Assembly: GCA_902826215.1 (NCBI GenBank)
Contig: CADEDY010000010.1
Coordinates: 49,035-113,034, forward strand
DNA length: 64,000 nt
Reading direction: 5' to 3'
DNA from: an uncultured Bacteroidota bacterium
GTDB taxonomy: Bacteria > Bacteroidota > Bacteroidia > Flavobacteriales_F > PHOS-HE28
This document shows positions 1 through 64,000 of this stretch, one piece after another (within the stretch, counting starts at the first letter, position 1; the number at the start of each line of letters is the position of its first letter). A program made the translations under genes and the position numbers. The notes beneath the pieces were generated by a model, which was not told the DNA's origin, did no database searches, and was given only the letters and a program-made list of their open reading frames with translations.

Positions 1-534
1 GACGGCAATGTCAGCGTTACCTACCAGAGGGATGACGAGGCTAGTGAGGAGGTGATCGTACTTGTTAGGGAAGCACTCATGCTGGCGAACGAAGGGTCTT
101 ATGACGCAGCTACGGACAGGTTGCGCCAAGCGTTGACGATGGACTCGACCAATGTTGTGGTTCTAGCGAACCTTGGGTCGATCGAGAATTTAGGGGGACA
201 CCCGGAAAGGGCCGTTGAATACTTGGAACGCGCATTGTCCGCATCGGACCAGCCCAACCCGGCGATTCTCGTGGGTCTCGGTCTTGCTTATGTTGATTCA
301 GGCGATAATGAGAAAGCGATCCTTGTGCTGAGTGAAGCAATCACGCTAGGTCCAGATGATGTCACGCTAGGTGCTGCGTACTTCAACAGATGCATGGCTT
401 ACTGCAGAACGGGCCAATGCGATCTGGCCCGCGGTGATCGGGATCGCGCGAAGGAGAAGTATCGTAAGGTGAAGGCGGCGAAGGTCGAACTGGAAAGGCT
501 CGACGGAATGATCCTTCGTTGCACAGAGAATTGA
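1..534 (+). CDS. TPR-repeat protein, C-terminal part (cut by window start)
   Basis: The reading frame is open from base 1, so the gene begins outside the window; the GTG at 52 is probably internal. The visible part has the helix pattern of tetratricopeptide repeats, with two or three repeats of about 34 residues (ALMLANEGSYDAATDRLRQA, then NLGSIENLGGHPERAVEYLE and GLGLAYVDSGDNEKAILVLS). TPRs are protein-protein interaction scaffolds; no enzymatic motif is present. The final 25 residues are charged and lysine-rich, with one Cys close to the stop. It is followed by an intergenic gap and a convergent RelA/SpoT-domain gene. The function cannot be told from this fragment. Confidence 0.75.
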   Translation, partial: DGNVSVTYQRDDEASEEVIVLVREALMLANEGSYDAATDRLRQALTMDSTNVVVLANLGSIENLGGHPERAVEYLERALSASDQPNPAILVGLGLAYVDSGDNEKAILVLSEAITLGPDDVTLGAAYFNRCMAYCRTGQCDLARGDRDRAKEKYRKVKAAKVELERLDGMILRCTEN

Positions 535-648
535 TCTTTCCGACGCAGATGACCATGACCGTGGCCTCGATCAAGGTCATTCGATTAGCGAATTGCAGCT
601 TTGCGGTGGTTTCGATCGGTGTCTTCGAACACCCTACTCCCGCATAGG

Positions 649-1554
649 TCAGGGTTCACGATCTTCAGGGGGAAGGTTGCTCTGGGCAATATATCTATCG
701 AGGAGTTCTATGACTTTCTCGACGTATTGATCGCTACTTAGACCAGATGTATCAATATTTCCGCTAATTATCTTGTCGAGAAGGTTGACATTGAGAATGT
801 TGTATTCTCGTTCAATCTTAGAGCTAAGGATCTTGTTCCTCAGATCGTTCAGGTTGTAGATTCCATTGGAGTGCTCATCCATTACACGCCTAAATGTTTC
901 CGAATTGAGATCTAGATTGAGCACATCCTCGAATGATGCTTCTCGAATATCGGCGAAGTGTTTTTCCACTCTGGATTTGATGTTCTGCAATTGGTCGTCG
1001 ATGACTTCAAGAACCGCCGCCATTTTATGGAGATCCCTGTTCAGTGCATTCGGTATGTTCTCCTCTCTTTTGTAGAAAAGTGCGTGAGATGTTTCTGCCC
1101 AAATATGTTCGGAAAGAGTTCTTACTTGAACCTCGATCTTCTTCTCTAAATGTTTACTCCATGTCGGAACCGTACTCCATTCTTTCTTGACTCTCAAGAT
1201 TAGGTGAATTGAGCTATAGCCAAACTTGTCCGGATGCTGTTTATTCTCGCCTGGGTCATTTAGCAAATCAAAAGTGTCTGACAGAAGCCGAACTACTTGG
1301 TCTTTGACTTCTGGAAAGAGTAAGACGATTCTAATGCCAACTAGGTCATTCAGATCTGAAAGTGAGTCTAAGGTTGGATGTCGTCCAGTTTCCAACTTTT
1401 CATGAACTGAATCGATGGACTTCATGCGTCCTGTAGGACTGAAAGCCAATGAAATATTCTGCTCTTGGAGGAGATTGGAAACCTCATTTGAGAAGTTTCT
1501 CAAGAAGGTTTGATAAGTCTCGGAAATTGATGAATATTCTTCGTCGATATCCAT
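649..1554 (-). CDS. Stand-alone RelA/SpoT-domain (p)ppGpp synthetase-like protein
   Basis: A single synthetase domain of the RelA/SpoT nucleotidyltransferase family, which transfers pyrophosphate from ATP to GDP/GTP. The diagnostic motifs are all visible: GRMKSIDSVHEKL (residues 42-54, ATP-side basic residues), DLVGIRI (70-76, catalytic Asp), GYSSIH (112-117) and EVQVRT (141-146, catalytic Glu). There is no N-terminal HD hydrolase and no TGS/ACT region, so this is a small alarmone synthetase rather than a housekeeping Rel. The C-terminal 130 residues look helical. The start is uncertain: the frame stays open to a TTG at 1644, but TTG is rare in this phylum, so the ATG at 1554 is preferred. 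The gene is visibly AT-richer than its neighbours, suggesting transfer. Toxic or phage-defence relatives exist in this family; which type this is cannot be decided here. Confidence 0.85.
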   Translation of the reverse strand: MDIDEEYSSISETYQTFLRNFSNEVSNLLQEQNISLAFSPTGRMKSIDSVHEKLETGRHPTLDSLSDLNDLVGIRIVLLFPEVKDQVVRLLSDTFDLLNDPGENKQHPDKFGYSSIHLILRVKKEWSTVPTWSKHLEKKIEVQVRTLSEHIWAETSHALFYKREENIPNALNRDLHKMAAVLEVIDDQLQNIKSRVEKHFADIREASFEDVLNLDLNSETFRRVMDEHSNGIYNLNDLRNKILSSKIEREYNILNVNLLDKIISGNIDTSGLSSDQYVEKVIELLDRYIAQSNLPPEDREP

Positions 1555-1647
1555 GCTGACTGTGGCGTAGAGCTTAACTGCTAGAGTCGAAGCAAGATAG
1601 CTGGGAATTTGCGAATTGTTGGTGGTATTCGCATGGCGGCGCAAGGT

Positions 1648-1734
1648 CTACCGTTTTCGGAGAGCCTGTAGCTCAGTAGCAAAGCACGTCACGCCTCCAT
1701 TTGCCCACGCCCTCCTGCGGATCTGAAAGTACAC
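1648..1734 (-). other. Short (V)YFQ reading frame, copy 1, upstream of the RelA/SpoT gene
   Basis: A 28-codon frame starting with GTG (VYFQIRRRAWANGG...) and ending with TAG three bases before the upstream TTG of the RelA/SpoT reading frame. Its first bases contain TACTTTCAG, which is repeated in two other places (41860-41976 and 44021-44134). It may be a leader peptide, a promoter-plus-leader element, or a degenerate copy, since the ATG found in the other two copies is AGG here. Confidence 0.3.
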
Positions 1735-1779
1735 CTCGCCAACCTTTCTCGCCGCATACCCCCAACCACCCAAACGCGA

Positions 1780-1807
1780 AAAGCCCCAGCATTGCTGCCG
1801 GGGCTTT
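1780..1807 (-). terminator. Probable rho-independent terminator
   Basis: Perfect 8-bp arms AAAGCCCC (1780-1787) and GGGGCTTT (1800-1807) around a 12-base loop. Read on the minus strand the stem is followed by TTTTCGCGTTT, so it best fits termination of minus-strand transcription from the gene at 2182-2550, although a short T-run exists on the plus strand too. Confidence 0.5.
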
Positions 1808-1948
1808 CCCATGACCTGGAAGGTTCCTTGTTCCCCGCTCGTGGGAAGGCGCGGTGTGCTTACATGGCACGGCCTAGGACCACATCGCTGGGGAGGCCTT
1901 CGGTGATCTTGCCTGGTCAAGTGTTGGGCGCTTGCTTTCAGGTTCCCT

Positions 1949-2158
1949 TTTCCAGAAAACCGGAGCAACTCTTGGCTCATCCTGATCTCTTTTCCCGGAA
2001 TCCGGAACAACTCTTGGCTCATCTTGATCCCATTTCCCGGAATCCGGAACAACTTTTGGCTCATCCTGATCCCTTTTCCCGGAATCCGGAGCAACTCTTG
2101 GCACATCCGGATTCCTTTTCCGGAACACAGGAACCACTTTCGGCACTACCGGGCACGG
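1949..2158. repeat. 42-bp tandem repeat (minisatellite), five units
   Basis: Units start at 1949, 1991, 2033, 2075 and 2117, exactly 42 bp apart, each beginning TTTCC and containing CCGGAACAACTCTTGGCTCA or a close variant. The second to fourth units are nearly identical and the last is clearly diverged. Because 42 is a multiple of three, long reading frames run through the array on both strands, but no frame is convincing as a protein. No spacers vary, so it is not a CRISPR array. Confidence 0.9.
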
Positions 2159-2181
2159 AATGCGCCGCCATCTCCTGTTGT

Positions 2182-2550
2182 TCAGGCAGAGGTAGCCACG
2201 GCCTCCAGCCGTTTCACCAGTTCGGCCTGCGGGTACACGCGCCCGCGGCCGGTATCGAGCAGGTCGTTCACGCGGTAGAATACTTCGCCGCGCCGGAAGC
2301 TCCACCACCGCGCTTTGATGTAGAGATCGAAGCGGGTGAGTTCCACTTTGTCGCCCACGCAGTGCGAGGCGTGGTCGTTCATGGATCCCAGCAATTGCCC
2401 CAACGTAACGTGGATGTCCTGCACCAAGGCCCCGTCGCGGGCCTTGGTATGGATGAGGTATTGCGCCCCTTCCTTATCCACATACCGGTTGACGATGGGC
2501 ACCACCTGCCCACGCCACACCACCAATGCACCCACCTTGATCAGCCACAT
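2182..2550 (-). CDS. Hypothetical protein (122 aa)
   Basis: I do not recognise the family. The 122-residue product from the ATG at 2550 (MWLIKVGALVVWRGQ...) is well mixed in composition, with a hydrophobic start and alternating strands and basic/aromatic segments (FDLYIKARWWSFRRGEVFY), reading like a small folded cytoplasmic domain. The frame remains open further upstream to about 2829, but that extension translates the REP-like repeat and is low-complexity Ala/His/Gln sequence, so it was left out. Just upstream of the start is a 7-bp hairpin, ACGCCTT/AAGGCGT. The gene stands alone between repeat blocks, so context gives no function. Confidence 0.5.
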   Translation of the reverse strand: MWLIKVGALVVWRGQVVPIVNRYVDKEGAQYLIHTKARDGALVQDIHVTLGQLLGSMNDHASHCVGDKVELTRFDLYIKARWWSFRRGEVFYRVNDLLDTGRGRVYPQAELVKRLEAVATSA

Positions 2551-2760
2551 GATCGACGCCTTTTCTGGCAAGGCGTGGGCTATAATGTAATGCGGCGAAA
2601 GGGTGTGTTGTGCGCCTTGTTCGTAACGGTACAGGGCCGCGAAGCGGAGTGGCTTTTTGGCTGCTTGGGCCGCTTGGGCCAGATGGCTTTGGGCAGCGTG
2701 GTGGGCTGCGCGGTTCGCGGGAATGGTGTCTCCTGACTGCTCGGTGGTCGACCTTGGTGA

Positions 2761-2799
2761 GTCACCGGATAGCCCGCTGGGGCGTGCTTCCGGTGTGAC
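2761..2799 (+). repeat. REP-like 39-bp element, copy A
   Basis: Left arm GTCACCGGATAGCCCGC and right arm GCGTGCTTCCGGTGTGAC are imperfectly complementary, so the element can fold into a hairpin. One of five same-orientation copies between 2.7 and 4.8 kb. Confidence 0.85.
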
Positions 2800-2932
2800 G
2801 GGGTTGGGTAGGTGGGTGCTGGGGTGCAAGGTGTTGATGCCCGGCTAGGTCCTTCACGCCGGGCGGAGGGTGGGCGGTGCTAAAGGGACCCGGCGTCTCA
2901 CAGATGTCTGCCACGTTGGTCGGCTTTGGTGA

Positions 2933-2971
2933 GTCACCGGATAGCCCGCTACCGCGTGCTTCCGGTGTGAC
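2933..2971 (+). repeat. REP-like 39-bp element, copy B
   Basis: Same arms as copy A with the central bases changed from GGG to ACC. It ends about 158 bp before the DinB-family start. Confidence 0.85.
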
Positions 2972-3128
2972 GGCATCTGAGGCGGTGGTGCGATGGGTCG
3001 GGTCGGTGGTGTTGTCGCACGAAGGATGCACTTGCGCACTGCGGATCGTCAGCTGCGTTGCCTCGCGTTCGTGGTACCTTACATCCATCTGCATTCATCC
3101 TTTTCCGAACGCCCTTGCTCTTTCGCCC

Positions 3129-3584
3129 ATGGAACCCCGCACCGCCTCGCTCTTCGCCGTTCTTGCCGAAGGCCGCACCCGCTTTACCACGTTGCTGGAT
3201 CGGCTCACCGAAGCCGATCTTCCTAAGAAGCTCGCACCGTCGCCCAACAGCATCGGTTTTCTGGTGCGCCACATCGGCGATGTGGAATTGTTGTTCGCGA
3301 AGAACGTGTTCGGGTTGGCCGGTGTGCAGGTGCACGCGCGCACGGTGGCCACCGGCTACGACAGCGGGGAGTGGACCGACCTGGCCGCGCTGAAGGCATA
3401 CGTGCTGGAGAGCGCGGTTACGTTGCAGCGCGCCATCGAGGCGCAAGCGGCAGCCGATTGGGACACGGTGATCGAGACGAAGGAGTTCGGGCGCAGGACC
3501 AAGGCGGAGGCTTTGGGGCGCATCGTTTCGCACACGGCCTATCATGCGGGGCAGATCGGCTTGGTGCTGAAGTACGGATCGTAA
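3129..3584 (+). CDS. DinB-family four-helix-bundle protein
   Basis: A 151-residue protein with the layout of the DinB/YfiT superfamily: four helices carrying a histidine triad for a metal ion. H48 (FLVRHIGDVE), H135 and H139 (SHTAYHAGQIGL) are the expected ligands. Relatives act as metal-dependent thiol transferases or have unknown roles; the substrate cannot be predicted. The ATG at 3129 (MEPRTASLF) is the natural start because the upstream open frame is only translated repeat. The gene is flanked on both sides by REP-like dimers (2761-2971 and 3680-3888), so it is probably its own transcription unit. Confidence 0.85.
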   Translation: MEPRTASLFAVLAEGRTRFTTLLDRLTEADLPKKLAPSPNSIGFLVRHIGDVELLFAKNVFGLAGVQVHARTVATGYDSGEWTDLAALKAYVLESAVTLQRAIEAQAAADWDTVIETKEFGRRTKAEALGRIVSHTAYHAGQIGLVLKYGS

Positions 3585-3679
3585 GGGGTGCAGGGCCCGT
3601 GCACTGGTCTTCGCCTTCGGTGACCTGCAGTTCCATAGGTTACCAGGTCTCCCTAATGTCGGGTGGTCTGCATTTGTGA

Positions 3680-3718
3680 TTCACCGGAAAGCCCGCTGTT
3701 GCGTGCTTTCGGTGTAGC
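3680..3718 (+). repeat. REP-like 39-bp element, copy C
   Basis: The most diverged copy (TTCACCGGAAAGCCCGC on the left, GCGTGCTTTCGGTGTAGC on the right). It lies about 95 bp after the DinB-family stop. Confidence 0.75.
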
Positions 3719-3849
3719 AGGGTTCGGTCGGTGGGTGCTGGGGTGCAAGATGGTGATGCCCTATTTGGTCCGTCACGCCGGGCAGTGGGTGAGCCGGTGC
3801 GGGAGGGAGAGCGTCTCACAAATGATCGCGGCGTTGTCGGCATTTGTGA

Positions 3850-3888
3850 GTCACTGGATAGCCCGCTGGGGCGTGCTTCCGGCGTGAC
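3850..3888 (+). repeat. REP-like 39-bp element, copy D
   Basis: Left arm GTCACTGGATAGCCCGC, right arm GCGTGCTTCCGGCGTGAC; the compensated pair keeps the hairpin potential. Confidence 0.8.
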
Positions 3889-4030
3889 GTTGTTGGGTAG
3901 GTCGATGCTACGCTTCGAGGTCATGCCTACGTGCTAGGTCTGTCACGCTGGGCGGAGGGCCTGGTGCGGGATTGTGGGCTTCCACCTAATGCTGCGCATC
4001 TCCTTCATTGGAATTCAACGGGCTATCGGC

Positions 4031-4038
4031 CACCTTTG
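4031..4038 (+). promoter_or_regulatory. Possible -7 box, leaderless type
   Basis: CACCTTTG lies four bases before the ATG at 4043 and differs by one base from the Bacteroidota -7 consensus TAnnTTTG. No TTG -33 box was found at the usual distance. Its position matches similar boxes in front of six other genes. Confidence 0.3.
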
Positions 4039-4042
4039 GCGT

Positions 4043-4675
4043 ATGAAGGCCGCTCGGACCGCACCAAGCACTCGGTTCCTACTTGTTCTGGTCTTGACCG
4101 GCGCGTTGGGTGGTCAGCTGCAAGCAAGGTATCTGCAACATCTTCAGAACATCGGCTTGTCGTACGGTGCTGCTTTCCGTTCTCCTGCGTTGGGCTTGGA
4201 CCAGAGCTGGGAGCTGTCCTATGATAGGTTGCTGCGGACGTGTATGGTTCGCAAGCCGTTCTGGGGTGCCGCGATCACCTTGGAACGAAGGGCGAACGAT
4301 CCGGGTATGGCACTTTCAGCGCGCTTTGCGATGAGCCCTTATCGGCGATACGTGTCGAGAAGGGTCCATTTCACCACCTTGATGTCCATGCGTGTCGGTC
4401 GATGGACCGGTGCACCGGGCATTCGTGATTTCATCCGGCCCGAGGTCGGTTTTCAATTGATGGGTATCAACTCGCTGATAACTCCGAAGATCACCGTGCT
4501 GTACGGTCGTGAGGTGAGGGTCGGCGGTGGGTTGGAGGATGGTTTACGTCCACTTCCGAGCGGGGTATGCACAGTGCAAGCAGGTATCAGCCTGAATCTG
4601 GGCACGCTTGCGCACATTAGGCGGTTGAAGTCAGAGCGTGAACAGGGCAAGAGCAGAAGGCCTCGCACTATTTGA
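4043..4675 (+). CDS. Hypothetical exported protein, possibly small outer-membrane barrel
   Basis: From the ATG at 4043 the product has 210 residues with a classical signal peptide: basic start (MKAARTAPSTR), hydrophobic core (FLLVLVLTGALGG) and an AQA-like cleavage region (LQARY). The mature part alternates hydrophobic and polar residues with aromatic belts (GRWTGAPGIRDFIRPEVGFQ), and the last strand-like segment is VQAGISLNLGTLAHI followed by a basic tail. I do not recognise a named family; small Bacteroidota outer-membrane proteins look like this. An upstream start at 3974 would put extra residues before the signal peptide and is unlikely. Confidence 0.6.
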   Translation: MKAARTAPSTRFLLVLVLTGALGGQLQARYLQHLQNIGLSYGAAFRSPALGLDQSWELSYDRLLRTCMVRKPFWGAAITLERRANDPGMALSARFAMSPYRRYVSRRVHFTTLMSMRVGRWTGAPGIRDFIRPEVGFQLMGINSLITPKITVLYGREVRVGGGLEDGLRPLPSGVCTVQAGISLNLGTLAHIRRLKSEREQGKSRRPRTI

Positions 4676-4743
4676 TCTGGCCGCGCTTCCCGATGCAGCT
4701 GTTCAACGTATCACATGTCGCAAGGCTGTTGCGGCATTGGTGG

Positions 4744-4782
4744 GTCACCGGATAGCCCGCTACCGCGTGCTTCGGGTGTGAC
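4744..4782 (+). repeat. REP-like 39-bp element, copy E
   Basis: Same core as copy B with one base lost in the TTCCGG segment; it lies 80 bp before the flippase gene and 69 bp after the exported-protein gene. Confidence 0.8.
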
Positions 4783-4862
4783 GAGCTGGGTGTGCTGCCA
4801 CGGCTTTCCGTTGTGCCGGCAATCCCGAGATACCACTGTGTTGTGCCATCTTCACCGCGCGA

Positions 4863-6335
4863 ATGCAACGCTCCTTCCTCCTGAACTTCGGCTTGCTGCT
4901 GGTGCTGAACTTGCTGGTGAAGCCCTTCTACATCCTGGGGATCGATGCCGGGGTGCAGGATGCGGTGGGCAGCGCCACCTATGGCACCTACGCGGCGTTG
5001 CTGAGCCTGAGCTTTCTGCTGAACATCGTGCTGGATCTGGGGATGACCAACCAGAACACCCGCCACATTGCGCAGCACACGCACTTGATGGGAAAGACCG
5101 TCGCCGGTTCGCTGGGCGTGCGCTTCGTGCTGGTGGTGCTCTATGCGCTGCTTACGGTGGGTGCGGCCTTGGTGCTGGGCTACCGGGGCGAAACGATCGC
5201 GTTGCTGGGGTGGTTGATGGTGAACCAGGCCTTGGTGGCCACGATCCTGTACCTGCGCAGCAACATCGCGGGGGCGCAGCGCTACAAGCAAGACAGCCTC
5301 TTGAGCGTGCTGGACCGGGTGCTGCTCATCGGCATGATGGGCTGGGCGCTGTGGGGCCGGGCCACCGATGCGCCGTTCCGGATCGAGTGGTTCGTGTGGG
5401 CGCAAACGGTCGCGTACGCGATCACGGCGCTGGTGGCCTACGTGCTGGTGCATCGCTTGGCGGGTGGGGTGCGGCCGCGTTGGCAGCCGGCCTTCGCCTG
5501 GGTCACCGTGCGCCAGAGCTTCCCCTATGCGCTGTTGGTGCTGCTGATGACCTTCTACTACCGCACCGATACCGTGATGCTGGAGCGCATGCTGCCCGAT
5601 GGCCCCACCCAAGCGGGCATCTACGCACAGGCCTTCCGCTTTTTCGAGGCCTTCAACATGCTGGGCTTTCTGATGGCGGGCTTGCTGCTGCCCATGTTCA
5701 GCCGGCTGTTGGGGGAGCGGAAGGGGGATGCACAGCCGTCCGGTCTTTCGCCCTTGGTGATCCTCGCGTTGCGCCTGGTGCTCACCGGTACGATCGCGGT
5801 GGCGGTGTTCGGCATCATCCATGCCAAGGACATCATGGATCTGCGGTATTCGGAACACACGGAGCAGTCGGCCCCGGTCTTCGCCTTGCTGATCGGCTGT
5901 TTCGTGGCGGTGTGCACCACCTACGTGTTCGGCACGCTGCTCACCGCCGGAGGTAATTTGAGGCTCTTGAACTGGATGGCCGCCGGTGGCGCGTTGCTCA
6001 ACATCGGCCTCAATTTGGTGTTGATCCCGCGTATGCAGGCCGAGGGCGCCGCATGGGCCAGCTTGGTAACGCAGGTGCTGACGGCGCTGGTGCAGATCGG
6101 CCTGGCCCGGAAGGTATTCGGTGCACGTGTGCCGCTGCAGGTGTGGGTGACCGCCTGCCTGTACTCGCTGGCGTTGGTGGGCGTGGCCGTGCGCTTGGGT
6201 GCTTGGGATCTTGCCCTGCTGCCCCAATTGCTGCTTTTCGGAGCCGCCGCGATCGTGCTGTCTTTCGTCATGGGAATGCTCAGCCGCCGGGTGCTATACG
6301 AAGCGATGGAATTGCGCGTTCCCAGCAAGCCGTAG
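4863..6335 (+). CDS. Wzx-type polysaccharide flippase (MOP superfamily)
   Basis: A 490-residue inner-membrane protein with about 12-14 hydrophobic helices and the start typical of PST/Wzx transporters (MQRSFLLNFGLLLVLNLLVKPFYILGI is followed by YGTYAALLSL, the region where the family senses lipid-linked sugars). It should flip undecaprenyl-linked oligosaccharides from the cytoplasm to the periplasm. It opens a plus-strand cluster with two Wzz-like genes and an O-antigen ligase, which supports the role. The cluster in this window contains no glycosyltransferases, so the sugar is unknown. A REP-like repeat lies just upstream. Confidence 0.85.
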   Translation: MQRSFLLNFGLLLVLNLLVKPFYILGIDAGVQDAVGSATYGTYAALLSLSFLLNIVLDLGMTNQNTRHIAQHTHLMGKTVAGSLGVRFVLVVLYALLTVGAALVLGYRGETIALLGWLMVNQALVATILYLRSNIAGAQRYKQDSLLSVLDRVLLIGMMGWALWGRATDAPFRIEWFVWAQTVAYAITALVAYVLVHRLAGGVRPRWQPAFAWVTVRQSFPYALLVLLMTFYYRTDTVMLERMLPDGPTQAGIYAQAFRFFEAFNMLGFLMAGLLLPMFSRLLGERKGDAQPSGLSPLVILALRLVLTGTIAVAVFGIIHAKDIMDLRYSEHTEQSAPVFALLIGCFVAVCTTYVFGTLLTAGGNLRLLNWMAAGGALLNIGLNLVLIPRMQAEGAAWASLVTQVLTALVQIGLARKVFGARVPLQVWVTACLYSLALVGVAVRLGAWDLALLPQLLLFGAAAIVLSFVMGMLSRRVLYEAMELRVPSKP

Positions 6336-6393
6336 CCCTTCCCCAGTTGAGGCGAAGGTGTACTTTAGGCCCTCTTTTTCCCGGTATACACGC

Positions 6394-7416
6394 ATGCAGA
6401 ACGGTCAACACGGAAAGGACTTCGCCTCGTTCGATCTGGTCCTTTTCCTATGGGGCTATCGAAAGCTCATCATCGGCATCAGCGCGTTGGGCGCCGTGGC
6501 GGGTATCGTCGTTGCCTTCTTGATCACCCCGCTCTACATGAGCGAAGTGGTGATGTTCCCTGCCGTGACCAACTCGGTCTCCAAAGCCTTGCTGAACGAG
6601 CAGAGCACCGGTCGCGACGACATCCTGGGCCTGGGCGACGAGGAGGACAGCGAGCAGCTGTTGCAGATGCTGAACTCCGACAAGATCCGCGACCGCGTCA
6701 CCGCGCGCTTCGACCTGATGAGCGTGTACGACATCGACCCCACAGCGAAGCACCGCATCTCGGACCTGCAGATGGCCTTTGCCGACCACATCACCTTCGA
6801 GCGCACCAAGTTCAGCAGCGTGCGTGTGCAGGTGCTCGACCCCGACCCGGACCGCGCGGCCAACATGGCCAACTACATCGCCGACCAAGTGGACACGGTA
6901 TGGAGCGAGATGGCGCGCGAACGGGCCAGCAAGGGTTTCAACCTGGTGCAGAGCAAGGTGGACGACCTCACCGAAGAGATCCGCGTGATGACCGATAGCA
7001 TGCGCGTGCTGCGCGAACTGGGGGTGCAGGACTACCATACCCAGACCGAGCGCTACAACGAGTACCTCGGTGCCGCGATCCTGAAAGGCGATCAACGGGC
7101 GATCAAGGAATTCGAAGAGCGTTTCAAGGTGCTGGCGAAATACGGTGGACCGTATGTGACCCTGCAGGACCGGCTCTTCAACGAGACCAAACGGATGAGC
7201 GTGCTACGCATGAAGCTGGAACAGGCCCAAGCCGATATGGACAGCGACCTGCCGCACAAGTTCGTGGTGAACCGGGCGCAACCCTCCGACAAGAAATTCT
7301 CCCCTGTGCGCTGGCTCGTCGTTGCCATCAGCACGGTTTCCGCCTTCCTCCTTGCCCTGTTGCTCATCGTGGTGCAGGTGAACGTCCGTAAGATCCGTAC
7401 CAGCCATGGCGAATGA
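6394..7416 (+). CDS. Wzz/chain-length-determinant-like protein, first of a tandem pair
   Basis: 340 residues with the Wzz (PCP) architecture: a transmembrane helix near the N terminus (about 24-46, KLIIGISALGAVAGIVVAFL), a large periplasmic region with coiled-coil helices, and a second helix near the C terminus preceded by FSPVRWLVVAIS. Such proteins set polysaccharide chain length together with the polymerase. There is no C-terminal tyrosine kinase domain. The ATG at 6394 is chosen because the longer frame runs back into the flippase gene. Its last 11 bases overlap the next gene, which encodes a related protein. Confidence 0.85.
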   Translation: MQNGQHGKDFASFDLVLFLWGYRKLIIGISALGAVAGIVVAFLITPLYMSEVVMFPAVTNSVSKALLNEQSTGRDDILGLGDEEDSEQLLQMLNSDKIRDRVTARFDLMSVYDIDPTAKHRISDLQMAFADHITFERTKFSSVRVQVLDPDPDRAANMANYIADQVDTVWSEMARERASKGFNLVQSKVDDLTEEIRVMTDSMRVLRELGVQDYHTQTERYNEYLGAAILKGDQRAIKEFEERFKVLAKYGGPYVTLQDRLFNETKRMSVLRMKLEQAQADMDSDLPHKFVVNRAQPSDKKFSPVRWLVVAISTVSAFLLALLLIVVQVNVRKIRTSHGE

Positions 7417-8347
7417 TCTGACCTTTGAACGCTTTGGAGCGGTGCTCCTTTCCAAGATCCGCCTCTTCGCGGTGGTGGGTATCGGGGCCGCCGTGCTGGC
7501 CGCCATCTTCAGCGGTCCATCCTTCATCAAGCCGCGCTACCTCTCTACCGCCACCGTGTACCCGGTGAACCTGAACAGCTATTCCATCGAGACGCGCACC
7601 GATCAGTTGCTGCAACTGCTCCGGAGCAACAGCATTCGCGACAGCCTCATCAAGGAGTTCGACCTGATGACCGTGTACGAGCTGGACACCAACAAGGCGG
7701 GTGGCTACTTCGCCCTCTACAACGAGTTCCTGGATCGCGTGGAGATCAGCAAGACGCAGTACGAGTCGGTGATGGTCGAGGTGGTTGACGAGGATCCACT
7801 GCGTGCCCGCAACATGGTGAACGCGATGCTGCGTCAAGTGAACCTGCTGGCGCGTCGCTTGCAGCGCGAGAAGTCGCGGGAGGTGCTGGAGATCGCCGAG
7901 CGCGCCTTGGCCCACGAGCGCTACAAGATGGATTCGGTGGAAGCACGTATGGATGTCCTGCGACAGAGTTCGGGTATTCTTGCCTACGAGTCCCAAGCCA
8001 AGGAATTGACCAAGGGCTATGTGCGCATGCTCAGCGGTGGGTCCAGCCAGGCCCAGCGGGATCAGGTGTTGCGCATGATCAAGGATCTGGAGACGAAGGG
8101 CGGTGAATTCCGGCAGTTGACCGAGATGAGCGACCTCTTCCGCGGCAATTACGACCGCTTGTTGACCCAGTACGAAACGGTGGTGAACGATGTCACCAAG
8201 GAACTCACCTACACCAACGTGATCGTGTATCCGGAGGTGAGCGACAAGAAAGTGTATCCCGTGCGCTGGCTGATGGTGTCCATGGCGACCGCATCGGCAC
8301 TCGTCCTGTGTTTCCTGCTCGTGCTCTGGCGCGACCAACGTTCCTGA
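7406..8347 (+). CDS. Wzz/chain-length-determinant-like protein, second of a tandem pair
   Basis: 313 residues, two terminal membrane helices (about 18-38 and 287-307) and a periplasmic helical region. It is clearly a paralogue of the preceding product: both contain an EFDLMTVYELD or RFDLMSVYDID segment after a leucine-rich LLQLLRSNSIRD or LLQMLNSDKIRD stretch, and both end with a YPVRWLMVSM or FSPVRWLVVA motif before the last helix. It overlaps the upstream gene by 11 bp and ends 3 bp before the O-antigen ligase gene, so the three are cotranscribed and probably act as a hetero-oligomeric co-polymerase plus ligase. Confidence 0.85.
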   Translation: MANDLTFERFGAVLLSKIRLFAVVGIGAAVLAAIFSGPSFIKPRYLSTATVYPVNLNSYSIETRTDQLLQLLRSNSIRDSLIKEFDLMTVYELDTNKAGGYFALYNEFLDRVEISKTQYESVMVEVVDEDPLRARNMVNAMLRQVNLLARRLQREKSREVLEIAERALAHERYKMDSVEARMDVLRQSSGILAYESQAKELTKGYVRMLSGGSSQAQRDQVLRMIKDLETKGGEFRQLTEMSDLFRGNYDRLLTQYETVVNDVTKELTYTNVIVYPEVSDKKVYPVRWLMVSMATASALVLCFLLVLWRDQRS

Positions 8348-8350
8348 TCG

Positions 8351-9796
8351 ATGATCCGTGCGCTCAAGGGGAACTGGACCATTCCGCTGATCTGCGGTCT
8401 GTTCGTTCTCGTGAACGCCGTTTTCATGGCCAATCGTGCGTATTGGTTCAACCTCTTGCCCCTCGTGCTCATCATCGCGTGGGCCATGTTCGCTGCGGTG
8501 GATCGCCTGCTGATCTTCATCGCCTTCGCCACGCCCTTGTCCATCAATCTGGAGCAATTGGATCTCGGTGGCATCGGCATTTCGCTGCCCACCGAGCCCA
8601 TCATGGTGGGGCTCACCATGCTCTTCGTGCTGAAGCTGGCCTTGGAGCGGAACGTGGTGGACCCGCGCGTGTGGCGGCACCCGATCACGTGGGTCATCTG
8701 CGCGCAGTTGATCTGGATGGCCGTGTGCATCCTGCCGAGTTCCATCCCGATGGTCTCACTGAAGTATCTGCTCGCGCGCTTGTGGTTCGTGACCACCATG
8801 TTCTTCATGGTCACGCGCTTATTCGAGGATACGCGCAACGTGCACCGCTTCCTTTGGGCATACATCTACGGCCTGTCGATCGTGGTGATCTACACGCTGA
8901 TCCGGCACGCACAGCTTGGCTTCGAGCACGACCCGGCCCACTGGGTGATGACGCCCTTCTTCAAGGACCACACGAGCTACGGCGCCATCCTCGCGTTCTT
9001 CCTGCCCTTCAGCCTCAGCGCGATCAGCTTCCCCGGCTATTCGCTCACACGGAAAGGGGTGGCATTCGTGCTCTTCGCCTTGATGTCGGTCGGTCTTTTC
9101 TTCTCGTACACGCGTGCCGCTTGGCTGAGCTTGATCGGTGCGTTGGGTGTGTTCCTCGTGCTGCGTCTGCGCATTCCCGCATGGGTGCTCGGGTTGATCC
9201 TGGTGGTCGGCCTTGCCGTGGTGTGGTTCGAACGGGAGCAGATCACCATCGCCTTGGAACGTAACAGGGAGGAGTCGTCCGATGACATCGGCGAGCACGT
9301 GAAGTCGATCTCGAACATCAGCAGCGACGCATCCAATCTGGAGCGCATCAACCGATGGAACTCCGCGCTGCGCATGTGGAAGGAGCGGCCTTTCTTCGGC
9401 TGGGGACCGGGTACCTACATGTTCCAGTACGCACCCTTCCAAGCAGCAGAGGACCGCACCATCATCAGCACCAACTTCGGCATCCAAGGCAACGCGCACA
9501 GCGAATACCTCGGGCCGCTTTCTGAGCAAGGTGTGCTCGGCATGTTGCTGATGCTCGGCGTGGTGGTCACCACCGTGGTCATCGTTCTAAAGCTCTACCC
9601 GCGCATGCCCGTGGGCGCCGATAGACGCTTGCTCATGGCCACCTTCGTCGGCCTCGTGACGTACTATCTGCACGGCGGCCTCAACAACTTCCTCGATGTC
9701 GACAAGGCCTCCGTCCCGTTCTGGGCCTTCACCGCGCTGGTGGTGCTGATGGATCTGAAGTACCCGAAAGAGGAGGTTGTTCAGGTGCCCATGTGA
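8351..9796 (+). CDS. O-antigen ligase / polymerase family membrane protein
   Basis: 481 residues with about 11-12 hydrophobic helices and the Wzy_C hallmark regions: the SYTRAAWLSLIGAL helix, a large periplasmic loop containing RINRWNSALRMWKERPFFGW, and the HSEYLGPLSEQG motif whose His is essential in WaaL-type ligases. It may either polymerise repeat units (Wzy) or transfer them to lipid A-core (WaaL); the two cannot be separated by sequence reading. It starts 3 bp after the second Wzz-like gene. Its stop codon lies in a CATG octamer tract (9790-9817). Confidence 0.85.
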   Translation: MIRALKGNWTIPLICGLFVLVNAVFMANRAYWFNLLPLVLIIAWAMFAAVDRLLIFIAFATPLSINLEQLDLGGIGISLPTEPIMVGLTMLFVLKLALERNVVDPRVWRHPITWVICAQLIWMAVCILPSSIPMVSLKYLLARLWFVTTMFFMVTRLFEDTRNVHRFLWAYIYGLSIVVIYTLIRHAQLGFEHDPAHWVMTPFFKDHTSYGAILAFFLPFSLSAISFPGYSLTRKGVAFVLFALMSVGLFFSYTRAAWLSLIGALGVFLVLRLRIPAWVLGLILVVGLAVVWFEREQITIALERNREESSDDIGEHVKSISNISSDASNLERINRWNSALRMWKERPFFGWGPGTYMFQYAPFQAAEDRTIISTNFGIQGNAHSEYLGPLSEQGVLGMLLMLGVVVTTVVIVLKLYPRMPVGADRRLLMATFVGLVTYYLHGGLNNFLDVDKASVPFWAFTALVVLMDLKYPKEEVVQVPM

Positions 9797-9817
9797 CCAT
9801 GTGGTCATGAGCCCATG
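9790..9817. repeat. CATG octamer tract 1
   Basis: CATG occurs at 9790, 9798, 9806 and 9814, exactly 8 bp apart, overlapping the ligase stop codon. The intervening four bases vary. Confidence 0.8.
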
Positions 9818-9956
9818 GAATGCCTTTGCTTACCAAGGTGTTTGTTCCCCGGTGCGTTCGCTTGGTTCAGGAACGTGCGTCCAGTTCATGCTAGAGCCTC
9901 CCACGTATTGCCGGAGCTGACCGAGTGCGAGACCGTCCAAGCTCCGGTCAAGTCCA

Positions 9957-9984
9957 CATGTGCACATGACCGCATGAGCACATG
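9957..9984. repeat. CATG octamer tract 2
   Basis: CATG at 9957, 9965, 9973 and 9981, again 8 bp apart, ending 5 bp before the stop codon of the convergent phosphatase gene. Tracts 1 and 2 therefore sit at the two ends of one convergent intergenic region. Confidence 0.8.
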
Positions 9985-9988
9985 TGCA

Positions 9989-11212
9989 TCAAGCGAACCG
10001 ACAGGTCAACAACGCAATATCGTCCAAGTAGGGAAGGCCACCACGGTGTGCTTGGAAGGCATTCATCACGGCTTCGTTGATGGCATCGGCGGTGGCGCCG
10101 CTCAGGTCGTGCAGGATCTTGGTAACGGGTGCGGTTTCGAAGGCACTGCCGTGTGCGTCCTCCTGTTCCACAAGACCATCGGTGTAGCAAAGCAGGGTGC
10201 TGTTCGGCGGTAGGTCCACCTCGCCGCTTTTCAAGAAAGGCAGCTTCGGCATCATGCCCAAGGCGATGCTTCCATCGCGCAAGGGTGTAGTGCCGTTCGC
10301 ATGGAACAACAACGGGTCGTTGTGGCCCGCGTTCACAAAGCGCATGCGACGCGTGCCGGTGTCGATGATGCCGATGAAGAGCGTGATGAAGCGCTCGCCA
10401 CGTGCACTCGCATGCACCTTGGCGTTGAGGTCGTGTACCAAGGCGACAAGGTCATTGGCATAGGTCACCAATGCACGCAGGTTCGCCTGGAAGTTGCTCA
10501 TGAGCAGCGCCGCAGCGATGCCCTTGCCACTTACATCGGCCACGCAGGCCACGTAGCGCCCATCGCTCAAGGGGATCAGGTCGTAGTAGTCGCCGCCCAC
10601 TTCGCTGTGGGGTTGGTACCAACCGGCTGCATCGATGTGCTCGTTGTGCGGCAGGTCCAGCGGCACCAACATGCTCTGCATCTCGGCGGCCAGTTCCAGT
10701 TCGCGTTTCGCGCGGACCGCGGCCAACTCCTGCTTCGCGAGGCGCCGGTTCTCCAAGGCCACCACGATCAGGTTCGTGAGCGTTTGTATGAAGTTGAGGT
10801 GCTTCACCGTGGGGCTCATGCGCTGCTCCTCCTCGTCGATGTCGCCGATGAGCAGGAAGGCGAGGGGCTTGCCACGGTGGTAAACGGGCACTGCCACATC
10901 GAAGGCACCGAGGCTGCCCGTGCTTTCCGAGCCGATCACCTGGATGTCGGTGAAGCTGCCGACGGCACTGTCGATGTCCATCACCACGCTGTCGAGGTCG
11001 TTGCCGAAGGCAAGGATGCGTTGCCACGTCCCGGCATGTTCGAAGAGCATGAGTCGCGTGATGCCGAGGTCTTCGCGGATGATGCGTTCGTAAAGGCTCA
11101 AGAGCGCTGCGCGGTCCGCGGTGTCGTTGATGGCCTTGGTGACCTCCAACAGGGCTTTCAGTTGGAACTCCTTCAGCTCCAATCGCTCGATGATGCGCTC
11201 CAGCCGGGCCAT
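9989..11212 (-). CDS. GAF-like + SpoIIE/PP2C-type serine phosphatase
   Basis: 407 residues. An N-terminal helix (residues 1-30) leads into a GAF-like sensor domain (about 25-180), followed by a PPM phosphatase of the SpoIIE/RsbU type (about 200-405). Catalytic metal-binding motifs are visible: VGGDYYDLIPL, CVADVSGKGIAAALLM, FVNAGHNDPLL and LCYTDGLVEQED. Such enzymes dephosphorylate anti-anti-sigma (STAS) proteins or other phosphoserines. No partner-switching genes are adjacent. It starts 1 bp after the stop of the second LpxD-like gene, so the two are cotranscribed. A STAS-like protein is encoded at 49928 but there is no evidence linking them. Confidence 0.85.
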   Translation of the reverse strand: MARLERIIERLELKEFQLKALLEVTKAINDTADRAALLSLYERIIREDLGITRLMLFEHAGTWQRILAFGNDLDSVVMDIDSAVGSFTDIQVIGSESTGSLGAFDVAVPVYHRGKPLAFLLIGDIDEEEQRMSPTVKHLNFIQTLTNLIVVALENRRLAKQELAAVRAKRELELAAEMQSMLVPLDLPHNEHIDAAGWYQPHSEVGGDYYDLIPLSDGRYVACVADVSGKGIAAALLMSNFQANLRALVTYANDLVALVHDLNAKVHASARGERFITLFIGIIDTGTRRMRFVNAGHNDPLLFHANGTTPLRDGSIALGMMPKLPFLKSGEVDLPPNSTLLCYTDGLVEQEDAHGSAFETAPVTKILHDLSGATADAINEAVMNAFQAHRGGLPYLDDIALLTCRFA

Positions 11213-11213
11213 G

Positions 11214-12137
11214 TCAATCCTTCACCTTCTTGAATAGCTCGGGCAAGCGGCTCACCAACGCGATCTCGCGCAGCTTCTGTTTGGAATCACCGGCCGGCGA
11301 GCCGAGGTAGCTCTTGCCCCCTTCCAAACTGCTCATCACCCCGCTCTGACCTAGGAGCACCGCGCCCTTGCCGATGGTGACCTTGCTCGGTATGCCCACT
11401 TGCCCCCAGAGCGTAACGCCTTCTTCGATCACCACGGCACCGGCAATGGCCACATGCGCGCAGATCAAGCAATTCTTACCGATGCGCGTGTCATGCCCCA
11501 CCTGCACGTGGTTGTCCATCTTAGTGCCTTGCCCTATGCGCGTGTCGGCACTTACGCCGCGGTCGATCGTACACAGCGCACCGATCTCCACATCGTCCTC
11601 GATCACCACGCTGCCGCAGGGGATCATCTTATCGTAGCCGGTGGGACGTTTCTTGAAATAGAACGGATCGGCACCCAGCACCGTGTTGGCGTGGATGATC
11701 ACGCGATCGCCGATGGTGGTGTTCTCGTAGATCACCACGCCCGGCATGATCCGGCATCCCGCACCGATGGTCACGTTGGGGCCCAGCGTCACCGTCGGGT
11801 GCACCACGCTGCCTTCGCCGATCGCCGCTTGCGATGCGGGCCAACCGAGCGTAGGTCCGAAGGTGCGTACCAGCTTGTTGTACGCCGCACAAGGATCCTC
11901 GCAGATGATGATGGCCTTGCCTTCGGGCACCTCCACGTCCTTGTTGATCAGGATGGTGGTGGCCGCACTGTTCAGTGCCTTGGTGTAGTACTTCTCGTGA
12001 TCCACATACACCAGGTCACCCGCCTCCACCCGGTTGATCTCGTTGAGGCCGGTCACGAGGCGTGTCGCATTGCCTTTCACTGGGGCGCCGATCAGGTCGG
12101 CGATCTGCGTGGTGGTCTGGGCGGGGTCTAGGCGCAT
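11214..12137 (-). CDS. LpxD-like left-handed beta-helix acyltransferase (second LpxD paralogue)
   Basis: 307 residues: an N-terminal LpxD-type nucleotide-binding domain (1-100) followed by hexapeptide repeats of a left-handed beta-helix (about 105-270; e.g. VVHPTVTLGPNVTIGAGCRI) and a C-terminal helix. The catalytic-type His is present as VQVGHD (H215). LpxD adds the second 3-hydroxyacyl chain to UDP-glucosamine in lipid A synthesis, but a full-length lpxD lies at 17264-18325, so this copy may use another substrate. The phosphatase gene follows after 1 bp. A perfect TACCTTTG -7 box lies at 12152-12159, 14 bases upstream of the ATG. Confidence 0.8.
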   Translation of the reverse strand: MRLDPAQTTTQIADLIGAPVKGNATRLVTGLNEINRVEAGDLVYVDHEKYYTKALNSAATTILINKDVEVPEGKAIIICEDPCAAYNKLVRTFGPTLGWPASQAAIGEGSVVHPTVTLGPNVTIGAGCRIMPGVVIYENTTIGDRVIIHANTVLGADPFYFKKRPTGYDKMIPCGSVVIEDDVEIGALCTIDRGVSADTRIGQGTKMDNHVQVGHDTRIGKNCLICAHVAIAGAVVIEEGVTLWGQVGIPSKVTIGKGAVLLGQSGVMSSLEGGKSYLGSPAGDSKQKLREIALVSRLPELFKKVKD

Positions 12138-12151
12138 GGGGAAGGATGCAC

Positions 12152-12159
12152 CAAAGGTA
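12152..12159 (-). promoter_or_regulatory. -7 promoter box (TACCTTTG)
   Basis: Exact match to TAnnTTTG on the minus strand, 14 bases before the start of the second LpxD-like gene. No clear TTG -33 box. Confidence 0.45.
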
Positions 12160-12203
12160 ACCGGGAGGGATCATGCCGATATGCTATGGATCCCTTGCCG
12201 TGC

Positions 12204-13163
12204 TCACTCCTTCATCCACACCTGTGTATGTGTTGCAGCACCGGTTCGGATCTGGATCAAATACGGGCCTGCTGGTAGATCAGAAAGGTCGAGGGTGGTG
12301 ATCGGGTCGCGGAGCAGCCGGGTGGCGGCGAGCTGCCCACGCGCATTGAAAACCGATAGGGTGTTGGTTGTTGGAACCGAAGCTCCAATGTCGATCCGCA
12401 GCAGGCCGTTACTGGGATTCAGTGCAAGGGAGAATGCAGCGGGGCTGTTCTCTTCAATGCTGTTGGGGAGGTAGGCGCATTCCAACCCACCCCATGGCCA
12501 CCAAGGATCTTGATGCGCATACTCCATGTCGGCGTCCGTATAGCATCTGAACGCACCACCGATATTGAAATCGTTTGAACTGCGGCAACGGTCCTGTGGG
12601 TCAAAGAAGGTGTTAAGTGTTCCGATCCGTTCCAGGATCGTATCCTGAGTTATGCTGAACAAGGTCATATCCCATGGCACCGGATAACGGAGATCAACGG
12701 CAAGCCACCGTAGGGAAAGGCCATCGATGACCATCGCGCCGGTGTCCGTTACGCTGAAGCGGGCCAATGGGCCGGCGCAATCCATCCATGCAGGAAGCGA
12801 AGGAAATCCCCAATGGTCCCCTGGAACAGCGTTCATGTTGTACAAGGTGTCGAAGGTCAGGGAGTCCTGGTCCAAGAGAGCTATCAATCCATTCTCTTGC
12901 GCCACGAACATTTCTGGCAGTTCAGTATAGAAAGGGGTATATGGCGGCTGACCGTTACCGAGTGCCTGAGCAAATTTCAATTCGGTGCAGATAGTGCCGA
13001 CGATCATGGTATCAACGCCAACCGTCATATGGATGTGGCCAGCGCCCGCGGTTCCAGCCGGAAGTGAGGTGTAGTACCACTCCGCCTCGGGTGGGAACCA
13101 CGACTGAGCCGAGCACTTCAGAACAGGGAACATGAGTGCAATAAGGAAAGCAATTCGCTTCAT
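12204..13163 (-). CDS. Secreted protein with T9SS type A C-terminal sorting domain
   Basis: 319 residues. A signal peptide (MKRIAFLIALMFPVLKCSAQ, cut after SAQ) is followed by a 210-residue domain of unknown function rich in aromatic and Asp residues, and a C-terminal T9SS sorting domain (about 235-319): the pattern LNPSNGLLRIDIG, LSVFNARGQLAATR, LDLSDLPAGPYLIQI and the final VWMKE is typical. The protein should be exported by Sec and then secreted or attached to the surface by the Por/Gld system. Four Cys in the central region suggest disulfides. It sits between lpxD2 and efp without an operon link to either. Confidence 0.8.
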   Translation of the reverse strand: MKRIAFLIALMFPVLKCSAQSWFPPEAEWYYTSLPAGTAGAGHIHMTVGVDTMIVGTICTELKFAQALGNGQPPYTPFYTELPEMFVAQENGLIALLDQDSLTFDTLYNMNAVPGDHWGFPSLPAWMDCAGPLARFSVTDTGAMVIDGLSLRWLAVDLRYPVPWDMTLFSITQDTILERIGTLNTFFDPQDRCRSSNDFNIGGAFRCYTDADMEYAHQDPWWPWGGLECAYLPNSIEENSPAAFSLALNPSNGLLRIDIGASVPTTNTLSVFNARGQLAATRLLRDPITTLDLSDLPAGPYLIQIRTGAATHTQVWMKE

Positions 13164-13246
13164 CCGGATCAGCTATGGATAGCCAAGGTAGTTGGATGAA
13201 GGACGACTTGACTGCGAAGAACGCTGCTCGCCTCCCATGGAACGCA

Positions 13247-13272
13247 GAAGCCCCGCTTCGCAGCAGGGCTTC
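13247..13272 (-). terminator. Hairpin downstream of efp, possible terminator
   Basis: Arms GAAGCCC (13247-13253) and GGGCTTC (13266-13272) 20 bp beyond the efp stop. There is no long T-run on the minus strand, so the call rests on position and stem only. Confidence 0.35.
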
Positions 13273-13292
13273 CAATTCGGTCGGTGTGGGGC

Positions 13293-13856
13293 TTACTTCT
13301 TCACCCGATCCATGTACTCGCCGGTCTCGGTGTCCACGCGCACGATGGTGCCGATGTCCACGAAGCTGGGTACGCTGATCTCTGCGCCGCCTGCGAGGGT
13401 GGCGGCCTTCATCACCTTGTTGCTGGTATCGCCCTTCACGGCGTGCTCGGTGTACGTCACTTCCAGTTCCACCATTTTCGGCGGGCGGGCGAAGATGGGC
13501 GTGTCGCTTTCGAAGCCGACCTGTACCACCATCTCTTCCTTCATGAAGCGCATGGCATCGCCGAAGAGTTCGGCGGGCACATGCTTCTGCTCAAAGGTGG
13601 TCTGGTCCATGCACACGAGGTTATCACCTTCGCGGTAGAGGTATTGGAGTTCGTGGATCTCCACGCGCAGCACGTCCATGCCCTCGCCGCTGCGCCAGCG
13701 GTGCTCGTTGAGCTTGCCGTTGCGCAGGTTGCGCATCTTGCCTTGGTAAAAGGCGCGGAGGTTGCCGGGAGTACGGTGCTGCCATTCCATGATCTGGCAG
13801 ATGTCGCCGTTGAAGCGGATGTAGGAGCCGATGTTGACGTCCGAAGTGCTGGCCAT
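13293..13856 (-). CDS. efp: Elongation factor P
   Basis: 187 residues with the three-domain EF-P fold (KOW-like domain I 1-65, OB domains II and III to the end; the terminal VDTETGEYMDRVKK is the conserved EF-P ending). EF-P enters the ribosomal E site and relieves stalling at proline runs. The tip loop of domain I reads HRTPGNLRAF: the position of the modified Lys34 of E. coli (KPGKG) is Asn32 here, so lysylation at that site is impossible. No modification enzyme gene is in the window. It lies between the ABC ATPase and the T9SS protein in the lipid A cluster. Confidence 0.95.
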   Translation of the reverse strand: MASTSDVNIGSYIRFNGDICQIMEWQHRTPGNLRAFYQGKMRNLRNGKLNEHRWRSGEGMDVLRVEIHELQYLYREGDNLVCMDQTTFEQKHVPAELFGDAMRFMKEEMVVQVGFESDTPIFARPPKMVELEVTYTEHAVKGDTSNKVMKAATLAGGAEISVPSFVDIGTIVRVDTETGEYMDRVKK

Positions 13857-13883
13857 AGGAGATAGGAATTCAGTGTAGGGCCG

Positions 13884-13891
13884 CGAAAATA
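13884..13891 (-). promoter_or_regulatory. Possible -7 box of efp (TATTTTCG)
   Basis: One mismatch to TAnnTTTG, 27 bases upstream of the efp ATG, so a short 5' leader would result. Confidence 0.35.
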
Positions 13892-13937
13892 GGGTTTTAT
13901 GCCGAAGGGACGGGCTCGCGCGGGTAGTCCGGTCGGG

Positions 13938-14579
13938 TCAGGACTTCACCGGCCTTGCCGCCTTGTAGTCAACGATCTCGATGGTCGCTGCGCAGAGGTC
14001 GTGTTCGACGGCTTGTCGGTTGCTGGCCACGAGCAGGGTCCGGTCGGCGAGGTGGGTGCTGAGGAGTTCCCGGTACCACGCGATGGCTTCTGCATCCAAG
14101 TTGCTGGCAGGTTCGTCAAGTAAGAGCAAGGGCGTATCGCTCAGGATCGCCAAGGCCAGCTTCAGCCGCTGCTTCATGCCGCTGCTGAAGTGCAGAACGG
14201 GCTTGGCCAAGGCGTGTTCCAAGTATGCGATGCGAGCCACCTCCTGCACACCAAGCCCAGCGCGTAGCGGTTTGAATTGCGCATGGAAAGCGATGGTCTG
14301 TTCCAGGCTGAGGTCCTCGTAAAGGCCGAGGTAGGGCGCCGCGATGGAGACGGAACGGTAGAGTTCTTCGGGTGCGATCACGGTATCGCCCCGTCGGTGT
14401 TCGATGCTGCCTTCCGTGGGGATCAGTGCACCGGCGATCAACTGCAACAAGGTGCTTTTGCCACTGCCGTTGGGACCAAGGATCGCCGTGCGACTGCCGG
14501 AGGCCAACGTGAATGTGGCGTTCTGCAGCACCACTTCGCGACCGAAGTGTTTGGCGAGGTTGGTCAAGCGGATCTCCAT
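13938..14579 (-). CDS. ABC transporter ATP-binding protein
   Basis: 213 residues, a single nucleotide-binding domain: Walker A GPNGSGKST (35-43), signature FSSGMKQRL, Walker B LLLLDEP followed by the D-loop SNLD. No membrane partner gene is adjacent, so the transported substrate is unknown. The short length and the CcmA-like layout (single domain, heme- or ABC-2-type exporter) suggest an exporter. It lies between lpxA and efp; the gap to lpxA is filled by a CATG octamer tract. Its start codon is itself phased with that tract (CATA at 14577, CATG at 14585). Confidence 0.85.
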   Translation of the reverse strand: MEIRLTNLAKHFGREVVLQNATFTLASGSRTAILGPNGSGKSTLLQLIAGALIPTEGSIEHRRGDTVIAPEELYRSVSIAAPYLGLYEDLSLEQTIAFHAQFKPLRAGLGVQEVARIAYLEHALAKPVLHFSSGMKQRLKLALAILSDTPLLLLDEPASNLDAEAIAWYRELLSTHLADRTLLVASNRQAVEHDLCAATIEIVDYKAARPVKS

Positions 14580-14584
14580 ATGGT

Positions 14585-14677
14585 CATGCGGCCGCGCACA
14601 GGCTTGACTTCATGTGGGCATGTGACTACATACAGGCATTTCATGACCACATGAACCCATGCCCACATGTCCCCATG
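14585..14677. repeat. CATG octamer tract 3
   Basis: CATG at 14642, 14650, 14658, 14666 and 14674 forms five exact 8-bp steps; a second pair sits at 14611 and 14619 and a single one at 14585. The whole ABC-lpxA intergenic region consists of this tract and degenerate versions of it. Confidence 0.8.
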
Positions 14678-14682
14678 CGCAT

Positions 14683-15465
14683 TCATTCCGCCAACCCGCG
14701 CATGATCCCTTTCGGGCTGTTGCGGATGAAGTCGAGGATCTGGCCGCGCTCGGGGCTGGGCTTCAGGGTTTGTTCCACCTGCTGCACGGCGCGGTCCACG
14801 TTGGTGTTGCGCACGAAGATCTCGCGGTAGATGTCCTCGATGCGGGCGATGGCGTCGTCCTTGTAGCCGCGACGGCGCAGGCCCACCACGTTCACGCCTA
14901 CATAGCTCAAGGGCTCGCGAGCGGCCTTCACGAAAGGCGGTACGTTCTTGCGCACCAAGCTCGCACCCGCGATGAAGCTGTGTGCGCCGATGTGGATGAA
15001 TTGCTGCACGGCGACGTTGCCTTCGAGGATCGCCCAATCGTCGATGGTGACGTGGCCCGCAAGGTTCACGCTGTTGGCGATCACGACGTTATTGCCCACG
15101 AGGCAGTCGTGTGCCAAGTGCACATAGGCCATCAGCAGGCAGTTGTTCCCGACGGCGGTCTTCATGCGGTCGGCCGTGCCGCGGTTGATGGTGACGCACT
15201 CGCGGATGGTGGTGCCATCGCCCACTTCGGCGGTGGTCTTCTCGCCTGCGTATTTGAGGTCCTGCGGGATCGCACTGATCACGGCACCCGGGAAGATCCG
15301 GCACATCTTGCCGACGCGCGCACCGTCCATCAGCACGGCGTTCGGTCCGATCCACGAACCATCGCCCACCACCACATCGGCGTATACGCTGGCGAAGGGC
15401 TCGATGACGACGTCCTTGCCCAGCTTGGCATCGGGGTGAACGTAGGCGAGTTGGGAGATGCTCAT
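14683..15465 (-). CDS. lpxA: UDP-N-acetylglucosamine acyltransferase
   Basis: 260 residues: left-handed beta-helix of hexapeptide repeats (1-190) and a C-terminal helical domain. The catalytic His pair is present in YVHLAHDCLVGNNV (H116, H119, equivalent to E. coli H122 and H125). LpxA adds the first 3-hydroxyacyl chain to UDP-GlcNAc, the first step of lipid A synthesis. It follows lpxC/fabZ after 30 bp on the same strand, as is usual in Bacteroidota, and was probably cotranscribed with it. Confidence 0.95.
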   Translation of the reverse strand: MSISQLAYVHPDAKLGKDVVIEPFASVYADVVVGDGSWIGPNAVLMDGARVGKMCRIFPGAVISAIPQDLKYAGEKTTAEVGDGTTIRECVTINRGTADRMKTAVGNNCLLMAYVHLAHDCLVGNNVVIANSVNLAGHVTIDDWAILEGNVAVQQFIHIGAHSFIAGASLVRKNVPPFVKAAREPLSYVGVNVVGLRRRGYKDDAIARIEDIYREIFVRNTNVDRAVQQVEQTLKPSPERGQILDFIRNSPKGIMRGLAE

Positions 15466-15495
15466 GCGTGTGGGCTGCAGCCTCGGTGTGGGTGA

Positions 15496-16941
15496 TCAGG
15501 CGGTTGCACTGGCTTTGGTCGGTGCTTCTGCCGGTGCCTTGTCCTTCACGATCTGTGCCATCATTTCGGCTTCCACCGCCAACTGGCCATTCACGTAGCC
15601 GCGGCCTTGCATGTGCACCAACCCACGACGGATCGGCGTGATGAGCGAGAGGTGGAACACCAGCGTATCGCCGGGGATCACCTTGCGGCGGTAGCGGATG
15701 CCGTCGGTCTTGAGGAAGTAAGTGGTGTAGTTCTCCGGATCGGGCACCTTGCTCAGTGCGAAGATGCCGCCTACCTGTGCCATGGCCTCCACCTGGAGCA
15801 CGCCCGGCATCACCGGGTTGTTCGGGAAGTGGCCGGTGAAGTGCGGCTCGTTCATCGTCACGTTCTTCACGCCGATGATGCTGTTCTCGTTCATCTCCAT
15901 CACCTTGTCCACCAACAGAAAGGGGTAGCGGTGCGGGAGCATCTTGTGGATCTGGACGATGTCGAACAAAGGCTCTTTCGTGAGGTCGATGTGTGCGATC
16001 GGGTTCTTCTCCTCCTCGCGGATCTTCTCCTTGATGCGTTTCGCGAAGCTGGTGTTGCCGAAGTGACCGGGACGCGCTGCGAGGATATGCCCTTTGATCG
16101 GACGGCCAACGAGGGCGAGGTCGCCGACGATGTCCAACAGTTTGTGGCGTGCCGGTTCGTTGAAGAACTTGAGGTCGGTGGTGTTGAGCACCCCGTTGCG
16201 GCGGATCTCCACCTCTTGGTATTCACGACCCAAGGCCTTGGCGAGATCCTTCAGTTGTTCTTGGGTGGTTCCTTCGCGATCCTCCAGTACGATGGCATTG
16301 TTGAGGTCGCCGCCCTTGATCAAGCCGGCTTTCGCGAGTTGTTCCAGTTCGCGCAGGAAGACGAAGGTGCGGCACGGTGCGATCTCGTCCTTGAACTCCT
16401 CCGCGCGGTACATGCTGGCGTGCTGTGTGCCCAGTACGGGGCTGTTGTAGTCCACCATCACCGTCAACCGGAATTCGCCGCCGGGGGTCGGTACGCCGAG
16501 CATCTCGGTGCCTTTCTCTTGGGTCTCGAACCAGATGGGTTCCTTCAGCACATACCAGTTGCGGGGGGCATCCTGCTGCTCCAGGCCGACGCTCTCGATC
16601 GCGTGCACGAAGGGCAGGGCGCTGCCGTCCATGATCGGCATTTCGCGGCCGCTGATCTGCAACAGGCAGTTGTCCACGCCCAAGGCGTAGAGGGCAGAGA
16701 GCACGTGCTCCGTGGTGTTCACGGTGATGTCGCCTTTGCCCAAGGTGGTGCCGCGCTCGGTGCTCACCACCAGGTCCGCATCGGCATCGATGATGGGTTC
16801 GCCTTCGAGATCGGTCCGTTGGAATTTGTAGCCGTGGCCGATGGGGGCAGGCCGAAGGGTGAGGGTGACGGCCTCGCCGGTGTGCAGGCCAACGCCCTTG
16901 ATCACGGCGCTGCCCTTGAGGGTGTGCTGAAAGTCGCTCAT
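15496..16941 (-). CDS. lpxC-fabZ: Bifunctional LpxC deacetylase / FabZ dehydratase
   Basis: 481 residues, a natural fusion typical of Bacteroidota. The LpxC half (1-310) deacetylates UDP-3-O-acyl-GlcNAc and shows the zinc ligands H79 (TTEHVLSAL), H266 and D270 (ARHKLLDIVGD) and the acid/base H293 (ARPGHFGN). The FabZ half (about 325-465) is a hot-dog dehydratase with H337 (LPHRYPFLLVD) and E385 (MPGVLQVEAMAQ). The last 15 residues are Ala/Pro/Lys-rich and disordered. Fusing the two balances lipid A synthesis against fatty acid elongation. Located between lpxD and lpxA. Confidence 0.97.
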   Translation of the reverse strand: MSDFQHTLKGSAVIKGVGLHTGEAVTLTLRPAPIGHGYKFQRTDLEGEPIIDADADLVVSTERGTTLGKGDITVNTTEHVLSALYALGVDNCLLQISGREMPIMDGSALPFVHAIESVGLEQQDAPRNWYVLKEPIWFETQEKGTEMLGVPTPGGEFRLTVMVDYNSPVLGTQHASMYRAEEFKDEIAPCRTFVFLRELEQLAKAGLIKGGDLNNAIVLEDREGTTQEQLKDLAKALGREYQEVEIRRNGVLNTTDLKFFNEPARHKLLDIVGDLALVGRPIKGHILAARPGHFGNTSFAKRIKEKIREEEKNPIAHIDLTKEPLFDIVQIHKMLPHRYPFLLVDKVMEMNENSIIGVKNVTMNEPHFTGHFPNNPVMPGVLQVEAMAQVGGIFALSKVPDPENYTTYFLKTDGIRYRRKVIPGDTLVFHLSLITPIRRGLVHMQGRGYVNGQLAVEAEMMAQIVKDKAPAEAPTKASATA

Positions 16942-17263
16942 GCGTTACGGCCAACGGAGGAAATAAGGACCGACCGGGGCTGTGCCCGGCGAAGGTAGAA
17001 CTCCGCGCTGTACCGGCTACTTCCGGGAGCAGGGCTATCGGGACGTACGTGCTCTGGGAGTGCGGACGATCACACAGAGACACGGAGGCACGGAGCTGTC
17101 CAGTGCGGGCGCGCAGAACGACGAAAAATGGACGATCCCACTCCGCGGCTCTGGCCATGCTAGCGAGGCACTTCTCTGTGCCTCTGTGTCTCCGTGAGCC
17201 ATTTCTTTCCACGTGCGGAGTGAACAGAACTTGCACCAGACAAGGAATTGAGACCCGATAGCG
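16942..17263. other. lpxC-lpxD intergenic region with inverted repeat
   Basis: A 322-bp gap without a gene, unusual inside this cluster. It contains the diverged inverted repeat listed at 17071-17198; the rest shows nothing recognisable. Confidence 0.6.
17071..17198. repeat. Inverted repeat of the CACAGAGACACGGAG type
   Basis: CACACAGAGACACGGAGG (from 17071) and CTCTGTGTCTCCGTGA (to 17198) are roughly complementary arms about 100 bp apart. A related pair occurs at 36371-36440, so this is an interspersed intergenic element. Confidence 0.65.
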
Positions 17264-18325
17264 CTACTTCCGGAAGCCCGCCTCGTACGCCGTGCGCAGT
17301 TCGGCCAGTTCCCGCTCCAGTTGGTCGATCCGTTGCAGCATGGCGGGCAACTTGCGGAACACCACGGAGCTGCGGTCGTGCTGGATCTTCTTGAAGGCCG
17401 GTGATCCCTGCACGGTCTCTCCATCGCCGATGCTGCTGGCGATGCCGCTCTGCGCCGCGATGCGCACCCGGTCACCGATCACCAAATGGCCCGAGATGCC
17501 TACCTGACCGCCGATCTGGGTGTGGCTGCCGATCTTGGTGCTGCCGGCGATCCCCGCCTGCGATACCACCACGGTGTGCGACCCGATCTCCGCGTTGTGG
17601 CCCACCTGCACGAGGTTGTCCAACTTGGTGCCGCTGCGGATGATCGTCTGCCCGATGGTGGCGCGATCCACCGTGGTGTTCGCGCCGATCTCCACGTGGT
17701 CCTCCAGGATCACATTGCCCACTTGGGGCATCTTCTCATAGGTGCCATCCGCCCGGGGAACGAAGCCGAAGCCATCGGCCCCGATCACCGCTCCGCTATG
17801 GATCACGCAATCTGCGCCGATCACGGTGTTGTGGTACAACTTCACCCCGGCATGGATGCGTGTATTCGTCCCCACCTTGCAGCGGTCGCCGAGGTAGCTG
17901 TTCGGGAAGATCTTCACGCCATCGGCCAATTCCACATCGTCGCTGATGTAACAGAACGCACCGATGTACACGTTCTTGCCGATGCGGGCCTTCGGGCTCA
18001 CGAAGCTGGGTTGCTCGTAGCCTTTCTTCTCGTACTGCAACTCGTTGTTGCGCTCCAGCAGGATGGTGAAGGCCATGCGCGCATCGGCCACGCGGATCAA
18101 GGTCAAGGTCTTGGGCAGTGCCCGGCCCGGCGCGAAATCCCGGTTCACGATGGCGATGGTGGCCTTCGTGGTATAGATATGGTCGGTGTAGCGCGGGTTC
18201 GCGAGAAATGTGAGGGTGCCGCTGCGGGCCTCCTCGATCTTGGCCAGGTCGCTCACCAATACCTGCGGATCGCCATCCACCTCTCCTTCAAGAAGATCTG
18301 CGATCTGTTCAGCGGTGAATTGCAT
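17264..18325 (-). CDS. lpxD: UDP-3-O-(3-hydroxyacyl)glucosamine N-acyltransferase
   Basis: 353 residues: N-terminal uridine-binding domain (1-100), left-handed beta-helix (105-320) with the catalytic His in LVQVGHN (H243), and a C-terminal helix (KLPAMLQRIDQLERELAELR) characteristic of LpxD trimers. It adds the second 3-hydroxyacyl chain in lipid A synthesis. Length and motifs match the canonical enzyme, unlike the shorter paralogue at 11214-12137. A TAGTTTCG box ends four bases before the ATG, predicting a leaderless transcript. It leads the lpxD, lpxC/fabZ, lpxA series, though a 322-bp repeat-bearing gap separates it from lpxC. Confidence 0.95.
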   Translation of the reverse strand: MQFTAEQIADLLEGEVDGDPQVLVSDLAKIEEARSGTLTFLANPRYTDHIYTTKATIAIVNRDFAPGRALPKTLTLIRVADARMAFTILLERNNELQYEKKGYEQPSFVSPKARIGKNVYIGAFCYISDDVELADGVKIFPNSYLGDRCKVGTNTRIHAGVKLYHNTVIGADCVIHSGAVIGADGFGFVPRADGTYEKMPQVGNVILEDHVEIGANTTVDRATIGQTIIRSGTKLDNLVQVGHNAEIGSHTVVVSQAGIAGSTKIGSHTQIGGQVGISGHLVIGDRVRIAAQSGIASSIGDGETVQGSPAFKKIQHDRSSVVFRKLPAMLQRIDQLERELAELRTAYEAGFRK

Positions 18326-18329
18326 GGTG

Positions 18330-18337
18330 CGAAACTA
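18330..18337 (-). promoter_or_regulatory. -7 box four bases before lpxD (TAGTTTCG)
   Basis: One mismatch to TAnnTTTG with a 4-nt gap to the ATG. Transcription would begin at or within a base or two of the start codon. Confidence 0.45.
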
Positions 18338-18364
18338 CCTGTGATCCCTTCTGCTCGTCGAAGA

Positions 18365-18910
18365 TCAGCGTGTCACCGGCACCCGCACCTTCACCTGGTC
18401 CCAGGCCATGGCCAACGCGGTCGGTTCGCCACCCACGGTGATGGTGAAGAGCTCCACCGCTTCAGGTAGCTCTTGGATCGGCACTTCCACCGTTACGACA
18501 TCCGCTGTGGGGTCGCGCTGCGCAATGCCATCGTAGTTCACGCCCCATGGGTAGGTCTTGCTATTGAGGATCACGGTCCAGGATCCGGCTTGCGGAATGG
18601 TCCAGAGCGTGTAGGTGCCGGCCGCCAATGGCAGTCCGCCCACCTTCAGATCCTTCGTGGTGGTGAAGGTGGTGGCTTCGTTGGCACCGGTACGCCACAC
18701 CTTGCCGTAGGGCACCAATTCACCGAAGATCACCCGACCTTTCTTCGAAGGACGGCTGTAATCGATGGTGATCTCGGCATCGCCGACCTGATAGGTGGCC
18801 ACCTCTTCCGGGCTGGCCTTCTTGGTCTGCGACTTCATGTAGTTGAAGCCGAAGTAGCCGATCAGGGCCAATATCGCCGCGCCGATGAGCAGGCCTTTGA
18901 GGATCTTCAT
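18365..18910 (-). CDS. DUF2911-family exported/anchored protein
   Basis: 181 residues. An N-terminal hydrophobic helix (about 5-24, ILKGLLIGAAILALIGYFGF) anchors or exports it. The rest matches the DUF2911 pattern known in Bacteroidota: ITIDYSRPSKKGRVIFG, LVPYGKVWRTGANEATTF, LPAGTYTLWTIP and NSKTYPWGV. The biochemical role of this family is not established. It lies 39 bp upstream of lpxD on the same strand and 34 bp after the Cys/His-rich gene. Confidence 0.85.
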   Translation of the reverse strand: MKILKGLLIGAAILALIGYFGFNYMKSQTKKASPEEVATYQVGDAEITIDYSRPSKKGRVIFGELVPYGKVWRTGANEATTFTTTKDLKVGGLPLAAGTYTLWTIPQAGSWTVILNSKTYPWGVNYDGIAQRDPTADVVTVEVPIQELPEAVELFTITVGGEPTALAMAWDQVKVRVPVTR

Positions 18911-18944
18911 GTGTCGTGTGCGTGTTTACGTTCTCAAAGTAGGT

Positions 18945-19406
18945 CTATTGGTGCTTCGTGACCTTGACCTCCATGTTGTCCTTGCTGCGGCTCACGTTCA
19001 ATTCGCCACCTTCGATGGTGATGGTGGTATCGCCCATGAAGTGCACCTGTTCCAGTTGCTTCATGATCTGCTGCACCTTGGCGTCGGTCGCTGCATCATC
19101 GGGGTTGGTTCCTTGTCCATCTCCATGGTGATGCCCATCGCCTGTGCCATGCCCGCCTTTGCAACTGGCTTTGCCCGCATGGCGGTTCATCAGCTCGCTG
19201 TGGTCGCAGCCCGCCTTGTCACATGTGCCGCCCGGTTTGCAGCAGGTGCCGCCGTGCTCGCAGTTGCCATCCTTGTCGCAACACGCCAGCTGCATATGAC
19301 CCCTACTGTGATCGCCGCAACCGTGCGATGTGGAACGACCGATGAAGAATCCGGCCACGCCGAACAGCAGACCGAAGACCAGGACCTTGGACCAATTGGT
19401 GTTCAT
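18945..19406 (-). CDS. Membrane-anchored Cys/His-rich protein, possible metal binder
   Basis: 153 residues with one N-terminal membrane helix (about 8-24), then a low-complexity segment (about 26-100) dense in Cys, His, Gly and Asp (HGCGDHSRGH, CCDKDGNCEHGG, CCKPGG, GDGHHHGDG). The C-terminal 40 residues form a separate beta-like domain (GDTTITIEGGELNVSRSK). No named family is recognised. The composition suggests coordination of soft or transition metals at the cell envelope, which is an inference. A TATCTTTC box lies 17 bases upstream. The gene is followed by the DUF2911 protein. Confidence 0.65.
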   Translation of the reverse strand: MNTNWSKVLVFGLLFGVAGFFIGRSTSHGCGDHSRGHMQLACCDKDGNCEHGGTCCKPGGTCDKAGCDHSELMNRHAGKASCKGGHGTGDGHHHGDGQGTNPDDAATDAKVQQIMKQLEQVHFMGDTTITIEGGELNVSRSKDNMEVKVTKHQ

Positions 19407-19501
19407 GGCTGGGATTGAGAGCGGAAAGATAGCTGTGCTCCGGTACGCACCTTGATACCCATCATGGCAAATTCATCAACTCGCATCAACACCTTTACAC
19501 C

Positions 19502-19618
19502 ATGAACAACCTATTCCGCGGCCTACTGGCCGGTGCTGCAGCCTACAAATGGGGCGGCGGCTGCTTGGGTACCGTCGTCGTTTTCCTGCTGATCTATTGG
19601 ATGCTGGGTAGCTGTTGA
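19502..19618 (+). CDS. Small single-helix membrane protein (38 aa)
   Basis: A 38-codon frame from an ATG at 19502: MNNLFRGLLAG, then a Gly-rich turn (YKWGGGCLGT) and a hydrophobic helix (VVVFLLIYWMLGSC). The Gly-Gly-Gly-Cys hinge and near-terminal Cys are distinctive. I recall similar tiny proteins in other Bacteroidota genomes but cannot verify it here. It lies in the gap between the Cys/His-rich gene and the HD hydrolase, opposite in strand to both. Confidence 0.5.
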   Translation: MNNLFRGLLAGAAAYKWGGGCLGTVVVFLLIYWMLGSC

Positions 19619-19657
19619 CCGGCACACGGGGAAGCATATCCCCGATCCAGTGGCTCC

Positions 19658-20875
19658 TTACTGGACCAACCACCGCGGCCACGCCAAGTAGAATTTCTCC
19701 ACCGGTCGGCTCAATGCCGCGATGCCGAGGTTGTCGCTCGCTTGGGCGATGTCGCGCAGGCTGCCGTCCTTGTGCAGCAGTTCAATGCGGTCCTTGCTGG
19801 GGTCGTAGGCGTTGTTGACGATGCTACCCGTGAGCACGAAATGATCGGCATCCGCTAGGTCGATCCGCAATTGTGCCGCCACGCTCTTCTTCAGGTCGGC
19901 GACGCGCGGCCGGTCCCACGGTTCGTTCTGCAGCCGGATCCGCAGGTTGTGGCGCTCCACGAGGTCGTTGCTCAACTTGGAGAGCACGTTGTCCGGGTGC
20001 GTTGCCCACACCTTCACCGCGCCCATCACATCGTGGTCGTCCAGCTTCAGGAAGTCGTTCAACACCTTCGGGTCGGAAAAGGAAGCGCGGTCGTGGTTCA
20101 CCGTGAGGAAACGCGAAAGGGCAGGGGAAGCGAAGACCGGCGTGCCACCCAAGGCAAGTTCCTTGGCGCGGCGAAGGGCTTCCACCAGCATCATCTCGCA
20201 CGCCACCACGGTCTTGTGCAGGTACACCTGCCAATACATCAGCCGGCGAGCGACGAGGAATTTCTCGATGCTGTAGATCGCTTTCTCTTCCACCACTAAA
20301 CGGTCATTCACCACTTGCAACATGGTGATGATGCGTTCTCCGCCGATCACACCTTCGCTCACGCCGGTGTAGAAACTGTCGCGGTTCAGGTAATCGATGC
20401 GGTCCACATCCAGTTGGCTGCTCACCAATTGATGCAGGAAGCGCTTCGGGTATTGGTCGCGGAAGATGCGGATGCCCAGTTCCAGCCCGCCTCCGAACTC
20501 ATCGTTCAAGCGATCCATCACCATGGCGCTGATGCCTTCGTGGTTGATGCCGTCCACCAGGCTGTGTTCCAACGCGTGACTGAAAGGGCCATGACCGATG
20601 TCGTGCAAGAGGATGGCGATGGCTGCTCCCAAGGCCTCTTCGTCGGTGATCGTATGCCCTTTGGAACGCAGCACATCGATCGCCGTGCCCATGAGATGCA
20701 TCGCCCCCAGCGCATGGTGGAAGCGCGTGTGCAACGCCCCGGGATACACCAGATGCGACAACCCCAACTGCTTGATGTAGCGCAACCGCTGGAACCACGG
20801 ATGATCGATCAAGGCCAGCACCCGCGTGTGCGGCACGGTGATGAAACCGTAGATGGGATCGTTGAGGATCTTCAT
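19658..20875 (-). CDS. HD-domain phosphohydrolase (dGTPase/SAMHD1-like)
   Basis: 405 residues. The HD metal-binding residues are visible: H53/H54 (TRFHHALGAMH), H91 and D92 (AILLHDIGHGPFSH), and the distal Asp in QLDVDRIDYLNRD. The start MKILNDPIYGFITVP is the family's conserved N terminus in Bacteroidota. Relatives hydrolyse nucleotides (dNTP triphosphohydrolases), but the true substrate of this subgroup is unproven. In many Bacteroidota this gene lies next to lpxD, as here with small genes inserted. The promoter region toward porX is divergent. Confidence 0.9.
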   Translation of the reverse strand: MKILNDPIYGFITVPHTRVLALIDHPWFQRLRYIKQLGLSHLVYPGALHTRFHHALGAMHLMGTAIDVLRSKGHTITDEEALGAAIAILLHDIGHGPFSHALEHSLVDGINHEGISAMVMDRLNDEFGGGLELGIRIFRDQYPKRFLHQLVSSQLDVDRIDYLNRDSFYTGVSEGVIGGERIITMLQVVNDRLVVEEKAIYSIEKFLVARRLMYWQVYLHKTVVACEMMLVEALRRAKELALGGTPVFASPALSRFLTVNHDRASFSDPKVLNDFLKLDDHDVMGAVKVWATHPDNVLSKLSNDLVERHNLRIRLQNEPWDRPRVADLKKSVAAQLRIDLADADHFVLTGSIVNNAYDPSKDRIELLHKDGSLRDIAQASDNLGIAALSRPVEKFYLAWPRWLVQ

Positions 20876-20881
20876 TAAGGT

Positions 20882-20956
20882 GTTGCGTGTTGAAGCAGTT
20901 ACGCGTTACGTGTTGGTGCTGAGTAACGCGCAACACGCAACCCGTCAACACGCAAC
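20882..20956. repeat. Inverted repeat in the HD-porX divergent region
   Basis: GTTGCGTGTTGA (20882-20893) and its exact complement TCAACACGCAAC (20945-20956), with further GTAACGCG/CAACACGC copies between them. The arms are 12 bp and the region can form nested hairpins. A TACTTTCG box (20993-21000, minus strand) lies just beyond. Confidence 0.7.
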
Positions 20957-21091
20957 GCATTCAGGCTTTCGATCAGTCCTAACTTCACGCCCCGAAAGTA
21001 CAGGGCAACATACCAACCCCTTCACCGTTGGCCTTGTATGCGATCTTTCACAACTGCACCATCCACGCCGAAGGGCGTCACCATACCTACT

Positions 21092-22645
21092 ATGACCGCC
21101 AACATCCTCTGGGCCGACGACGAGATCGATCTCTTACGACCACACGTGCTCTTCCTGCAAGGCAAGGGTTACACCGTGGATACGGTGAACAACGGCCTCG
21201 ATGCCGTGGAAATGGTGCAGAAGAAGGAGTACGACATCGTTTTCCTGGATGAGAACATGCCCGGCCTCAGTGGCCTGGAGACGCTCGACCGCATCAAGCT
21301 CGTTCAACCCCGCGTGCCGATCGTGATGATCACCAAGAGCGAGGAGGAGAGCATCATGGAAGGGGCCATCGGCGGCAAGATCAGCGACTACCTGATCAAG
21401 CCCGTGAATCCGAACCAGATCCTGCTCTCGCTGAAGAAGAACCTGGAAGGCCGCCGGTTGGTCAGCGAGAAGACCACCAGCGATTACCAGCAGCAGTTCC
21501 GCCAACTCGGCATGCGCTTGGGCGACAAGCACACCACCGACGAGTGGAAGGAGCTCTACGCCGAACTGGTGCGTTGGGAGTTGGAGTTGAGCAAAGGGCA
21601 GGACCAGGGCATGACGGACATCCTCCGCAGCCAGTGGGCCGAGGCCAACGAGCTCTTCAGCCGCTTCGTGGCGGACAACTACCTCGATTGGGTGAATGGC
21701 AAAGGCGGCGATGCCCCGCTGCAGTCGCACCAGCTCTTCAAGGCCAAGGTGGCACCGCTGATCGATGAGAAGAAGACACCGCTCTTCATGGTCCTCATCG
21801 ACAACCTCCGCTTGGACCAGTGGCGGGTGCTGGAGCCGCTCATCAGCGAGTTCTACCGCGTCGAAGAAGAAGGCCTCTTCTACAGCATCCTCCCCACCGC
21901 CACGCAATACGCCCGCAACGCCATCTTCTCCGGCATGATGCCGAGCGACATCGAGAAGCGCCACCCCGGCAAGTGGATCAGCGAGGACGAGGAAGGCAGC
22001 AAGAACGCGCACGAAGACGAGTTCATCGGCGCGCAGCTGAAGCGCTTGGGCAAGGATGTGAAGTACAGCTACCACAAGATCCTGAACCTGAACGCGGGCA
22101 AGAAACTCGCCGACAGTTTGGACAACCTGATGGGCAATCCGCTCAACGTCATCGTGTACAACTTCGTGGACATGCTCAGCCACGCGCGCACCGAGATGGA
22201 GGTGATCCGCGAGCTGGCCGATGACGATGCCGCCTACCGTAGCCTGACCAAGAGCTGGTTCGAGCACAGTCCGCTCTTCGATATCCTCAAAGGAATCGCC
22301 GAGCGCGGTGGCCGCTTGGTCATCACCACGGACCACGGCACCATCCGCGTGAACGAGCCGAGCAAGGTGGTCGGCGACCGCAACACCAACTCCAACCTGC
22401 GCTACAAGCACGGCCGCAACCTCACCTTCGAGAACCGCGATGTGCTCGTGGTGAAGGATCCCGGACAGGTCTTCTTGCCCAAGGCCAATGTCAGCACCGT
22501 GTACATCTTCGCCAAGAGCGATCGCTTCTTCGTGTACCCGAATAACTACAACCACTTCGTGACCTACTACCGCCACACCTTCCAGCACGGTGGTATTTCG
22601 TTGGAAGAGATGTTGGTGCCTTGGGCAGTGTTGAAGCCGAGGTAG
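21092..22645 (+). CDS. porX: PorX-type response regulator with PglZ domain
   Basis: 517 residues: an N-terminal receiver domain (1-120) with the phospho-acceptor D53 (YDIVFLDENMPG) and conserved Lys (DYLIKPVNP), a helical linker, and a C-terminal PglZ/alkaline-phosphatase-superfamily domain (about 205-515) with metal-binding motifs FMVLIDNLRLDQW, TATQYARNAIFSGM and ITTDHGTIRV. In T9SS bacteria PorX works with the PorY kinase and controls type IX secretion genes; its PglZ domain has phosphodiesterase activity in other species. The ATG at 21092 gives the exact receiver start (MTANILWADDE); the longer frame adds an unrelated N terminus. It supports a T9SS in this organism. Confidence 0.95.
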   Translation: MTANILWADDEIDLLRPHVLFLQGKGYTVDTVNNGLDAVEMVQKKEYDIVFLDENMPGLSGLETLDRIKLVQPRVPIVMITKSEEESIMEGAIGGKISDYLIKPVNPNQILLSLKKNLEGRRLVSEKTTSDYQQQFRQLGMRLGDKHTTDEWKELYAELVRWELELSKGQDQGMTDILRSQWAEANELFSRFVADNYLDWVNGKGGDAPLQSHQLFKAKVAPLIDEKKTPLFMVLIDNLRLDQWRVLEPLISEFYRVEEEGLFYSILPTATQYARNAIFSGMMPSDIEKRHPGKWISEDEEGSKNAHEDEFIGAQLKRLGKDVKYSYHKILNLNAGKKLADSLDNLMGNPLNVIVYNFVDMLSHARTEMEVIRELADDDAAYRSLTKSWFEHSPLFDILKGIAERGGRLVITTDHGTIRVNEPSKVVGDRNTNSNLRYKHGRNLTFENRDVLVVKDPGQVFLPKANVSTVYIFAKSDRFFVYPNNYNHFVTYYRHTFQHGGISLEEMLVPWAVLKPR

Positions 22646-22832
22646 GGGTCGAACGAATTTGGTGTTCACACCGAGGTGTGCAATTCGATGCAGGGTTGAT
22701 GTCAACCTCGGCTGGATCGCGACGTCTTCCTCCTGCATCAGGAAGATGTCTGAACATCAAGATCCAATTCCCTTCGGTTCGCGTACATCCACATGCGCAA
22801 CCACCGCGCGTTCATCCCTTTCTTTGTCACGC

Positions 22833-24044
22833 ATGACATCCGTCACCGTTCGGCGCCCTGCCGCCCCCGTGCGCGCTACAGTCCAGCTGCCACGTTCCAA
22901 GAGCGTCAGCAACCGCGCACTCATCATGGCCTCGCTCATCGGCGACCTGGATCTGGTGAAGGAGTTGAGCGATGGCGACGACACCCGGGTCATGTATGAG
23001 CTGCTCCGCGACCGGCCGCACACTATGGACTGCGGCGCGGGAGGTACCACCTTGCGGTTCCTGCTCGCTTGGGCTGCCGTGCAAGAAGGGGAGGAGCACC
23101 TCATCACCGGCATTCCACGGTTGATGGAACGCCCGCACGATGACCTCGTCCTGGCGTTGAAGACCCTCGGTGCCGACATCGAGCGCACGTCCAAGGGCTT
23201 CCTCGTCAAGGGCTGCAAGATGAAAGGGGGAGCCGTCCATTTCGACTCGCCCATCAGCAGCCAATACCTCAGTGCCTTGGTGCTCATTGCACCGAAACTG
23301 GAGCAAGGCCTCGATCTCAAGTGGACCGGCACGCGGCTTAGCGAACCCTTCGTGCGCATGACCTTGAAGATGCTCGATCACTTCGGCGTGCGAGCCAGCC
23401 TCACGATGGATGGCGCGCAAGTGCCACCGGGTGCGTACCAAGCCGTGCCCTACATCGTGCCGCCGGACTGGAGCAGTGCCGCCTTCTGGTTCCAACAGGT
23501 CGCATTGGATCCCGGTGCCGAGGTCGTTCTGCCCGGCCTCACCATGGATACCTTGCAAGGCGACCGCGAAGCCGTGCGCCTCTGGTCGCCATGGGTCGTC
23601 GCGGAGGACACCGAAGAAGGCATGCACCTCACCCACAGCACCGATCCGGTGGAAGGTGCCCGCGACCCGGTCGATCTCAAACACGTCCCGGACCTGTTCC
23701 AACCATTGGCCTTCACAGTTGCAGGCCGTGGTGAAATGGCCGCCTTCACCGGCTTGGACAACCTCGTCGTAAAGGAGACCGATCGCCTCAAGGCCGTTGC
23801 CGAAGCACTGGCTGCTTTCGGCTGCACCGCAGGCCATCGCGGCGGCACCTTCATTCAAGGCGGCACCATCGTCAACAAAGGCGCACACACATTCGACCCC
23901 AACATCGACCACCGCATGGCGCTGTCGTTGGCACCCATGTCGCTCTTGGTGGAAAGCGTCACCATCAAGGGTCCCGCTGTGGTCAACAAGAGCTATCCGA
24001 ACTACTGGAAGGATCTTCGCGAGGCGGGGTACAGCGTCGAGTAG
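22833..24044 (+). CDS. aroA: 3-phosphoshikimate 1-carboxyvinyltransferase (EPSP synthase)
   Basis: 403 residues. EPSP synthase joins phosphoenolpyruvate and shikimate-3-phosphate in the shikimate pathway. Visible motifs: LPRSKSVSNRALIMASL (shikimate-3-P site, with Arg in place of the usual Gly of LPGSKS), GAGGTTLRFLLAW, VKETDRLKAVAEAL and DHRMALSLAPM. The ATG at 22833 fits the family start, and a TTTCTTTG box precedes it by six bases; the upstream open frame is not coding. This is the divergent Bacteroidota form, shorter than the E. coli enzyme. It follows porX after 187 bp without an evident operon link. Confidence 0.9.
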   Translation: MTSVTVRRPAAPVRATVQLPRSKSVSNRALIMASLIGDLDLVKELSDGDDTRVMYELLRDRPHTMDCGAGGTTLRFLLAWAAVQEGEEHLITGIPRLMERPHDDLVLALKTLGADIERTSKGFLVKGCKMKGGAVHFDSPISSQYLSALVLIAPKLEQGLDLKWTGTRLSEPFVRMTLKMLDHFGVRASLTMDGAQVPPGAYQAVPYIVPPDWSSAAFWFQQVALDPGAEVVLPGLTMDTLQGDREAVRLWSPWVVAEDTEEGMHLTHSTDPVEGARDPVDLKHVPDLFQPLAFTVAGRGEMAAFTGLDNLVVKETDRLKAVAEALAAFGCTAGHRGGTFIQGGTIVNKGAHTFDPNIDHRMALSLAPMSLLVESVTIKGPAVVNKSYPNYWKDLREAGYSVE

Positions 24045-24238
24045 GCCATACCACCACCATCGTCACGATGGAACCCGACGGAGGAGGGTATCGGGCGTCT
24101 CGCGAATGCCAGATGGGCACCGACGGATCTTGCCATCCAGGCCGATGGCCTTGGCCTCTTTGAAGTTCCCATCGGTTCTTTCCCCATCTTCGCGGTGATC
24201 AGCGATCGGCTACCGACGGAACACCGGAACGAACATTT

Positions 24239-24270
24239 TCTGATCATCCAATTTTCTGATCTTCTGATCA
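24239..24270. repeat. 8-bp-phased TCTGATC tract before fhs
   Basis: TCTGATCA (24239), TCTGATCT (24255) and TCTGATCA (24263) fall on an 8-bp grid with one degenerate octamer between, ending 8 bp before the fhs ATG. It is a different motif from the CATG tracts but has the same period. Confidence 0.55.
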
Positions 24271-24278
24271 CCACCGCC

Positions 24279-25955
24279 ATGGCATTCCCCTCAGACCTCG
24301 AGATCGCGCAGAAAGCAACGCTGCTCCCCATCTTCACCATCGCCGAACGCTTGGGCGTGGACCCGGAAGTGGTGGAGCCCTATGGCCGCACCAAGGCCAA
24401 GCTGCCGCTCACGCTGATCGATCAGAAGAAGGTCGCCAAGAGCAAGCTGATCCTCGTTACCGCCGTATCGCCCACACCGGCCGGCGAAGGGAAGACCACC
24501 ACCAGCATCGGCCTCAGCGAAGGGCTGAACAAGTTGGGCAAGAAGACCGTGGTGGTGTTGCGCGAACCCAGCCTCGGGCCGGTGTTCGGCATGAAGGGCG
24601 GCGCGGCCGGTGGCGGCTATGCACAGGTGGTGCCCATGGAGGACATCAACTTGCATTTCACCGGTGATTTCAGCGCGATCGAGAAGGCGAACAACCTCCT
24701 TTCCGCCTTGCTGGATAACAACATCCAGAGCCGCACGCACAACCTCGGCATCGATCCTCGCACCATCAAGTGGAAGCGCGTGATGGACATGAACGACCGC
24801 TCCTTGCGCGACATCACCATCGGCCTCGGCGGCACCGGCAACGGGATCCCACGTCAGGATGGTTTCAACATTACACCAGCGAGTGAGGTCATGGCGATCC
24901 TCTGCCTCGCTACCGATTTCGAGGACCTGAAGAAGCGTCTCGGCGACATCTACATCGGCCAGACCTTCGACCGCGCACCCATCTACGCGCGTGACCTCAA
25001 GGCCCAAGGTGCCATGGCACTCTTGCTGAAGGATGCCATCAAACCCAACCTGGTGCAGACCTTGGAGAACAACCCTGCCATCCTGCACGGTGGTCCCTTC
25101 GCCAACATCGCACAGGGCGTCAACAGCGTGCTCGCCACGCAAATGGGCCTAAGCCTTGGCGACTACGTGGTCACCGAAGCAGGCTTCGGCGCCGATCTCG
25201 GAGCCGAGAAGTTCTTCGACATCAAGTGCCGCGCAGCAGGCCTGAAGCCGAGCGCTGCGGTCATCGTTGCTACGGTGCGTGCCATGCGCTACCACGGTGG
25301 TGTGGATGTGAAGGAGGTGAACAGCGCCGCGCCGGACAAGCTGAAGGCGGGCCTCGCCAACCTCGGACGTCACATCGAGAACATCGGCAAGTTCGGTGTG
25401 AAGGCCGTGGTGGCCATCAATCACTTTCCGACGGACACCGAAGAGGAGATCGAGATGATCAAGGCCTATTGCAAGAACCTCGGTGTGGAGGCGGTGCTCG
25501 CGCAAGGCTTCGCGAAAGGCGGTGCCGGCATGACGGACTTGGCAGAAGCTGTTCTGCGCGTGGTGGAAAGCAACGCCAGCGACTTCAAGCCCTTGTACGA
25601 TCTCGCCCTGCCCATCAAGGCCAAGATCGAACGCATCGCCAAGGAAGTGTACCGCGCCGATGGTGTGGACTACACCGGCGAAGCCGAGTTGGCCCTGCGC
25701 CGTATCACCAAGCTTGGGCTCGACGGTGTCTCCATCTGCATGGCGAAAACACAGTACAGCTTCAGCGACGACAAGTCACTGCGGGCTGCACCAACGGGCT
25801 TCCGCATCATCGTGCGCGACATCGAGATCGCTGCCGGCGCAGGCTTCGTGGTGCCAATCTGTGGCGAGATCATGCGCATGCCAGGCCTACCCGCAGTCCC
25901 CGCCGCCGAAGGCATGGACATCGATGCGAACGGCGTGATCAGTGGGTTGAGTTGA
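24279..25955 (+). CDS. fhs: Formate-tetrahydrofolate ligase
   Basis: 558 residues, the usual length. The enzyme makes 10-formyl-THF from formate, THF and ATP. The ATP-binding loop TPAGEGKTT (66-74) and the family signatures [26 protein letters not shown] (in part), [17 protein letters not shown] and KTQYSFSDD are all present. The ATG at 24279 ([10 protein letters not shown]) is the natural start; the longer frame runs through the upstream octamer tract. It is a stand-alone gene between aroA and a small exported protein, feeding one-carbon units into purine and fMet synthesis. Confidence 0.97.
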
Positions 25956-26097
25956 GTGTTATGTAGTTCGTTCAGGCGTCTGCTCTGTACCGTCGTCGGG
26001 GTCGAATGGTGCATGACGAATGTTATGGATCCATCGGAGTGGCGTTGTTACCTTCACAGAACACCCGCATTGTGAAGTTGAACGAATACCTATCGTC

Positions 26098-26517
26098 ATG
26101 ATCCTCCACATCGCATTCGCCTTCGCTGGTCTGTTCGCAGGCACAGCGCCGAGCCATACGGTCGTTGCCCCATCGGTCATCGCCCCGGCATCCACCTTCA
26201 TGGGTGGTCCTCCCTCCATCCGCATCGCGGGCAAGGCTGGCGGCGACATCACCCATGCCGAATGGGGCACGGTGGAGAAGGTGGAATTGGTCGGTTGCGT
26301 ACCCACCGCGCAGGTCGTCGAGCTCACCATCTGCATCAAGGATTGTACGGGCAAGAATGCCGGCCTTTCCACCAAGGGCGATCTCCTTACCAGTGCCATG
26401 CTCTCCATGGTCGCCAACCTTCCGCCGGGCACACCCTTCACCATCACCGCCAAGGTCATCGATGCCAACAAGAAGGAATGGCCTGTCCAGCCTGCACAAT
26501 TCGTGTGGAAGGGCTAG
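26098..26517 (+). CDS. Small exported protein, possibly related to the GldM C-terminal domain
   Basis: 139 residues from the ATG at 26098: signal peptide (MILHIAFAFAGLFAGTAPSH), a Pro/Ala-rich linker, then a beta-sandwich-like domain (about 40-139) with two Cys (VGCVPT, CIKDC). The ending KGDLLTSAMLSMVANLPPG followed by a PFTITAKV strand resembles the last domain of GldM, where GN-S...G...I...I patterns recur. The resemblance is by eye only. Its stop overlaps the convergent membrane-protein gene by 4 bp. Confidence 0.55.
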   Translation: MILHIAFAFAGLFAGTAPSHTVVAPSVIAPASTFMGGPPSIRIAGKAGGDITHAEWGTVEKVELVGCVPTAQVVELTICIKDCTGKNAGLSTKGDLLTSAMLSMVANLPPGTPFTITAKVIDANKKEWPVQPAQFVWKG

Positions 26518-27920
26518 TCCACCTTCTTCGCCACTTCCGGACCTGTGACGTTGCGGTGTGCGGTCAACGTCCACGCGAGCATCGCCACCATCCAAGGAAG
26601 TAGCCACGCTGTTCGCGCCATGAAACGGCTGTCCACGGTGCTGAGCGTGGCACATACCCACGCACCCGCCAGCATCGTCACGAGCCCGACGGTCAGCGGC
26701 ACGTAGCACCGGTGCCGGTAGCCGGGGTGGATCATCAGCACCAGTGTTGCCAGCAGCGAAAGGCCCATGATCACTTGATACACCGGATCGATGCGTGCCA
26801 AGCCGAGCTTTCCTTCGCCCGTATTCTGTGCGCTTCGTAGGAAGGCATCCAGTTGGCCTGGGAGGAATTCGTGCAACGAGATGTACGGGGCGCTGTAGTC
26901 CTGCCGATAGAAGGTCCCTTCCAACTCATCGGCCACACGCCACAATTGCAGCAGGTCCCACGTGCTGCGCAAACTCCCCGCGATGTGCAGCCCGATGTAA
27001 CGCGGCTCGCCCAAGGTGCTGTTGATGATCGCTTGGTACTCGTCCTTCACCGCCTTCGGACCGCCCTGCCAACGCAGCGGACTGCGATCGCCCCACATGA
27101 AGGCTTTGTTGGTCGTTGGGATACTGTCTGCGAATTGACAAATGCCATAGCGTGCATCCGGACAATGCTCCGCGATCCACGTATGCAAGATCCCGGTCTC
27201 GGCCAAGCGGCTCATCAGGAACACATGCGAATAGCGCGATACATATGCTTCGCCGCTCACGGCCTTGTTCGCCAGCATCAAACCCGGCCACGCTGCGATC
27301 AGTATCGCTGCTGCAGCGATGGTTCGGCGGAACGGCGTCGGCTCCTTGGCCATCTTTCGTGCGATCACCACTGCGCCGAGCACCAACGGGAGGATCAGCA
27401 AATTGCTCAGGTGTACCCAGCACGCGATCACCATCAGGGCAGCCCAGGCGATGCGTTCATACCTGCGTGCCGGTGCGAGCAGAAAGAGCAGCCCGGCCAA
27501 CACACCGATGACGCTGAAGATGTCGGCCACCAATTGTCCCGCGTACCAGCCCAGGCCGGTCAATGGAGCGAGGATCGTGATCGTCAAAAGAAAGGTCCAT
27601 GCGCGGCCATCACCGAAGACGCGCCAACACCGCCAAAGCAAGGTGCTGCATAACAGGGCTTGCGCAGCGACCACACCCCAGAGCGTTGTGCCATTGAAGC
27701 TCGTGAACTGTACGAAGAGACCGTACCAATAGGGCCGATCATCCGGAACATAGCCCGTGAATGCCGAGCGCAGATAGGTGCCGGTATCGGAATACACGAG
27801 CGGGAAACCGTTGAACAGGCATACGCTCAGGACCGCCAGCGCGCCCACTGCAACAACAACAAAATGCCCAAGCCAAGTGCGCGGTTCCTTCACGCAAGCA
27901 AAGTAAGCTGTCCTGTTCAA
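26514..27920 (-). CDS. Polytopic membrane protein, possible GT-C-type glycosyltransferase
   Basis: About 468 residues with roughly 10-11 hydrophobic helices separated by short loops, plus a periplasmic region of about 120 residues (about 235-370). An acidic residue pair after the first helix (NGFPLVYSDTGTYLRSAF) is reminiscent of GT-C glycosyltransferases, which use dolichyl/undecaprenyl-linked sugars. No firm family assignment is possible. The start is uncertain: the open frame begins with TTG, but a GTG nine codons later (27893) is preceded by TTACTTTG with a 5-nt gap, the spacing seen at other predicted leaderless starts. It is convergent with, and overlaps by 4 bp, the gene before it. Confidence 0.65.
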   Translation of the reverse strand: MNRTAYFACVKEPRTWLGHFVVVAVGALAVLSVCLFNGFPLVYSDTGTYLRSAFTGYVPDDRPYWYGLFVQFTSFNGTTLWGVVAAQALLCSTLLWRCWRVFGDGRAWTFLLTITILAPLTGLGWYAGQLVADIFSVIGVLAGLLFLLAPARRYERIAWAALMVIACWVHLSNLLILPLVLGAVVIARKMAKEPTPFRRTIAAAAILIAAWPGLMLANKAVSGEAYVSRYSHVFLMSRLAETGILHTWIAEHCPDARYGICQFADSIPTTNKAFMWGDRSPLRWQGGPKAVKDEYQAIINSTLGEPRYIGLHIAGSLRSTWDLLQLWRVADELEGTFYRQDYSAPYISLHEFLPGQLDAFLRSAQNTGEGKLGLARIDPVYQVIMGLSLLATLVLMIHPGYRHRCYVPLTVGLVTMLAGAWVCATLSTVDSRFMARTAWLLPWMVAMLAWTLTAHRNVTGPEVAKKVD

Positions 27921-27943
27921 GGTGGATCACGCCCTAAACCTCC

Positions 27944-30900
27944 TCACTCTTGAACCGTCAACCCGGTCCTGAGTTGGGTAACCACCGCCAACAATGCCTC
28001 ATTCGGCACCCGTCCTTCCGCATCCGCGCTATACATCGGCTTCAGGCGGGTTACGAAGTACATGTGCAATTCGCCCTTGCCTTTCACCTTGATCGGGCCG
28101 CGTGGCAACACGTCGACGTAATCCATCACGTGCGCATAGGTCACTCCGCTGATGTTCAACTTTCCGGCTTCGCCGTGGCTCTCCATGCGACTGGCCAGGT
28201 TCACGGTATCGCCCCAGATGTCATAGGCGAACTTCTTCTCACCCACGACACCGGCAACCACTGGACCCGTGTGAATGCCGATGCGGATGGGCCAAACTGT
28301 CACACCCTTCTTTGCGCGTTCCGCATTGCTGCGCTCCACCGCTTGCAGCATGCCCAGGCCCATCAACAGGGCATTCAACGCATGCGCCGGTGTGGCTTGG
28401 GGGATGCCGCTCGCACACATGTATGCATCGCCGATGGTCTTGATCTTCTCGATCCCGTTCTGGTCACACAGCTGATCGAACAACCGGAAGTAGTGATCCA
28501 GTTCGCTCACCAGCGTATCGCTGTCCATCAAACTACTGAAGCCCGTGAAGCCTTTGAAATCACTGAAGAGCACCGTGCAACTTTCATAACGATGTGCTTC
28601 GGCGGTGCCGTTACGTTTCAGTTCTTCGGCGGTGGATGCAGGAAGGATGTTGCGCAACAACGCGTCGCTGCGTTCCTTCTCGTTGGCGAGTTCACTGGTG
28701 CGCACCTGCACCATTCCCTCCAACCGCTCGCGCTCCTTGCGCAGGTTGCGTTCGCGCATGCGCACGAAGCCGAAGAAACCGAGCAGGACGACAGCACCAC
28801 CGCCAACGCGGAACCAAGTGGTCGCCCAGAACGGAGCAGCCACCGTGAACGTGAAGTTCTCCGGATGTTGCGTCCACACTCCGCTTGCATTGCGAGCCAA
28901 CACGCGGAAGGTGTAGTCGCCCGGCGGAATGTTGCTGTATACCACACGGTCGGTGCTCGTGATCGGCGACCAATCCGGATCATAGCCTTCGAGGTAGTAC
29001 CGGTAACGCACCCTTTCCGGATACGCCAAGCTGATCCCGGTGAACGAGAAGGTGAGGTGGTTCTTGTTGTGCGGAAGGATCAGGTTCATTGGCAGCCCGG
29101 CTTGCCCCAAGCTGTCGCACCAAGGCTTCCAATCGGGCTTCTCGTAGAACAAGCGCAGGTCGGTGAAGTGGATCATCGGTTCGCGTGGATCGCGGAGCAC
29201 TTCTCGGGCATCGTAGCGGGTGGCACCACGCAAGGTGCCGAACCACAAGGTGCTGTCGCTGTCCAACATACTTGCGTTGCGGAAGGTCTCGATGCCGATG
29301 AATCCATCCTCCGTGCCGAAGTGCTTCACGGAGAGCACACGTTCTTGCAGCACATCCAGTTCCAACAGATCGATGCCGCGTCGCGATCCGATCCATACAT
29401 TCTCGTAGGCGTCGAGAAGCACTTGTTCAATGGCGGTCGAACTCAGCCCCCTGCCTGTGCCCAAACTGTCCAGGTCGTTGCCGTTCAGCCGATACAGCCC
29501 GTGCTCTTTGCTGCCGATCCAAAGGTTGCCTTGGCTGTCGCGCTCCAAGGTGGTGAGCATGCGGCCTTGCAACACGGGCACGGGGAGGAGCTGCATCTGC
29601 TTGCTCACCGTTAAGGTCCGATACAAGCCGTTCGCCGTGGTGGCCCACAACGTATCTCCTGCGATCTCCAGGTCACTGATCGCGACCTGCGGACCATCCA
29701 CGAATGTGTAGTGTCCATCACCCTTGTTGCAGAACAGGCCTTTGTCCGTTCCAGCCCAGTTCCGTCCGCGTTCATCCAATTGGATCGCATTGATCCGCTC
29801 CGGTTCGATGTTCCCGACCGGTACATGCTGGAAGCGGCCATTCACCAAACGAAAGAGCCCCTGTGTCGCAGTGCCTGCCTGGAGGTAGCCTTCCTTGTCC
29901 TCGGAAAGGCTCAGCACGTACGGGTCCATCAACCCTTCGGCCGCGCCGTAGTTGCGCAAGCCATCGGGCAGCCAACAAGCCACGCCACCGCTCGCCGTTG
30001 CCAACCACAGCAGTCCATCCGGCGTGCGGTGGATGGCGCTCACGATGCGCGACTTCAATCCATCCCGTTCGGTGAAGTGCAGGAAGGCATCGCTCGTGAA
30101 CTTGGTGATGCCGCCGAATCCGGTGCCTGCCCAAATGGCGCCGGAGCGATCCTGCAAAACCTGCCGCACCAGCGAATGACCAAGGCCGTTCGCCTCGGCG
30201 ATCAGTTTGATCTGGGGCTGGCCATTGTGCTTGTCCAGATGGACAAGACCGCTTGGTGTTCCCAGCCAGATGTCCCCGTTCTGAGCGCGCAGCAGGTCCA
30301 GTATGCGAAGGTCGGGGAGGGCCAGTGGGAAGAAGCCCATGAAGCGCGCGTTCAATGGAACGGGACCGAGGGCGGACGTGAGTTCTACATACCCTTTGTT
30401 GGTGCCGACAAGCAGACCCAAGGTGTCGGCGTGCAGGGCAAGCACACGCAGCGACGGTAACGTCTTGTTCGCTGGGGAAACACGCCAGCGCTGGCCTTCA
30501 AGCACCGCCATGCCACTATCCGTACCGGCGATGAGGTTCCCGGCAAGGTCCACCAGCAAAGCATTCACGGCGTTGGTCGGCAGGCCATCGGAGGTGGTCC
30601 AAAGGCGGGTCTTGTCGCCGCTTCGCTGAAGGATGCCGAGTCCGGGCATCGCAGCCCAGAGATCGTCCTTCGCATCTTCCACCAAAGCCTGTACAGGTGT
30701 AGGCGGGTACGCTTCTTCCAATGGAAAGAGGGTGAGCTTGCCTTCGCTCCAGCGCGCCATGGAGCCATCGCGACAGCCCATCCAGACATGTCCATCGTTC
30801 GCAGCGTGCAGGGCGGTCACTTCATCGGTCGTCAACCCTTGGGCCTGGCCGTAGGTGTCGAAGCGCAGCCCTTCCGAGCGCGCTGCCCCGCCATCCGTGG

Positions 30901-31060
30901 CGATCCACAAGAAGCCATCGCGATCCTCGCACAACGCATTCACCGAGGCGCTGGGCAGGCCTTGTTCAAGCGAAAAGGTGCGTAGGTCGTATTGCTGTGC
31001 GGCTAAAGGGCCTGCAACAAGCACAAAGCTCAGGAGGGTCGCACCAGCGGGAGAGCGCAT
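27944..31060 (-). CDS. Two-component-type propeller receptor fused to a class III adenylate cyclase
   Basis: 1038 residues: signal peptide (MRSPAGATLLSFVLVAGPLAAQ), a long extracytoplasmic beta-propeller region (about 22-680) of Reg_prop repeats (DRDGFLWIATDGG, DRSGAIWAGTGFGG, DSQGNLWIGSKEHG), a Y_Y_Y domain (about 690-765), one membrane helix (about 770-790), a short coiled coil and a cyclase catalytic domain (about 823-1005). The cyclase has both metal Asp residues (FSDFKGF, KTIGDAYM), a Lys and an Asp at the purine-specificity positions (EKIKTIG, AYDIWGD) and the Asn/Arg of NLASRME, so it should make cAMP. Normally such propellers drive histidine kinases. Transcribed divergently from a small DNA-binding-like gene. 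Confidence 0.9.
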   Translation of the reverse strand: MRSPAGATLLSFVLVAGPLAAQQYDLRTFSLEQGLPSASVNALCEDRDGFLWIATDGGAARSEGLRFDTYGQAQGLTTDEVTALHAANDGHVWMGCRDGSMARWSEGKLTLFPLEEAYPPTPVQALVEDAKDDLWAAMPGLGILQRSGDKTRLWTTSDGLPTNAVNALLVDLAGNLIAGTDSGMAVLEGQRWRVSPANKTLPSLRVLALHADTLGLLVGTNKGYVELTSALGPVPLNARFMGFFPLALPDLRILDLLRAQNGDIWLGTPSGLVHLDKHNGQPQIKLIAEANGLGHSLVRQVLQDRSGAIWAGTGFGGITKFTSDAFLHFTERDGLKSRIVSAIHRTPDGLLWLATASGGVACWLPDGLRNYGAAEGLMDPYVLSLSEDKEGYLQAGTATQGLFRLVNGRFQHVPVGNIEPERINAIQLDERGRNWAGTDKGLFCNKGDGHYTFVDGPQVAISDLEIAGDTLWATTANGLYRTLTVSKQMQLLPVPVLQGRMLTTLERDSQGNLWIGSKEHGLYRLNGNDLDSLGTGRGLSSTAIEQVLLDAYENVWIGSRRGIDLLELDVLQERVLSVKHFGTEDGFIGIETFRNASMLDSDSTLWFGTLRGATRYDAREVLRDPREPMIHFTDLRLFYEKPDWKPWCDSLGQAGLPMNLILPHNKNHLTFSFTGISLAYPERVRYRYYLEGYDPDWSPITSTDRVVYSNIPPGDYTFRVLARNASGVWTQHPENFTFTVAAPFWATTWFRVGGGAVVLLGFFGFVRMRERNLRKERERLEGMVQVRTSELANEKERSDALLRNILPASTAEELKRNGTAEAHRYESCTVLFSDFKGFTGFSSLMDSDTLVSELDHYFRLFDQLCDQNGIEKIKTIGDAYMCASGIPQATPAHALNALLMGLGMLQAVERSNAERAKKGVTVWPIRIGIHTGPVVAGVVGEKKFAYDIWGDTVNLASRMESHGEAGKLNISGVTYAHVMDYVDVLPRGPIKVKGKGELHMYFVTRLKPMYSADAEGRVPNEALLAVVTQLRTGLTVQE

Positions 31061-31065
31061 GGTTG

Positions 31066-31073
31066 GAAAGATA
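31066..31073 (-). promoter_or_regulatory. -7 box five bases before the propeller-cyclase gene (TATCTTTC)
   Basis: One mismatch to TAnnTTTG, 5-nt gap to the ATG at 31060; predicts a leaderless message and supports this start over the upstream one. Confidence 0.45.
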
Positions 31074-31106
31074 GCGCCGCACTCCCAACACCGTGCCGAT
31101 CGGCAC

Positions 31107-31137
31107 TTGGATTTCGGTCGGCTCGGGGTTAACTTCA
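31107..31137 (+). promoter_or_regulatory. Possible promoter of the 84-aa gene (TTG, 20 bp, TAACTTCA)
   Basis: TTG at 31107-31109 and TAACTTCA at 31130-31137 are 20 bp apart, inside the range known for Bacteroidota promoters (TTG-N17-23-TAnnTTTG). Transcription would begin about 22 bases before the ATG at 31165. Confidence 0.4.
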
Positions 31138-31164
31138 AACCGCACTAACCAAACCAGTCCCATC

Positions 31165-31419
31165 ATGAACATCACCTTCAATGAGCTGCGGAAGATCAAG
31201 GATACCTTGCCCGATGGGAGTATCCACCGCATCGCGAAAGAACTGGACCTGAACGTGGAAACCGTTTGGAATTACTTCGGTGGTTACGGGCATCCCGACG
31301 GTGCACCCATGGGCGTGCATCTGGAAGCCGGCCCCGATGGTGGCGTGGTGGCGTTGGACGATACACGTATCCTGGAGCTGGCCAACCAGATCATGCAGGA
31401 GCAACACGTCAGCGCCTAG
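31165..31419 (+). CDS. Small putative DNA-binding protein (84 aa)
   Basis: 84 residues. The N-terminal half (NELRKIKDTLPDGSIHRIAKELDLNVETVWNYFGG) reads like a helix-turn-helix: helix, turn, recognition-like helix ending in an aromatic. The C-terminal half is a Gly-rich hairpin (GPDGGVVALDD) and a helix (ILELANQIMQEQ). Small conserved Bacteroidota proteins with this layout exist but their role is unknown. It is transcribed divergently from the propeller-cyclase gene and could act on that region, which is a guess from position only. Confidence 0.65.
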   Translation: MNITFNELRKIKDTLPDGSIHRIAKELDLNVETVWNYFGGYGHPDGAPMGVHLEAGPDGGVVALDDTRILELANQIMQEQHVSA

Positions 31420-31610
31420 CCGACCACCTTTTCGTTCTGATCCACGTTGCTGCTCAGCAACGGAAGTGAGCGGTTCACAAGGTGGGCCGCTTTCTTTTTG
31501 GTGAGCTGCCTGAGGAGATCCAATCGATCCATCATCGGAATTGATCGTATGGTTTGAAGCCGTATTTTTCTGCTGTCTCTAACGAACTCAGCTTCATAAT
31601 TCGATCGTTC

Positions 31611-32369
31611 ATGGGAAAAGGTTGTTCCACCATCATGTTCCTCTTTCTTGCGATCAACTCCTTCGGCCAGTCCGATAGGCCCGCCAAATTGAAAGGGTAT
31701 GCCCTGCGGTTGACCGTGGCTCCGGACCGTACGTATCGCACCATGACGCAGGATACCGAGCGCATGACCGACGCCCAGTGGGAGGCATTGGCACCGCAAT
31801 GGGATTCGCTCCATTCAGCGGCGACGCGGTATTCGGCGGGGATAGGTGTCAGCCGTGCCTTCTCACGAAAGTTGTACGCCACGTTGGACGTGCTTTATTC
31901 CCGGCGGGCGTACCACTCTCTACCAGTACTGGTGTTATACGGTTCCGAGGAAACGATGGCCGCCATGACCAGGCGATTCGCATATCTGGATGTGCCATTG
32001 AGGCTCGACTACGGCCTCAACCACGGCAAGGTCCAGCTGCTGGTGGGCTTCGGCTTCACATTCAACTTCGCCTTGGGAAGCTCCTTTTTCGTGGAACCGT
32101 CTGATGCCTCATCCTTTGCGGCGCAGCGCTATTCCGCCATCTACCGGAGAAGAGCGGTGAACTATTCACCCACCGTATCTGTGGGTGCCGCATACAGCAT
32201 CAACAACAAGCAGAGGATCATCGTTCAACCCACCTACAGCACGATGCTCTTGCCCGAACGGTACGCTACGAAATTGATAGATCCATCTGGCACCGTTTCC
32301 GGAGGCTTCGAGACCGAGCATCTGTGGAAGGCTGGCATCAACATCACATACGTGCATACCATCTTTTGA
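31611..32369 (+). CDS. Outer-membrane beta-barrel-like protein (porin family)
   Basis: 252 residues from the ATG at 31611. A signal peptide (MGKGCSTIMFLFLAINSFGQS, cut after FGQ) precedes a barrel-like sequence: alternating strands with aromatic ends (LYATLDVLYSRRAYHS, LLVGFGFTFNFALGSSFFVE, SPTVSVGAAYSIN) and a terminal strand KAGINITYVHTIF ending in Phe, the usual barrel-assembly signal. It resembles PorT-like Bacteroidota proteins, but no specific function can be named. The gene stands alone between the DNA-binding-like gene and the convergent OmpA gene. Confidence 0.7.
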   Translation: MGKGCSTIMFLFLAINSFGQSDRPAKLKGYALRLTVAPDRTYRTMTQDTERMTDAQWEALAPQWDSLHSAATRYSAGIGVSRAFSRKLYATLDVLYSRRAYHSLPVLVLYGSEETMAAMTRRFAYLDVPLRLDYGLNHGKVQLLVGFGFTFNFALGSSFFVEPSDASSFAAQRYSAIYRRRAVNYSPTVSVGAAYSINNKQRIIVQPTYSTMLLPERYATKLIDPSGTVSGGFETEHLWKAGINITYVHTIF

Positions 32370-32449
32370 TGGTCGGTGCGCTGAAGCGGCGCATGCGTTT
32401 GAAGATCGAGGACTTGAACGATCGCAGTACTCACAAGTTGCCGACCCTT

Positions 32450-33637
32450 TTACCGCTCCACCACCCTGAACTCAACTCTTCTGTTCTCCGCACGGTTCTC
32501 TTCGGTGGTGTTCGGCTTCAGTGGTTTGCTTTCGCCGTAGCCTTTCCAGGTGAGGCGTTCCTTCTCCACCTTCTTCTTCACGAGGTAGTCCACCACGGCC
32601 TTGGCGCGGTCGTCGCTCAGCTTCAGGTTGTAGGTGTCGCTGCCTTGGTCGTCGGTATGCCCTTCGATCTCTGCGCGGAGGAAGGGGTAGTCGGTCATCA
32701 CATCCACGAGCTTGTCCAGTTCCTTCTCATAGCCGGGCAGCAGGGTGGCCTTGTCGAAGTCGAACTGCACATTGTCCAGACGCACGCGGGTTCCCACTGC
32801 GGGCTCCACCTCGTGGATGTCGACGGTGGCGGTGCTTGCGTGGTCGGGTACCACTTTCTTCGGCGGGGGTGGCACGCTTTCCTTGGGCTGCGGCGTCAGG
32901 TTGGTTCCGGGAGGGGCGATGCGCACGTTCACATCGTCGATGAAGTAGTAGGCACCGCGTTCGCCGTCGGGTTGGCGCTCATGTTCGGTGACCTCATCGC
33001 CGTAGAAGTTGCCGATGAGCAGGTAGCGCTCTTCGCCGGTGGCATCGAATACGCCGCTCACCTTGTGCCAGCCGCCTTTCACCAGCTTTTCCTCGTTCAC
33101 CACGGGTGTGATGTACAAGGGCAGGCAATCGCGCGTGGCGATGGGCGCCGCTTGAAAAGCGATGCCGATGTTGTTGCTGGCCTCGTTGGATCGCGCGGCG
33201 CGTAGCACCCAGCATTCCGCGATGTAGCGTTTGCCAGCTTCCAGCGGAACGGGCAGTTCGCTCTGCACATACTCGTGCCAGTAGGTGGGTGTGTTGCCCT
33301 TGCCGTAGGTCTTGATGCCGGTCATGGCGCTGCCCGAATGCGTGCTCTGCTTGCCGCCGCTGTGCTTCGATGGATGCGCCCAACAGGCCGGGTCGTTGTT
33401 GGTGCTGAAGTGATCCGGCGTGGTCTGCGTGGGGCTACTCCAACCGGTCATGTTCGCGTTGAACTTGGCGGGATCCTGTGTCCAGCTGCAATAGGTGCGA
33501 ATGCTTTCCTCGAAGCCGGGGTTGGCCACCACATTCGGCATGGTGTCGCTCTGCAACGTGCGCTGGAGGATGTTCTGCGCAGATAGCAACGGAGCGCTGC
33601 CAAGCGCCACGCTGACGATGAAGATGGAACGGTACAT
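32450..33637 (-). CDS. OmpA-family outer-membrane lipoprotein-like anchor
   Basis: 395 residues: signal peptide (MYRSIFIVSVALGSAPLLSAQ), an N-terminal carbohydrate-binding-like jelly-roll domain (about 33-230; VVANPGFEESIRTYCSW, VPLEAGKRYIAECWV, YYFIDDVNVRIA), a Pro/Lys linker, and a C-terminal OmpA domain (about 285-395; VQFDFDKATLLP, IEGHTDDQGSDTYN, LKLSDDRAKAVVDYL, RRVEFRV) that binds peptidoglycan. It probably tethers the outer membrane to the cell wall while displaying the N-terminal domain. TAGCTTTG, a perfect -7 box, ends four bases before the ATG. Confidence 0.9.
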   Translation of the reverse strand: MYRSIFIVSVALGSAPLLSAQNILQRTLQSDTMPNVVANPGFEESIRTYCSWTQDPAKFNANMTGWSSPTQTTPDHFSTNNDPACWAHPSKHSGGKQSTHSGSAMTGIKTYGKGNTPTYWHEYVQSELPVPLEAGKRYIAECWVLRAARSNEASNNIGIAFQAAPIATRDCLPLYITPVVNEEKLVKGGWHKVSGVFDATGEERYLLIGNFYGDEVTEHERQPDGERGAYYFIDDVNVRIAPPGTNLTPQPKESVPPPPKKVVPDHASTATVDIHEVEPAVGTRVRLDNVQFDFDKATLLPGYEKELDKLVDVMTDYPFLRAEIEGHTDDQGSDTYNLKLSDDRAKAVVDYLVKKKVEKERLTWKGYGESKPLKPNTTEENRAENRRVEFRVVER

Positions 33638-33641
33638 GGAA

Positions 33642-33649
33642 CAAAGCTA
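33642..33649 (-). promoter_or_regulatory. -7 box four bases before the OmpA gene (TAGCTTTG)
   Basis: Perfect TAnnTTTG with a 4-nt gap to the ATG; no SD-like sequence can fit between them. The next in-frame Met lies after the signal peptide, so the ATG at 33637 is firm. Confidence 0.5.
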
Positions 33650-33723
33650 CCCGCAAGGGGAGGGGACATCGGCCATGGAAGGCGATGAGTTTGAACGGCA
33701 GGCTGTGGAACGTGGGGAATGCG

Positions 33724-33811
33724 TCCACAGATGAAGAGGATGAACTGCCTAACGGCAGTTGTGTGCAGAAGTGAGGCCGCCGTTAGGCAGTTCATCCTCT
33801 TCATCTGTGGA
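33724..33811. repeat. Perfect 33-bp inverted repeat in a divergent promoter region
   Basis: The bases at 33724-33756 and 33779-33811 are exact reverse complements over 33 bp, separated by 22 bp. A smaller palindrome, AACTGCC-TAAC-GGCAGTT, lies at the inner edge of the left arm. It lies between two divergent genes (OmpA and MATE), so it is not a conventional shared terminator. Read as RNA it would form a very stable hairpin. Confidence 0.9.
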
Positions 33812-33922
33812 TGAGTTCAGTTCGGATCTTCGGTGGATGCGCAGCGTTGACTTCCCTTCGCCAACTTGCGGCCCGAACAACGGCGGTGCGAACAATTGCG
33901 TCATCTGCTCTCGTTGGTAACC

Positions 33923-35311
33923 ATGCGCAAGATCTTCGCACTGATCAAGGAAAGCCTCGGCTCCGGCGAGGGCACCGACTACACCACCATCGGTGTGCGC
34001 CGGGCGATCGTGCTGTTGAGCATCCCCATGGTGCTGGAGATGGGCATGGAGGCGCTCTTCGCGCTGGTCGATATCTTCTTCGTGACCAAGCTCGGTGAAG
34101 TGGCCACGGCTACCGTAGGACTTACCGAGACGATGATGGTGCCCGTGTATTCCATCGCCTGGGGATTGGGCATGGGCGCCACGGCGGTGGTGGCGCGACG
34201 AACAGGGGAGAAGAACAAGGAAGGGGCGCGGGAATCCGCTGCGCAGAGCTTCCTGATCGCGTTGGTGATCGGACTGATCCTTGCGTTACCTGCGGTGATC
34301 TTCGCGCCACAATTGTTGGTCGCCATCGGTGCGGAACAGGAGGTGCAAGATGTGGCGTTGCCGTATGCTCGCCTCATGCTGGCGAGCAACCTCATCGTGA
34401 TGTTGCTCTTCGCGATCAATGCGGTGTTCCGTGGTGCGGGCAATGCGGGGATGGCCCTTCGCACACTGGCCTTGGCCAACGGTATCAACATCGTGCTGGA
34501 CCCCCTGTTGATCTTCGGCGTGGGCTTCTTTCCGGAACTGGGTGTGTTCGGTGCCGCGGTGGCGACGTGCACGGGACGGACCATCGGCGTGCTCTTCCAG
34601 CTCTATCATCTCTTCCGTGCAGATGGTCCGTTCGCTGTTCGGCTGAAGGATCTTGTGCCGGTCTGGAACATCCTTGCAGGCATCATCAAGGTCTCTCTCG
34701 GCGGCATCGGTCAGTTCATGATCGCCAGCATGAGCTGGGTATTTCTTGTGCGGGTAGTGGCGTCCTTCGGCACAGTGGCCGTGGCTGGGTACATGGTGGC
34801 GTTCCGCATCATCATCGTTACGCTGTTGCCGAGCTGGGGCATGGCGAACGCGGCTGCCACACTGGTCGGGCAGAACCTCGGTGCTGGTCAACCGGACCGT
34901 GCGCAGCGCAGTGCATGGCTGTGCGGGCATTACAACATGTTCTTCATGATGGCCGTGATGCTCTTCTTCTGGACCACCGCGCCGTGGATCGTTTCCTTCT
35001 TCGATCAAAGCGCCGAGGCCGATGCGATCGCGATCCAAGCGCTGCGCATCGTGAGCTTGGGCTATTTCTTCTACGGCTACGGCATGGTGCTCGCGCAAGC
35101 GCTCAACGGCGCGGGCGATAGCATCACCCCGATCTGGCTCAACGTGATCTGTTTCTGGATCGTGGAGATCCCACTGGCTTATTTCCTCGCCAAGACCTTC
35201 GGCTGGGGACCGCTCGGCGTGTTCGCTTCCATCGCGATCAGTGAAAGTCTCTTGGCCGTGCTCTGCGCGATCATCTTCCAGCGCGGCAAATGGAAGCTCG
35301 TGAAGGTGTGA
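33923..35311 (+). CDS. MATE-family efflux transporter
   Basis: 462 residues, about 12 membrane helices arranged as two homologous halves. The family pattern is clear: RAIVLLSIPMVLEMGMEAL in helix 1, ALVDIFFVTKLGEVATATVGLTE (in part) around helix 2, and GLGMGATAVVARRTGEKN after helix 3. MATE proteins export cationic drugs or metabolites using sodium or protons; the substrate is unknown. The ATG at 33923 is the natural start because the upstream frame has no membrane character. The gene lies 112 bp beyond the 33-bp inverted repeat. Confidence 0.9.
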   Translation: MRKIFALIKESLGSGEGTDYTTIGVRRAIVLLSIPMVLEMGMEALFALVDIFFVTKLGEVATATVGLTETMMVPVYSIAWGLGMGATAVVARRTGEKNKEGARESAAQSFLIALVIGLILALPAVIFAPQLLVAIGAEQEVQDVALPYARLMLASNLIVMLLFAINAVFRGAGNAGMALRTLALANGINIVLDPLLIFGVGFFPELGVFGAAVATCTGRTIGVLFQLYHLFRADGPFAVRLKDLVPVWNILAGIIKVSLGGIGQFMIASMSWVFLVRVVASFGTVAVAGYMVAFRIIIVTLLPSWGMANAAATLVGQNLGAGQPDRAQRSAWLCGHYNMFFMMAVMLFFWTTAPWIVSFFDQSAEADAIAIQALRIVSLGYFFYGYGMVLAQALNGAGDSITPIWLNVICFWIVEIPLAYFLAKTFGWGPLGVFASIAISESLLAVLCAIIFQRGKWKLVKV

Positions 35312-35320
35312 GGGGGATAA

Positions 35321-35447
35321 CCGCAGATTTCGCAGATGGGTTCGCCTACCGGCTCACCTTACATGGACGAGTGCGCACCGCCACGATAGGGTTAAGTCGA
35401 AAAAGCAAAAGGCCGCTGGTAAGCGGCCTCATCTGCGAAATCTGCGG
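35321..35447. repeat. 18-bp inverted repeat flanking a terminator
   Basis: CCGCAGATTTCGCAGATG (35321-35338) is repeated as its exact complement at 35430-35447. A half-matching CATCTGCGCCATCTGCGGA sequence occurs at about 44860-44878, suggesting an interspersed element. Confidence 0.75.
35398..35429 (-). terminator. Rho-independent terminator of the deiodinase-like gene
   Basis: Arms AGGCCGCT (35410-35417) and AGCGGCCT (35422-35429) with a GGTA loop; on the minus strand the stem is followed by TTTTGCTTTTT. It is the clearest intrinsic terminator in the window. Confidence 0.75.
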
Positions 35448-35520
35448 ATAAAAGATCTACGGATAGAACTCCCGCGGATAGAAATTGTCCGGATAGAAGG
35501 TCTGCGGATAGAACTACTGC
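35446..35520. repeat. 15-bp tandem array at the 3' end of the deiodinase-like gene
   Basis: Five units start at 35446, 35461, 35476, 35491 and 35506, each beginning GGATA(A/G)AA. The array overlaps the last two codons of the gene (stop at 35514-35516) and ends against the terminator region. Being a multiple of three it translates on the minus strand into degenerate pentapeptides. Confidence 0.85.
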
Positions 35521-36275
35521 GGAATGTACTCCTTCGGCTTCCCGGCCTTGTACCACTTCAGCAAGGTGTCGATCATGTGCTCCATCTTGCGGGCATCGGC
35601 CCAGGTGCCGCGGAACACGAGGCTGCCATCGGCATCGACGAGGTAGGCGCCGTTGGGGGCTTTGCCGTAGGCGTCGAAAGTGGCGTTGTTCAGGCCATCC
35701 ACGAGTACGGGTAGGGTGCCGAGTTGGGCGAATTCCTGCGCGTAGGCCATCTTCTCGTATTCGCTCTTGGGTTTCGGGTAGGCCTTGAATTCCTTCTTGT
35801 CGCCGGGGTGCAGTTCGTCGCCGTAGATCACGAAGATCTGCACATCCTGCTTGGCGTATTTCTTCACCAGTCGGCTCCACTGTTCCATCTGCATGCGCGC
35901 GGGTGGGTTGGTGATGCTGCCGAACATGAAGGCACGGATCTTTCCATCGTTCGCACTCAAGGTGTAGGGCGTTCCATTCTGCGAGGTCGGCAAGGTGAAG
36001 TCGTGCGTGTGCGGATCCATGCCGCCGCCTTCGCTGTAGTTGCGGAGATCGTTGATCGTGGTGCGCATCAGCTTGTCGAAATTCATGTGCCAGATATTCA
36101 CTTGCTTCCGCATCTTCTTGATGTCGGCCTTGCTGTAGGCGTTGAGGTAGTAGTCCAGGTCGTCGTGGAAGACCAGCGCCGTATCCGTGGGGTACCAGCT
36201 CGGGTCCCAGTTGTTGAGCTGGGCCTTGGCCGGGAACAGGTGAAGTACGAGCACTACAAGGATCAACAGGCGCAT
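35514..36275 (-). CDS. Exported iodothyronine-deiodinase-like thioredoxin-fold protein
   Basis: 253 residues with a signal peptide (MRLLILVVLVLHLFPAKAQ). The mature part matches the deiodinase/peroxiredoxin-like family: FMFGSITNPPARMQMEQW (117-134) corresponds to the active-site region FGSCTxPPF, IFVIYGDELHPGD to the conserved YIEEAH segment, and PVLVDGLNN with YLVDADGSLVFRG to the second half of the fold. The catalytic Sec/Cys is replaced by Asn123 and no other Cys is near, so redox catalysis looks impossible. It may be a binding protein. The terminator lies 85 bp beyond, after a 15-bp array. Confidence 0.75.
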   Translation of the reverse strand: MRLLILVVLVLHLFPAKAQLNNWDPSWYPTDTALVFHDDLDYYLNAYSKADIKKMRKQVNIWHMNFDKLMRTTINDLRNYSEGGGMDPHTHDFTLPTSQNGTPYTLSANDGKIRAFMFGSITNPPARMQMEQWSRLVKKYAKQDVQIFVIYGDELHPGDKKEFKAYPKPKSEYEKMAYAQEFAQLGTLPVLVDGLNNATFDAYGKAPNGAYLVDADGSLVFRGTWADARKMEHMIDTLLKWYKAGKPKEYIPQ

Positions 36276-36297
36276 CGGCGATCGGGGTCTACTTCGT

Positions 36298-36305
36298 CAA
36301 ATGTA
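36298..36305 (-). promoter_or_regulatory. -7 box of the deiodinase-like gene (TACATTTG)
   Basis: Perfect match to TAnnTTTG, 22 bases upstream of the ATG. A short leader of 15 bases or so is predicted. Confidence 0.4.
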
Positions 36306-36370
36306 CTGGGATGCTGCGGACCGCTGACTTCTCCACAGGGCTATCGCCTCTTATTGTCTTCACCCTAGCA

Positions 36371-36440
36371 TCACGCAGAGCCACGGAGCCACGGAAGAGA
36401 CAGAACCCACCTATTTTCCGTGTCTCTGTGACTTCGTGTG
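36371..36440. repeat. Inverted repeat of the CACAGAGACACGGAG type
   Basis: TCACGCAGAGCCACGGAG at the left and CCGTGTCTCTGTGACTTCG at the right are approximately complementary. Related to the pair at 17071-17198. Confidence 0.6.
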
Positions 36441-36526
36441 ATCTTCTTGAGTTGCCAGTTGTTGGATACACCCCGGACTGGTAAGGCAAGCATGAAGTGA
36501 AAGCCCTGCTCTAGGATCGATCGACT

Positions 36527-36916
36527 TCAACCCAAGAAGGCCAGCTCCACCCATTCGCCTTCGCCCAAGCGCAGATCGCGCAACCTCATTTCCACCGACC
36601 ACGAGATCACGGGTGCATCGTCGCGCAGTTCCAGCGGTGTGTAGGGCCAGTATCTGATATCCAGGAACACCGGCTCCGGCCATGTTTCGTTGTAGAGCAA
36701 ACTGAAACGCATCGCTTGGTGATCGACGGCCAGGCGTTTGCCATCCACGCCATGCGCCACGGTGGTCACCACCAAGGCCGCGCGGTAGAGGCGGTGTTGC
36801 CAGCCGGGTTTCGGCGTGCGGAAGAGTGCCTGCCTGAATTCCAAGCGGGGCATGGTGTTGCCGTTCAACAGGGCCTCGGGGTTCGCTTGATCCAGACGAA
36901 TGTGGTGCAGTGCCAT
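36527..36916 (-). CDS. Hypothetical protein (129 aa) after the HhH outer-membrane gene
   Basis: 129 residues from the ATG at 36916 (MALHHIRLDQANPEALL). The sequence alternates short strands with aromatic and charged residues (FSLLYNETWPEPVFLDIRYW, VISWSVEMRLRDLRLGEGEW) and has no signal peptide or membrane helix. I do not recognise the family. The reading frame extends upstream into the next gene, where it is out of phase with it, so the ATG at 36916 is preferred. It begins 23 bp after the stop of the HhH outer-membrane gene and is probably cotranscribed. Confidence 0.6.
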   Translation of the reverse strand: MALHHIRLDQANPEALLNGNTMPRLEFRQALFRTPKPGWQHRLYRAALVVTTVAHGVDGKRLAVDHQAMRFSLLYNETWPEPVFLDIRYWPYTPLELRDDAPVISWSVEMRLRDLRLGEGEWVELAFLG

Positions 36917-36939
36917 CGATCCTCCTTCTTCCTCTGCGA

Positions 36940-39111
36940 TCAGAAGATCCAACGCACCTGCAACTTCAGGTCGCTGCGCATGTTGCCGCTGATCTCCTGC
37001 AAGCCGCTGCTGATAACCGTTTGATCCTGGTAGATGAAGGCCCCGTAGCGCAGCCACACATCCACGCGACGCAGGGGTGTGATGCGTGCCATGCCATACC
37101 ACCGGATGCCGCGACCGTAGTATGCAGGTATGCTGAACACGCCGATGAGGTCGTTCTCGTAGGCATACACACGAGCGTTGTAGCTCTCCGTTTCGAAGAT
37201 GGCGAAGCGGAAGGTCAGTTCCAGCGGGCTGCTCAGCGGGCGGTGCACGATGTCCTGGTACATGAGGAAGCCGTGCTCCAAGGGTGCCGAGCCGCGTTGG
37301 AAATCGATGGTCTCCACGCGGGTGCGCAGGCTCACGGCATCGCTCACCTTGTAGCTAGCATTCACGCGGTAGTTCGTTTGCACCGCACGCACCAGTGGGT
37401 CGATGCCGTCGATGTCCACCGTGGTGTTGATGGCCTTGTCCTGGTGCTTGGCGCGCACATACAGTTCCACCTTCTTGCTCGGCTTCCAGTTCAACTGTGC
37501 CAGCCAATCGTAACCGGCCGAAGGTGCATCGGTGAGGTAGCGCAACCACGGGAAGCTGAACTGATCGAAGTACGCATTGAAGGTCCAGTACCGGTTCGGT
37601 CGGATCTCGATGCCGGTGTACAGGCCCTTCTCGTTCCACGGGTCGATGGTCTCACCGAAGGAGCGGCTGTACTGGGCTTGGTAGTCGCGCCCGTAGTTGC
37701 GGTAGAGCAGGCTCAGGCTCACGCGTTTGTCCAGCGAAACCAGCAGGCCGGTATTGATCGCCTTGCCGCCGTTGGCGCTGGTGGCTGCCTCGCCGAACCA
37801 CGTGAGGTTGCGGTACAGCATGTTCCAATCCACGCCGGCCGTGGTGTTGTCCTTTCCGTTGAAAACGAACTGGCGGTACGTGGAGGTGTTCGGCGCGATG
37901 CTGCCGGAGTATTCCACATGCGCCACCGTGGCACCAATGCTCATGCCGCGATCGGCGTAGCGCAAATGCCCGCCGAGGATGTTCTCGCCCAAGGCATCCT
38001 TGTTGTCCAGCTCGTTGTTGGTGCGGTGGAAACCATCCTCTTGGAAACTGCTCACCAGTATTTCACTTCCCAAGTTGTTGCCAAGGCTATCGATGTTGGC
38101 GGAGGAGTCACCGAGGTTGGCATCGATGCGTTTTCTGGACACGAAGCCCGTTACCTCCAGCTTCTTCGTGAGCGCGAAGGTGGCCGCACCGCCGCGCAGG
38201 AACAGGTTCTCGTTCACGCTCGCGTACGGGGTGAGGCCGGTGGCGTTGCGCTTCACGTTCATGGTGAAACTGCTCTTCGAGGCGAAGGCCAAGCCGCTCC
38301 AGAAGGTCAAGCCTTGGCCGAATTGCGCTTGGTAATCGCCCAGTGCCAAGGCCTTCAGCCGACCGATGCCGCGCAGGAAGAGGTGGGCGCTGTAGTAGTC
38401 GAAGCCTTGTTGGTTGCGCCCTGTGAAGAACTGCTCGCCTTCGTCCTTCTCCGCCACGAAACCGAAACTGATGTTCTGCCGGTAGCGGAAACGGTAGCGC
38501 GTGTAAATGCGGAACGGACTTCCGAGGTACACCTTGTTGTTGCGCCGCAACGAATCCACCACTTGCGGATCATCGAAGTTCGGGAGTGCATCTCCGTCGG
38601 GGTCGGTGTAGTCCTTGCCGAAGATGTTCGGTCGGTCCATGAAGCCCTTGCGCGACTCGATGTTCATGGTGCTCCGCGTGGTCCACTCGTTGGTGCCTTC
38701 CGCGAGGATCTCCTTCAGGCTGGCGGTGCTCTGGTAGGCGTTCTCGCGCACGGTGATGAAGGGGCGGATCAAGTTGATGGTGGCCGGTGTCAGACCATCC
38801 ACGGTCTGCAGCTCGTACAAGCTCAACAGTTTGCCGTACTGCTTCACGTGCTGCAGGATCGCACTGATCTGGATGTCGGTGAGCAGGAGCAGGGTGCTCA
38901 ACTCCTGTGCATCGGTGTGGTTGAGGTCGATGGGGTTCCTGTAGTGGTCGGTGAGCTGCTCGAAGAGGTTCGTGAGGTCCACTTCGCCGCCCAGCTGATC
39001 GGCGGCCGCTTCGATGCGCTGCTCGATGATGTCGCGCGACACGCCATCCACTTGTGCGCGCGCCGAAGCAGCGCACAGCAAGCCGATCAACAGCGCCGCC
39101 GTTCCCCTCAT
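36940..39111 (-). CDS. Outer-membrane barrel protein with N-terminal helix-hairpin-helix domain
   Basis: 723 residues: signal peptide (MRGTAALLIGLLCAASARAQ), an HhH/ComEA-like segment (about 55-115; IDLNHTDAQELSTLLLLTD, YELQTVDGLTPATINLIRPF), then a long beta-barrel region (about 150-723) with many alternating strands and a terminal KLQVRWIF. HhH motifs at the membrane suggest DNA or ssDNA contact, as in ComEA, so a part in DNA uptake is possible, but this is inference. It is translationally coupled: its ATG overlaps the PorV-like gene's end region (4-bp overlap at 39108-39111). Confidence 0.85.
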   Translation of the reverse strand: MRGTAALLIGLLCAASARAQVDGVSRDIIEQRIEAAADQLGGEVDLTNLFEQLTDHYRNPIDLNHTDAQELSTLLLLTDIQISAILQHVKQYGKLLSLYELQTVDGLTPATINLIRPFITVRENAYQSTASLKEILAEGTNEWTTRSTMNIESRKGFMDRPNIFGKDYTDPDGDALPNFDDPQVVDSLRRNNKVYLGSPFRIYTRYRFRYRQNISFGFVAEKDEGEQFFTGRNQQGFDYYSAHLFLRGIGRLKALALGDYQAQFGQGLTFWSGLAFASKSSFTMNVKRNATGLTPYASVNENLFLRGGAATFALTKKLEVTGFVSRKRIDANLGDSSANIDSLGNNLGSEILVSSFQEDGFHRTNNELDNKDALGENILGGHLRYADRGMSIGATVAHVEYSGSIAPNTSTYRQFVFNGKDNTTAGVDWNMLYRNLTWFGEAATSANGGKAINTGLLVSLDKRVSLSLLYRNYGRDYQAQYSRSFGETIDPWNEKGLYTGIEIRPNRYWTFNAYFDQFSFPWLRYLTDAPSAGYDWLAQLNWKPSKKVELYVRAKHQDKAINTTVDIDGIDPLVRAVQTNYRVNASYKVSDAVSLRTRVETIDFQRGSAPLEHGFLMYQDIVHRPLSSPLELTFRFAIFETESYNARVYAYENDLIGVFSIPAYYGRGIRWYGMARITPLRRVDVWLRYGAFIYQDQTVISSGLQEISGNMRSDLKLQVRWIF

Positions 39112-39920
39112 TTGAACCGGTAGTTCAACCCCAGAACGGGCGTTGCTCCCAATTGCGAACGCACCGATACCGCCAGGTCGATGTCCAGCTGTTTGAAGCG
39201 GAAGCCTGCGCCGAAGTGGCCTTGCACGGGGCCGGTGCTGATGCCGGTGCGCAGGTACAGCACCTCGTTCGGGTGGTACTCCATGCCGATGCGGAAGCGC
39301 TCTTGGCGGTCGATGTCCTTCTCGGCATCCAAGGTCATTAGCAGCTTCTTGCTGAAGGTGTAGCCGAGGCCCGCGCGCAGCAGGGTGGGTATGCGCTCAT
39401 CGTACGGCCCGCCGAGCAAGGCCCGGGTGGGGTTGTACACGTGGGCCCCGATCCACAGGGCCTCGGTGAGCTTGGCTTGCACGCCGAACTCCGCCGCGAT
39501 GGCGCTGCTGCTGCCGTAGTTCTCGCCCAAGCGCACGCCGAGGTAGTCCAATTGCACGGCAGCGCGCAGCCCATCGCCGAGGCGCATGGCATAGGCGGCG
39601 CTCACCTTGCTCTCGTTGTAGAGGTTGTAGCCGAACCGATCCGCGGCGATGCCCAAGGTGCCCTTGCCCAGGGGGATCGCCACCGCCAGCCCTTGGTGCG
39701 AAAGGTCCTTGGTGAGGTAATGGCTTTGGTAGAAGGCGCCGGCCGTGGGCTTCTCCAAACCGGCCAAGCCTGCCGGGTTCAGGCGCAAGCTCCAGAGGTC
39801 GGCCGCGGTGAGCCCCGCATAGCCCATGCCCGCAAACCGCGCGCCAACAGGAAGATCCTCGCCGCCCGCCAAGGCCAGTTGCGCGATGCCGAAGCAGAGC
39901 GCGGTGAAGGTGGAACGCAT
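39108..39920 (-). CDS. PorV/PorQ-like outer-membrane protein
   Basis: 270 residues from the ATG at 39920: signal peptide (MRSTFTALCFGIAQLALAGG), then the family start (LPVGARFAGMGYAGLTAADLWSL is split over residues 23-45, with RLNPAGLAGL) and a barrel ending in LGLNYRFK. Members include PorV, the T9SS outer-membrane shuttle; the GARFAGMG..A..DLW..NPAG pattern is diagnostic. It precedes the HhH barrel gene with a 4-bp overlap, so the two likely act together. A TACATTCG box ends five bases before the ATG. Confidence 0.85.
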   Translation of the reverse strand: MRSTFTALCFGIAQLALAGGEDLPVGARFAGMGYAGLTAADLWSLRLNPAGLAGLEKPTAGAFYQSHYLTKDLSHQGLAVAIPLGKGTLGIAADRFGYNLYNESKVSAAYAMRLGDGLRAAVQLDYLGVRLGENYGSSSAIAAEFGVQAKLTEALWIGAHVYNPTRALLGGPYDERIPTLLRAGLGYTFSKKLLMTLDAEKDIDRQERFRIGMEYHPNEVLYLRTGISTGPVQGHFGAGFRFKQLDIDLAVSVRSQLGATPVLGLNYRFK

Positions 39921-39925
39921 CGCAC

Positions 39926-39933
39926 CGAATGTA
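39926..39933 (-). promoter_or_regulatory. -7 box five bases before the PorV-like gene (TACATTCG)
   Basis: One mismatch to TAnnTTTG, 5-nt gap to the ATG at 39920; supports that start and a leaderless message. Confidence 0.45.
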
Positions 39934-40053
39934 GTGGTTCCTCCTTTTGGTGCAGGGGGAGTGTGGAGAAGTCGGGTTGGGGGGGTGCTCCTCGCCCGGA
40001 GCAAGAGCGTAGAATGTTGCCGAATGATGAGCTGCCCGTTCCTGTATGGTCGA

Positions 40054-41565
40054 TCACTCAACTACCATTGGCGCCCCACTGATCCACCGCTGCGCATCGC
40101 TCAAATGCAGGTGATAGAGGCCCGAAGCCAGCGGAGTTCCAATGGTAATGCTGGTAGCACCGAACGCCACATTCTGTTCATGTACCAACCGGCCATCGCT
40201 GCTTACCACTGTTAGGCGCAAGGCACCTTGTGGGCTGAAGGTGGTGGGCAATTGCAGGCCTATTTGAACGACACTACCAGCGGCCACCGGGTTGGGCCAC
40301 ACCCGCAGCACATCTTTCAAATTGGTGATCTGCGTTTCCACACCGGTTATCACGTGGCACCCTGGTTCTATGCAGCCCATGCTGTCGGTCTTTACCACCC
40401 ACACGTCTTGGGTGTACTGGCCCGGTATGCCCAAGGCCACGCCCACGGCTATGAAGCCGCCATCGGGGGTGGGTTGTACATCGTAGAACGCTCCTTTGCC
40501 ATTGGTGACCAGCTCGTCGTAATAGACGTATTCGCGCATCCAGAGGCTATCACCTGCACTGCTTGTTCGAAGCAATAAGCCCTTGTAAAAGCCATTCTGA
40601 TTGGTGAATCCAGCGGTGATCAGGTCTAGTTGGTCATTTACTTCCTGCACTACGAACAAACCACAGTGCTGAAATGGGCCATAGGTTCGTTGCCATACCA
40701 CCGCCCCGTTCTCATCCATTTCCAACAAGCACACCTGTTGTGTGTTCTGGGTGGCACCCATATTCCAGGCGCAGGCCATCAGGACATTGCCATTGCTAGC
40801 GGTTGTGAGTTGGGCGGATTGGTAGTCGTTCTGTGGCGTGCCATAGTCCCCTTCGCCGATCACATTTCCAAGCTCATCTAAACGAAGTATCCAAGGGTCG
40901 TAGTTATCAGGTGCGATCTGTCTGGTACCACCAACGTAATAACCGCCCCATGGTGCAAGGTCGACCGATATGAAGAAATCGTAGCGGTCTACCGCACCAT
41001 ACGTGTGTACCCATTCAACCTCACCGATGGCATCGGTCTTCAACAAGAAGCCATCGACAATACCCACTGTGCTGGTTTCCCCGCAGAGCACATAACCGCC
41101 ATCGGGTGTTTGTTTGGCTTGGCGACCGATCCATTCCTCCCCAGTTGCACCATACTCGAATAATAGGCTCAATGCACCATTGGGTTCGACGAGGAACAAT
41201 GCGGCTTGTATGGTGCCATCTGCTTGATAGGTATTGCCACCTATGATCGAACCGCCTTCGGCACGAGGTGCCGAGGCGTTCGCCCAACCTGCATAAGTGG
41301 CGCGCAAGGGGTAGACCAAGCGGGTAGTATCAAGGAACTCTCCGGTTGAACTGACCCGAATGCCGGTTACCACCGAACTGTAGAACAAGCTGTCTAGCAA
41401 TTCAGAGTTGCTGATGACGAAATAGGTTGAATCGAGAAGCCGTTCAACGGACCAACCAAAGTCTGCACGTGCCCATGGGTCATACCGCTGGTTGAAAGTT
41501 TGAGCGTGGGCCTGCAAAAGCAGGCCCACGCTCAGGAGGCAGTATATCCAACGGGTCAAGCGCAT
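40054..41565 (-). CDS. Secreted T9SS type A cargo protein, propeller-like repeats
   Basis: 503 residues: signal peptide (MRLTRWIYCLLSVGLLLQAHAQ), a region of recurring TPDGGYVLCG or TPDGGFIAVG motifs with following LLKTD or WVVKTD strands (about 100-400), typical of the secreted delta-60/beta-propeller repeats, and a C-terminal T9SS sorting domain (about 425-503; LRVWPNPVAAGSVVQI, VVSSDGRLVHEQN, LASGLYHLHL). The protein should be surface-exposed or released. Its stop leaves a 4-bp gap region to the next strand's genes; upstream, a sorting-domain fragment ends 1 bp before its start. Confidence 0.8.
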   Translation of the reverse strand: MRLTRWIYCLLSVGLLLQAHAQTFNQRYDPWARADFGWSVERLLDSTYFVISNSELLDSLFYSSVVTGIRVSSTGEFLDTTRLVYPLRATYAGWANASAPRAEGGSIIGGNTYQADGTIQAALFLVEPNGALSLLFEYGATGEEWIGRQAKQTPDGGYVLCGETSTVGIVDGFLLKTDAIGEVEWVHTYGAVDRYDFFISVDLAPWGGYYVGGTRQIAPDNYDPWILRLDELGNVIGEGDYGTPQNDYQSAQLTTASNGNVLMACAWNMGATQNTQQVCLLEMDENGAVVWQRTYGPFQHCGLFVVQEVNDQLDLITAGFTNQNGFYKGLLLRTSSAGDSLWMREYVYYDELVTNGKGAFYDVQPTPDGGFIAVGVALGIPGQYTQDVWVVKTDSMGCIEPGCHVITGVETQITNLKDVLRVWPNPVAAGSVVQIGLQLPTTFSPQGALRLTVVSSDGRLVHEQNVAFGATSITIGTPLASGLYHLHLSDAQRWISGAPMVVE

Positions 41566-41566
41566 A

Positions 41567-41863
41567 TCATGGGGTGATGTTCACTTTCACCACCCCGAGC
41601 CGGATACCATCGCAACGTAGGGTGGCAATGCACAAACCGCTGCCCAACCCGGTCAATTCCAAGATCCCGTTCTGCGGTGCCATGTTGCGCGTCAGGATCA
41701 GTTTACCTGTGGCATCCACCACTTGCAGTTCGGCGCGTTCAACACCTTCGGGGATCTCGTACACCACATAGACCGGGCCTGCGCTAGGGTTGGGGTAGGC
41801 CTGCAAGAAAGGACTGCGCTCCAACACCGAAACACTATGCGGTTGCTGCCTCAAACTCTTCAC
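41567..41863 (-). pseudogene. T9SS sorting-domain-only fragment (98 aa)
   Basis: A 98-codon frame starting with GTG whose product is only a T9SS type A sorting domain: LQAYPNPSAGPVYVVYEIP, LQVVDATGKLILTRN, LELTGLGSGLCIATLRCDG and a final VKVNITP. There is no signal peptide and no cargo, and an in-frame stop lies three codons upstream, so it is most likely the 3' remnant of a longer T9SS gene. It ends 1 bp before the start of the following T9SS cargo gene. The GTG overlaps the stop of a short MYFQ frame (41860-41976). Confidence 0.6.
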
Positions 41864-41976
41864 GGTGTTTTAAGCCTCCGCAGGGTCTCCCGAGGCACGA
41901 GGGGACCCTGCGGCCTCCCAGCCGAACCCATCACTCTACCCTGTGCACTTGCCTTCATGCGGTCCTGAAAGTACAT
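41860..41976 (-). other. Short MYFQ reading frame, copy 2
   Basis: A 38-codon frame (MYFQDRMKASAQGRV...) whose TGA overlaps the GTG of the sorting-domain fragment. Its start contains TACTTTCAG, and the internal ATG follows that box by 7 bases. A strong hairpin (41878-41913) lies within it. Related to copies at 1648-1734 and 44021-44134. Confidence 0.35.
41878..41913. repeat. Hairpin with 10-bp arms
   Basis: CCGCAGGGTC (41878-41887) and its exact complement GACCCTGCGG (41904-41913) with a further CCC/GGG pairing inside. It sits just upstream of the sorting-domain fragment. It is not followed by a T-run. Confidence 0.7.
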
Positions 41977-42104
41977 GATCCATTGGCTGCGGAGGTTCGA
42001 GGCTCTTGGATCGACCGGCTTCGGTTCGTCGTTGGGGTCCGAGAGACGTGGGGGGGCGGCGCTCAGCGATCACTCCTCTGTAGTCTATTATGGGCCTTGA
42101 GTTG

Positions 42105-42389
42105 CTAGTGCAACTGACTGAAAATGCCGAACACGAATGCCGCAGGAATGAAGACCACCAGGACAGCGAGGAGAATTGTGGTCGCTGACCCAGCTCTCGG
42201 GCCGCTACTTGTGAGTGCCCGGTGTACCGATACCAACAACAAGACCGAGCCCAAGCACATACTCACGATGATCAGCGCCTCGATGTAGAAATAGAACGCT
42301 TCCACTTCTGCAACGAGCAAGACGTACGAGAACAGAAAGGAGAGCACCTCCACCACCAATACGAGCCGGATGGTTTTCTTGAGATCCAT
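42105..42389 (-). CDS. Small membrane protein with three helices (94 aa)
   Basis: 94 residues from the ATG at 42389 with three hydrophobic segments: IRLVLVVEVLSFLFSYVLLV (about 7-26), FYIEALIIVSMCLGSVLLL (about 33-52) and ATTILLAVLVVFIPAAFVF (about 68-88). No conserved functional motif is seen and I do not recognise the family. An upstream in-frame start at 42503 would overlap the preceding lipoprotein gene and adds a His/Ser/Pro-rich stretch that is unlikely to be translated. Confidence 0.55.
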   Translation of the reverse strand: MDLKKTIRLVLVVEVLSFLFSYVLLVAEVEAFYFYIEALIIVSMCLGSVLLLVSVHRALTSSGPRAGSATTILLAVLVVFIPAAFVFGIFSQLH

Positions 42390-42459
42390 TTCTTCGGCTT
42401 CGGCTCGTGGATGGGGGGAAGAGAACCCGGGGGTGCTTTGATATAGATGCAGGCAACGG

Positions 42460-43152
42460 TCAGAAATGCTCTGAACAATTGAAACCGGCATTGTCCATAT
42501 CATCCGCGTTGAACTTTGGCAGTGGTTGGTCTGTCTGGGGCCGGATACGGATCAACACGAACTCTTGGGCATCATGTGTCACGCTGGAAAGCCTGAGGTC
42601 CATGGGCTCATGAAATGTCAGCTGATAGCGAACAGCATCACCAGTTCCCAAGATCAGGCTACGGCTCAGGATCGTGCTTCCATTTTGGAGCTGATGCGCT
42701 TTGGTGGCTTCTCCCGAGCACCACCATGATCCTTGGTCGTTCGTTTCCTCCTCGGTCAAGTTGATCCCCAAACTACATGCAGAACGATAGGAGAGAGGGA
42801 AGGTATGCCGAGGACTCCTTTGGAATGTGGCAAGCAGGTCTTCACTGTCGGGTAGGTCGGGCACGGTTCCTCGCGGGTGCTTGAAGCGCGCTACAAAGAG
42901 TTGATCGTCCGTGCGATCTATTCGGATCAAAGAGTCACCGCGTTGATTGAAGAACCGCATGCATCCAACAAAAGCTTGTGTATCGGTTTCATAGGCCTTT
43001 ACCCATTGCACAGAGTCCAGTGTTGTTATCTCAGCATTCAAGCATCCTTGCTCGATCGAGGCGCTATGGCAACCCGCAAGCAGTAAGGCAACCATACACA
43101 ACCAAACTAGTTGCCTAGCCAGCCTCTGCACGCCTTGCGCTGCAAAACCCAT
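42460..43152 (-). CDS. Putative lipoprotein (about 230 aa)
   Basis: A lipobox (VALLLAGCHSA) follows a hydrophobic segment, so the mature protein should begin at a lipidated Cys. The rest is a soluble domain with five further Cys, strand-like segments (VQWVKAYETDTQAFVGCMRFF, QLFVARFKH) and no recognised family. The start may be the ATG at 43152 or an ATG seven codons further upstream (43173); the shorter one gives a more usual signal peptide length. Downstream, on the same strand, is the small three-helix membrane protein gene. Confidence 0.65.
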   Translation of the reverse strand: MGFAAQGVQRLARQLVWLCMVALLLAGCHSASIEQGCLNAEITTLDSVQWVKAYETDTQAFVGCMRFFNQRGDSLIRIDRTDDQLFVARFKHPRGTVPDLPDSEDLLATFQRSPRHTFPLSYRSACSLGINLTEEETNDQGSWWCSGEATKAHQLQNGSTILSRSLILGTGDAVRYQLTFHEPMDLRLSSVTHDAQEFVLIRIRPQTDQPLPKFNADDMDNAGFNCSEHF

Positions 43153-43475
43153 GAACCACTTAACCTGGAACATGTACGCCTATACCCGTGCTCTGTACCA
43201 TGATCAATGCTCTTATTTAAATGTACCTGTAAGTGGGAATATCAGTTGGGTTGAGGGGCAACGGCACTGTCCACCCTGCATAGGTCCTATTGGAGCTTCG
43301 AGGCCGCAGGTTCTTCCCGCTCCGGCTCTTCGCCGGGGAAGGATTGAGCCGACCGTGGTTTGGGGGGTGGCGATAAGTGTTCACCCTACGTGGGTCTAAG
43401 AGATGTAGGTATGGTTTTGGTGTTCAGCGATTACCCTGAGTGGGATCGCTGAAGCCCCTACAGAGGTGAAGAGCA
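43153..43475. other. Gap with hairpins, no gene seen
   Basis: About 320 bp without a convincing reading frame. It contains hairpins CCGGC-TCTTC-GCCGG (43322-43336) and the 9-bp-arm hairpin at 43424-43453. Confidence 0.6.
43424..43453. repeat. Hairpin TTCAGCGAT ... ATCGCTGAA
   Basis: Perfect 9-bp arms with an additional CCC/GGG pairing, 22 bp beyond the ankyrin gene's stop. No T-run on either strand, so a REP-like or processing hairpin is as likely as a terminator. Confidence 0.5.
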
Positions 43476-43958
43476 TTACTCAATGAACTGGAGGACGCTA
43501 TAGTTCGCAATTGACTTTGCTAGGTCCAATGGGGACATGTCATGATCGTTCTTGCTTTCTCGGTTTGCGCCGTTGGCAAGCAAGAGCGTGATCAACTCAC
43601 CACGACCACGTGAAGCAAAAACGGCTCTTCCAAGCGGTGAATTCCCGAACGTATCCTTTGCATCTACCTCAGCACCCGACTTGAGCAATAGTTCGGCGAT
43701 CCTCAGCCGATGTTCTCTCGCGGCAAAATGAAGGGCTGTTTCCCCATTATTGTCCTGAGCGTTCACATCCACACCGTGTTCTATCAACAAAGCAGGAATG
43801 TCATCATTGCCGTCGACGATCGACTGGCATAAACATGTCCTGCCATCGCGGTCCTTTGCGTTGATATCAACACCGGCTTCGATCTCGCCACGAACCCGAT
43901 CCAGATCTCTACTCATTACGGCTTCGAGGATTCTGGGTGTTTCAGTCTTTCTTTTCAT
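43476..43958 (-). CDS. Ankyrin-repeat protein
   Basis: 160 residues with four ankyrin repeats of 33 residues: GEIEAGVDINAKDRDGRTCL, IEHGVDVNAQDNNGETALHF, LKSGAEVDAKDTFGNSPLGR and LANGANRESKNDHDMSPLDL. Ankyrin repeats bind proteins; no signal peptide or enzymatic domain is present. The ATG at 43958 (MKRKTETPRILE) starts exactly at the first capping helix. A longer frame from 44024 is possible and its ATG overlaps the stop of a short MYFQ frame. The gene lies in an accessory stretch between a lipoprotein and a toxin-antitoxin pair. Confidence 0.85.
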   Translation of the reverse strand: MKRKTETPRILEAVMSRDLDRVRGEIEAGVDINAKDRDGRTCLCQSIVDGNDDIPALLIEHGVDVNAQDNNGETALHFAAREHRLRIAELLLKSGAEVDAKDTFGNSPLGRAVFASRGRGELITLLLANGANRESKNDHDMSPLDLAKSIANYSVLQFIE

Positions 43959-44020
43959 ATCGCTAGCTTCGATCGGATGATGGATCCTCCAACTGGTATT
44001 TCGCAGGGTGATCCATGCGG

Positions 44021-44134
44021 TCATTGCACTGCTTTGAACTCCTGCGGCACCTCCGCCTCGGCACCCAAAAGCCTCAAAGCCGAACCCGCCAACCGCCTAT
44101 TTGCACATGCCGCCATGCGGATCTGAAAGTACAT
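44021..44134 (-). other. Short MYFQ reading frame, copy 3
   Basis: A 37-codon frame (MYFQIRMAACANRRL...) whose TGA forms an ATGA overlap with the longer start of the ankyrin gene at 44024. It shares TACTTTCAGATCCGCATG with copy 2 almost base for base, and YFQIR and the A-x-A-N/Q pattern with both other copies. Confidence 0.35.
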
Positions 44135-44189
44135 GATCTCGTTGCTATGTGGCGTGAGGGTGCGTTCTGGTAGATCACCGCTTTGCGTT

Positions 44190-44486
44190 CTACGGCCCGA
44201 ACTTCTTGCTGGGCTTGCGGCTGGTGTGGCGCACTTGATAGATGGTGATCGTTTCGTCGTCCACTACGAATACGATGCGGTAGAGCGGGAAACCTTCTAT
44301 GCGTGCGTGGCGATAGATACCGTAGCGTACTTGATGGTTCGGTAGGAGCTGGATGTGCTTGTACGCGGCTTCAAGTGCTTCGGTAAAGCGCTCTCCTAGG
44401 CCTTCATGCTGCGCTTCGTACCACGCTTTGATCTCTTCGGTTTCGTCCTGTGCTTCGTCGCGGACCACCAGATCGTAGCGCTTCAT
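44190..44486 (-). CDS. ParE/RelE-superfamily toxin
   Basis: 98 residues with the ParE-like layout: two N-terminal helices (RDEAQDETEEIKAWYEAQHEGLGERF), then the beta sheet core (VRYGIYRHARIEGFPLYRIVFVVDDETITIYQVRHTSRKPSKKF, cited in part). ParE toxins poison DNA gyrase; RelE-type relatives cleave mRNA. The YRIVFVVDD and VRHTSR segments favour ParE. It is the downstream partner of a small gene that it overlaps by 4 bp, which is the standard antitoxin-toxin order. Confidence 0.85.
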   Translation of the reverse strand: MKRYDLVVRDEAQDETEEIKAWYEAQHEGLGERFTEALEAAYKHIQLLPNHQVRYGIYRHARIEGFPLYRIVFVVDDETITIYQVRHTSRKPSKKFGP

Positions 44487-44725
44487 TTTCCCGAGTTGCG
44501 CAGTTTCTGCAAGGATTCTTCCAAGGTGTAGGATGTTCCTTCGCCGCGCAAATGCCGGGCACGGCGGCGATCGAGCTCGGCGATCTCTTCATCCGTGAGG
44601 TCCTCGTCCGCTTCATCGGCGCTCCGCAATTTGTACAGCAGCGTGCGGATCGCTTCCAGGATGCTCGTGTCGCGTTCGCTCTCGATCATCTGCACGATCT
44701 CGGTCTTCAGCTCAATGGCGGTCAT
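44483..44725 (-). CDS. Antitoxin of the ParE-type module
   Basis: 80 residues, helical and strongly acidic in the middle (SADEADEDLTDEEIAELDRR) with a C-terminal toxin-wrapping-like segment (TSYTLEESLQKLRNSGK). An addiction-module antitoxin of this kind lacks a clear DNA-binding fold in the sequence I can see. The 4-bp overlap (ATGA) with the toxin gene supports a toxin-antitoxin operon. Confidence 0.75.
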   Translation of the reverse strand: MTAIELKTEIVQMIESERDTSILEAIRTLLYKLRSADEADEDLTDEEIAELDRRRARHLRGEGTSYTLEESLQKLRNSGK

Positions 44726-44804
44726 GGTCGCGTGGTGTTGTGGTGTAAAGTTAGGGCGGCGGTGGCGGGAGCGTACTGCTCTGGTCCTGCGGGCGCAAGC
44801 GATG

Positions 44805-44822
44805 TTCCGCCTGAGGGCGGAA
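44805..44822. repeat. Hairpin TTCCGCC-TGAG-GGCGGAA
   Basis: Perfect 7-bp arms in the gap between the antitoxin and hpt. Directly beyond it lies a diverged copy of the CATCTGCG element (44860-44878). Confidence 0.5.
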
Positions 44823-44937
44823 TGCAGCGCCTTCCGATCGAACAGCAGCGGTATTCATCGGCGTCATCTGCGCCATCTGCGGAAAGAAGGACGACCCGAT
44901 CGCCCTGGCTTCGAAAAGCCGCCCCGCGCATGATCGT

Positions 44938-44945
44938 TAACTTCG
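44938..44945 (+). promoter_or_regulatory. Possible -7 box of hpt (TAACTTCG)
   Basis: One mismatch to TAnnTTTG, 37 bases before the ATG at 44983. No TTG -33 box within 23 bp. Confidence 0.35.
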
Positions 44946-44982
44946 CGCCCCTTGGCCGTCCACAGGGCGGCATACCCTTGGC

Positions 44983-45528
44983 ATGACACGCATCCGCTTG
45001 CACGATCTGGATTTCGACCTCTTCATACCCGAGGCGGAGGTTAATGCTGCGGTGGACCGCCTGGCCGGGGAGCTGCGCACCAAGTACAACGGCAAGCGCC
45101 CGCTTTTCGTGGGGGTGCTCAACGGCGCCTTCTTCTTCGCGGCCGAGCTGATGAAGCGGCTCGATATCGAGTGCGAGATCACCTTCGTGAAGGTGGCCAG
45201 CTACCTCGGCACCAGCACCACCGGGCGGGTAACGGACCTGATCGGGTTGAACGAACGGATCGAAGGGCGCCACGTGGTGGTGTTGGAGGACATTGTGGAT
45301 ACCGGCAACACGGTGAAGCACATCCTCGATGCCCTGGCCGATCACCACCCGGCCAGCGTGAGCATTGCCACCCTGCTCTTCAAACCGGACGCTTACAAGC
45401 AGACCATTCCCATTGAACATGTCGCGGTGCGCATCCCCAATGCGTTCGTGGTGGGCTCTGGCCTCGACCACGATGGGTTGGGGCGCAACCTGCCGGGCAT
45501 CTACCGCATCATCGAACAGCAACCATGA
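44983..45528 (+). CDS. hpt: Hypoxanthine phosphoribosyltransferase
   Basis: 181 residues with the purine phosphoribosyltransferase fold: the PRPP loop VVVLEDIVDTGNT, the flexible-loop region LGTSTTGRV and the C-terminal hood strand. It salvages hypoxanthine and guanine to IMP/GMP. It ends in a 4-bp overlap (ATGA) with adk, so the two are translationally coupled and cooperate in nucleotide balance. The ATG is preceded by a Gly/Ala-rich non-coding stretch. Confidence 0.93.
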   Translation: MTRIRLHDLDFDLFIPEAEVNAAVDRLAGELRTKYNGKRPLFVGVLNGAFFFAAELMKRLDIECEITFVKVASYLGTSTTGRVTDLIGLNERIEGRHVVVLEDIVDTGNTVKHILDALADHHPASVSIATLLFKPDAYKQTIPIEHVAVRIPNAFVVGSGLDHDGLGRNLPGIYRIIEQQP

Positions 45529-46097
45529 GCAAACTGAACATCGTCCTCTTCGGCCCTCCGGGGGCCGGCAAGGGAACACAGAGCAATTTCCTGATCGAGA
45601 AATACAAGCTGGTGCACCTGAGCACCGGCGACCTGCTGCGCGCCGAAATGAAGGCGGAGACCGAGCTCGGCCTTGCAGCCAAGGAGTTGATGGACAACGG
45701 GGATCTCGTTGCCGACACCATCGTCATCGGCATGATCCGCAACATGATGGATGCCTACAACGATGCACCGGGCTTCATCTTCGACGGGTTCCCACGCACC
45801 GAGGCCCAAGCCAAGGCGCTGGACGATATGCTCAACGCCAAGAGCGAGCCCATCGTGGCCATGCTCTCGCTGGAAGTGCCCGAAGAGGAACTGGTGAAAC
45901 GCCTGCTGGAGCGCGGCAAGACCAGCGGCCGCGTGGATGACCAGGACGAAGTGACCGCCCGCAAACGCATCGCTGTGTACATGCGCGAGACCTCACCCCT
46001 GAAGGACTACTACAAGGCCCAAGGGAAGTACAAGGCCATCGACGGGGTAGGGAGTATGGCTGAGATCACCGAAAGGTTGGTGAAGGCGATCGGGTGA
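45525..46097 (+). CDS. adk: Adenylate kinase
   Basis: 190 residues. P-loop GPPGAGKGT (10-18), AMP-binding STGDLLR and DGFPRTEAQ segments, and a short LID (about 125-140, KTSGRVDDQDE), which fits the short, zinc-free type typical of Bacteroidota. It interconverts AMP, ADP and ATP. It overlaps the end of hpt by 4 bp and is followed by obgE after 159 bp containing a CATG octamer pair at 46107. Confidence 0.97.
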   Translation: MSKLNIVLFGPPGAGKGTQSNFLIEKYKLVHLSTGDLLRAEMKAETELGLAAKELMDNGDLVADTIVIGMIRNMMDAYNDAPGFIFDGFPRTEAQAKALDDMLNAKSEPIVAMLSLEVPEEELVKRLLERGKTSGRVDDQDEVTARKRIAVYMRETSPLKDYYKAQGKYKAIDGVGSMAEITERLVKAIG

Positions 46098-46106
46098 GCG
46101 TGTGGG

Positions 46107-46118
46107 CATGAGTTCATG
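46107..46118. repeat. CATG octamer tract 4 (two units)
   Basis: CATG at 46107 and 46115, 8 bp apart, just after the adk stop. Too short alone, but it matches the spacing and flanking (TGTG) of the larger tracts at 9.8 and 14.6 kb. Confidence 0.45.
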
Positions 46119-46256
46119 TGGATCCAGGTGCGGTTGCATGATCGAACCACAGTTGTTGCTGGTTCTGTGAGCTGGCATCTGAAGACTTTTTCCGCAATTG
46201 ATACAGGGAGCGTAGTCGAACGCAGTTTCGCGACCTTTGCGCCCTGCAAGCCCACC

Positions 46257-47264
46257 ATGAACTTCATCGACCACATCCGCATCGAATGCCGCTCCGGCAA
46301 AGGAGGCAAGGGCAGCAGCCACCTGCGGCGCGAGAAGTACATGCCCAAGGGCGGCCCCGATGGCGGCGATGGCGGGCGCGGTGGACACGTGATCGTGCGC
46401 GGCAATGCCCAGCTATGGACCTTGCTCCACCTTCGCTATACCAAGCACGTGATCGCCGAGGACGGCCAAGTGGGGTACAGCAACCAGAGTTCCGGTGCCA
46501 GCGGCGCCGACCAGATCATCGAATTGCCGTTGGGCACGGTGGTGAAGGATGCCGAGACCGGCGAGGTGCTCTGCGAAGTGACCAAGGAGAAGGAGGAGTA
46601 CATCCTCTTCCCCGGCGGTCGCGGTGGACAGGGCAACCAACATTTCAAATCGGCGACCAACCAAACCCCGCGCTTCGCGCAACCCGGTGAGCCCGGCATC
46701 GAGAAGTGGGTGGTGATGGAGTTGAAGGTCTTGGCTGACGTTGGTCTGGTGGGCTTCCCCAATGCGGGCAAGAGCACCTTGCTGAGCGTGATCACCGCTG
46801 CGAAACCGAAGATCGCCGATTACGCCTTCACGACCTTGGTGCCGAACCTGGGCATCGTTTCGTACCGCGACCACAAGAGCTTCGTGATGGCCGATATACC
46901 GGGCATCATCGAAGGCGCGCACGAAGGCAAAGGACTTGGCTTGCGCTTCCTGCGCCACATCGAACGCAACAGTGTGCTGCTCTTCATGATCCCGGCCGAT
47001 AGCGTGGATGTGAAGAAGGACTACCAAGTGCTGCTGAACGAGTTGGAGCAGTACTCACCCGAGCTGCTGGACAAGGACCGTGTGCTGGCCATCACCAAGT
47101 GCGACATGCTCGACGAGGTGATGATGAAGCAACTGGAGAAGGAGCTGCCCAAGAAGGTGGATCACGTGATGATCAGTAGCGTGGCACAGACCGGCTTGGG
47201 TGATCTGAAGGACCTGCTCTGGAAGAAACTGCACGGGTCCTTCCCGGCCGACAGCGTGGATTGA
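46257..47264 (+). CDS. obgE: GTPase ObgE/CgtA
   Basis: 335 residues: the Gly-rich Obg fold (1-155; [29 protein letters not shown]) and a C-terminal GTPase domain with Walker [10 protein letters not shown] (166-174), [10 protein letters not shown] (G3) and ITKCDM (G4). ObgE binds the 50S ribosome and is essential for ribosome assembly and stringent-type control. The usual short C-terminal extension of the E. coli enzyme is absent. The ATG at 46257 is the true start; the upstream frame is the adk-obgE gap. GACCTTTG lies 17 bases upstream. Confidence 0.95.
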
Positions 47265-47268
47265 ACGC

Positions 47269-47847
47269 ATGGAACCCCTCGAAGCCCTCGACCGCGCGGC
47301 CTTCCTGGTGGTGAATGGCTGGCACGCACCGTGGGCCGATGCCCTGATGCTTGCCGTGAGCGATCGCTTCACGTGGGTGCCGGTGTATGTGATCTTCCTT
47401 TTCGTGTTGCAACGCCGATACGGCTGGCGCGGTCTGGCTTGGGCGGTGCCCTCCGTCGTGCTGCTGATCCTCATCAGCGACAAGGGTTCGGTGCTGCTCT
47501 TCAAGGAAACGGTGCAGCGGTTGCGCCCGTGCTACGAGCCCTTGTTGCAGGGCCAAGTTCATCTCGTTCCTGAAGGCTGCGGCGGTCAGTTCGGCTTCGT
47601 TTCGTCGCACGCGAGCAATCACTTCGCCATCGCGGTGTTCATGATCATGACCTTGCGTGGCGTGCCGCGTCGGGCTGTGCCTGCACTGCTGGTCTGGGCC
47701 GCCTTGATCGCATACAGCCGCGTATACCTCGGCGTGCATTACCCGGGTGATGTCCTCGTTGGCGGCCTCTGGGGTGCGTTCGCTGGTTTCCTCGTTGGTC
47801 GCATCTTCGTACGCATCGTTCAACCTTCAGACCGATCTTACGCATGA
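47269..47847 (+). CDS. PAP2-superfamily phosphatase (lipid-phosphate type)
   Basis: 192 residues, a membrane phosphatase of the PAP2/undecaprenyl-pyrophosphatase type. The three active-site motifs are visible: KETVQRLRP (basic), SSHASNHF (SGH-like His) and SRVYLGVHYPGDV (Arg/His). Members dephosphorylate undecaprenyl pyrophosphate or phosphatidic acid; the exact lipid cannot be read. It starts 4 bp after obgE and overlaps crcB by 4 bp, so it belongs to one tightly packed transcription unit. Confidence 0.9.
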   Translation: MEPLEALDRAAFLVVNGWHAPWADALMLAVSDRFTWVPVYVIFLFVLQRRYGWRGLAWAVPSVVLLILISDKGSVLLFKETVQRLRPCYEPLLQGQVHLVPEGCGGQFGFVSSHASNHFAIAVFMIMTLRGVPRRAVPALLVWAALIAYSRVYLGVHYPGDVLVGGLWGAFAGFLVGRIFVRIVQPSDRSYA

Positions 47848-48212
47848 ATTTGTGGCTCGCGATCTTCCTTGGAGGTGGCGCAGGCAGCGTGCTGCGTTTC
47901 GCCATTTCGCGCGGCGTGCTCTTCATGCAGACCAAAGCCGTCTTCCCCTGGGCCACGCTGGCCAGCAACCTCTTGGCCACGGCGCTGCTGGCTTGGTTGA
48001 TCATGCGTTTCCAGGTCATGCATCCGGGTCGAGAACATTGGCAAGCACTATTGGCCATCGGGTTCTGCGGAGGCTTCAGCACCATGAGCACCTTCAGCTT
48101 CGAGAACTACGCGCTCTTCCGCGATGGGCTTGTCGGCTTCGCCATCCTCAACATTCTCATCACCGTAACATTCGGGATACTGCTGTTCCATTTCTTCGCA
48201 CGTACTTCATGA
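47844..48212 (+). CDS. crcB: Fluoride exporter CrcB/FluC
   Basis: 122 residues with four membrane helices and the CrcB hallmarks: GGGAGSVLRFAISR near the start, the GFCGGFSTMSTFSFE re-entrant region that forms the fluoride path, and NILITVTFGI in helix 4. It exports fluoride by channel-like transport as a dual-topology dimer. It lies between PAP2 and an alkaline phosphatase with 4-bp overlaps on both sides. No fluoride riboswitch was recognised. Confidence 0.92.
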   Translation: MNLWLAIFLGGGAGSVLRFAISRGVLFMQTKAVFPWATLASNLLATALLAWLIMRFQVMHPGREHWQALLAIGFCGGFSTMSTFSFENYALFRDGLVGFAILNILITVTFGILLFHFFARTS

Positions 48213-49852
48213 GGATCCCATTCATCGCGCTCTTGATCCTGCTTGCCGGTGCAGGTGTCGCGCAACAGCCTGCTTGGGCCGAACCACCGCGCTTGGTGGT
48301 GGGTGTGGTGGTGGATCAGATGCGTGCCGATTACCTCTATCGGTACTGGGACAATTTCGGCGAGGGCGGTTTCAAGCGCTTGGTGAACGAAGGAGCCTTT
48401 CTGCGGAATGCGCACTTCACCTATGTGCCCACGAAGACGGGGCCGGGTCACGCGAGCATCTATACGGGCTCCACGCCAAGCCACCACGGCATAGTAGCCA
48501 ACTACCGCTACGATCGGGCCACACGGAAGAGCATCTATTGTGTGGCCGACTCGGCTGCGCGAACCATCGGCAACGGCACGGATCGCCGGTCGCCGCATCA
48601 ACTCTTGGCCACCACCTTGGGCGATGAGATCGAACGACGAACGGATGGAAAAGGCAAGACCATCGGTGTGGCGTTGAAGGACCGCGCGAGCATTCTTCCC
48701 GTGGGCCGAACAGCGGACGCGGCATATTGGCTGTCCTACGCAACCGGCGAATTCGTCACGAGCAACTGGTACGGGTTCACCGAATTGCCCGCTTGGGTGA
48801 AGGACTTCAACGGAAAGAAGCTGGTGCAGAAATACATGGGCCAGACCTGGGAGCCCGTGTTGGCGAAGGAGCGTTATCACCTCGCAATGCCGGACGACAA
48901 TCCATACGAGGGTTCGTTCATCCAAGACCACCCGGCCACCTTCCCCTATCTCTTGGCGGACGCGCTGAAGGAGCGCCCCGGCTATGAGGCGATCAGGTAC
49001 ACGCCTTGGGGCAACACCCTTACCACGGACATGGCGCTTGCTGCGTTGGAAGGGGAGGGCATGGGCACCGATGCCGTGACCGATCTGCTTGCGATCAGCT
49101 ACGGAAGCACGGATGAGTTGGGTCATCTCGTTGGTCCACGTGCCATGGAGATCGAGGACATGTACATCCGATTGGATCGCGAGATCGCACGCTTGCTCAA
49201 TGCCTTGGACAAACAAGTAGGAGCGGGCAAGTACACGCTCTTCCTCACGGCCGATCACGGTGCAGTGGATGTGCCGCAATACCTGAAGGATCAGAAAGGC
49301 AGCGCGGGTTACGTGGACACTCAGGCGTGGAAACCGATCCTCGATTCGTTGTACACGAACGAGTCGAAGTTGATGCCTTCGCACATGATGGACGGGTACA
49401 AAGTGGATCGCATCATCGATGGCATGATCTACTTGCCGGAAAGCGCGAGGTCCACGGACTACATGCGGCGGATCGTCGATTTCCTGAAGCAGCAGGAAGG
49501 CGTTGCGGATGCGTACTTGGCTGCTGACCTACAGCATGGCCCTGCGTTGGGTAAACACGGCGAAGCGGTTGCCAACGGCTTCATGACCCAACGCTGCGGG
49601 GATGTCCTGTACGACCTGCGACCCGGTTACATGGAAGCGGAGGACTTCAACGGAGGAAAAGGAACCGAGCACCGGACCGGCTGGAATTACGACACCAACG
49701 TTCCTGTGCTCTTCTTCGGCCAAGGCATCGCACAAGGCGAAGTGGTGCGGCGTACAGCGGTGGTGGACATCGTTCCCACACTGTGCATGATCGTGGGTTG
49801 CGCCCTCCCCGATGCAGCTGTCGGTGACCCGGTCCCGGAGGTGCTCCGCTGA
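48209..49852 (+). CDS. PafA-like alkaline phosphatase
   Basis: 547 residues. Signal peptide (MRIPFIALLILLAGAGVAQQ), then the alkaline-phosphatase-superfamily core: D36 (VVVDQMRADYLYRYW, metal), the nucleophile T77 in TKTGPGHASIYTG, the PafA-type Lys157/Arg159 (ALKDRASILPVGR) and the metal motifs YGSTDELGHLVGP and TADHGAVDV. It should hydrolyse phosphate monoesters in the periplasm or at the surface. The ATG at 48209 overlaps the crcB stop by 4 bp; longer upstream frames are spurious. Confidence 0.9.
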   Translation: MRIPFIALLILLAGAGVAQQPAWAEPPRLVVGVVVDQMRADYLYRYWDNFGEGGFKRLVNEGAFLRNAHFTYVPTKTGPGHASIYTGSTPSHHGIVANYRYDRATRKSIYCVADSAARTIGNGTDRRSPHQLLATTLGDEIERRTDGKGKTIGVALKDRASILPVGRTADAAYWLSYATGEFVTSNWYGFTELPAWVKDFNGKKLVQKYMGQTWEPVLAKERYHLAMPDDNPYEGSFIQDHPATFPYLLADALKERPGYEAIRYTPWGNTLTTDMALAALEGEGMGTDAVTDLLAISYGSTDELGHLVGPRAMEIEDMYIRLDREIARLLNALDKQVGAGKYTLFLTADHGAVDVPQYLKDQKGSAGYVDTQAWKPILDSLYTNESKLMPSHMMDGYKVDRIIDGMIYLPESARSTDYMRRIVDFLKQQEGVADAYLAADLQHGPALGKHGEAVANGFMTQRCGDVLYDLRPGYMEAEDFNGGKGTEHRTGWNYDTNVPVLFFGQGIAQGEVVRRTAVVDIVPTLCMIVGCALPDAAVGDPVPEVLR

Positions 49853-49916
49853 CTTTTGCACGATCGCTGTTGAGATCCCGTTGCTCTTCTAGGAGGAAGT
49901 TTGCCCTTGGTCGGCG

Positions 49917-49924
49917 TACGTTTC
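49917..49924 (+). promoter_or_regulatory. -7 box three bases before the STAS-like gene (TACGTTTC)
   Basis: One mismatch to TAnnTTTG with a 3-nt gap to the ATG at 49928. It supports this start over the TTG at 49901. Confidence 0.4.
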
Positions 49925-49927
49925 GGC

Positions 49928-50338
49928 ATGGCAGCGTGGGAAAGACCGGCGTTCGATCAACCGTTCGAACTGTGGCGTGAGGAGGGTGTCTTGCACTTGG
50001 TGCTTGCAAAAGGCGCTCACGTGCGAGGGAAGCACATGAAGGAATTCATCCGGCTGGTAGCGGCTTTGGACAACACGGGCCGCTCTCCGGTGGTGATGGA
50101 ATACGCCGAGCAGGTGGTGGTGGAAGATGGCGCTCGGGCCTTGCTGCGCAGGGTCTGTGGCGCGAATGGTCATCCGGTCGCACTCTTCGCGGTCGATGCG
50201 AACGGTCAGGCTCAGGCCGAAATGTTCAAGCACATGGAGCGGCCAGCATTCCCTTTCCGTGTCTTCTTGGAGCGTGGATCCGCCCTGGTATGGGCCCGCG
50301 AGCGGCGCCAATTGACCGAGTTGGCAAAGCCTTCCTAA
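49928..50338 (+). CDS. STAS/SpoIIAA-like domain protein
   Basis: 136 residues with the alternating strand-helix pattern of a STAS-like fold: FELWREEGVLHLVLAKG, HMKEFIRLVAAL, SPVVMEYAEQVVVEDGARAL, VALFAVDANGQAQAEMFKHM and a final strand. STAS proteins act in partner switching, often regulated by PP2C phosphatases such as the one at 9989, but there is no evidence of pairing. An AGGAGG sequence at 49891 is positioned for a TTG start at 49901; however, Shine-Dalgarno signals are otherwise absent here, and the ATG has a better-supported -7 box. Confidence 0.65.
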   Translation: MAAWERPAFDQPFELWREEGVLHLVLAKGAHVRGKHMKEFIRLVAALDNTGRSPVVMEYAEQVVVEDGARALLRRVCGANGHPVALFAVDANGQAQAEMFKHMERPAFPFRVFLERGSALVWARERRQLTELAKPS

Positions 50339-50410
50339 GAGCGATCGTTGACATTTTTCCACTGTCAGTACTGGACTGGCGTTGATCATCCCGGTAGTTT
50401 CGATGCCGAA

Positions 50411-51760
50411 ATGCGGCGCTTCATCATCATCAGGACGGTCGTGTCCCTTGGTCTGGGCCTGTGCTCTGGTGCCCAGCTGACCGCCCAAAGCACCATGCAA
50501 CTCACTGGTGAAAGCACCGGGTCGGAGGTCATCGTGCAAGGTTCGGTGGATGACCCGAATGCCCCGGTACCAGTGTTCCAAGCGGTTTGGCGCGATGTGC
50601 CGGGAGCTGGCGCGGTGTTCCAGATCCAACGCACAGCCGCTCCGGATGACAAACTTCGTTTGATGCTCGACCGGCTGATGGAAGCGGGCATCGGCGCCTA
50701 CCTCGATGCACGGGTGCACTTCACCAAACAAGGGGTGGTGACCGATGTGCCGAGCGCGCAATTGGCACAGGAGATCGATGCCATGGTGAAAGCAGCTGCC
50801 ACGGATCTGGGTGTGCCGCTCGCGTTCGATGGATTGAGCGAGCCCACGCGCATGCAGCTCTCGCGGCTCACCCACATCGATTGGAGCCAAGCCCGGAACG
50901 GCGTGGATGCGGGCGATGATCAGGACAAGTACCTCGCGATCTATTTCTACGTGCGCAGTCAGCGCGAAGAACTGGAGCGGCAGTTGCGCGCGGACCTGTT
51001 GCCGCTTGCCAGCGTGGCGGTTCTTGGCAAGGGTGTCGATGAACCCGGTTCTCAGCTCCGGATCAATTCCACCTGTGGGACGGTCTTCGACGAGCAGAAC
51101 TACCTGTGCGCGTTGGACCTGCAACTAGCCGATACGGGCGGTGGAGGCATCGATCCAGCACTCGGTGAACGCTTGATGCAAGCCATGGTGGAGCGCACTG
51201 CCGAGGACACGACTGCGGTGGATGTGCCGCGTATTCGTAAACGAGATCGTTGGTTGAAGACGGAACTCGACGGGATCAATGATCGCATCGATCAGCTGGA
51301 TCAACGACGAGAACTGTGGGCCATTCGGGATCGCATGGACGATATCGAAGATCGATTGGCCGGTCTCACTTTGGAAGTGCGCGAGGTAGCAGAAGGAAGT
51401 GGATCCGAGAGTGACAATCCATCTGCGAACCTCAGCGATCTTGTCGGCCGCAACATCACGGTCCGCTTCGAACGCAATTCAACCCAATTGGACCGGGAGT
51501 ACAGGGTGTTGCTGAACGAGGTCTTCGAGCAATTGGCGCGCGGTGAGGATGAGCGTGTGCTGATCACGGGCTATTCGGATCGAAGTGGAGATCCATCCAT
51601 GAACCTGCGCCTGAGCGAACTGCGAGCGAATGCCGTGCGCCACTACTTGATGGAGCGCGGCATCCCTGGCGAGCGACTGTTGGTCAATTTCTACGGGGAC
51701 AGCCGAAGCATGGGGCGTGACCCCGACGAGCGGCGCGTGGAAGTGGAGTGGATCCGATAA
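50411..51760 (+). CDS. OmpA-family protein
   Basis: 449 residues: signal peptide (MRRFIIIRTVVSLGLGLCSGAQLTAQ), a long N-terminal region with no recognised family (about 27-330) that includes a coiled-coil-like stretch (KTELDGINDRIDQLDQRREL), and a C-terminal OmpA domain (about 338-449; FERNSTQLDREYRVLLNEVF, ITGYSDRSGDPSMNLRLSELRA, VEVEWIR). It should bind peptidoglycan. The ATG at 50411 sets the signal peptide; a longer frame from 50348 would displace it. The gene lies between a STAS-like gene and a convergent histidine kinase. Confidence 0.8.
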   Translation: MRRFIIIRTVVSLGLGLCSGAQLTAQSTMQLTGESTGSEVIVQGSVDDPNAPVPVFQAVWRDVPGAGAVFQIQRTAAPDDKLRLMLDRLMEAGIGAYLDARVHFTKQGVVTDVPSAQLAQEIDAMVKAAATDLGVPLAFDGLSEPTRMQLSRLTHIDWSQARNGVDAGDDQDKYLAIYFYVRSQREELERQLRADLLPLASVAVLGKGVDEPGSQLRINSTCGTVFDEQNYLCALDLQLADTGGGGIDPALGERLMQAMVERTAEDTTAVDVPRIRKRDRWLKTELDGINDRIDQLDQRRELWAIRDRMDDIEDRLAGLTLEVREVAEGSGSESDNPSANLSDLVGRNITVRFERNSTQLDREYRVLLNEVFEQLARGEDERVLITGYSDRSGDPSMNLRLSELRANAVRHYLMERGIPGERLLVNFYGDSRSMGRDPDERRVEVEWIR

Positions 51761-51765
51761 GTCTT

Positions 51766-53517
51766 CTACTCGGGATCGGGTGCTTCGCGATCCATGTCCG
51801 GCAACGCCGGAGCGGGGCGCTTCATGCGGAACAGTACTTCGAAGTGCACACCACCACTCGCTCGCACATGGAACGAGCCATCCAGTTGCTCGGCCAATGC
51901 CTCCACGATCTCCAGGCCCAACTTGCCGGCTCCATCGCGCGCACCATCGTTGATCCCTTGTCCATTGTCCTTCACCGTAAGGCGGAAGAGATCACCCTCT
52001 ACGGGCCGAACGCGGATCTCCACGTGACCACCGGTGACGTACGGGAAGGCGTGCTGGAAACTGTTCGCAACGAGTTCGCACAGAATGATGCCCAGTTCGA
52101 TGGCTGTGTCCTGGTCGGCCTTGGTGTGATCCGTGTCTACCTCGAAGCTCACCGAGCGACTTTGCGGTGTGTACATCTCCGCCAGCGCCTTCACGAGGTC
52201 GGTGAAGAAGCGGAACAGATCCACGTTCCGAAGATCCACCAGTCCATATAGTTTGTGGTGCACCAAGGCGATGGTGTCGATCCGGCGTTTGCCGCGCATG
52301 AACTCTTTCTTCACGGGGCCGTCGTCGAGCCGCGTTGCTTGCAGATTCAACAGGCTGCTAACCACCTGCAGGTTGTTCTTCACCCGGTGATGGACCTCAC
52401 GGTTCAACACATCGCGCTCGCCCAAGGCCTTCGCCAGTTTCACCTCTTGCGTCCGCGTTCGGCGAGTCTGTTTCCGCAAGTTCTCGTCCGAGGATCGCTT
52501 CTTCAAGTAGGCCCATGCCAGCAGGGACATCAGCACCAAAAGGAAGCCGGCGCCCGTGATCAACGCGATCCATTCAGGGAGTAGCCAATCGCTGACACGA
52601 TCCATGCTCAGTACCACGCCGGTATTCAACAGCTGCCCGTTCAACGGATATTTCACGAACGAACAGCCGTACTCCTGCTCTTCCACCAATACCTTGAATG
52701 GTAGATAGGTCTTCTTGGCTTGCCACATTTCAGCCGCTGCTCTGGTGGCCCCATCGACCTGTGGGTTCGCCGAAGAAATGACCTGGCCCAAGGATCGACC
52801 TTCATCATCGAGCAGCAGCACGCCAGCACGCGAGAGGGCTGAGGAATGTGCATCCAACCACGAGGAACGTGTGAGGTCCACCGTGAACACGAGGACTTGG
52901 TAGGGTAGATCGGGATCCTCATCCCGGATCAAGTACGAGACCTGGAGCATGGGGTCGCCGCCAGGATCCGGAGGACGCAAGGTCCAGCACGGTTCGTTCC
53001 GGGATTCCTCCAAGGCCTTGCTGAACCATAACCGTTCGCGCGGGTCATAGTCCTGCGGATCCAACCAAGGCCCCTTGATCACTTCTCCAGCATGCTCGCC
53101 TGAATACCGCATCAGTATCGATGGGCCTTCTGCGGAACCTGCACGGGTTCGGCTCAGCAAATACGTGGTGTTTTCGCGGATCAACGCAAGTTCGTCGCCG
53201 TTCTCATTGGCCAGTTTGATGGAGAGGATCGGCCAATGCGTGCGTAGAAGAGGATACCAACGTTCGAAGGCAACGGTACTATCCGCAAGTTCGATAGCTG
53301 CTGCCTCTTCGCGGATATCTTCGGCCATTTCGCTGAAGAGCCCGTTCAAGCGCAGCTGAAGCAACTGCTGCGTGCGAAGCAGCGACATCTCGCCGATCAC
53401 GGCCTTCCGCTGCTGCATATGCGACATGGCCCAAATGACCAGTCCCGCACCGACCAATAGAACGGCAACGATGGAGAAGATGAGGGCCCGACCGGATCGA
53501 TCCTTGCTCATGGGCAA
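51766..53517 (-). CDS. Membrane sensor histidine kinase (HisKA_2/HWE-like)
   Basis: 583 residues: membrane helix (about 11-31), extracytoplasmic Cache-like sensor domain (about 40-310; WYPLLRTHWPILSIKLANE, DPRERLWFSKALEES), second membrane helix (about 315-340), coiled-coil linker, HisKA_2 dimerisation domain with the phospho-acceptor His in LNREVHHRVKNNLQ (H376/H377) and an ATPase domain with N485 (ELVANSFQHAF) and DNGQGI. It should phosphorylate a response regulator, but none is adjacent. It overlaps the preceding lipoprotein gene by 10 bp. Confidence 0.9.
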   Translation of the reverse strand: MPMSKDRSGRALIFSIVAVLLVGAGLVIWAMSHMQQRKAVIGEMSLLRTQQLLQLRLNGLFSEMAEDIREEAAAIELADSTVAFERWYPLLRTHWPILSIKLANENGDELALIRENTTYLLSRTRAGSAEGPSILMRYSGEHAGEVIKGPWLDPQDYDPRERLWFSKALEESRNEPCWTLRPPDPGGDPMLQVSYLIRDEDPDLPYQVLVFTVDLTRSSWLDAHSSALSRAGVLLLDDEGRSLGQVISSANPQVDGATRAAAEMWQAKKTYLPFKVLVEEQEYGCSFVKYPLNGQLLNTGVVLSMDRVSDWLLPEWIALITGAGFLLVLMSLLAWAYLKKRSSDENLRKQTRRTRTQEVKLAKALGERDVLNREVHHRVKNNLQVVSSLLNLQATRLDDGPVKKEFMRGKRRIDTIALVHHKLYGLVDLRNVDLFRFFTDLVKALAEMYTPQSRSVSFEVDTDHTKADQDTAIELGIILCELVANSFQHAFPYVTGGHVEIRVRPVEGDLFRLTVKDNGQGINDGARDGAGKLGLEIVEALAEQLDGSFHVRASGGVHFEVLFRMKRPAPALPDMDREAPDPE

Positions 53518-53885
53518 TCGCTCTTCGCGATGATGCTTCGGCTGAGATCGGCCGTCGCATCACCACTCTTGATCTGTTCGGTGGTAAGACGAGTGGGTAC
53601 GAAGTAGACCCCGTTCAACCGACCGTTCATCGTATGCCCGGCACGGATGCAGGTATCGATCTCCAAGGTCTCGACGGTCCGTCCTTGGTAGGCGAGGTCG
53701 ATCACCAACGACACGGATCGGTCTTCCGTTGCCGTGTTCTTCATCTTCATCAACAGTTCGCTTGGCTTGCCGACCGGATGGTTCCAACGATAGCTCAGCT
53801 CCACACCTTCCTGCACACCTTTGTATACGTATTGCGGAACACTGCACGCCGTGAGCAGGATCAGGATGAAGGGGGCGAGTTTCAT
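53508..53885 (-). CDS. Small lipoprotein upstream of the histidine kinase
   Basis: 125 residues with a lipobox ([14 protein letters not shown]) near the start, followed by a beta-rich domain ([28 protein letters not shown], cited in part) and two Cys (DTCIRAG, SDCP). No family recognised. Being sandwiched by overlap between a threonine aldolase gene (4 bp) and the histidine kinase (10 bp), it could present a ligand to the kinase, which is an inference from position. Confidence 0.7.
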
Positions 53886-54904
53886 GGTCGATAACGGTTC
53901 ATGGTCTCGATGGTGCGTTGTATCGATGCGTCGTCGATCTCCATGTGCGTGACCATCCGGATGGTTCCGATCCCGAATGGTAGGGCGATGATGTTCGCAG
54001 CACGAAGATGGGTCAACAACGTATTCGTCCCTTGCGGGTCCTTCAAGCGGAAGACCACGATGTTGGTGTCCGCCGGAGCAACCTGCTCAACATAGGGAAG
54101 CTCCGCGATCGCCTTGGCGAGTGTGGATGCACGTGCATGGTCCTCGTGCAATCGTCCCAAGTGGTGGTCTAGCGCATAGGTCCCTGCGGCTGCGATGATG
54201 CCCACTTGTCGCATGCCGCCACCGATGCGTTTGCGCACACGACGTGCCTCATGAATGAATGGCTTCGGACCAAGAAGGACGCTGCCAACAGGCGCGCCGA
54301 GTCCTTTGCTCAGACAGACGCTGATACTGTGGAAGGGCTTTCCCCACGCTTTCGGTTCTTGACCATCCACCACCATGGCGTTGAAGATGCGTGCCCCGTC
54401 CAAATGCAGCGCGAGCCCGTGTTGATCGCACAACGTTCGTATCCGATGTACTTCTTTCAATTCCCACACCGCACCTCCGCCCCGGTTATGTGTGTTCTCG
54501 ATGTTCACCATGCGCGTGCGCGCCACGTAGTTATCGGCCGCGTTGTTGATCGCATCAGCAACGGCCTCTGCTGTGAAACGCCCACGGTCGTTCTGAACGA
54601 ACTTCACACTGCAACCGCTGGTGGCCATGATGCCGCCGCCTTCGTACCGGTAGATGTGCATGCCGTCCTCGCCGATCAGCTCGTCGCCGGGCTGGGTGTG
54701 CACCTTGATCGCGATCTGGTTGGTCTGTGTGCCGCTGCTGCAATAGAGTCCCGCTTCGTGTCCGAAGAGTGCAGCCACGCGCTCTTCCAAAGCGATCACG
54801 GTGGGGTCCTCCCCGAAGACATCATCGCCCACTTCGGCAGCGGCCATGGCAGCGCGCATGGCAGGGGTGGGCTTCACGACAGTATCCGAACGCAGGTCGA
54901 TCAT
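53882..54904 (-). CDS. ltaE: Low-specificity L-threonine aldolase
   Basis: 340 residues, PLP-dependent fold type I. The PLP Lys is K200 in [14 protein letters not shown], preceded by [10 protein letters not shown] (Asp/Arg contacting PLP). It cleaves threonine or allo-threonine to glycine and acetaldehyde. The start [10 protein letters not shown] is the classical family beginning. It overlaps the lipoprotein gene by 4 bp (ATGA) and is followed upstream by the O-methyltransferase 22 bp away. It likely heads the lipoprotein-kinase operon; a TAACTTGC box lies six bases before the ATG. Confidence 0.95.
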
Positions 54905-54926
54905 CGGGTTGCAAGTTAGCTGGCAC

Positions 54927-55568
54927 TCACTTCCGACGGCTGATCAGCAACCCGTCGCGCAAGGGTAGGAGCATATTCTCCACCCGGGGGTCGCCCTTCA
55001 CCTTCGAAGCGTATGCCACCAGTCCTCGTGTTTCATTGTCCTGTTTAGCAGGGTCGTCCAGCACCTTGCCACTCCACAATACGTTATCCGCAATGATCAC
55101 GCCTCCCGGTCGCACACGATCGACAACGAGGTCGAAGTAGTTCGAATAGTTCGGTTTGTCGGCATCGATGAACACGAGGTCGAAGGTGCCTTCGATGCGA
55201 GGGATCACGTCCACCGCAGGCGCGAGGTGCTGATGCACGCGATCATGAACCCCGGCTTTGCGCAGGTATTTGTCCACGATGCCTGCCAAGCGTGTGTTGA
55301 TGTCGATCGTGTGCAACACACCATCCGTTGCCAAGCCCTCTACCAAGCAAAGCGCAGAATAGCCAGTGTACGTGCCGATCTCCAAAATGCATTTCGGTAC
55401 GATCAACTGGCTGATCATGCTCAGGAATCGGCCTTGCAAATGACCGCTGAGCATGTTGGGTAGCTCGACGCTGGCGCGGGTTTCTTCTGCCAGTTCGCGC
55501 AGCACAGCAGGCTCTTCGACCGTGTGCCGTTCAGCGTAAGCGTCGAGGTCAGGAGACAGGAAATGCAT
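54927..55568 (-). CDS. SAM-dependent O-methyltransferase (CCoAOMT-like)
   Basis: 213 residues. The SAM-binding loop [18 protein letters not shown] and the Asp of [18 protein letters not shown], together with NVLWSGKV, match the class I catechol/caffeoyl-CoA O-methyltransferase family. The substrate of bacterial members is usually unknown. It lies 6 bp upstream of the kelch/T9SS gene's stop and 22 bp from ltaE, so a short cotranscribed run is likely. Confidence 0.9.
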
Positions 55569-55574
55569 ACAAGT

Positions 55575-56762
55575 TCAATGGTGTATGGTGAAGCGCTTGG
55601 TGTGCGTGGCAGCAGCACTGCGGAGGGTCACCAAATAAGTGCCTTCGCTCCATTCTTCGGTGGGTATCACGTGCTCAGCGCCACGCATCCTCTCACTATA
55701 CAGGATGCGACCATACGTGTCGAATACTTGAACGGTACCATCCATGATCGCGGACGGACGGATGGTCAATCGGTCATCGGCAGGAACCGGACCCAAGGTC
55801 AAGGAGCCGTGAACAGGAACCTCAGGCACGCTGACCGGCATTTCCAATTTCCACCAATCGTTGTACCGATCAACCGTGTTACTGCCGGTTCCATAATAGA
55901 TGCTTCCATCGAGCGTAGCGATCACGGCGCCACCTCGAGGCCCCGGAGGGAAAGCGGGATAGGCCTCCCATTGATCAAGGAGGGCGATGTAGTGCCACAC
56001 ATCATCATGATAGCCCGTGGGAACGGTCGCGGTGCTGTTCCCTCCAATGAATACCCCACCATCCGCGACTTCTATGGCATCCCCTCTTGAACGGCCAGCC
56101 GGTAAGGGAGCGACGGCGTCCCAAGCACCATTCGATGGGTTGTAACGCCACATATCGTCCTGGTCCGACTGGACCACATCGGCTCCCCCGGCCACATAGC
56201 CGGATCCGCCATGCGAAAAACTCGCCGCGAGTCGGATGAAATTGCCGGGAATGTAGGTTTCCATGCTCCATACACCCTGGTCCACCGTGTAGCGCAAATG
56301 CCAAGTCGAGGGCAGGTCATTGCTGAGGTTGCCGGTCACCAGATGCGCTGCTTCATCGATCACGAACGCAGTAGATGCGGACATCCCTTCGGGAAGAGGT
56401 ACTTGTGCTTCCCACGAATCGACCAATGGATCATAGGCCCACACCTCAGCGCTGGCCATTCCGTTCACACTCCCGCCGACCAAATAACCCTTACCACCCA
56501 AAGCGAATGCGCTGCAATATTGGCGGGCGATAGCCGGTAAAGACGCGATCGCCGACCAGCTCGATGTTGCAGGGTCGTAACAGTACCAATCGTTCGTCAA
56601 GCCGAAGCCCACCTCACGTCCCGTGCCCACATAGATCTTGCCGCCGACGGTGAAGGCCGACGCATCATCCCGCGCAGTGCCCGGAAAGTCCGGTAGCTGT
56701 TGCCAGGTCTGCGCGCTGCAGACCAGCGAACCGGATAGTAGAAGGGCGGATAGGTGTCGCAT
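55575..56762 (-). CDS. Kelch-repeat secreted protein with T9SS sorting domain
   Basis: 395 residues: signal peptide (MRHLSALLLSGSLVCSAQ, cut after SAQ), six kelch-like repeats (about 35-315; GGKIYVGTGREV, YCSAFALGGKGYLVGGS, YHDDVWHYIALLDQWEAYPAF), and a C-terminal T9SS type A sorting domain (about 320-395; LGPVPADDRLTIRPSAIM, VQVFDTYGRILYSE, WSEGTYLVTLRS). Kelch propellers bind other proteins or carbohydrates. It should be secreted or surface-attached. TACCTTCG ends four bases before the ATG, predicting a leaderless transcript. Confidence 0.85.
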   Translation of the reverse strand: MRHLSALLLSGSLVCSAQTWQQLPDFPGTARDDASAFTVGGKIYVGTGREVGFGLTNDWYCYDPATSSWSAIASLPAIARQYCSAFALGGKGYLVGGSVNGMASAEVWAYDPLVDSWEAQVPLPEGMSASTAFVIDEAAHLVTGNLSNDLPSTWHLRYTVDQGVWSMETYIPGNFIRLAASFSHGGSGYVAGGADVVQSDQDDMWRYNPSNGAWDAVAPLPAGRSRGDAIEVADGGVFIGGNSTATVPTGYHDDVWHYIALLDQWEAYPAFPPGPRGGAVIATLDGSIYYGTGSNTVDRYNDWWKLEMPVSVPEVPVHGSLTLGPVPADDRLTIRPSAIMDGTVQVFDTYGRILYSERMRGAEHVIPTEEWSEGTYLVTLRSAAATHTKRFTIHH

Positions 56763-56766
56763 GGTT

Positions 56767-56774
56767 CGAAGGTA
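56767..56774 (-). promoter_or_regulatory. -7 box four bases before the kelch gene (TACCTTCG)
   Basis: One mismatch to TAnnTTTG, 4-nt gap to the ATG at 56762. Confidence 0.45.
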
Positions 56775-56830
56775 CTGAGCAGTTCCAGCGTGGACAGAGT
56801 ATGAAGTTTTCAGTCATTACACCATCCGGT

Positions 56831-56846
56831 TTAACCAAATGGTTAA
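56831..56846. promoter_or_regulatory. Probable TetR operator palindrome
   Basis: TTAACCAAATGGTTAA is a palindrome with perfect 7-bp arms (TTAACCA / TGGTTAA) overlapping the first possible ATG of the TetR gene. Its size and position fit autoregulation of the efflux operon. If the real start is the ATG at 56869, the operator lies cleanly between promoter and gene. Confidence 0.6.
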
Positions 56847-57471
56847 TATTGCGCCTTCGAAAAAGCAAATGGTCGCCGAACCGTCCACTGAACAACGTAT
56901 CATCGATGCTGCCCGAAAGGTCTTTTCGACCAAGGGCATGGCTGGTGCGCGTATGCAGGAAGTTGCCGACGAGGCGGGCATCAACAAGGCCTTGCTGCAC
57001 TATTACTTCCGTAGCAAACAATTGCTTTTCGAAGGTGTTTTCAAACAAAGTGCGCAACGCCAATTCAGCTGCATCTGGGATTCGTTGAAGCAATGCGATT
57101 CGCTCTTCCCGGCCATCGAGGCATTCGTGGCGGCATACCTGGATCGCATGATCGAAGAACCCTTGCTGCCGCTCTTCATCGCCAACGAGTTGAATCGTGA
57201 TCCGAAAGGGCTGGCCGACTTCGTTGATCGGGGCAAGGAGAGTCGGGCCCGCTTCCTGCGCATGGTGGAAGAAGCGCGCAAGAGAGGAGAGATCATCGAC
57301 ATCGATCCACGCGAATTGCTCGTCAACATCATGGCCTTGTGCGCACACCCCTTCATTGCACAACCCATGCTCAAGCATATCCATGGCATCACGGACGATG
57401 CGTTCCTCCGCATGATCCAGAAACGCCGTAAGACCGTTCCTGAATTCATCATCCGATCCATCCGCGCATGA
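56839..57471 (+). CDS. TetR/AcrR-family repressor of the efflux operon
   Basis: 210 residues (200 if the ATG at 56869 is used). An N-terminal TetR helix-turn-helix (about 15-60; STEQRIIDAARKVFSTKGMAG, EVADEAGINKALLHYYFRSK) and a helical ligand-binding C-terminal domain. It is the first gene of a run tetR, MFP, RND, TolC, overlapping the next gene by 4 bp (ATGA), and a TTAACCA palindrome sits at its start, so it very likely represses its own operon until a ligand binds. The second start is attractive because the operator would then be upstream of the coding region. Confidence 0.92.
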   Translation: MVNIAPSKKQMVAEPSTEQRIIDAARKVFSTKGMAGARMQEVADEAGINKALLHYYFRSKQLLFEGVFKQSAQRQFSCIWDSLKQCDSLFPAIEAFVAAYLDRMIEEPLLPLFIANELNRDPKGLADFVDRGKESRARFLRMVEEARKRGEIIDIDPRELLVNIMALCAHPFIAQPMLKHIHGITDDAFLRMIQKRRKTVPEFIIRSIRA

Positions 57472-58592
57472 ACGACCTTTTCCAACGACGACTTACCGTC
57501 ATCTTCGGCCTGCTCTTCATCGTGGGAGGAGTGGTCACCTGTAACGTACTCAGGAGTAGCCGGGAGCATCCCGACCGCTTGGACGTGATCACCGCAGCCC
57601 GTGCCGTGCGTACCTTGACCGCAGAGAACGGGCCGGTGCGTTTGAGCATTCCCTTCACCGGTCGACTCCACGCCGTGGATCGTATGCTGATCACAGCCGA
57701 GGTCGGTGGCACGGTCCAACGAACCGGAAAGACGTTCCGTGAAGGCGTCACGTTCCGACGTGGTGAAGTACTTCTCCAGATCGATAACGGTGAAGTACGT
57801 GCCCAAGTGAATGCGCAACAAAGTTCCTTCCTCCGGACCTTGGTACAGTTGGTACCCGATCTCCGGATCGATATGCCGGATGCAGCGCCCAAGTGGGAGG
57901 CTTACCTGAAGAGCGTTCCCGTGGAAGGTCAGCTGCCGGAACTTCCGAAGTTGGCGAACGAACAAGAGCGCAATTACATGGCCGGGCGGGGTCTGCTCGA
58001 TCAGTACTACGGCATCAGAGCGCTGTATGAGCGGCTGGGCAAGTACGACATCACGGCACCCTTCGATGGTGTGGTCGTTAGCGCTGCAGTGGAGCCCGGT
58101 ACGATCGTCACAGCTGGAACGCGACTTGGCGAATTCATCGCACCGGGGACATTGGAGTTGGAGACAGCGATCGGCGCGGGAGAACTATCCTTGGTGCACG
58201 TAGGTGATACACTTCGGTTGACCAGCACGGAAGGCCCGGGAATGTGGCAAGGTCGCATCATTCGTGCGGGTGAGAACATCGACGCTTCCACGCAGACCGT
58301 GAAGCTCTTCGTGCAAGTGGAAGGCAAGGACCTGCGCGATGGCCAATACCTCACCGGATCGATCGAGGCCGGTGCGTTGAGCGATGCGGTCTCCGTTCCG
58401 CGCAGCGCACTTTTGGAGGATGGTTCCTTGTACACCGTGAAGGACTCTGCTTTGGTGAAGAAACCTGTGGAGATCCTCCACGAAGGTGTTGAGCAAGCCG
58501 TGGTGCGGGGCCTGGCGAATGGTCAAGTGGTCGTGACCGATCGGCTCAGTGGAGCATATGAAGGATTGCGGGTAGCACCGGTGAAGCAATGA
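57468..58592 (+). CDS. Efflux RND periplasmic adaptor (MFP)
   Basis: 374 residues: N-terminal membrane anchor (about 11-27, LTVIFGLLFIVGGVVTC), lipoyl/barrel-sandwich hybrid domain (about 45-90 and 175-215; LHAVDRMLITAEVGG, ITAPFDGVVVSAAVEPGTI), and beta-barrel and membrane-proximal domains. It joins the inner-membrane RND pump to the outer-membrane TolC channel. It overlaps the TetR gene and the pump gene by 4 bp each. The Cys after the anchor could be lipidated, but no clear lipobox is present. Confidence 0.93.
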   Translation: MNDLFQRRLTVIFGLLFIVGGVVTCNVLRSSREHPDRLDVITAARAVRTLTAENGPVRLSIPFTGRLHAVDRMLITAEVGGTVQRTGKTFREGVTFRRGEVLLQIDNGEVRAQVNAQQSSFLRTLVQLVPDLRIDMPDAAPKWEAYLKSVPVEGQLPELPKLANEQERNYMAGRGLLDQYYGIRALYERLGKYDITAPFDGVVVSAAVEPGTIVTAGTRLGEFIAPGTLELETAIGAGELSLVHVGDTLRLTSTEGPGMWQGRIIRAGENIDASTQTVKLFVQVEGKDLRDGQYLTGSIEAGALSDAVSVPRSALLEDGSLYTVKDSALVKKPVEILHEGVEQAVVRGLANGQVVVTDRLSGAYEGLRVAPVKQ

Positions 58593-61500
58593 AGGGGCTT
58601 ACTGCATACTTCCTGAAATACTCCGTCGCGGTGGATACCGTGATGGTCCTGATCTTCATCTTCGGTTTCTTCGGATGGAGAGCGACGCGCAGTTCGTTGT
58701 TCCCGGAAGCAGAAAGCCGCACCATTCAAGTGCAGATCATCTTCCCCGGTGCAGCGCCGGAAGAAGTGGAGGAGGGCGTTGTTCTGCGCATCGAGGACGA
58801 TGTGAAAGGCGTCACTGGCGTGGAACGCATCAGCAGCGTGAGCCAGGAGAATGGAGGGCTCATCACCATCGAAGTGATCAAGGGTTTCGATACGGATCTC
58901 GTTCTGCAGGATGTGAAGAACGCCGTGGATCGGATCCCTTCCTTGCCCGATGGTATGGAACCGATCCGCACGTTCAAGTTGGAGAACATCCGACCCGCTG
59001 TCAGTTTTGCCTTGAGCGGTGAAGGTCTTGACCTCAAAGCCTTGAAGACCGTGGCACGACGCGTGGAGCAGGATCTGCGTTCCACCGAGGGGATCAGCAA
59101 AGTGGAGCTATCGGGCTTCCCGGAAGAAGAGATCGAAGTAGCCTTGCGCGAAGGTGACCTCCGCGCGAACAACCTGTCCTTCGCACAAGTATCTCTTGCC
59201 TTGCGCGGTGCGAACTTGGACGTGACCGGTGGAAAGATCAAGACCATCGATGAAGAACTCCTGATCCGTGTGCGTGACAAGCGTATGGATGCGGAAGGCC
59301 TGAAGAACACCGTGGTCCGCGCAGGTGCCGATGGGCGCGTGTTGCGCTTGAGCGATGTCGCCGATGTGCGCGATGCCTGGGCCGATGATCCGGCCCGGAA
59401 TTATGTAGATGGAGTACCGAGCGTGGTGGTGAACGTGAGCAGTACCATCAGCGAGGACATCCTGCATATCGCCGATGCCACCAATGCGTACATGGCCGAT
59501 TTCAACGAACGCAATACCACGGTGAAGGCGACCCTGATCAACGACGCCACCATCGTGCTTCGCCAACGTATCGCCATGTTGCTCGAGAACGGGGCTCAGG
59601 GTTTCTTCCTGGTGATCATCGTGCTCACCCTCTTCCTCAATTGGCGCTTGGCCTTCTGGGTGGCGCTCAGCATTCCGGTCGCTTTCGCCGGCATGTTCAT
59701 TCTGGCACCGGGCTTCATCACCATCAATGTGATGTCGCTCTTTGGAATGATCCTCGTCGTGGGTATCCTGGTGGATGACGGCATCGTGATCACGGAAAGC
59801 ATCTATCAAGAGTACGAGCGTGGACTTCCTCCGATCCAAGCGGCGTTCATTGGCATCAACAAGGTTCTTCCCGCGGTGATCAGCTCAGTGCTCACCACCG
59901 TTGCCGCGTTCAGCACGTTCTTCTTCATCGAAGGTCGATTGGGTGATTTCGCACCGGCTCTGGCCTTCGTGGTCATCGGCACACTGATCTTCTCCTTGAT
60001 CGAGGCGGCCTACATCCTACCGGCGCACGTGGCCCATAGCAGAGGTCTCAGTCGCGAGAAGAAGAATCGACTGGAAGCGTACATGGACGGCGTGATGGGC
60101 AACCTGCGCGACAAGCGGTACGGTCCTTTCTTCGATCGCATCATGCGGAACAAAGTGCTGACGATCGGCATTGCCTTTTTCCTTTTTGCATTGACCATTG
60201 GTTCGGTCGGAGCGGGGATCATCCGCACCACCTTTTTCCCGGTGATCGAACGGGATGACGTGGCCGTGGATCTGGAAATGGTGACCGGTACACGCGAGCA
60301 GATCGTGTTCCAGGAACTGCAGAAGATCGAGCAGATCGCATGGAGCATCAACGATGAACTGAGTGAAGGCCGAGACGATAGCCTTGATGTGGTGTTGAAA
60401 GTGCAAACGATCCTTGGCCCGCGACCAGAACAGGGTAAGCTGAACATCATCCTGCTGGATGGCGAGAAACGCGGCTTCAAGAGCGAGGAGATCACCAATC
60501 GATTGCGCGAACGAACAGGTGCGATCCCGGGCGTTTCCAACTTGTCGCTCGGTCTGGCCACACCATTCGGTAAGCCAGTGTCCGTGTCGCTGCGAAGCAA
60601 CGACCTTACGGAACTCAACGCAGCCAAGATCGAGCTGCGCGATGAACTGGCACAGCTTCCCATGCTGCGCGATGTGGTGGACAGCGATCGACCGGGCAAT
60701 CGCGAGGTGGTATTGAAGTTGAAGGACAAGGCGCAGTTGCTCGGACTCACATTGCAGGATGTGGTCGGCCAAGTGCGCCAGGGCTTCTTCGGACTCGAAT
60801 CGCAACGGGTGCAACGCGGAGAGGACGAGGTGAAGATCTGGGTGCGGTATGCCGAGGATGAACGTGCGTCGTTGCGTGATCTGGAGGACATGCGGATCCG
60901 AACGATCGATGGTCGACAACTGCCTTTGAGTGAATTGGTGAGCTACCACATCGAGCGAGGCATTCGCGCGATCGGTCACTTGGACGGACAACGCGAAGTG
61001 CGTGTGGAGGCCGATCTCGCCAACAGCGCCCAAAGTGCGACGGATGCCACGTCCTTGGTGGCCTCGGATGTGATGGTGCCTTTGTTGGCGCGCCATCCCG
61101 GCTTGAGCTACAGTTTCGAGGGACAAGGTGAGCAAAGCCGAAAGGTCGGCATGTCGGCAGCACGGATCATGCCCATTACGTTGATCATCATGTTCGCGAT
61201 GATCGTGATCACCCTACGGAGTTTGTGGCAGATGTTGTTGGTGGCGCTATGTATTCCGCTCGGGTTCATCGGTGTGGCTTGGGGACACTGGGTCCACGAT
61301 GTGCAGATCAGTCTCTTCAGTTTCTTCGGTGCCATTGCCCTTATCGGCGTCATGGTCAACGATTCACTCGTTCTGGTCACCACCTTCAATGCCAACTTGA
61401 AGGAACGGATGCCTTTCAACGTGGCTTTGCGTACCGCTGCCTTGTCCCGTCTGCGACCGATCCTTCTCACTTCGTTGACGACTGTTGCTGGCTTGTTGCC

Positions 61501-61741
61501 GATCACCTTGAACAAGAGCTTCCAAGCCCAGTTCTTGATCCCAATGGCAGTGACCGTGGCGTATGGGTTGGCCATCGCAACATTCGTTACACTGATCGTT
61601 CTACCGACACTCTTGGCCGGTTTCAACGAGATCCGCCGCTTGCGTTGGTGGGCATGGTATGCCAAATGGCCGACACCGGAAGAAGATGAACCCGCAGTGA
61701 AAGAACTTCCCTATGAGAACTTGGAGGATACTCGCGCTTAG
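58589..61741 (+). CDS. Efflux RND transporter permease (AcrB/MdtC type)
   Basis: 1050 residues with the duplicated RND architecture: 12 membrane helices and two large periplasmic loops. The start (LKYSVAVDTVMVLIFIFGFF), the proton-relay region GMILVVGILVDDGIVITES (two Asp in helix 4) and the second-half helices (LFSFFGAIALIGVMVNDSLV, LLPITLNKSFQAQFLIPM) are typical. It exports drugs, detergents or lipids using the proton gradient; the substrate is not readable. Placed between MFP (4-bp overlap) and TolC (29-bp overlap). Confidence 0.95.
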   Translation: MKGLTAYFLKYSVAVDTVMVLIFIFGFFGWRATRSSLFPEAESRTIQVQIIFPGAAPEEVEEGVVLRIEDDVKGVTGVERISSVSQENGGLITIEVIKGFDTDLVLQDVKNAVDRIPSLPDGMEPIRTFKLENIRPAVSFALSGEGLDLKALKTVARRVEQDLRSTEGISKVELSGFPEEEIEVALREGDLRANNLSFAQVSLALRGANLDVTGGKIKTIDEELLIRVRDKRMDAEGLKNTVVRAGADGRVLRLSDVADVRDAWADDPARNYVDGVPSVVVNVSSTISEDILHIADATNAYMADFNERNTTVKATLINDATIVLRQRIAMLLENGAQGFFLVIIVLTLFLNWRLAFWVALSIPVAFAGMFILAPGFITINVMSLFGMILVVGILVDDGIVITESIYQEYERGLPPIQAAFIGINKVLPAVISSVLTTVAAFSTFFFIEGRLGDFAPALAFVVIGTLIFSLIEAAYILPAHVAHSRGLSREKKNRLEAYMDGVMGNLRDKRYGPFFDRIMRNKVLTIGIAFFLFALTIGSVGAGIIRTTFFPVIERDDVAVDLEMVTGTREQIVFQELQKIEQIAWSINDELSEGRDDSLDVVLKVQTILGPRPEQGKLNIILLDGEKRGFKSEEITNRLRERTGAIPGVSNLSLGLATPFGKPVSVSLRSNDLTELNAAKIELRDELAQLPMLRDVVDSDRPGNREVVLKLKDKAQLLGLTLQDVVGQVRQGFFGLESQRVQRGEDEVKIWVRYAEDERASLRDLEDMRIRTIDGRQLPLSELVSYHIERGIRAIGHLDGQREVRVEADLANSAQSATDATSLVASDVMVPLLARHPGLSYSFEGQGEQSRKVGMSAARIMPITLIIMFAMIVITLRSLWQMLLVALCIPLGFIGVAWGHWVHDVQISLFSFFGAIALIGVMVNDSLVLVTTFNANLKERMPFNVALRTAALSRLRPILLTSLTTVAGLLPITLNKSFQAQFLIPMAVTVAYGLAIATFVTLIVLPTLLAGFNEIRRLRWWAWYAKWPTPEEDEPAVKELPYENLEDTRA

Positions 61742-63041
61742 TGCGGCTTCGCTGATCGTTGTCCGTGGGTTCGCGCAGGATACGCTGCAGCTCGCCGAGG
61801 CGATCCAACTCGCCCTGGCGAATGAACATGGCATCCGCATCGCGAAGAATGAAGCGGCCATTGCCCAAGCCCAGGCGACGCCGGGTAATGCAGGTTTGCT
61901 GCCGTCCATTGATGCCAGTGGTCGCGCCAACTACAGCAATCAATTCTCCAAGATCGACTTTGCGCCGGGCATCCAGGATGTTGAGCGCAGCGGTGTCCAG
62001 AGCACCACCTTGGCAGGTCAAGTGGGTTTGGCCTACACGCTCTTCAACGGGATGGGCAATTTTGCGACCTATGAGCGTTCGCAACTGAACGAACTGCTTG
62101 CGGATCTGCGTACACGAGCGCAAGTGGAAGGCACTCTTTCACAGGTGATCGCGCTCTACTACGGCATTGCGGCGTTGGATGAAGATGTCGCCATCACGCA
62201 GCGGATCCTCGAGATCAGTGCGGATCGCTTTGCGCGTCAGGAAGGGAAGGCAGCATTGGGAGGGATCGGACGGCTCGATGTGCTCAATGCACAGGTCGAT
62301 CTTCAAGCCGACAGTACCACGTTCATTCTCGCCCAACAACGACGGGATCGTAGCGTTCGCGATCTGAATGTGCTGATGGGCCGCCCACCTTCTACCGACC
62401 TTCAGGTTTCGCATCGGATCGACTACGCACGTGCGCTTTCGGAGGACCAGTTGGTGCAGGAAGCCATGAGCGGCAACGTGCTACTGGTCTCCTCGACCGC
62501 ACAAGTGAGGGCTGCGGAGGTGGACCAGCGCATCGCCAAAGCCCTGCGCTGGCCGAGGCTGGACCTCAGCTCGGCCTATGGGATCAACGACCAGAAGAAT
62601 GAGGTGGGTGTCGTGCTCGGGACCTATACCCAAGGCTTCAACGGCGGGCTTACAGTGAGCATGCCTTTGTTCAATGGGGGGCGCATCAACACCCAAGTGG
62701 AAGCCGCGCGATTGCGTGCCGAGAACGCAGCGATCGTGGAACAACAGGCGCGATTGCAGGTGGAGCGTGATGTACGAAATGCGTTCACCACGTGGAGCAG
62801 TCAACGCGAAGTCCTGCGGATCCAGTCCGATGCCGTCTCCACGGCGCAGCTCAACTTCGATCGCACACGCGAGCTGTTCCAAACCGGACAGCTCACCGGA
62901 TTGCAATTCCGGCAAGCCCAGTTGGACCTTGCGAATGCCGAGCGGCAGTCCATCGTTTCAGGCTTCGATACCAAGGTGGCCGAGCTCACCTTGCTTCGGG
63001 CCAGTGGCGGGCTATTGCCTGCTTTGGGTGTTCAGCAATGA
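61713..63041 (+). CDS. TolC-family outer-membrane efflux channel
   Basis: 442 residues: signal peptide (MRTWRILALSAASLIVVRGFAQ), then two OEP repeats of long helices with the family pattern LAEAIQLALANEHGIRIAKN (first) and LVQEAMSGNVLLVSSTAQVR (second). It forms the trimeric exit duct for the RND pump. Its start lies 29 bp inside the pump gene, which is firm because the signal peptide begins there. With tetR, MFP and RND it makes a complete tripartite operon. Confidence 0.93.
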   Translation: MRTWRILALSAASLIVVRGFAQDTLQLAEAIQLALANEHGIRIAKNEAAIAQAQATPGNAGLLPSIDASGRANYSNQFSKIDFAPGIQDVERSGVQSTTLAGQVGLAYTLFNGMGNFATYERSQLNELLADLRTRAQVEGTLSQVIALYYGIAALDEDVAITQRILEISADRFARQEGKAALGGIGRLDVLNAQVDLQADSTTFILAQQRRDRSVRDLNVLMGRPPSTDLQVSHRIDYARALSEDQLVQEAMSGNVLLVSSTAQVRAAEVDQRIAKALRWPRLDLSSAYGINDQKNEVGVVLGTYTQGFNGGLTVSMPLFNGGRINTQVEAARLRAENAAIVEQQARLQVERDVRNAFTTWSSQREVLRIQSDAVSTAQLNFDRTRELFQTGQLTGLQFRQAQLDLANAERQSIVSGFDTKVAELTLLRASGGLLPALGVQQ

Positions 63042-63159
63042 GCATTTCCGAAATGGCTCGATCACTACTCTTGGTGAAGGTGATCGATCCGAGATCCCGG
63101 TTTCGGTTGATGAATTCCCTTCGATCGATCAACTTCGTCCTTCATAAACCTGTTCTACG

Positions 63160-63600
63160 ATGAAAGCAGCGACGAGCATTCTTCTTCTCTCTTCAACGAT
63201 GGCGTTCTTCACAGCATGTTCCAGCGAACCGAAGAATGAAACACCGGAACAGAAGGAGGAACGGGTGATGGATGAAGCCGCGGAGTGTGATCCACTCGTC
63301 GGTGAGTTCCGCGATCTGATGGTGGAGTACGAGAAGGCGCTGGGCGAGATGGTCGAAGCGAAGAAGATCGATGCTGCGCGTCAAGAAGAGCTTTCGGCCA
63401 AAGCCAAGGACCTCAGTGACCGGATCGAGGCGCGTGGTGAGAAAGCGCTTGGGTTGAAGTGCTGGTCCGAGTTCAATACCATTGGAAAGACGTACGGTCC
63501 ACGCATCATGAAGCTCGGCATCGAAGTGGCCATGATGGACGGCGGCATGCAAGGCATGGATCCCGCCTTGATGGAGCAGATGCAGAAGGCCATGCAGTAG
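63160..63600 (+). CDS. Putative lipoprotein following the efflux operon
   Basis: 146 residues with a lipobox (STMAFFTACSSEPKN). The mature part is charged and largely helical (VEYEKALGEMVEAKKIDAARQEELSAKAKD, cited in part) with a Met/Gly-rich tail (MMDGGMQGMDPALMEQ), and two Cys (ECDPLV, KCWSEF). No family recognised. It lies 118 bp downstream of the TolC gene and may be a late gene of the same operon, though it has its own start-proximal region. Confidence 0.6.
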   Translation: MKAATSILLLSSTMAFFTACSSEPKNETPEQKEERVMDEAAECDPLVGEFRDLMVEYEKALGEMVEAKKIDAARQEELSAKAKDLSDRIEARGEKALGLKCWSEFNTIGKTYGPRIMKLGIEVAMMDGGMQGMDPALMEQMQKAMQ

Positions 63601-63627
63601 TGCCGATCGAGGCCAACGATCCCGGGC

Positions 63628-64000
63628 TCATCTGCCTAGTGCCAACTGTCCGAGCATGCTTCGATCGGATGGTTGCTCCAAGTTGCGGCCGAGCAGTTCC
63701 AGAGCAACTTGTTGTTTGCGCCTTCCTGCGGGTACGTCCGCCACGACCAAGTTGCGTTCTGCGTCTTCAAAGATGATGCGCTCACATTGAGGGCTTAACC
63801 GCATCTTATGCGTGGTCTTGCCATCGGTGTTCCAATAGGTGATCACCGCCCTTCCGTTGGCTGGCACGCCATACGCCTTTACCCACAGGATCGGTTTTCC
63901 ATTGCTCGCCAACACGCGAACCGGCACTTCGTTCAATGGTATCGGAACCATGCGATCGCAGTTCCAAAGTCCGAAGCTGGGAACAGCGAAGATCGGGCGA
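63628..64000 (-). CDS. Hypothetical protein, C-terminal part (cut by window end)
   Basis: At least 124 residues of a minus-strand gene that continues past base 64000; the frame is open to the edge (upstream residues read FAVPSFGLWNCDR), so the ATG at 63951 is probably internal. The visible part is beta-rich (VPVRVLASNGKPILWVKAYG, VITYWNTDGK) and could be a carboxypeptidase-regulatory-like or surface domain, which is only a guess. Two Cys are present (WNCDR, PQCERI). It ends convergently with the lipoprotein gene. Confidence 0.55.
   Translation of the reverse strand, partial: RPIFAVPSFGLWNCDRMVPIPLNEVPVRVLASNGKPILWVKAYGVPANGRAVITYWNTDGKTTHKMRLSPQCERIIFEDAERNLVVADVPAGRRKQQVALELLGRNLEQPSDRSMLGQLALGR

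Follow-up and report, generated by a model that had tools for sequence, protein, structure and literature searches.

The long inverted repeat between the divergent ompA and MATE genes of this uncultured Bacteroidota bacterium is very probably a solo hairpin of a family of elements in which inverted arms, built from short word arrays, enclose a GxxExxY gene. It is called a gene-less derivative here, not a full element, because there is just a 22-nt spacer and no GxxExxY gene between its arms. We consider it likely that the hairpin reached this site by insertion and did not originate in place. The account that we favour on balance is that of a MITE- or REPIN-like gene-less copy of a GxxExxY element mobilised by its nuclease. 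The step in which the nuclease itself mobilised this hairpin is plausible, and we put it forward with more hesitation than the account as a whole. The hairpin probably has no dedicated host function.

The initial annotation described a perfect 33-bp inverted repeat with a 22-bp spacer between divergent OmpA and MATE genes, and this description is accurate. In the window, which is the whole 64-kb stretch of DNA that was analysed, the segments 33724-33756 and 33779-33811 each match the exact reverse complement of the other. Arms widened to 40 nt (33717-33756 and 33779-33818) are 93% complementary. The neighbouring genes are indeed divergent and carry the expected domains (Table 1). The promoter box reported 75 bp from the arm is found at that distance: it is TAGCTTTG on the minus strand at 33642-33649, which we take to be a Bacteroidota -7 box. 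Five inverted repeats in the window reach 16 nt or more (seed 12, within 300 nt), and this hairpin ranks first among them. Folded as DNA it reaches -46.9 kcal/mol (z -9.22) and folded as RNA -88.2 (z -9.15), and in each case none of 200 shuffles is as good.

Both arms contain the word CACAGAT and, 9 nt on, a degenerate second word. There is no third word, so the hairpin agrees only in part with the CRCNRMK arrays that typify GxxExxY arms (see below). An inner mini-palindrome, GCCTANCGGC, stands where other arms carry their third word (33747-33756 and 33779-33788; also L003, L005, L041 and L194). As an independent repeat this palindrome was rejected. Its count of 32 places is uninformative because the reversed-pattern control gives more (127).

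Table 1. Positions of the hairpin, its parts, its neighbours and related repeats in the window
Feature	Position	Strand	Details
Left arm	33717..33756	+	Exact 33 nt are 33724-33756; has a GAATRCG end
Left-arm first word, CACAGAT	33726-33732	+	
Left-arm second word, AGAGGAT	33735-33741	+	Degenerate
Left-arm inner mini-palindrome, GCCTAACGGC	33747-33756	+	
Spacer between arms	33757..33778	.	22 nt, no gene
Right arm	33779..33818	-	Mirror of left arm; exact part is 33779-33811
Right-arm word, CACAGAT	33803-33809	-	Second word at 33794-33800
OmpA-family gene	32450..33637	-	PF00691; host context
MATE-family gene (MatE)	33923..35311	+	PF01554; host context
Second hairpin of this kind, likewise without a gene	35318..35450	.	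36-nt arms, 83% complementary, 61-nt spacer (C10:84355, C10:84465)
Lone half-arm, same word class, CCGCAGATGGCGCAGAT	44866..44882	-	C10:93900-93916

A search of the genome with the arms, which the initial annotation had proposed, reveals dispersed copies. When the 4.16-Mb source genome is scanned with up to 3 mismatches in 26, the arm pattern matches two loci beyond the window (C3 and C6), and the reversed-pattern control matches none. At C6 the pair of arms makes another hairpin without a gene, 123 bp long. The C3 arms are 43 nt long and 84% matching and lie 450 nt apart with a GxxExxY gene between them, for a full element of 536 bp. The product of this gene scores 137.6 bits with TIGR04256 and 131.7 bits with PF13366. 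A local match of 43 nt at 91% (E 1.9e-9) joins the ompA-MATE hairpin to C3, and the two belong to a subgroup with CACAGAT and a degenerate second word. The left arm of the hairpin recurs in L003/L007 and L005, and a very similar arm, TCCACAGATGAAGAAGATGACACAGATGAATGC, is present on both sides of L065. Partial arm copies are found at C15, where an arm of a second style follows, and at C32, where the copy sits within another hairpin of like style. GxxExxY is the one gene seen between arms among the five source-genome loci with the ompA-MATE arm.

Gene-less hairpins of like style occur in the source genome at C6, C8, C9, C10:84355 and C32, and C3:276443 is probably a further example. The C10:84355 copy is the second hairpin of Table 1; it is located downstream of the MATE gene and has CGCAGAT twice per arm, 9 nt apart. 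Single or tandem arms are present at C15 and C10:93900. The pattern CCRCAGATNNCRCAGAT has 16 matches in the source genome, at least one of which (C30) resembles coding sequence by chance, and its reversed-pattern control has none.

Classical bacterial MITEs are short, non-coding sequences with terminal inverted repeats and dispersed copies. A MITE was among the three candidates first proposed for this site, together with a large operator and a transcribed small RNA, and it comes closest. The ompA-MATE hairpin has terminal inverted repeats and dispersed arms, a relative is hairpin-free at the same site, and a coding relative exists. However, this coding relative has a GxxExxY nuclease and not a transposase, and the target-site duplication that would mark a MITE did not emerge: reading the three complete subfamily copies, whose exact ends are undefined, makes none visible. 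It is quite unlikely that the hairpin is a classical MITE. In that reading a DDE or serine/tyrosine transposase would move it as a non-autonomous insertion sequence derivative, and GxxExxY would be a mere passenger between the same terminal repeats. Intergenic locations and the filled and empty sites described below would suit such an origin as well as the repeats and dispersed copies do. Against it are the lack of a visible duplication, the arm word, which tracks the GxxExxY protein tree, and the finding of GxxExxY as the one gene between arms among the five source-genome loci. No parent transposase emerged from a check of arm sites that covered the Y1 family.

Insertion of the hairpin, which we favour over an origin in place, can be judged from sites that are filled in some genomes and empty in others. 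Only the source genome's own spacer contains the arm among 16 ompA-MATE spacers with both flanks in one locus. The other 15 are at best 4-6 bases off the 17-nt word pair, and the site of the best-matching relative (L011, G034) is hairpin-free. At least four of these spacers carry unrelated repeat arrays, of GAGTGGC type in L013, L017 and L034 and of another repeat in L036. Because other species hold such arrays there, the spacer appears to have been hit repeatedly.

These comparisons leave the proposed large operator unsupported, since the arm is present in only one of the 16 spacers. A local regulatory device for ompA and MATE, whether operator, invertible switch or terminator, would make sense of the location between divergent genes. 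It is nevertheless very improbable given the 15 spacers that have no hairpin, the use of the same arms at unrelated loci and the want of a terminator-like site on the hairpin. The sole intrinsic terminator candidate in 33500-34000, with loops of 3-8 only, is at 33955-33971, off the hairpin.

Two other sites in the genus display a wider range of states. At the TatD-asparaginase junction, for which 45 genomes were searched and 30 loci recovered, 29 loci are anchored on both sides. Three of these are filled (G007, G008 and G009) and 26 are empty. The filled sites exceed the length of the commonest empty form by 134 nt, and in that empty form the stop and start codons overlap as read. The hairpin in G008 spans 124 bp, and no target duplication is visible at this junction. 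The Lgt-radical SAM site was compared in 10 genomes. A gene-bearing element is present there in G008, G009 and G033, and the source genome has an internally deleted intermediate that has lost much of the gene and retained its arms. An arm remnant is left in G007, and the hairpin in G064 belongs to a different word class. No hairpin is present in G060, G061, G020 and G015. In L246 and L289, from this same site, the GxxExxY element has its right arm and the spacer downstream of it repeated in tandem as one cassette, and this cassette is repeated most in G008 and G033. The G023 elements L186 and L215 gave no clean empty site because a G026 relative of the former matches one flank together with parts of the arms and a degenerate fragment of the gene, and the right flank of the latter has no match in relatives.

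Many of the dispersed arms occur singly or in tandem and do not form hairpins. For example, G008 has one GxxExxY gene, and ten other stretches read in this genome carry its arm words as four inverted pairs (L240, L241, L244 and L245) and six single or tandem arms in one orientation. Genomes with a matching gene have a weak excess of arm copies (p 0.046 and 0.051, with part of the candidates scored per genome), and by the same count some arm-rich genomes have no matching gene.

The linkage of inverted arms to GxxExxY genes extends well beyond the source genome. Of the 45 genus genomes, 40 contain PF13366. At 32 genus GxxExxY loci, the best inverted match between 350-bp flanks averages 26.8, compared with 12.5 (sd 2.0, max 21) in 108 displaced control windows drawn from GxxExxY and four-helix-bundle loci. 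Twenty-nine of the 32 loci are above the 95% control level and 22 are above the best of the controls. Displaced windows replaced a cross-locus arm control, with 3 of the 32 loci above its 99% level, as the main control. The cross-locus control was set aside because arms of different loci have words in common. Over 72 genus loci, with the partial copy L009 outside the scored set, the mean flank match is 25.6, with 65 loci above 16.5 and 50 above 21.

A scan of named genomes kept 80 loci out of 528 relatives; 78 could be scored and two were too close to contig ends. These loci average 26.9 against 12.3 (max 19.5) for 137 control windows, and 71 of the 78 exceed the 95% control level (64 exceed the best control). 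Judged by their record titles, those above the 95% level belong to 15 phylum-level groups, among them Bacteroidota, Chloroflexota, Verrucomicrobiota, Planctomycetota, Pseudomonadota, Acidobacteriota and Armatimonadota. They sample the CACAGAT-type clade because the scan was seeded with that clade. Three of eight matches in a plasmid collection were scored: the Bacteroides finegoldii locus has clear CACAGAG-type arms (score 24), that of Prevotella nigrescens has arms of a different kind (score 21) and that of Treponema has a short match only (score 12). In the B. finegoldii case (L334), the GxxExxY gene and its CACAGAG-type arms lie between radA and a gene for a FAD-dependent protein, and Bacteroides is a genus amenable to genetic work in the laboratory.

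GxxExxY arms are short arrays, usually three, of the 7-nt word CRCNRMK, mostly with 8-10 nt spacing. Outside the CACAGAT subgroup, most begin ATCC, AACC or CACC. Word triples are present in both arms at 109 of 149 GxxExxY loci and in 5 of 195 control windows when each arm is scored on its own, as it was for all tail and spacing counts. By the same criterion the remaining 40 loci have no triple on one or both sides. Word and spacing are usually matched between arms: the two share a word tail at 106 of the 109 loci (shuffled mean 55.7, max 68) and a spacing at 92 (shuffled mean 25.8, max 42). These joint counts hold seven duplicates, loci that are in both the genus and named-genome sets (L101, L102, L110, L123, L125, L175 and L180). 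In the genus only, the tail is the same at 44 of 46 loci (shuffled mean 11.4, max 21) and the spacing at 39 (10.1, max 20).

The class of word follows the GxxExxY protein tree. Mapped on 67 rows, word class requires 7 changes (shuffled mean 35.8, min 30), and exact 7-mers require 25 (shuffled mean 51.9, min 48). Five of the 72 genus loci have no assignable arm word (L046, L198, L203, L219 and L220). For eight others the word was assigned manually (L044, L058, L063, L065, L066, L068, L069 and L183), and L007 was retained despite a low automatic score. A Mantel test on the 64 GxxExxY loci with arm scores of at least 17 gives r 0.51, a value reached in none of 2000 permutations, and its reverse-complement control gives r 0.11. 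Such co-divergence alone is no proof of recognition because the arms are linked to the gene and share its inheritance. Linkage could thus give part of the correlation between word and protein. The matched change of word in both arms, some 400-500 bp apart, would be harder to explain by linkage alone.

The gene of the C3 element encodes a GxxExxY protein of roughly 124 amino acids. The GxxExxY protein is predicted to adopt a PD-(D/E)XK nuclease fold (AF2 pLDDT 97.4, pTM 0.87). Its best structural match, and the sole Foldseek match at E ≤0.001, is 4ic1 (SSO0001; E 8.9e-4), which we take to be a Cas4 protein. This match has a VIA Z of 9.6 and an rmsd of 3.4 over 95 aligned residues, and it is followed by many nucleases near Z 6-7.7. 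An alignment of 76 proteins, which left out four of 80 with in-frame stops, has E21, D61, E71 and K73 invariant and Q85 and Y89 nearly so. These six residues presumably form the active site, and a QxxxY motif belongs to RecB-like nucleases. GxxExxY and 23S_rRNA_IVP-type four-helix-bundle proteins are small and sporadic, and to our knowledge no role has been assigned to them except in rRNA and DGR contexts. In one report, a gene called GxxExxY by one pipeline is called cas4 by another tool (PMC8934634), in line with the fold match to 4ic1.

Pairing in the ompA-MATE hairpin is so regular that a passive history deserves attention. Its arms pair at 33 of 33 bases and have common letters that are missing from the C3 and C6 arms. 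This perfect match may reflect recent formation or the correction of one arm by the other in replication. Gene and arms might then have been inherited jointly, with solo hairpins left as relics of internal deletion, pairing restored by template-switch correction and nothing moving today. The internally deleted copy at the Lgt-radical SAM site fits such a history, and strain-level movement is not among the observations. We consider it rather unlikely even so, since arm copies reside at many unrelated sites in one genome, different arm classes occupy the same intergenic sites and the catalytic residues are invariant in 76 proteins. These three observations suggest activity, at least formerly.

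The hairpin might instead act as RNA. If transcribed, it could function or spread as double-stranded RNA, like the intervening sequences of 23S rRNA that contain a four-helix-bundle gene. The very strong RNA fold, the location of the TatD-asparaginase copy between adjacent same-strand genes and the like-style arms of 23S_rRNA_IVP genes in the same genus are all compatible with this. PF05635 genes, which encode these four-helix-bundle proteins, are present in 44 of the 45 genus genomes. Their loci have inverted arms of 7-nt units: 23 of 30 exceed the 95% control level, and 12 of 30 exceed the control maximum. Similarity of arm and protein is more weakly correlated than for GxxExxY (r 0.25, 23 of the 30 loci, 3 of 2000 permutations). 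The 30 loci (L071-L100) display inverted unit arrays such as GGGTAGT, TGATTGC and GCGTGTT.

What argues against action as RNA is the pattern of word conservation. Agreement at variable word positions is nearly alike for partner and non-partner words, the two values being 0.845 and 0.816 at position 2 and 0.821 and 0.764 at position 4, with a small partner excess that is in the direction of pairing. Because partners and non-partners agree nearly equally, the word rather than base pairing seems to be conserved, and base pairing was rejected as the conserved property. No Rfam family reaches its gathering score either, and an RNA-level element is distinctly unlikely. The small RNA suggested at the outset was likewise set aside, as was a known RNA family: five Rfam matches with E up to 1 were obtained in 33500-34000, four of them microRNA precursors, and all are far below gathering scores.

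For the nuclease-mobilised element that we favour, the sequences suggest the following mode of spread. The nuclease would recognise the word arrays and cut there. DNA bounded by arms, either with the gene or as a bare hairpin acted on in trans, would then be copied or moved to new intergenic sites, where it would insert without a fixed target duplication. Internal deletion would give rise to gene-less hairpins like that between ompA and MATE. This mode would resemble that of REPINs and employ a different enzyme. Movement is deduced here from comparisons between genomes and not from observed events.

More speculatively, these elements could constitute a class of mobile element that is widespread in bacteria and so far undescribed. 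In this class a lone Cas4/RecB-like PD-(D/E)XK nuclease, working without a transposase or recombinase, would read a co-evolving triple-word array at each end. It would spread its own gene as well as swarms of hairpins that have none, and do so without fixed target duplication. A second, convergent class would consist of four-helix-bundle genes with arms of 7-nt units. Among the papers listed by literature searches outside subscription journals and preprints, we found no link of the GxxExxY family to arms and no description of a nuclease gene between word-array arms. Word-array arms tied to each protein family give these proteins a testable role and explain one class of hairpin repeats between genes. 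Should the nuclease move the arms, bacteria would have a mobile-element mechanism based on enzymes of a class that seldom acts alone, and hairpins of REPIN type would have arisen several times in evolution. Because word and spacing change together in both arms, this mirrored word code is a natural data set for protein-DNA reading.

Several known systems share features with these elements. Intervening sequences of 23S rRNA bear inverted repeats. Those with a four-helix-bundle ORF (PF05635) are described within some 23S rRNA genes (PMC10053308). They are alike in having a small protein gene inside inverted repeats and genus relatives with 7-nt-unit arms, and they differ from GxxExxY elements in protein family and word period. 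Small palindromic repeats known as CGTC-tagged REPs, some in Bacteroidetes, are reported to lack a dedicated transposase (PMC3733652). A relation is possible because CGTC adjoins the first word, just outside it, in 4 of 6 subfamily arms (positions 33721-33724 of the window and the L003 and L005 arms). CGTC-tagged REPs are set apart by their short stem-loops, which leave the tag unpaired at one of the ends, whereas the arms of the ompA-MATE family are long word arrays.

The closest resemblance of form is to REPIN/RAYT systems. REPINs are intergenic hairpins made from inverted doublets of a short repeat that are dispersed in the genome, with a specific transposase gene nearby (Bertels and Rainey 2011, PMC3116915). 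Membership of the REP/RAYT family itself was rejected on the basis of the single Y1_Tnp gene found in the source genome (C1:328199), which has no arm words within 1.5 kb except for a lone CGCAGATG near the edge of the locus. A GACCCCGCTGGGGTCG-type repeat near this gene (L317, G000:C1:328199) is possibly a REP family of its own. The ompA-MATE family shares with REPINs its inverted doublets and dispersed hairpins, and the likeness is confined to form. Its partner is a PD-(D/E)XK nuclease instead of a tyrosine transposase, and the arms are arrays of a 7-nt word.
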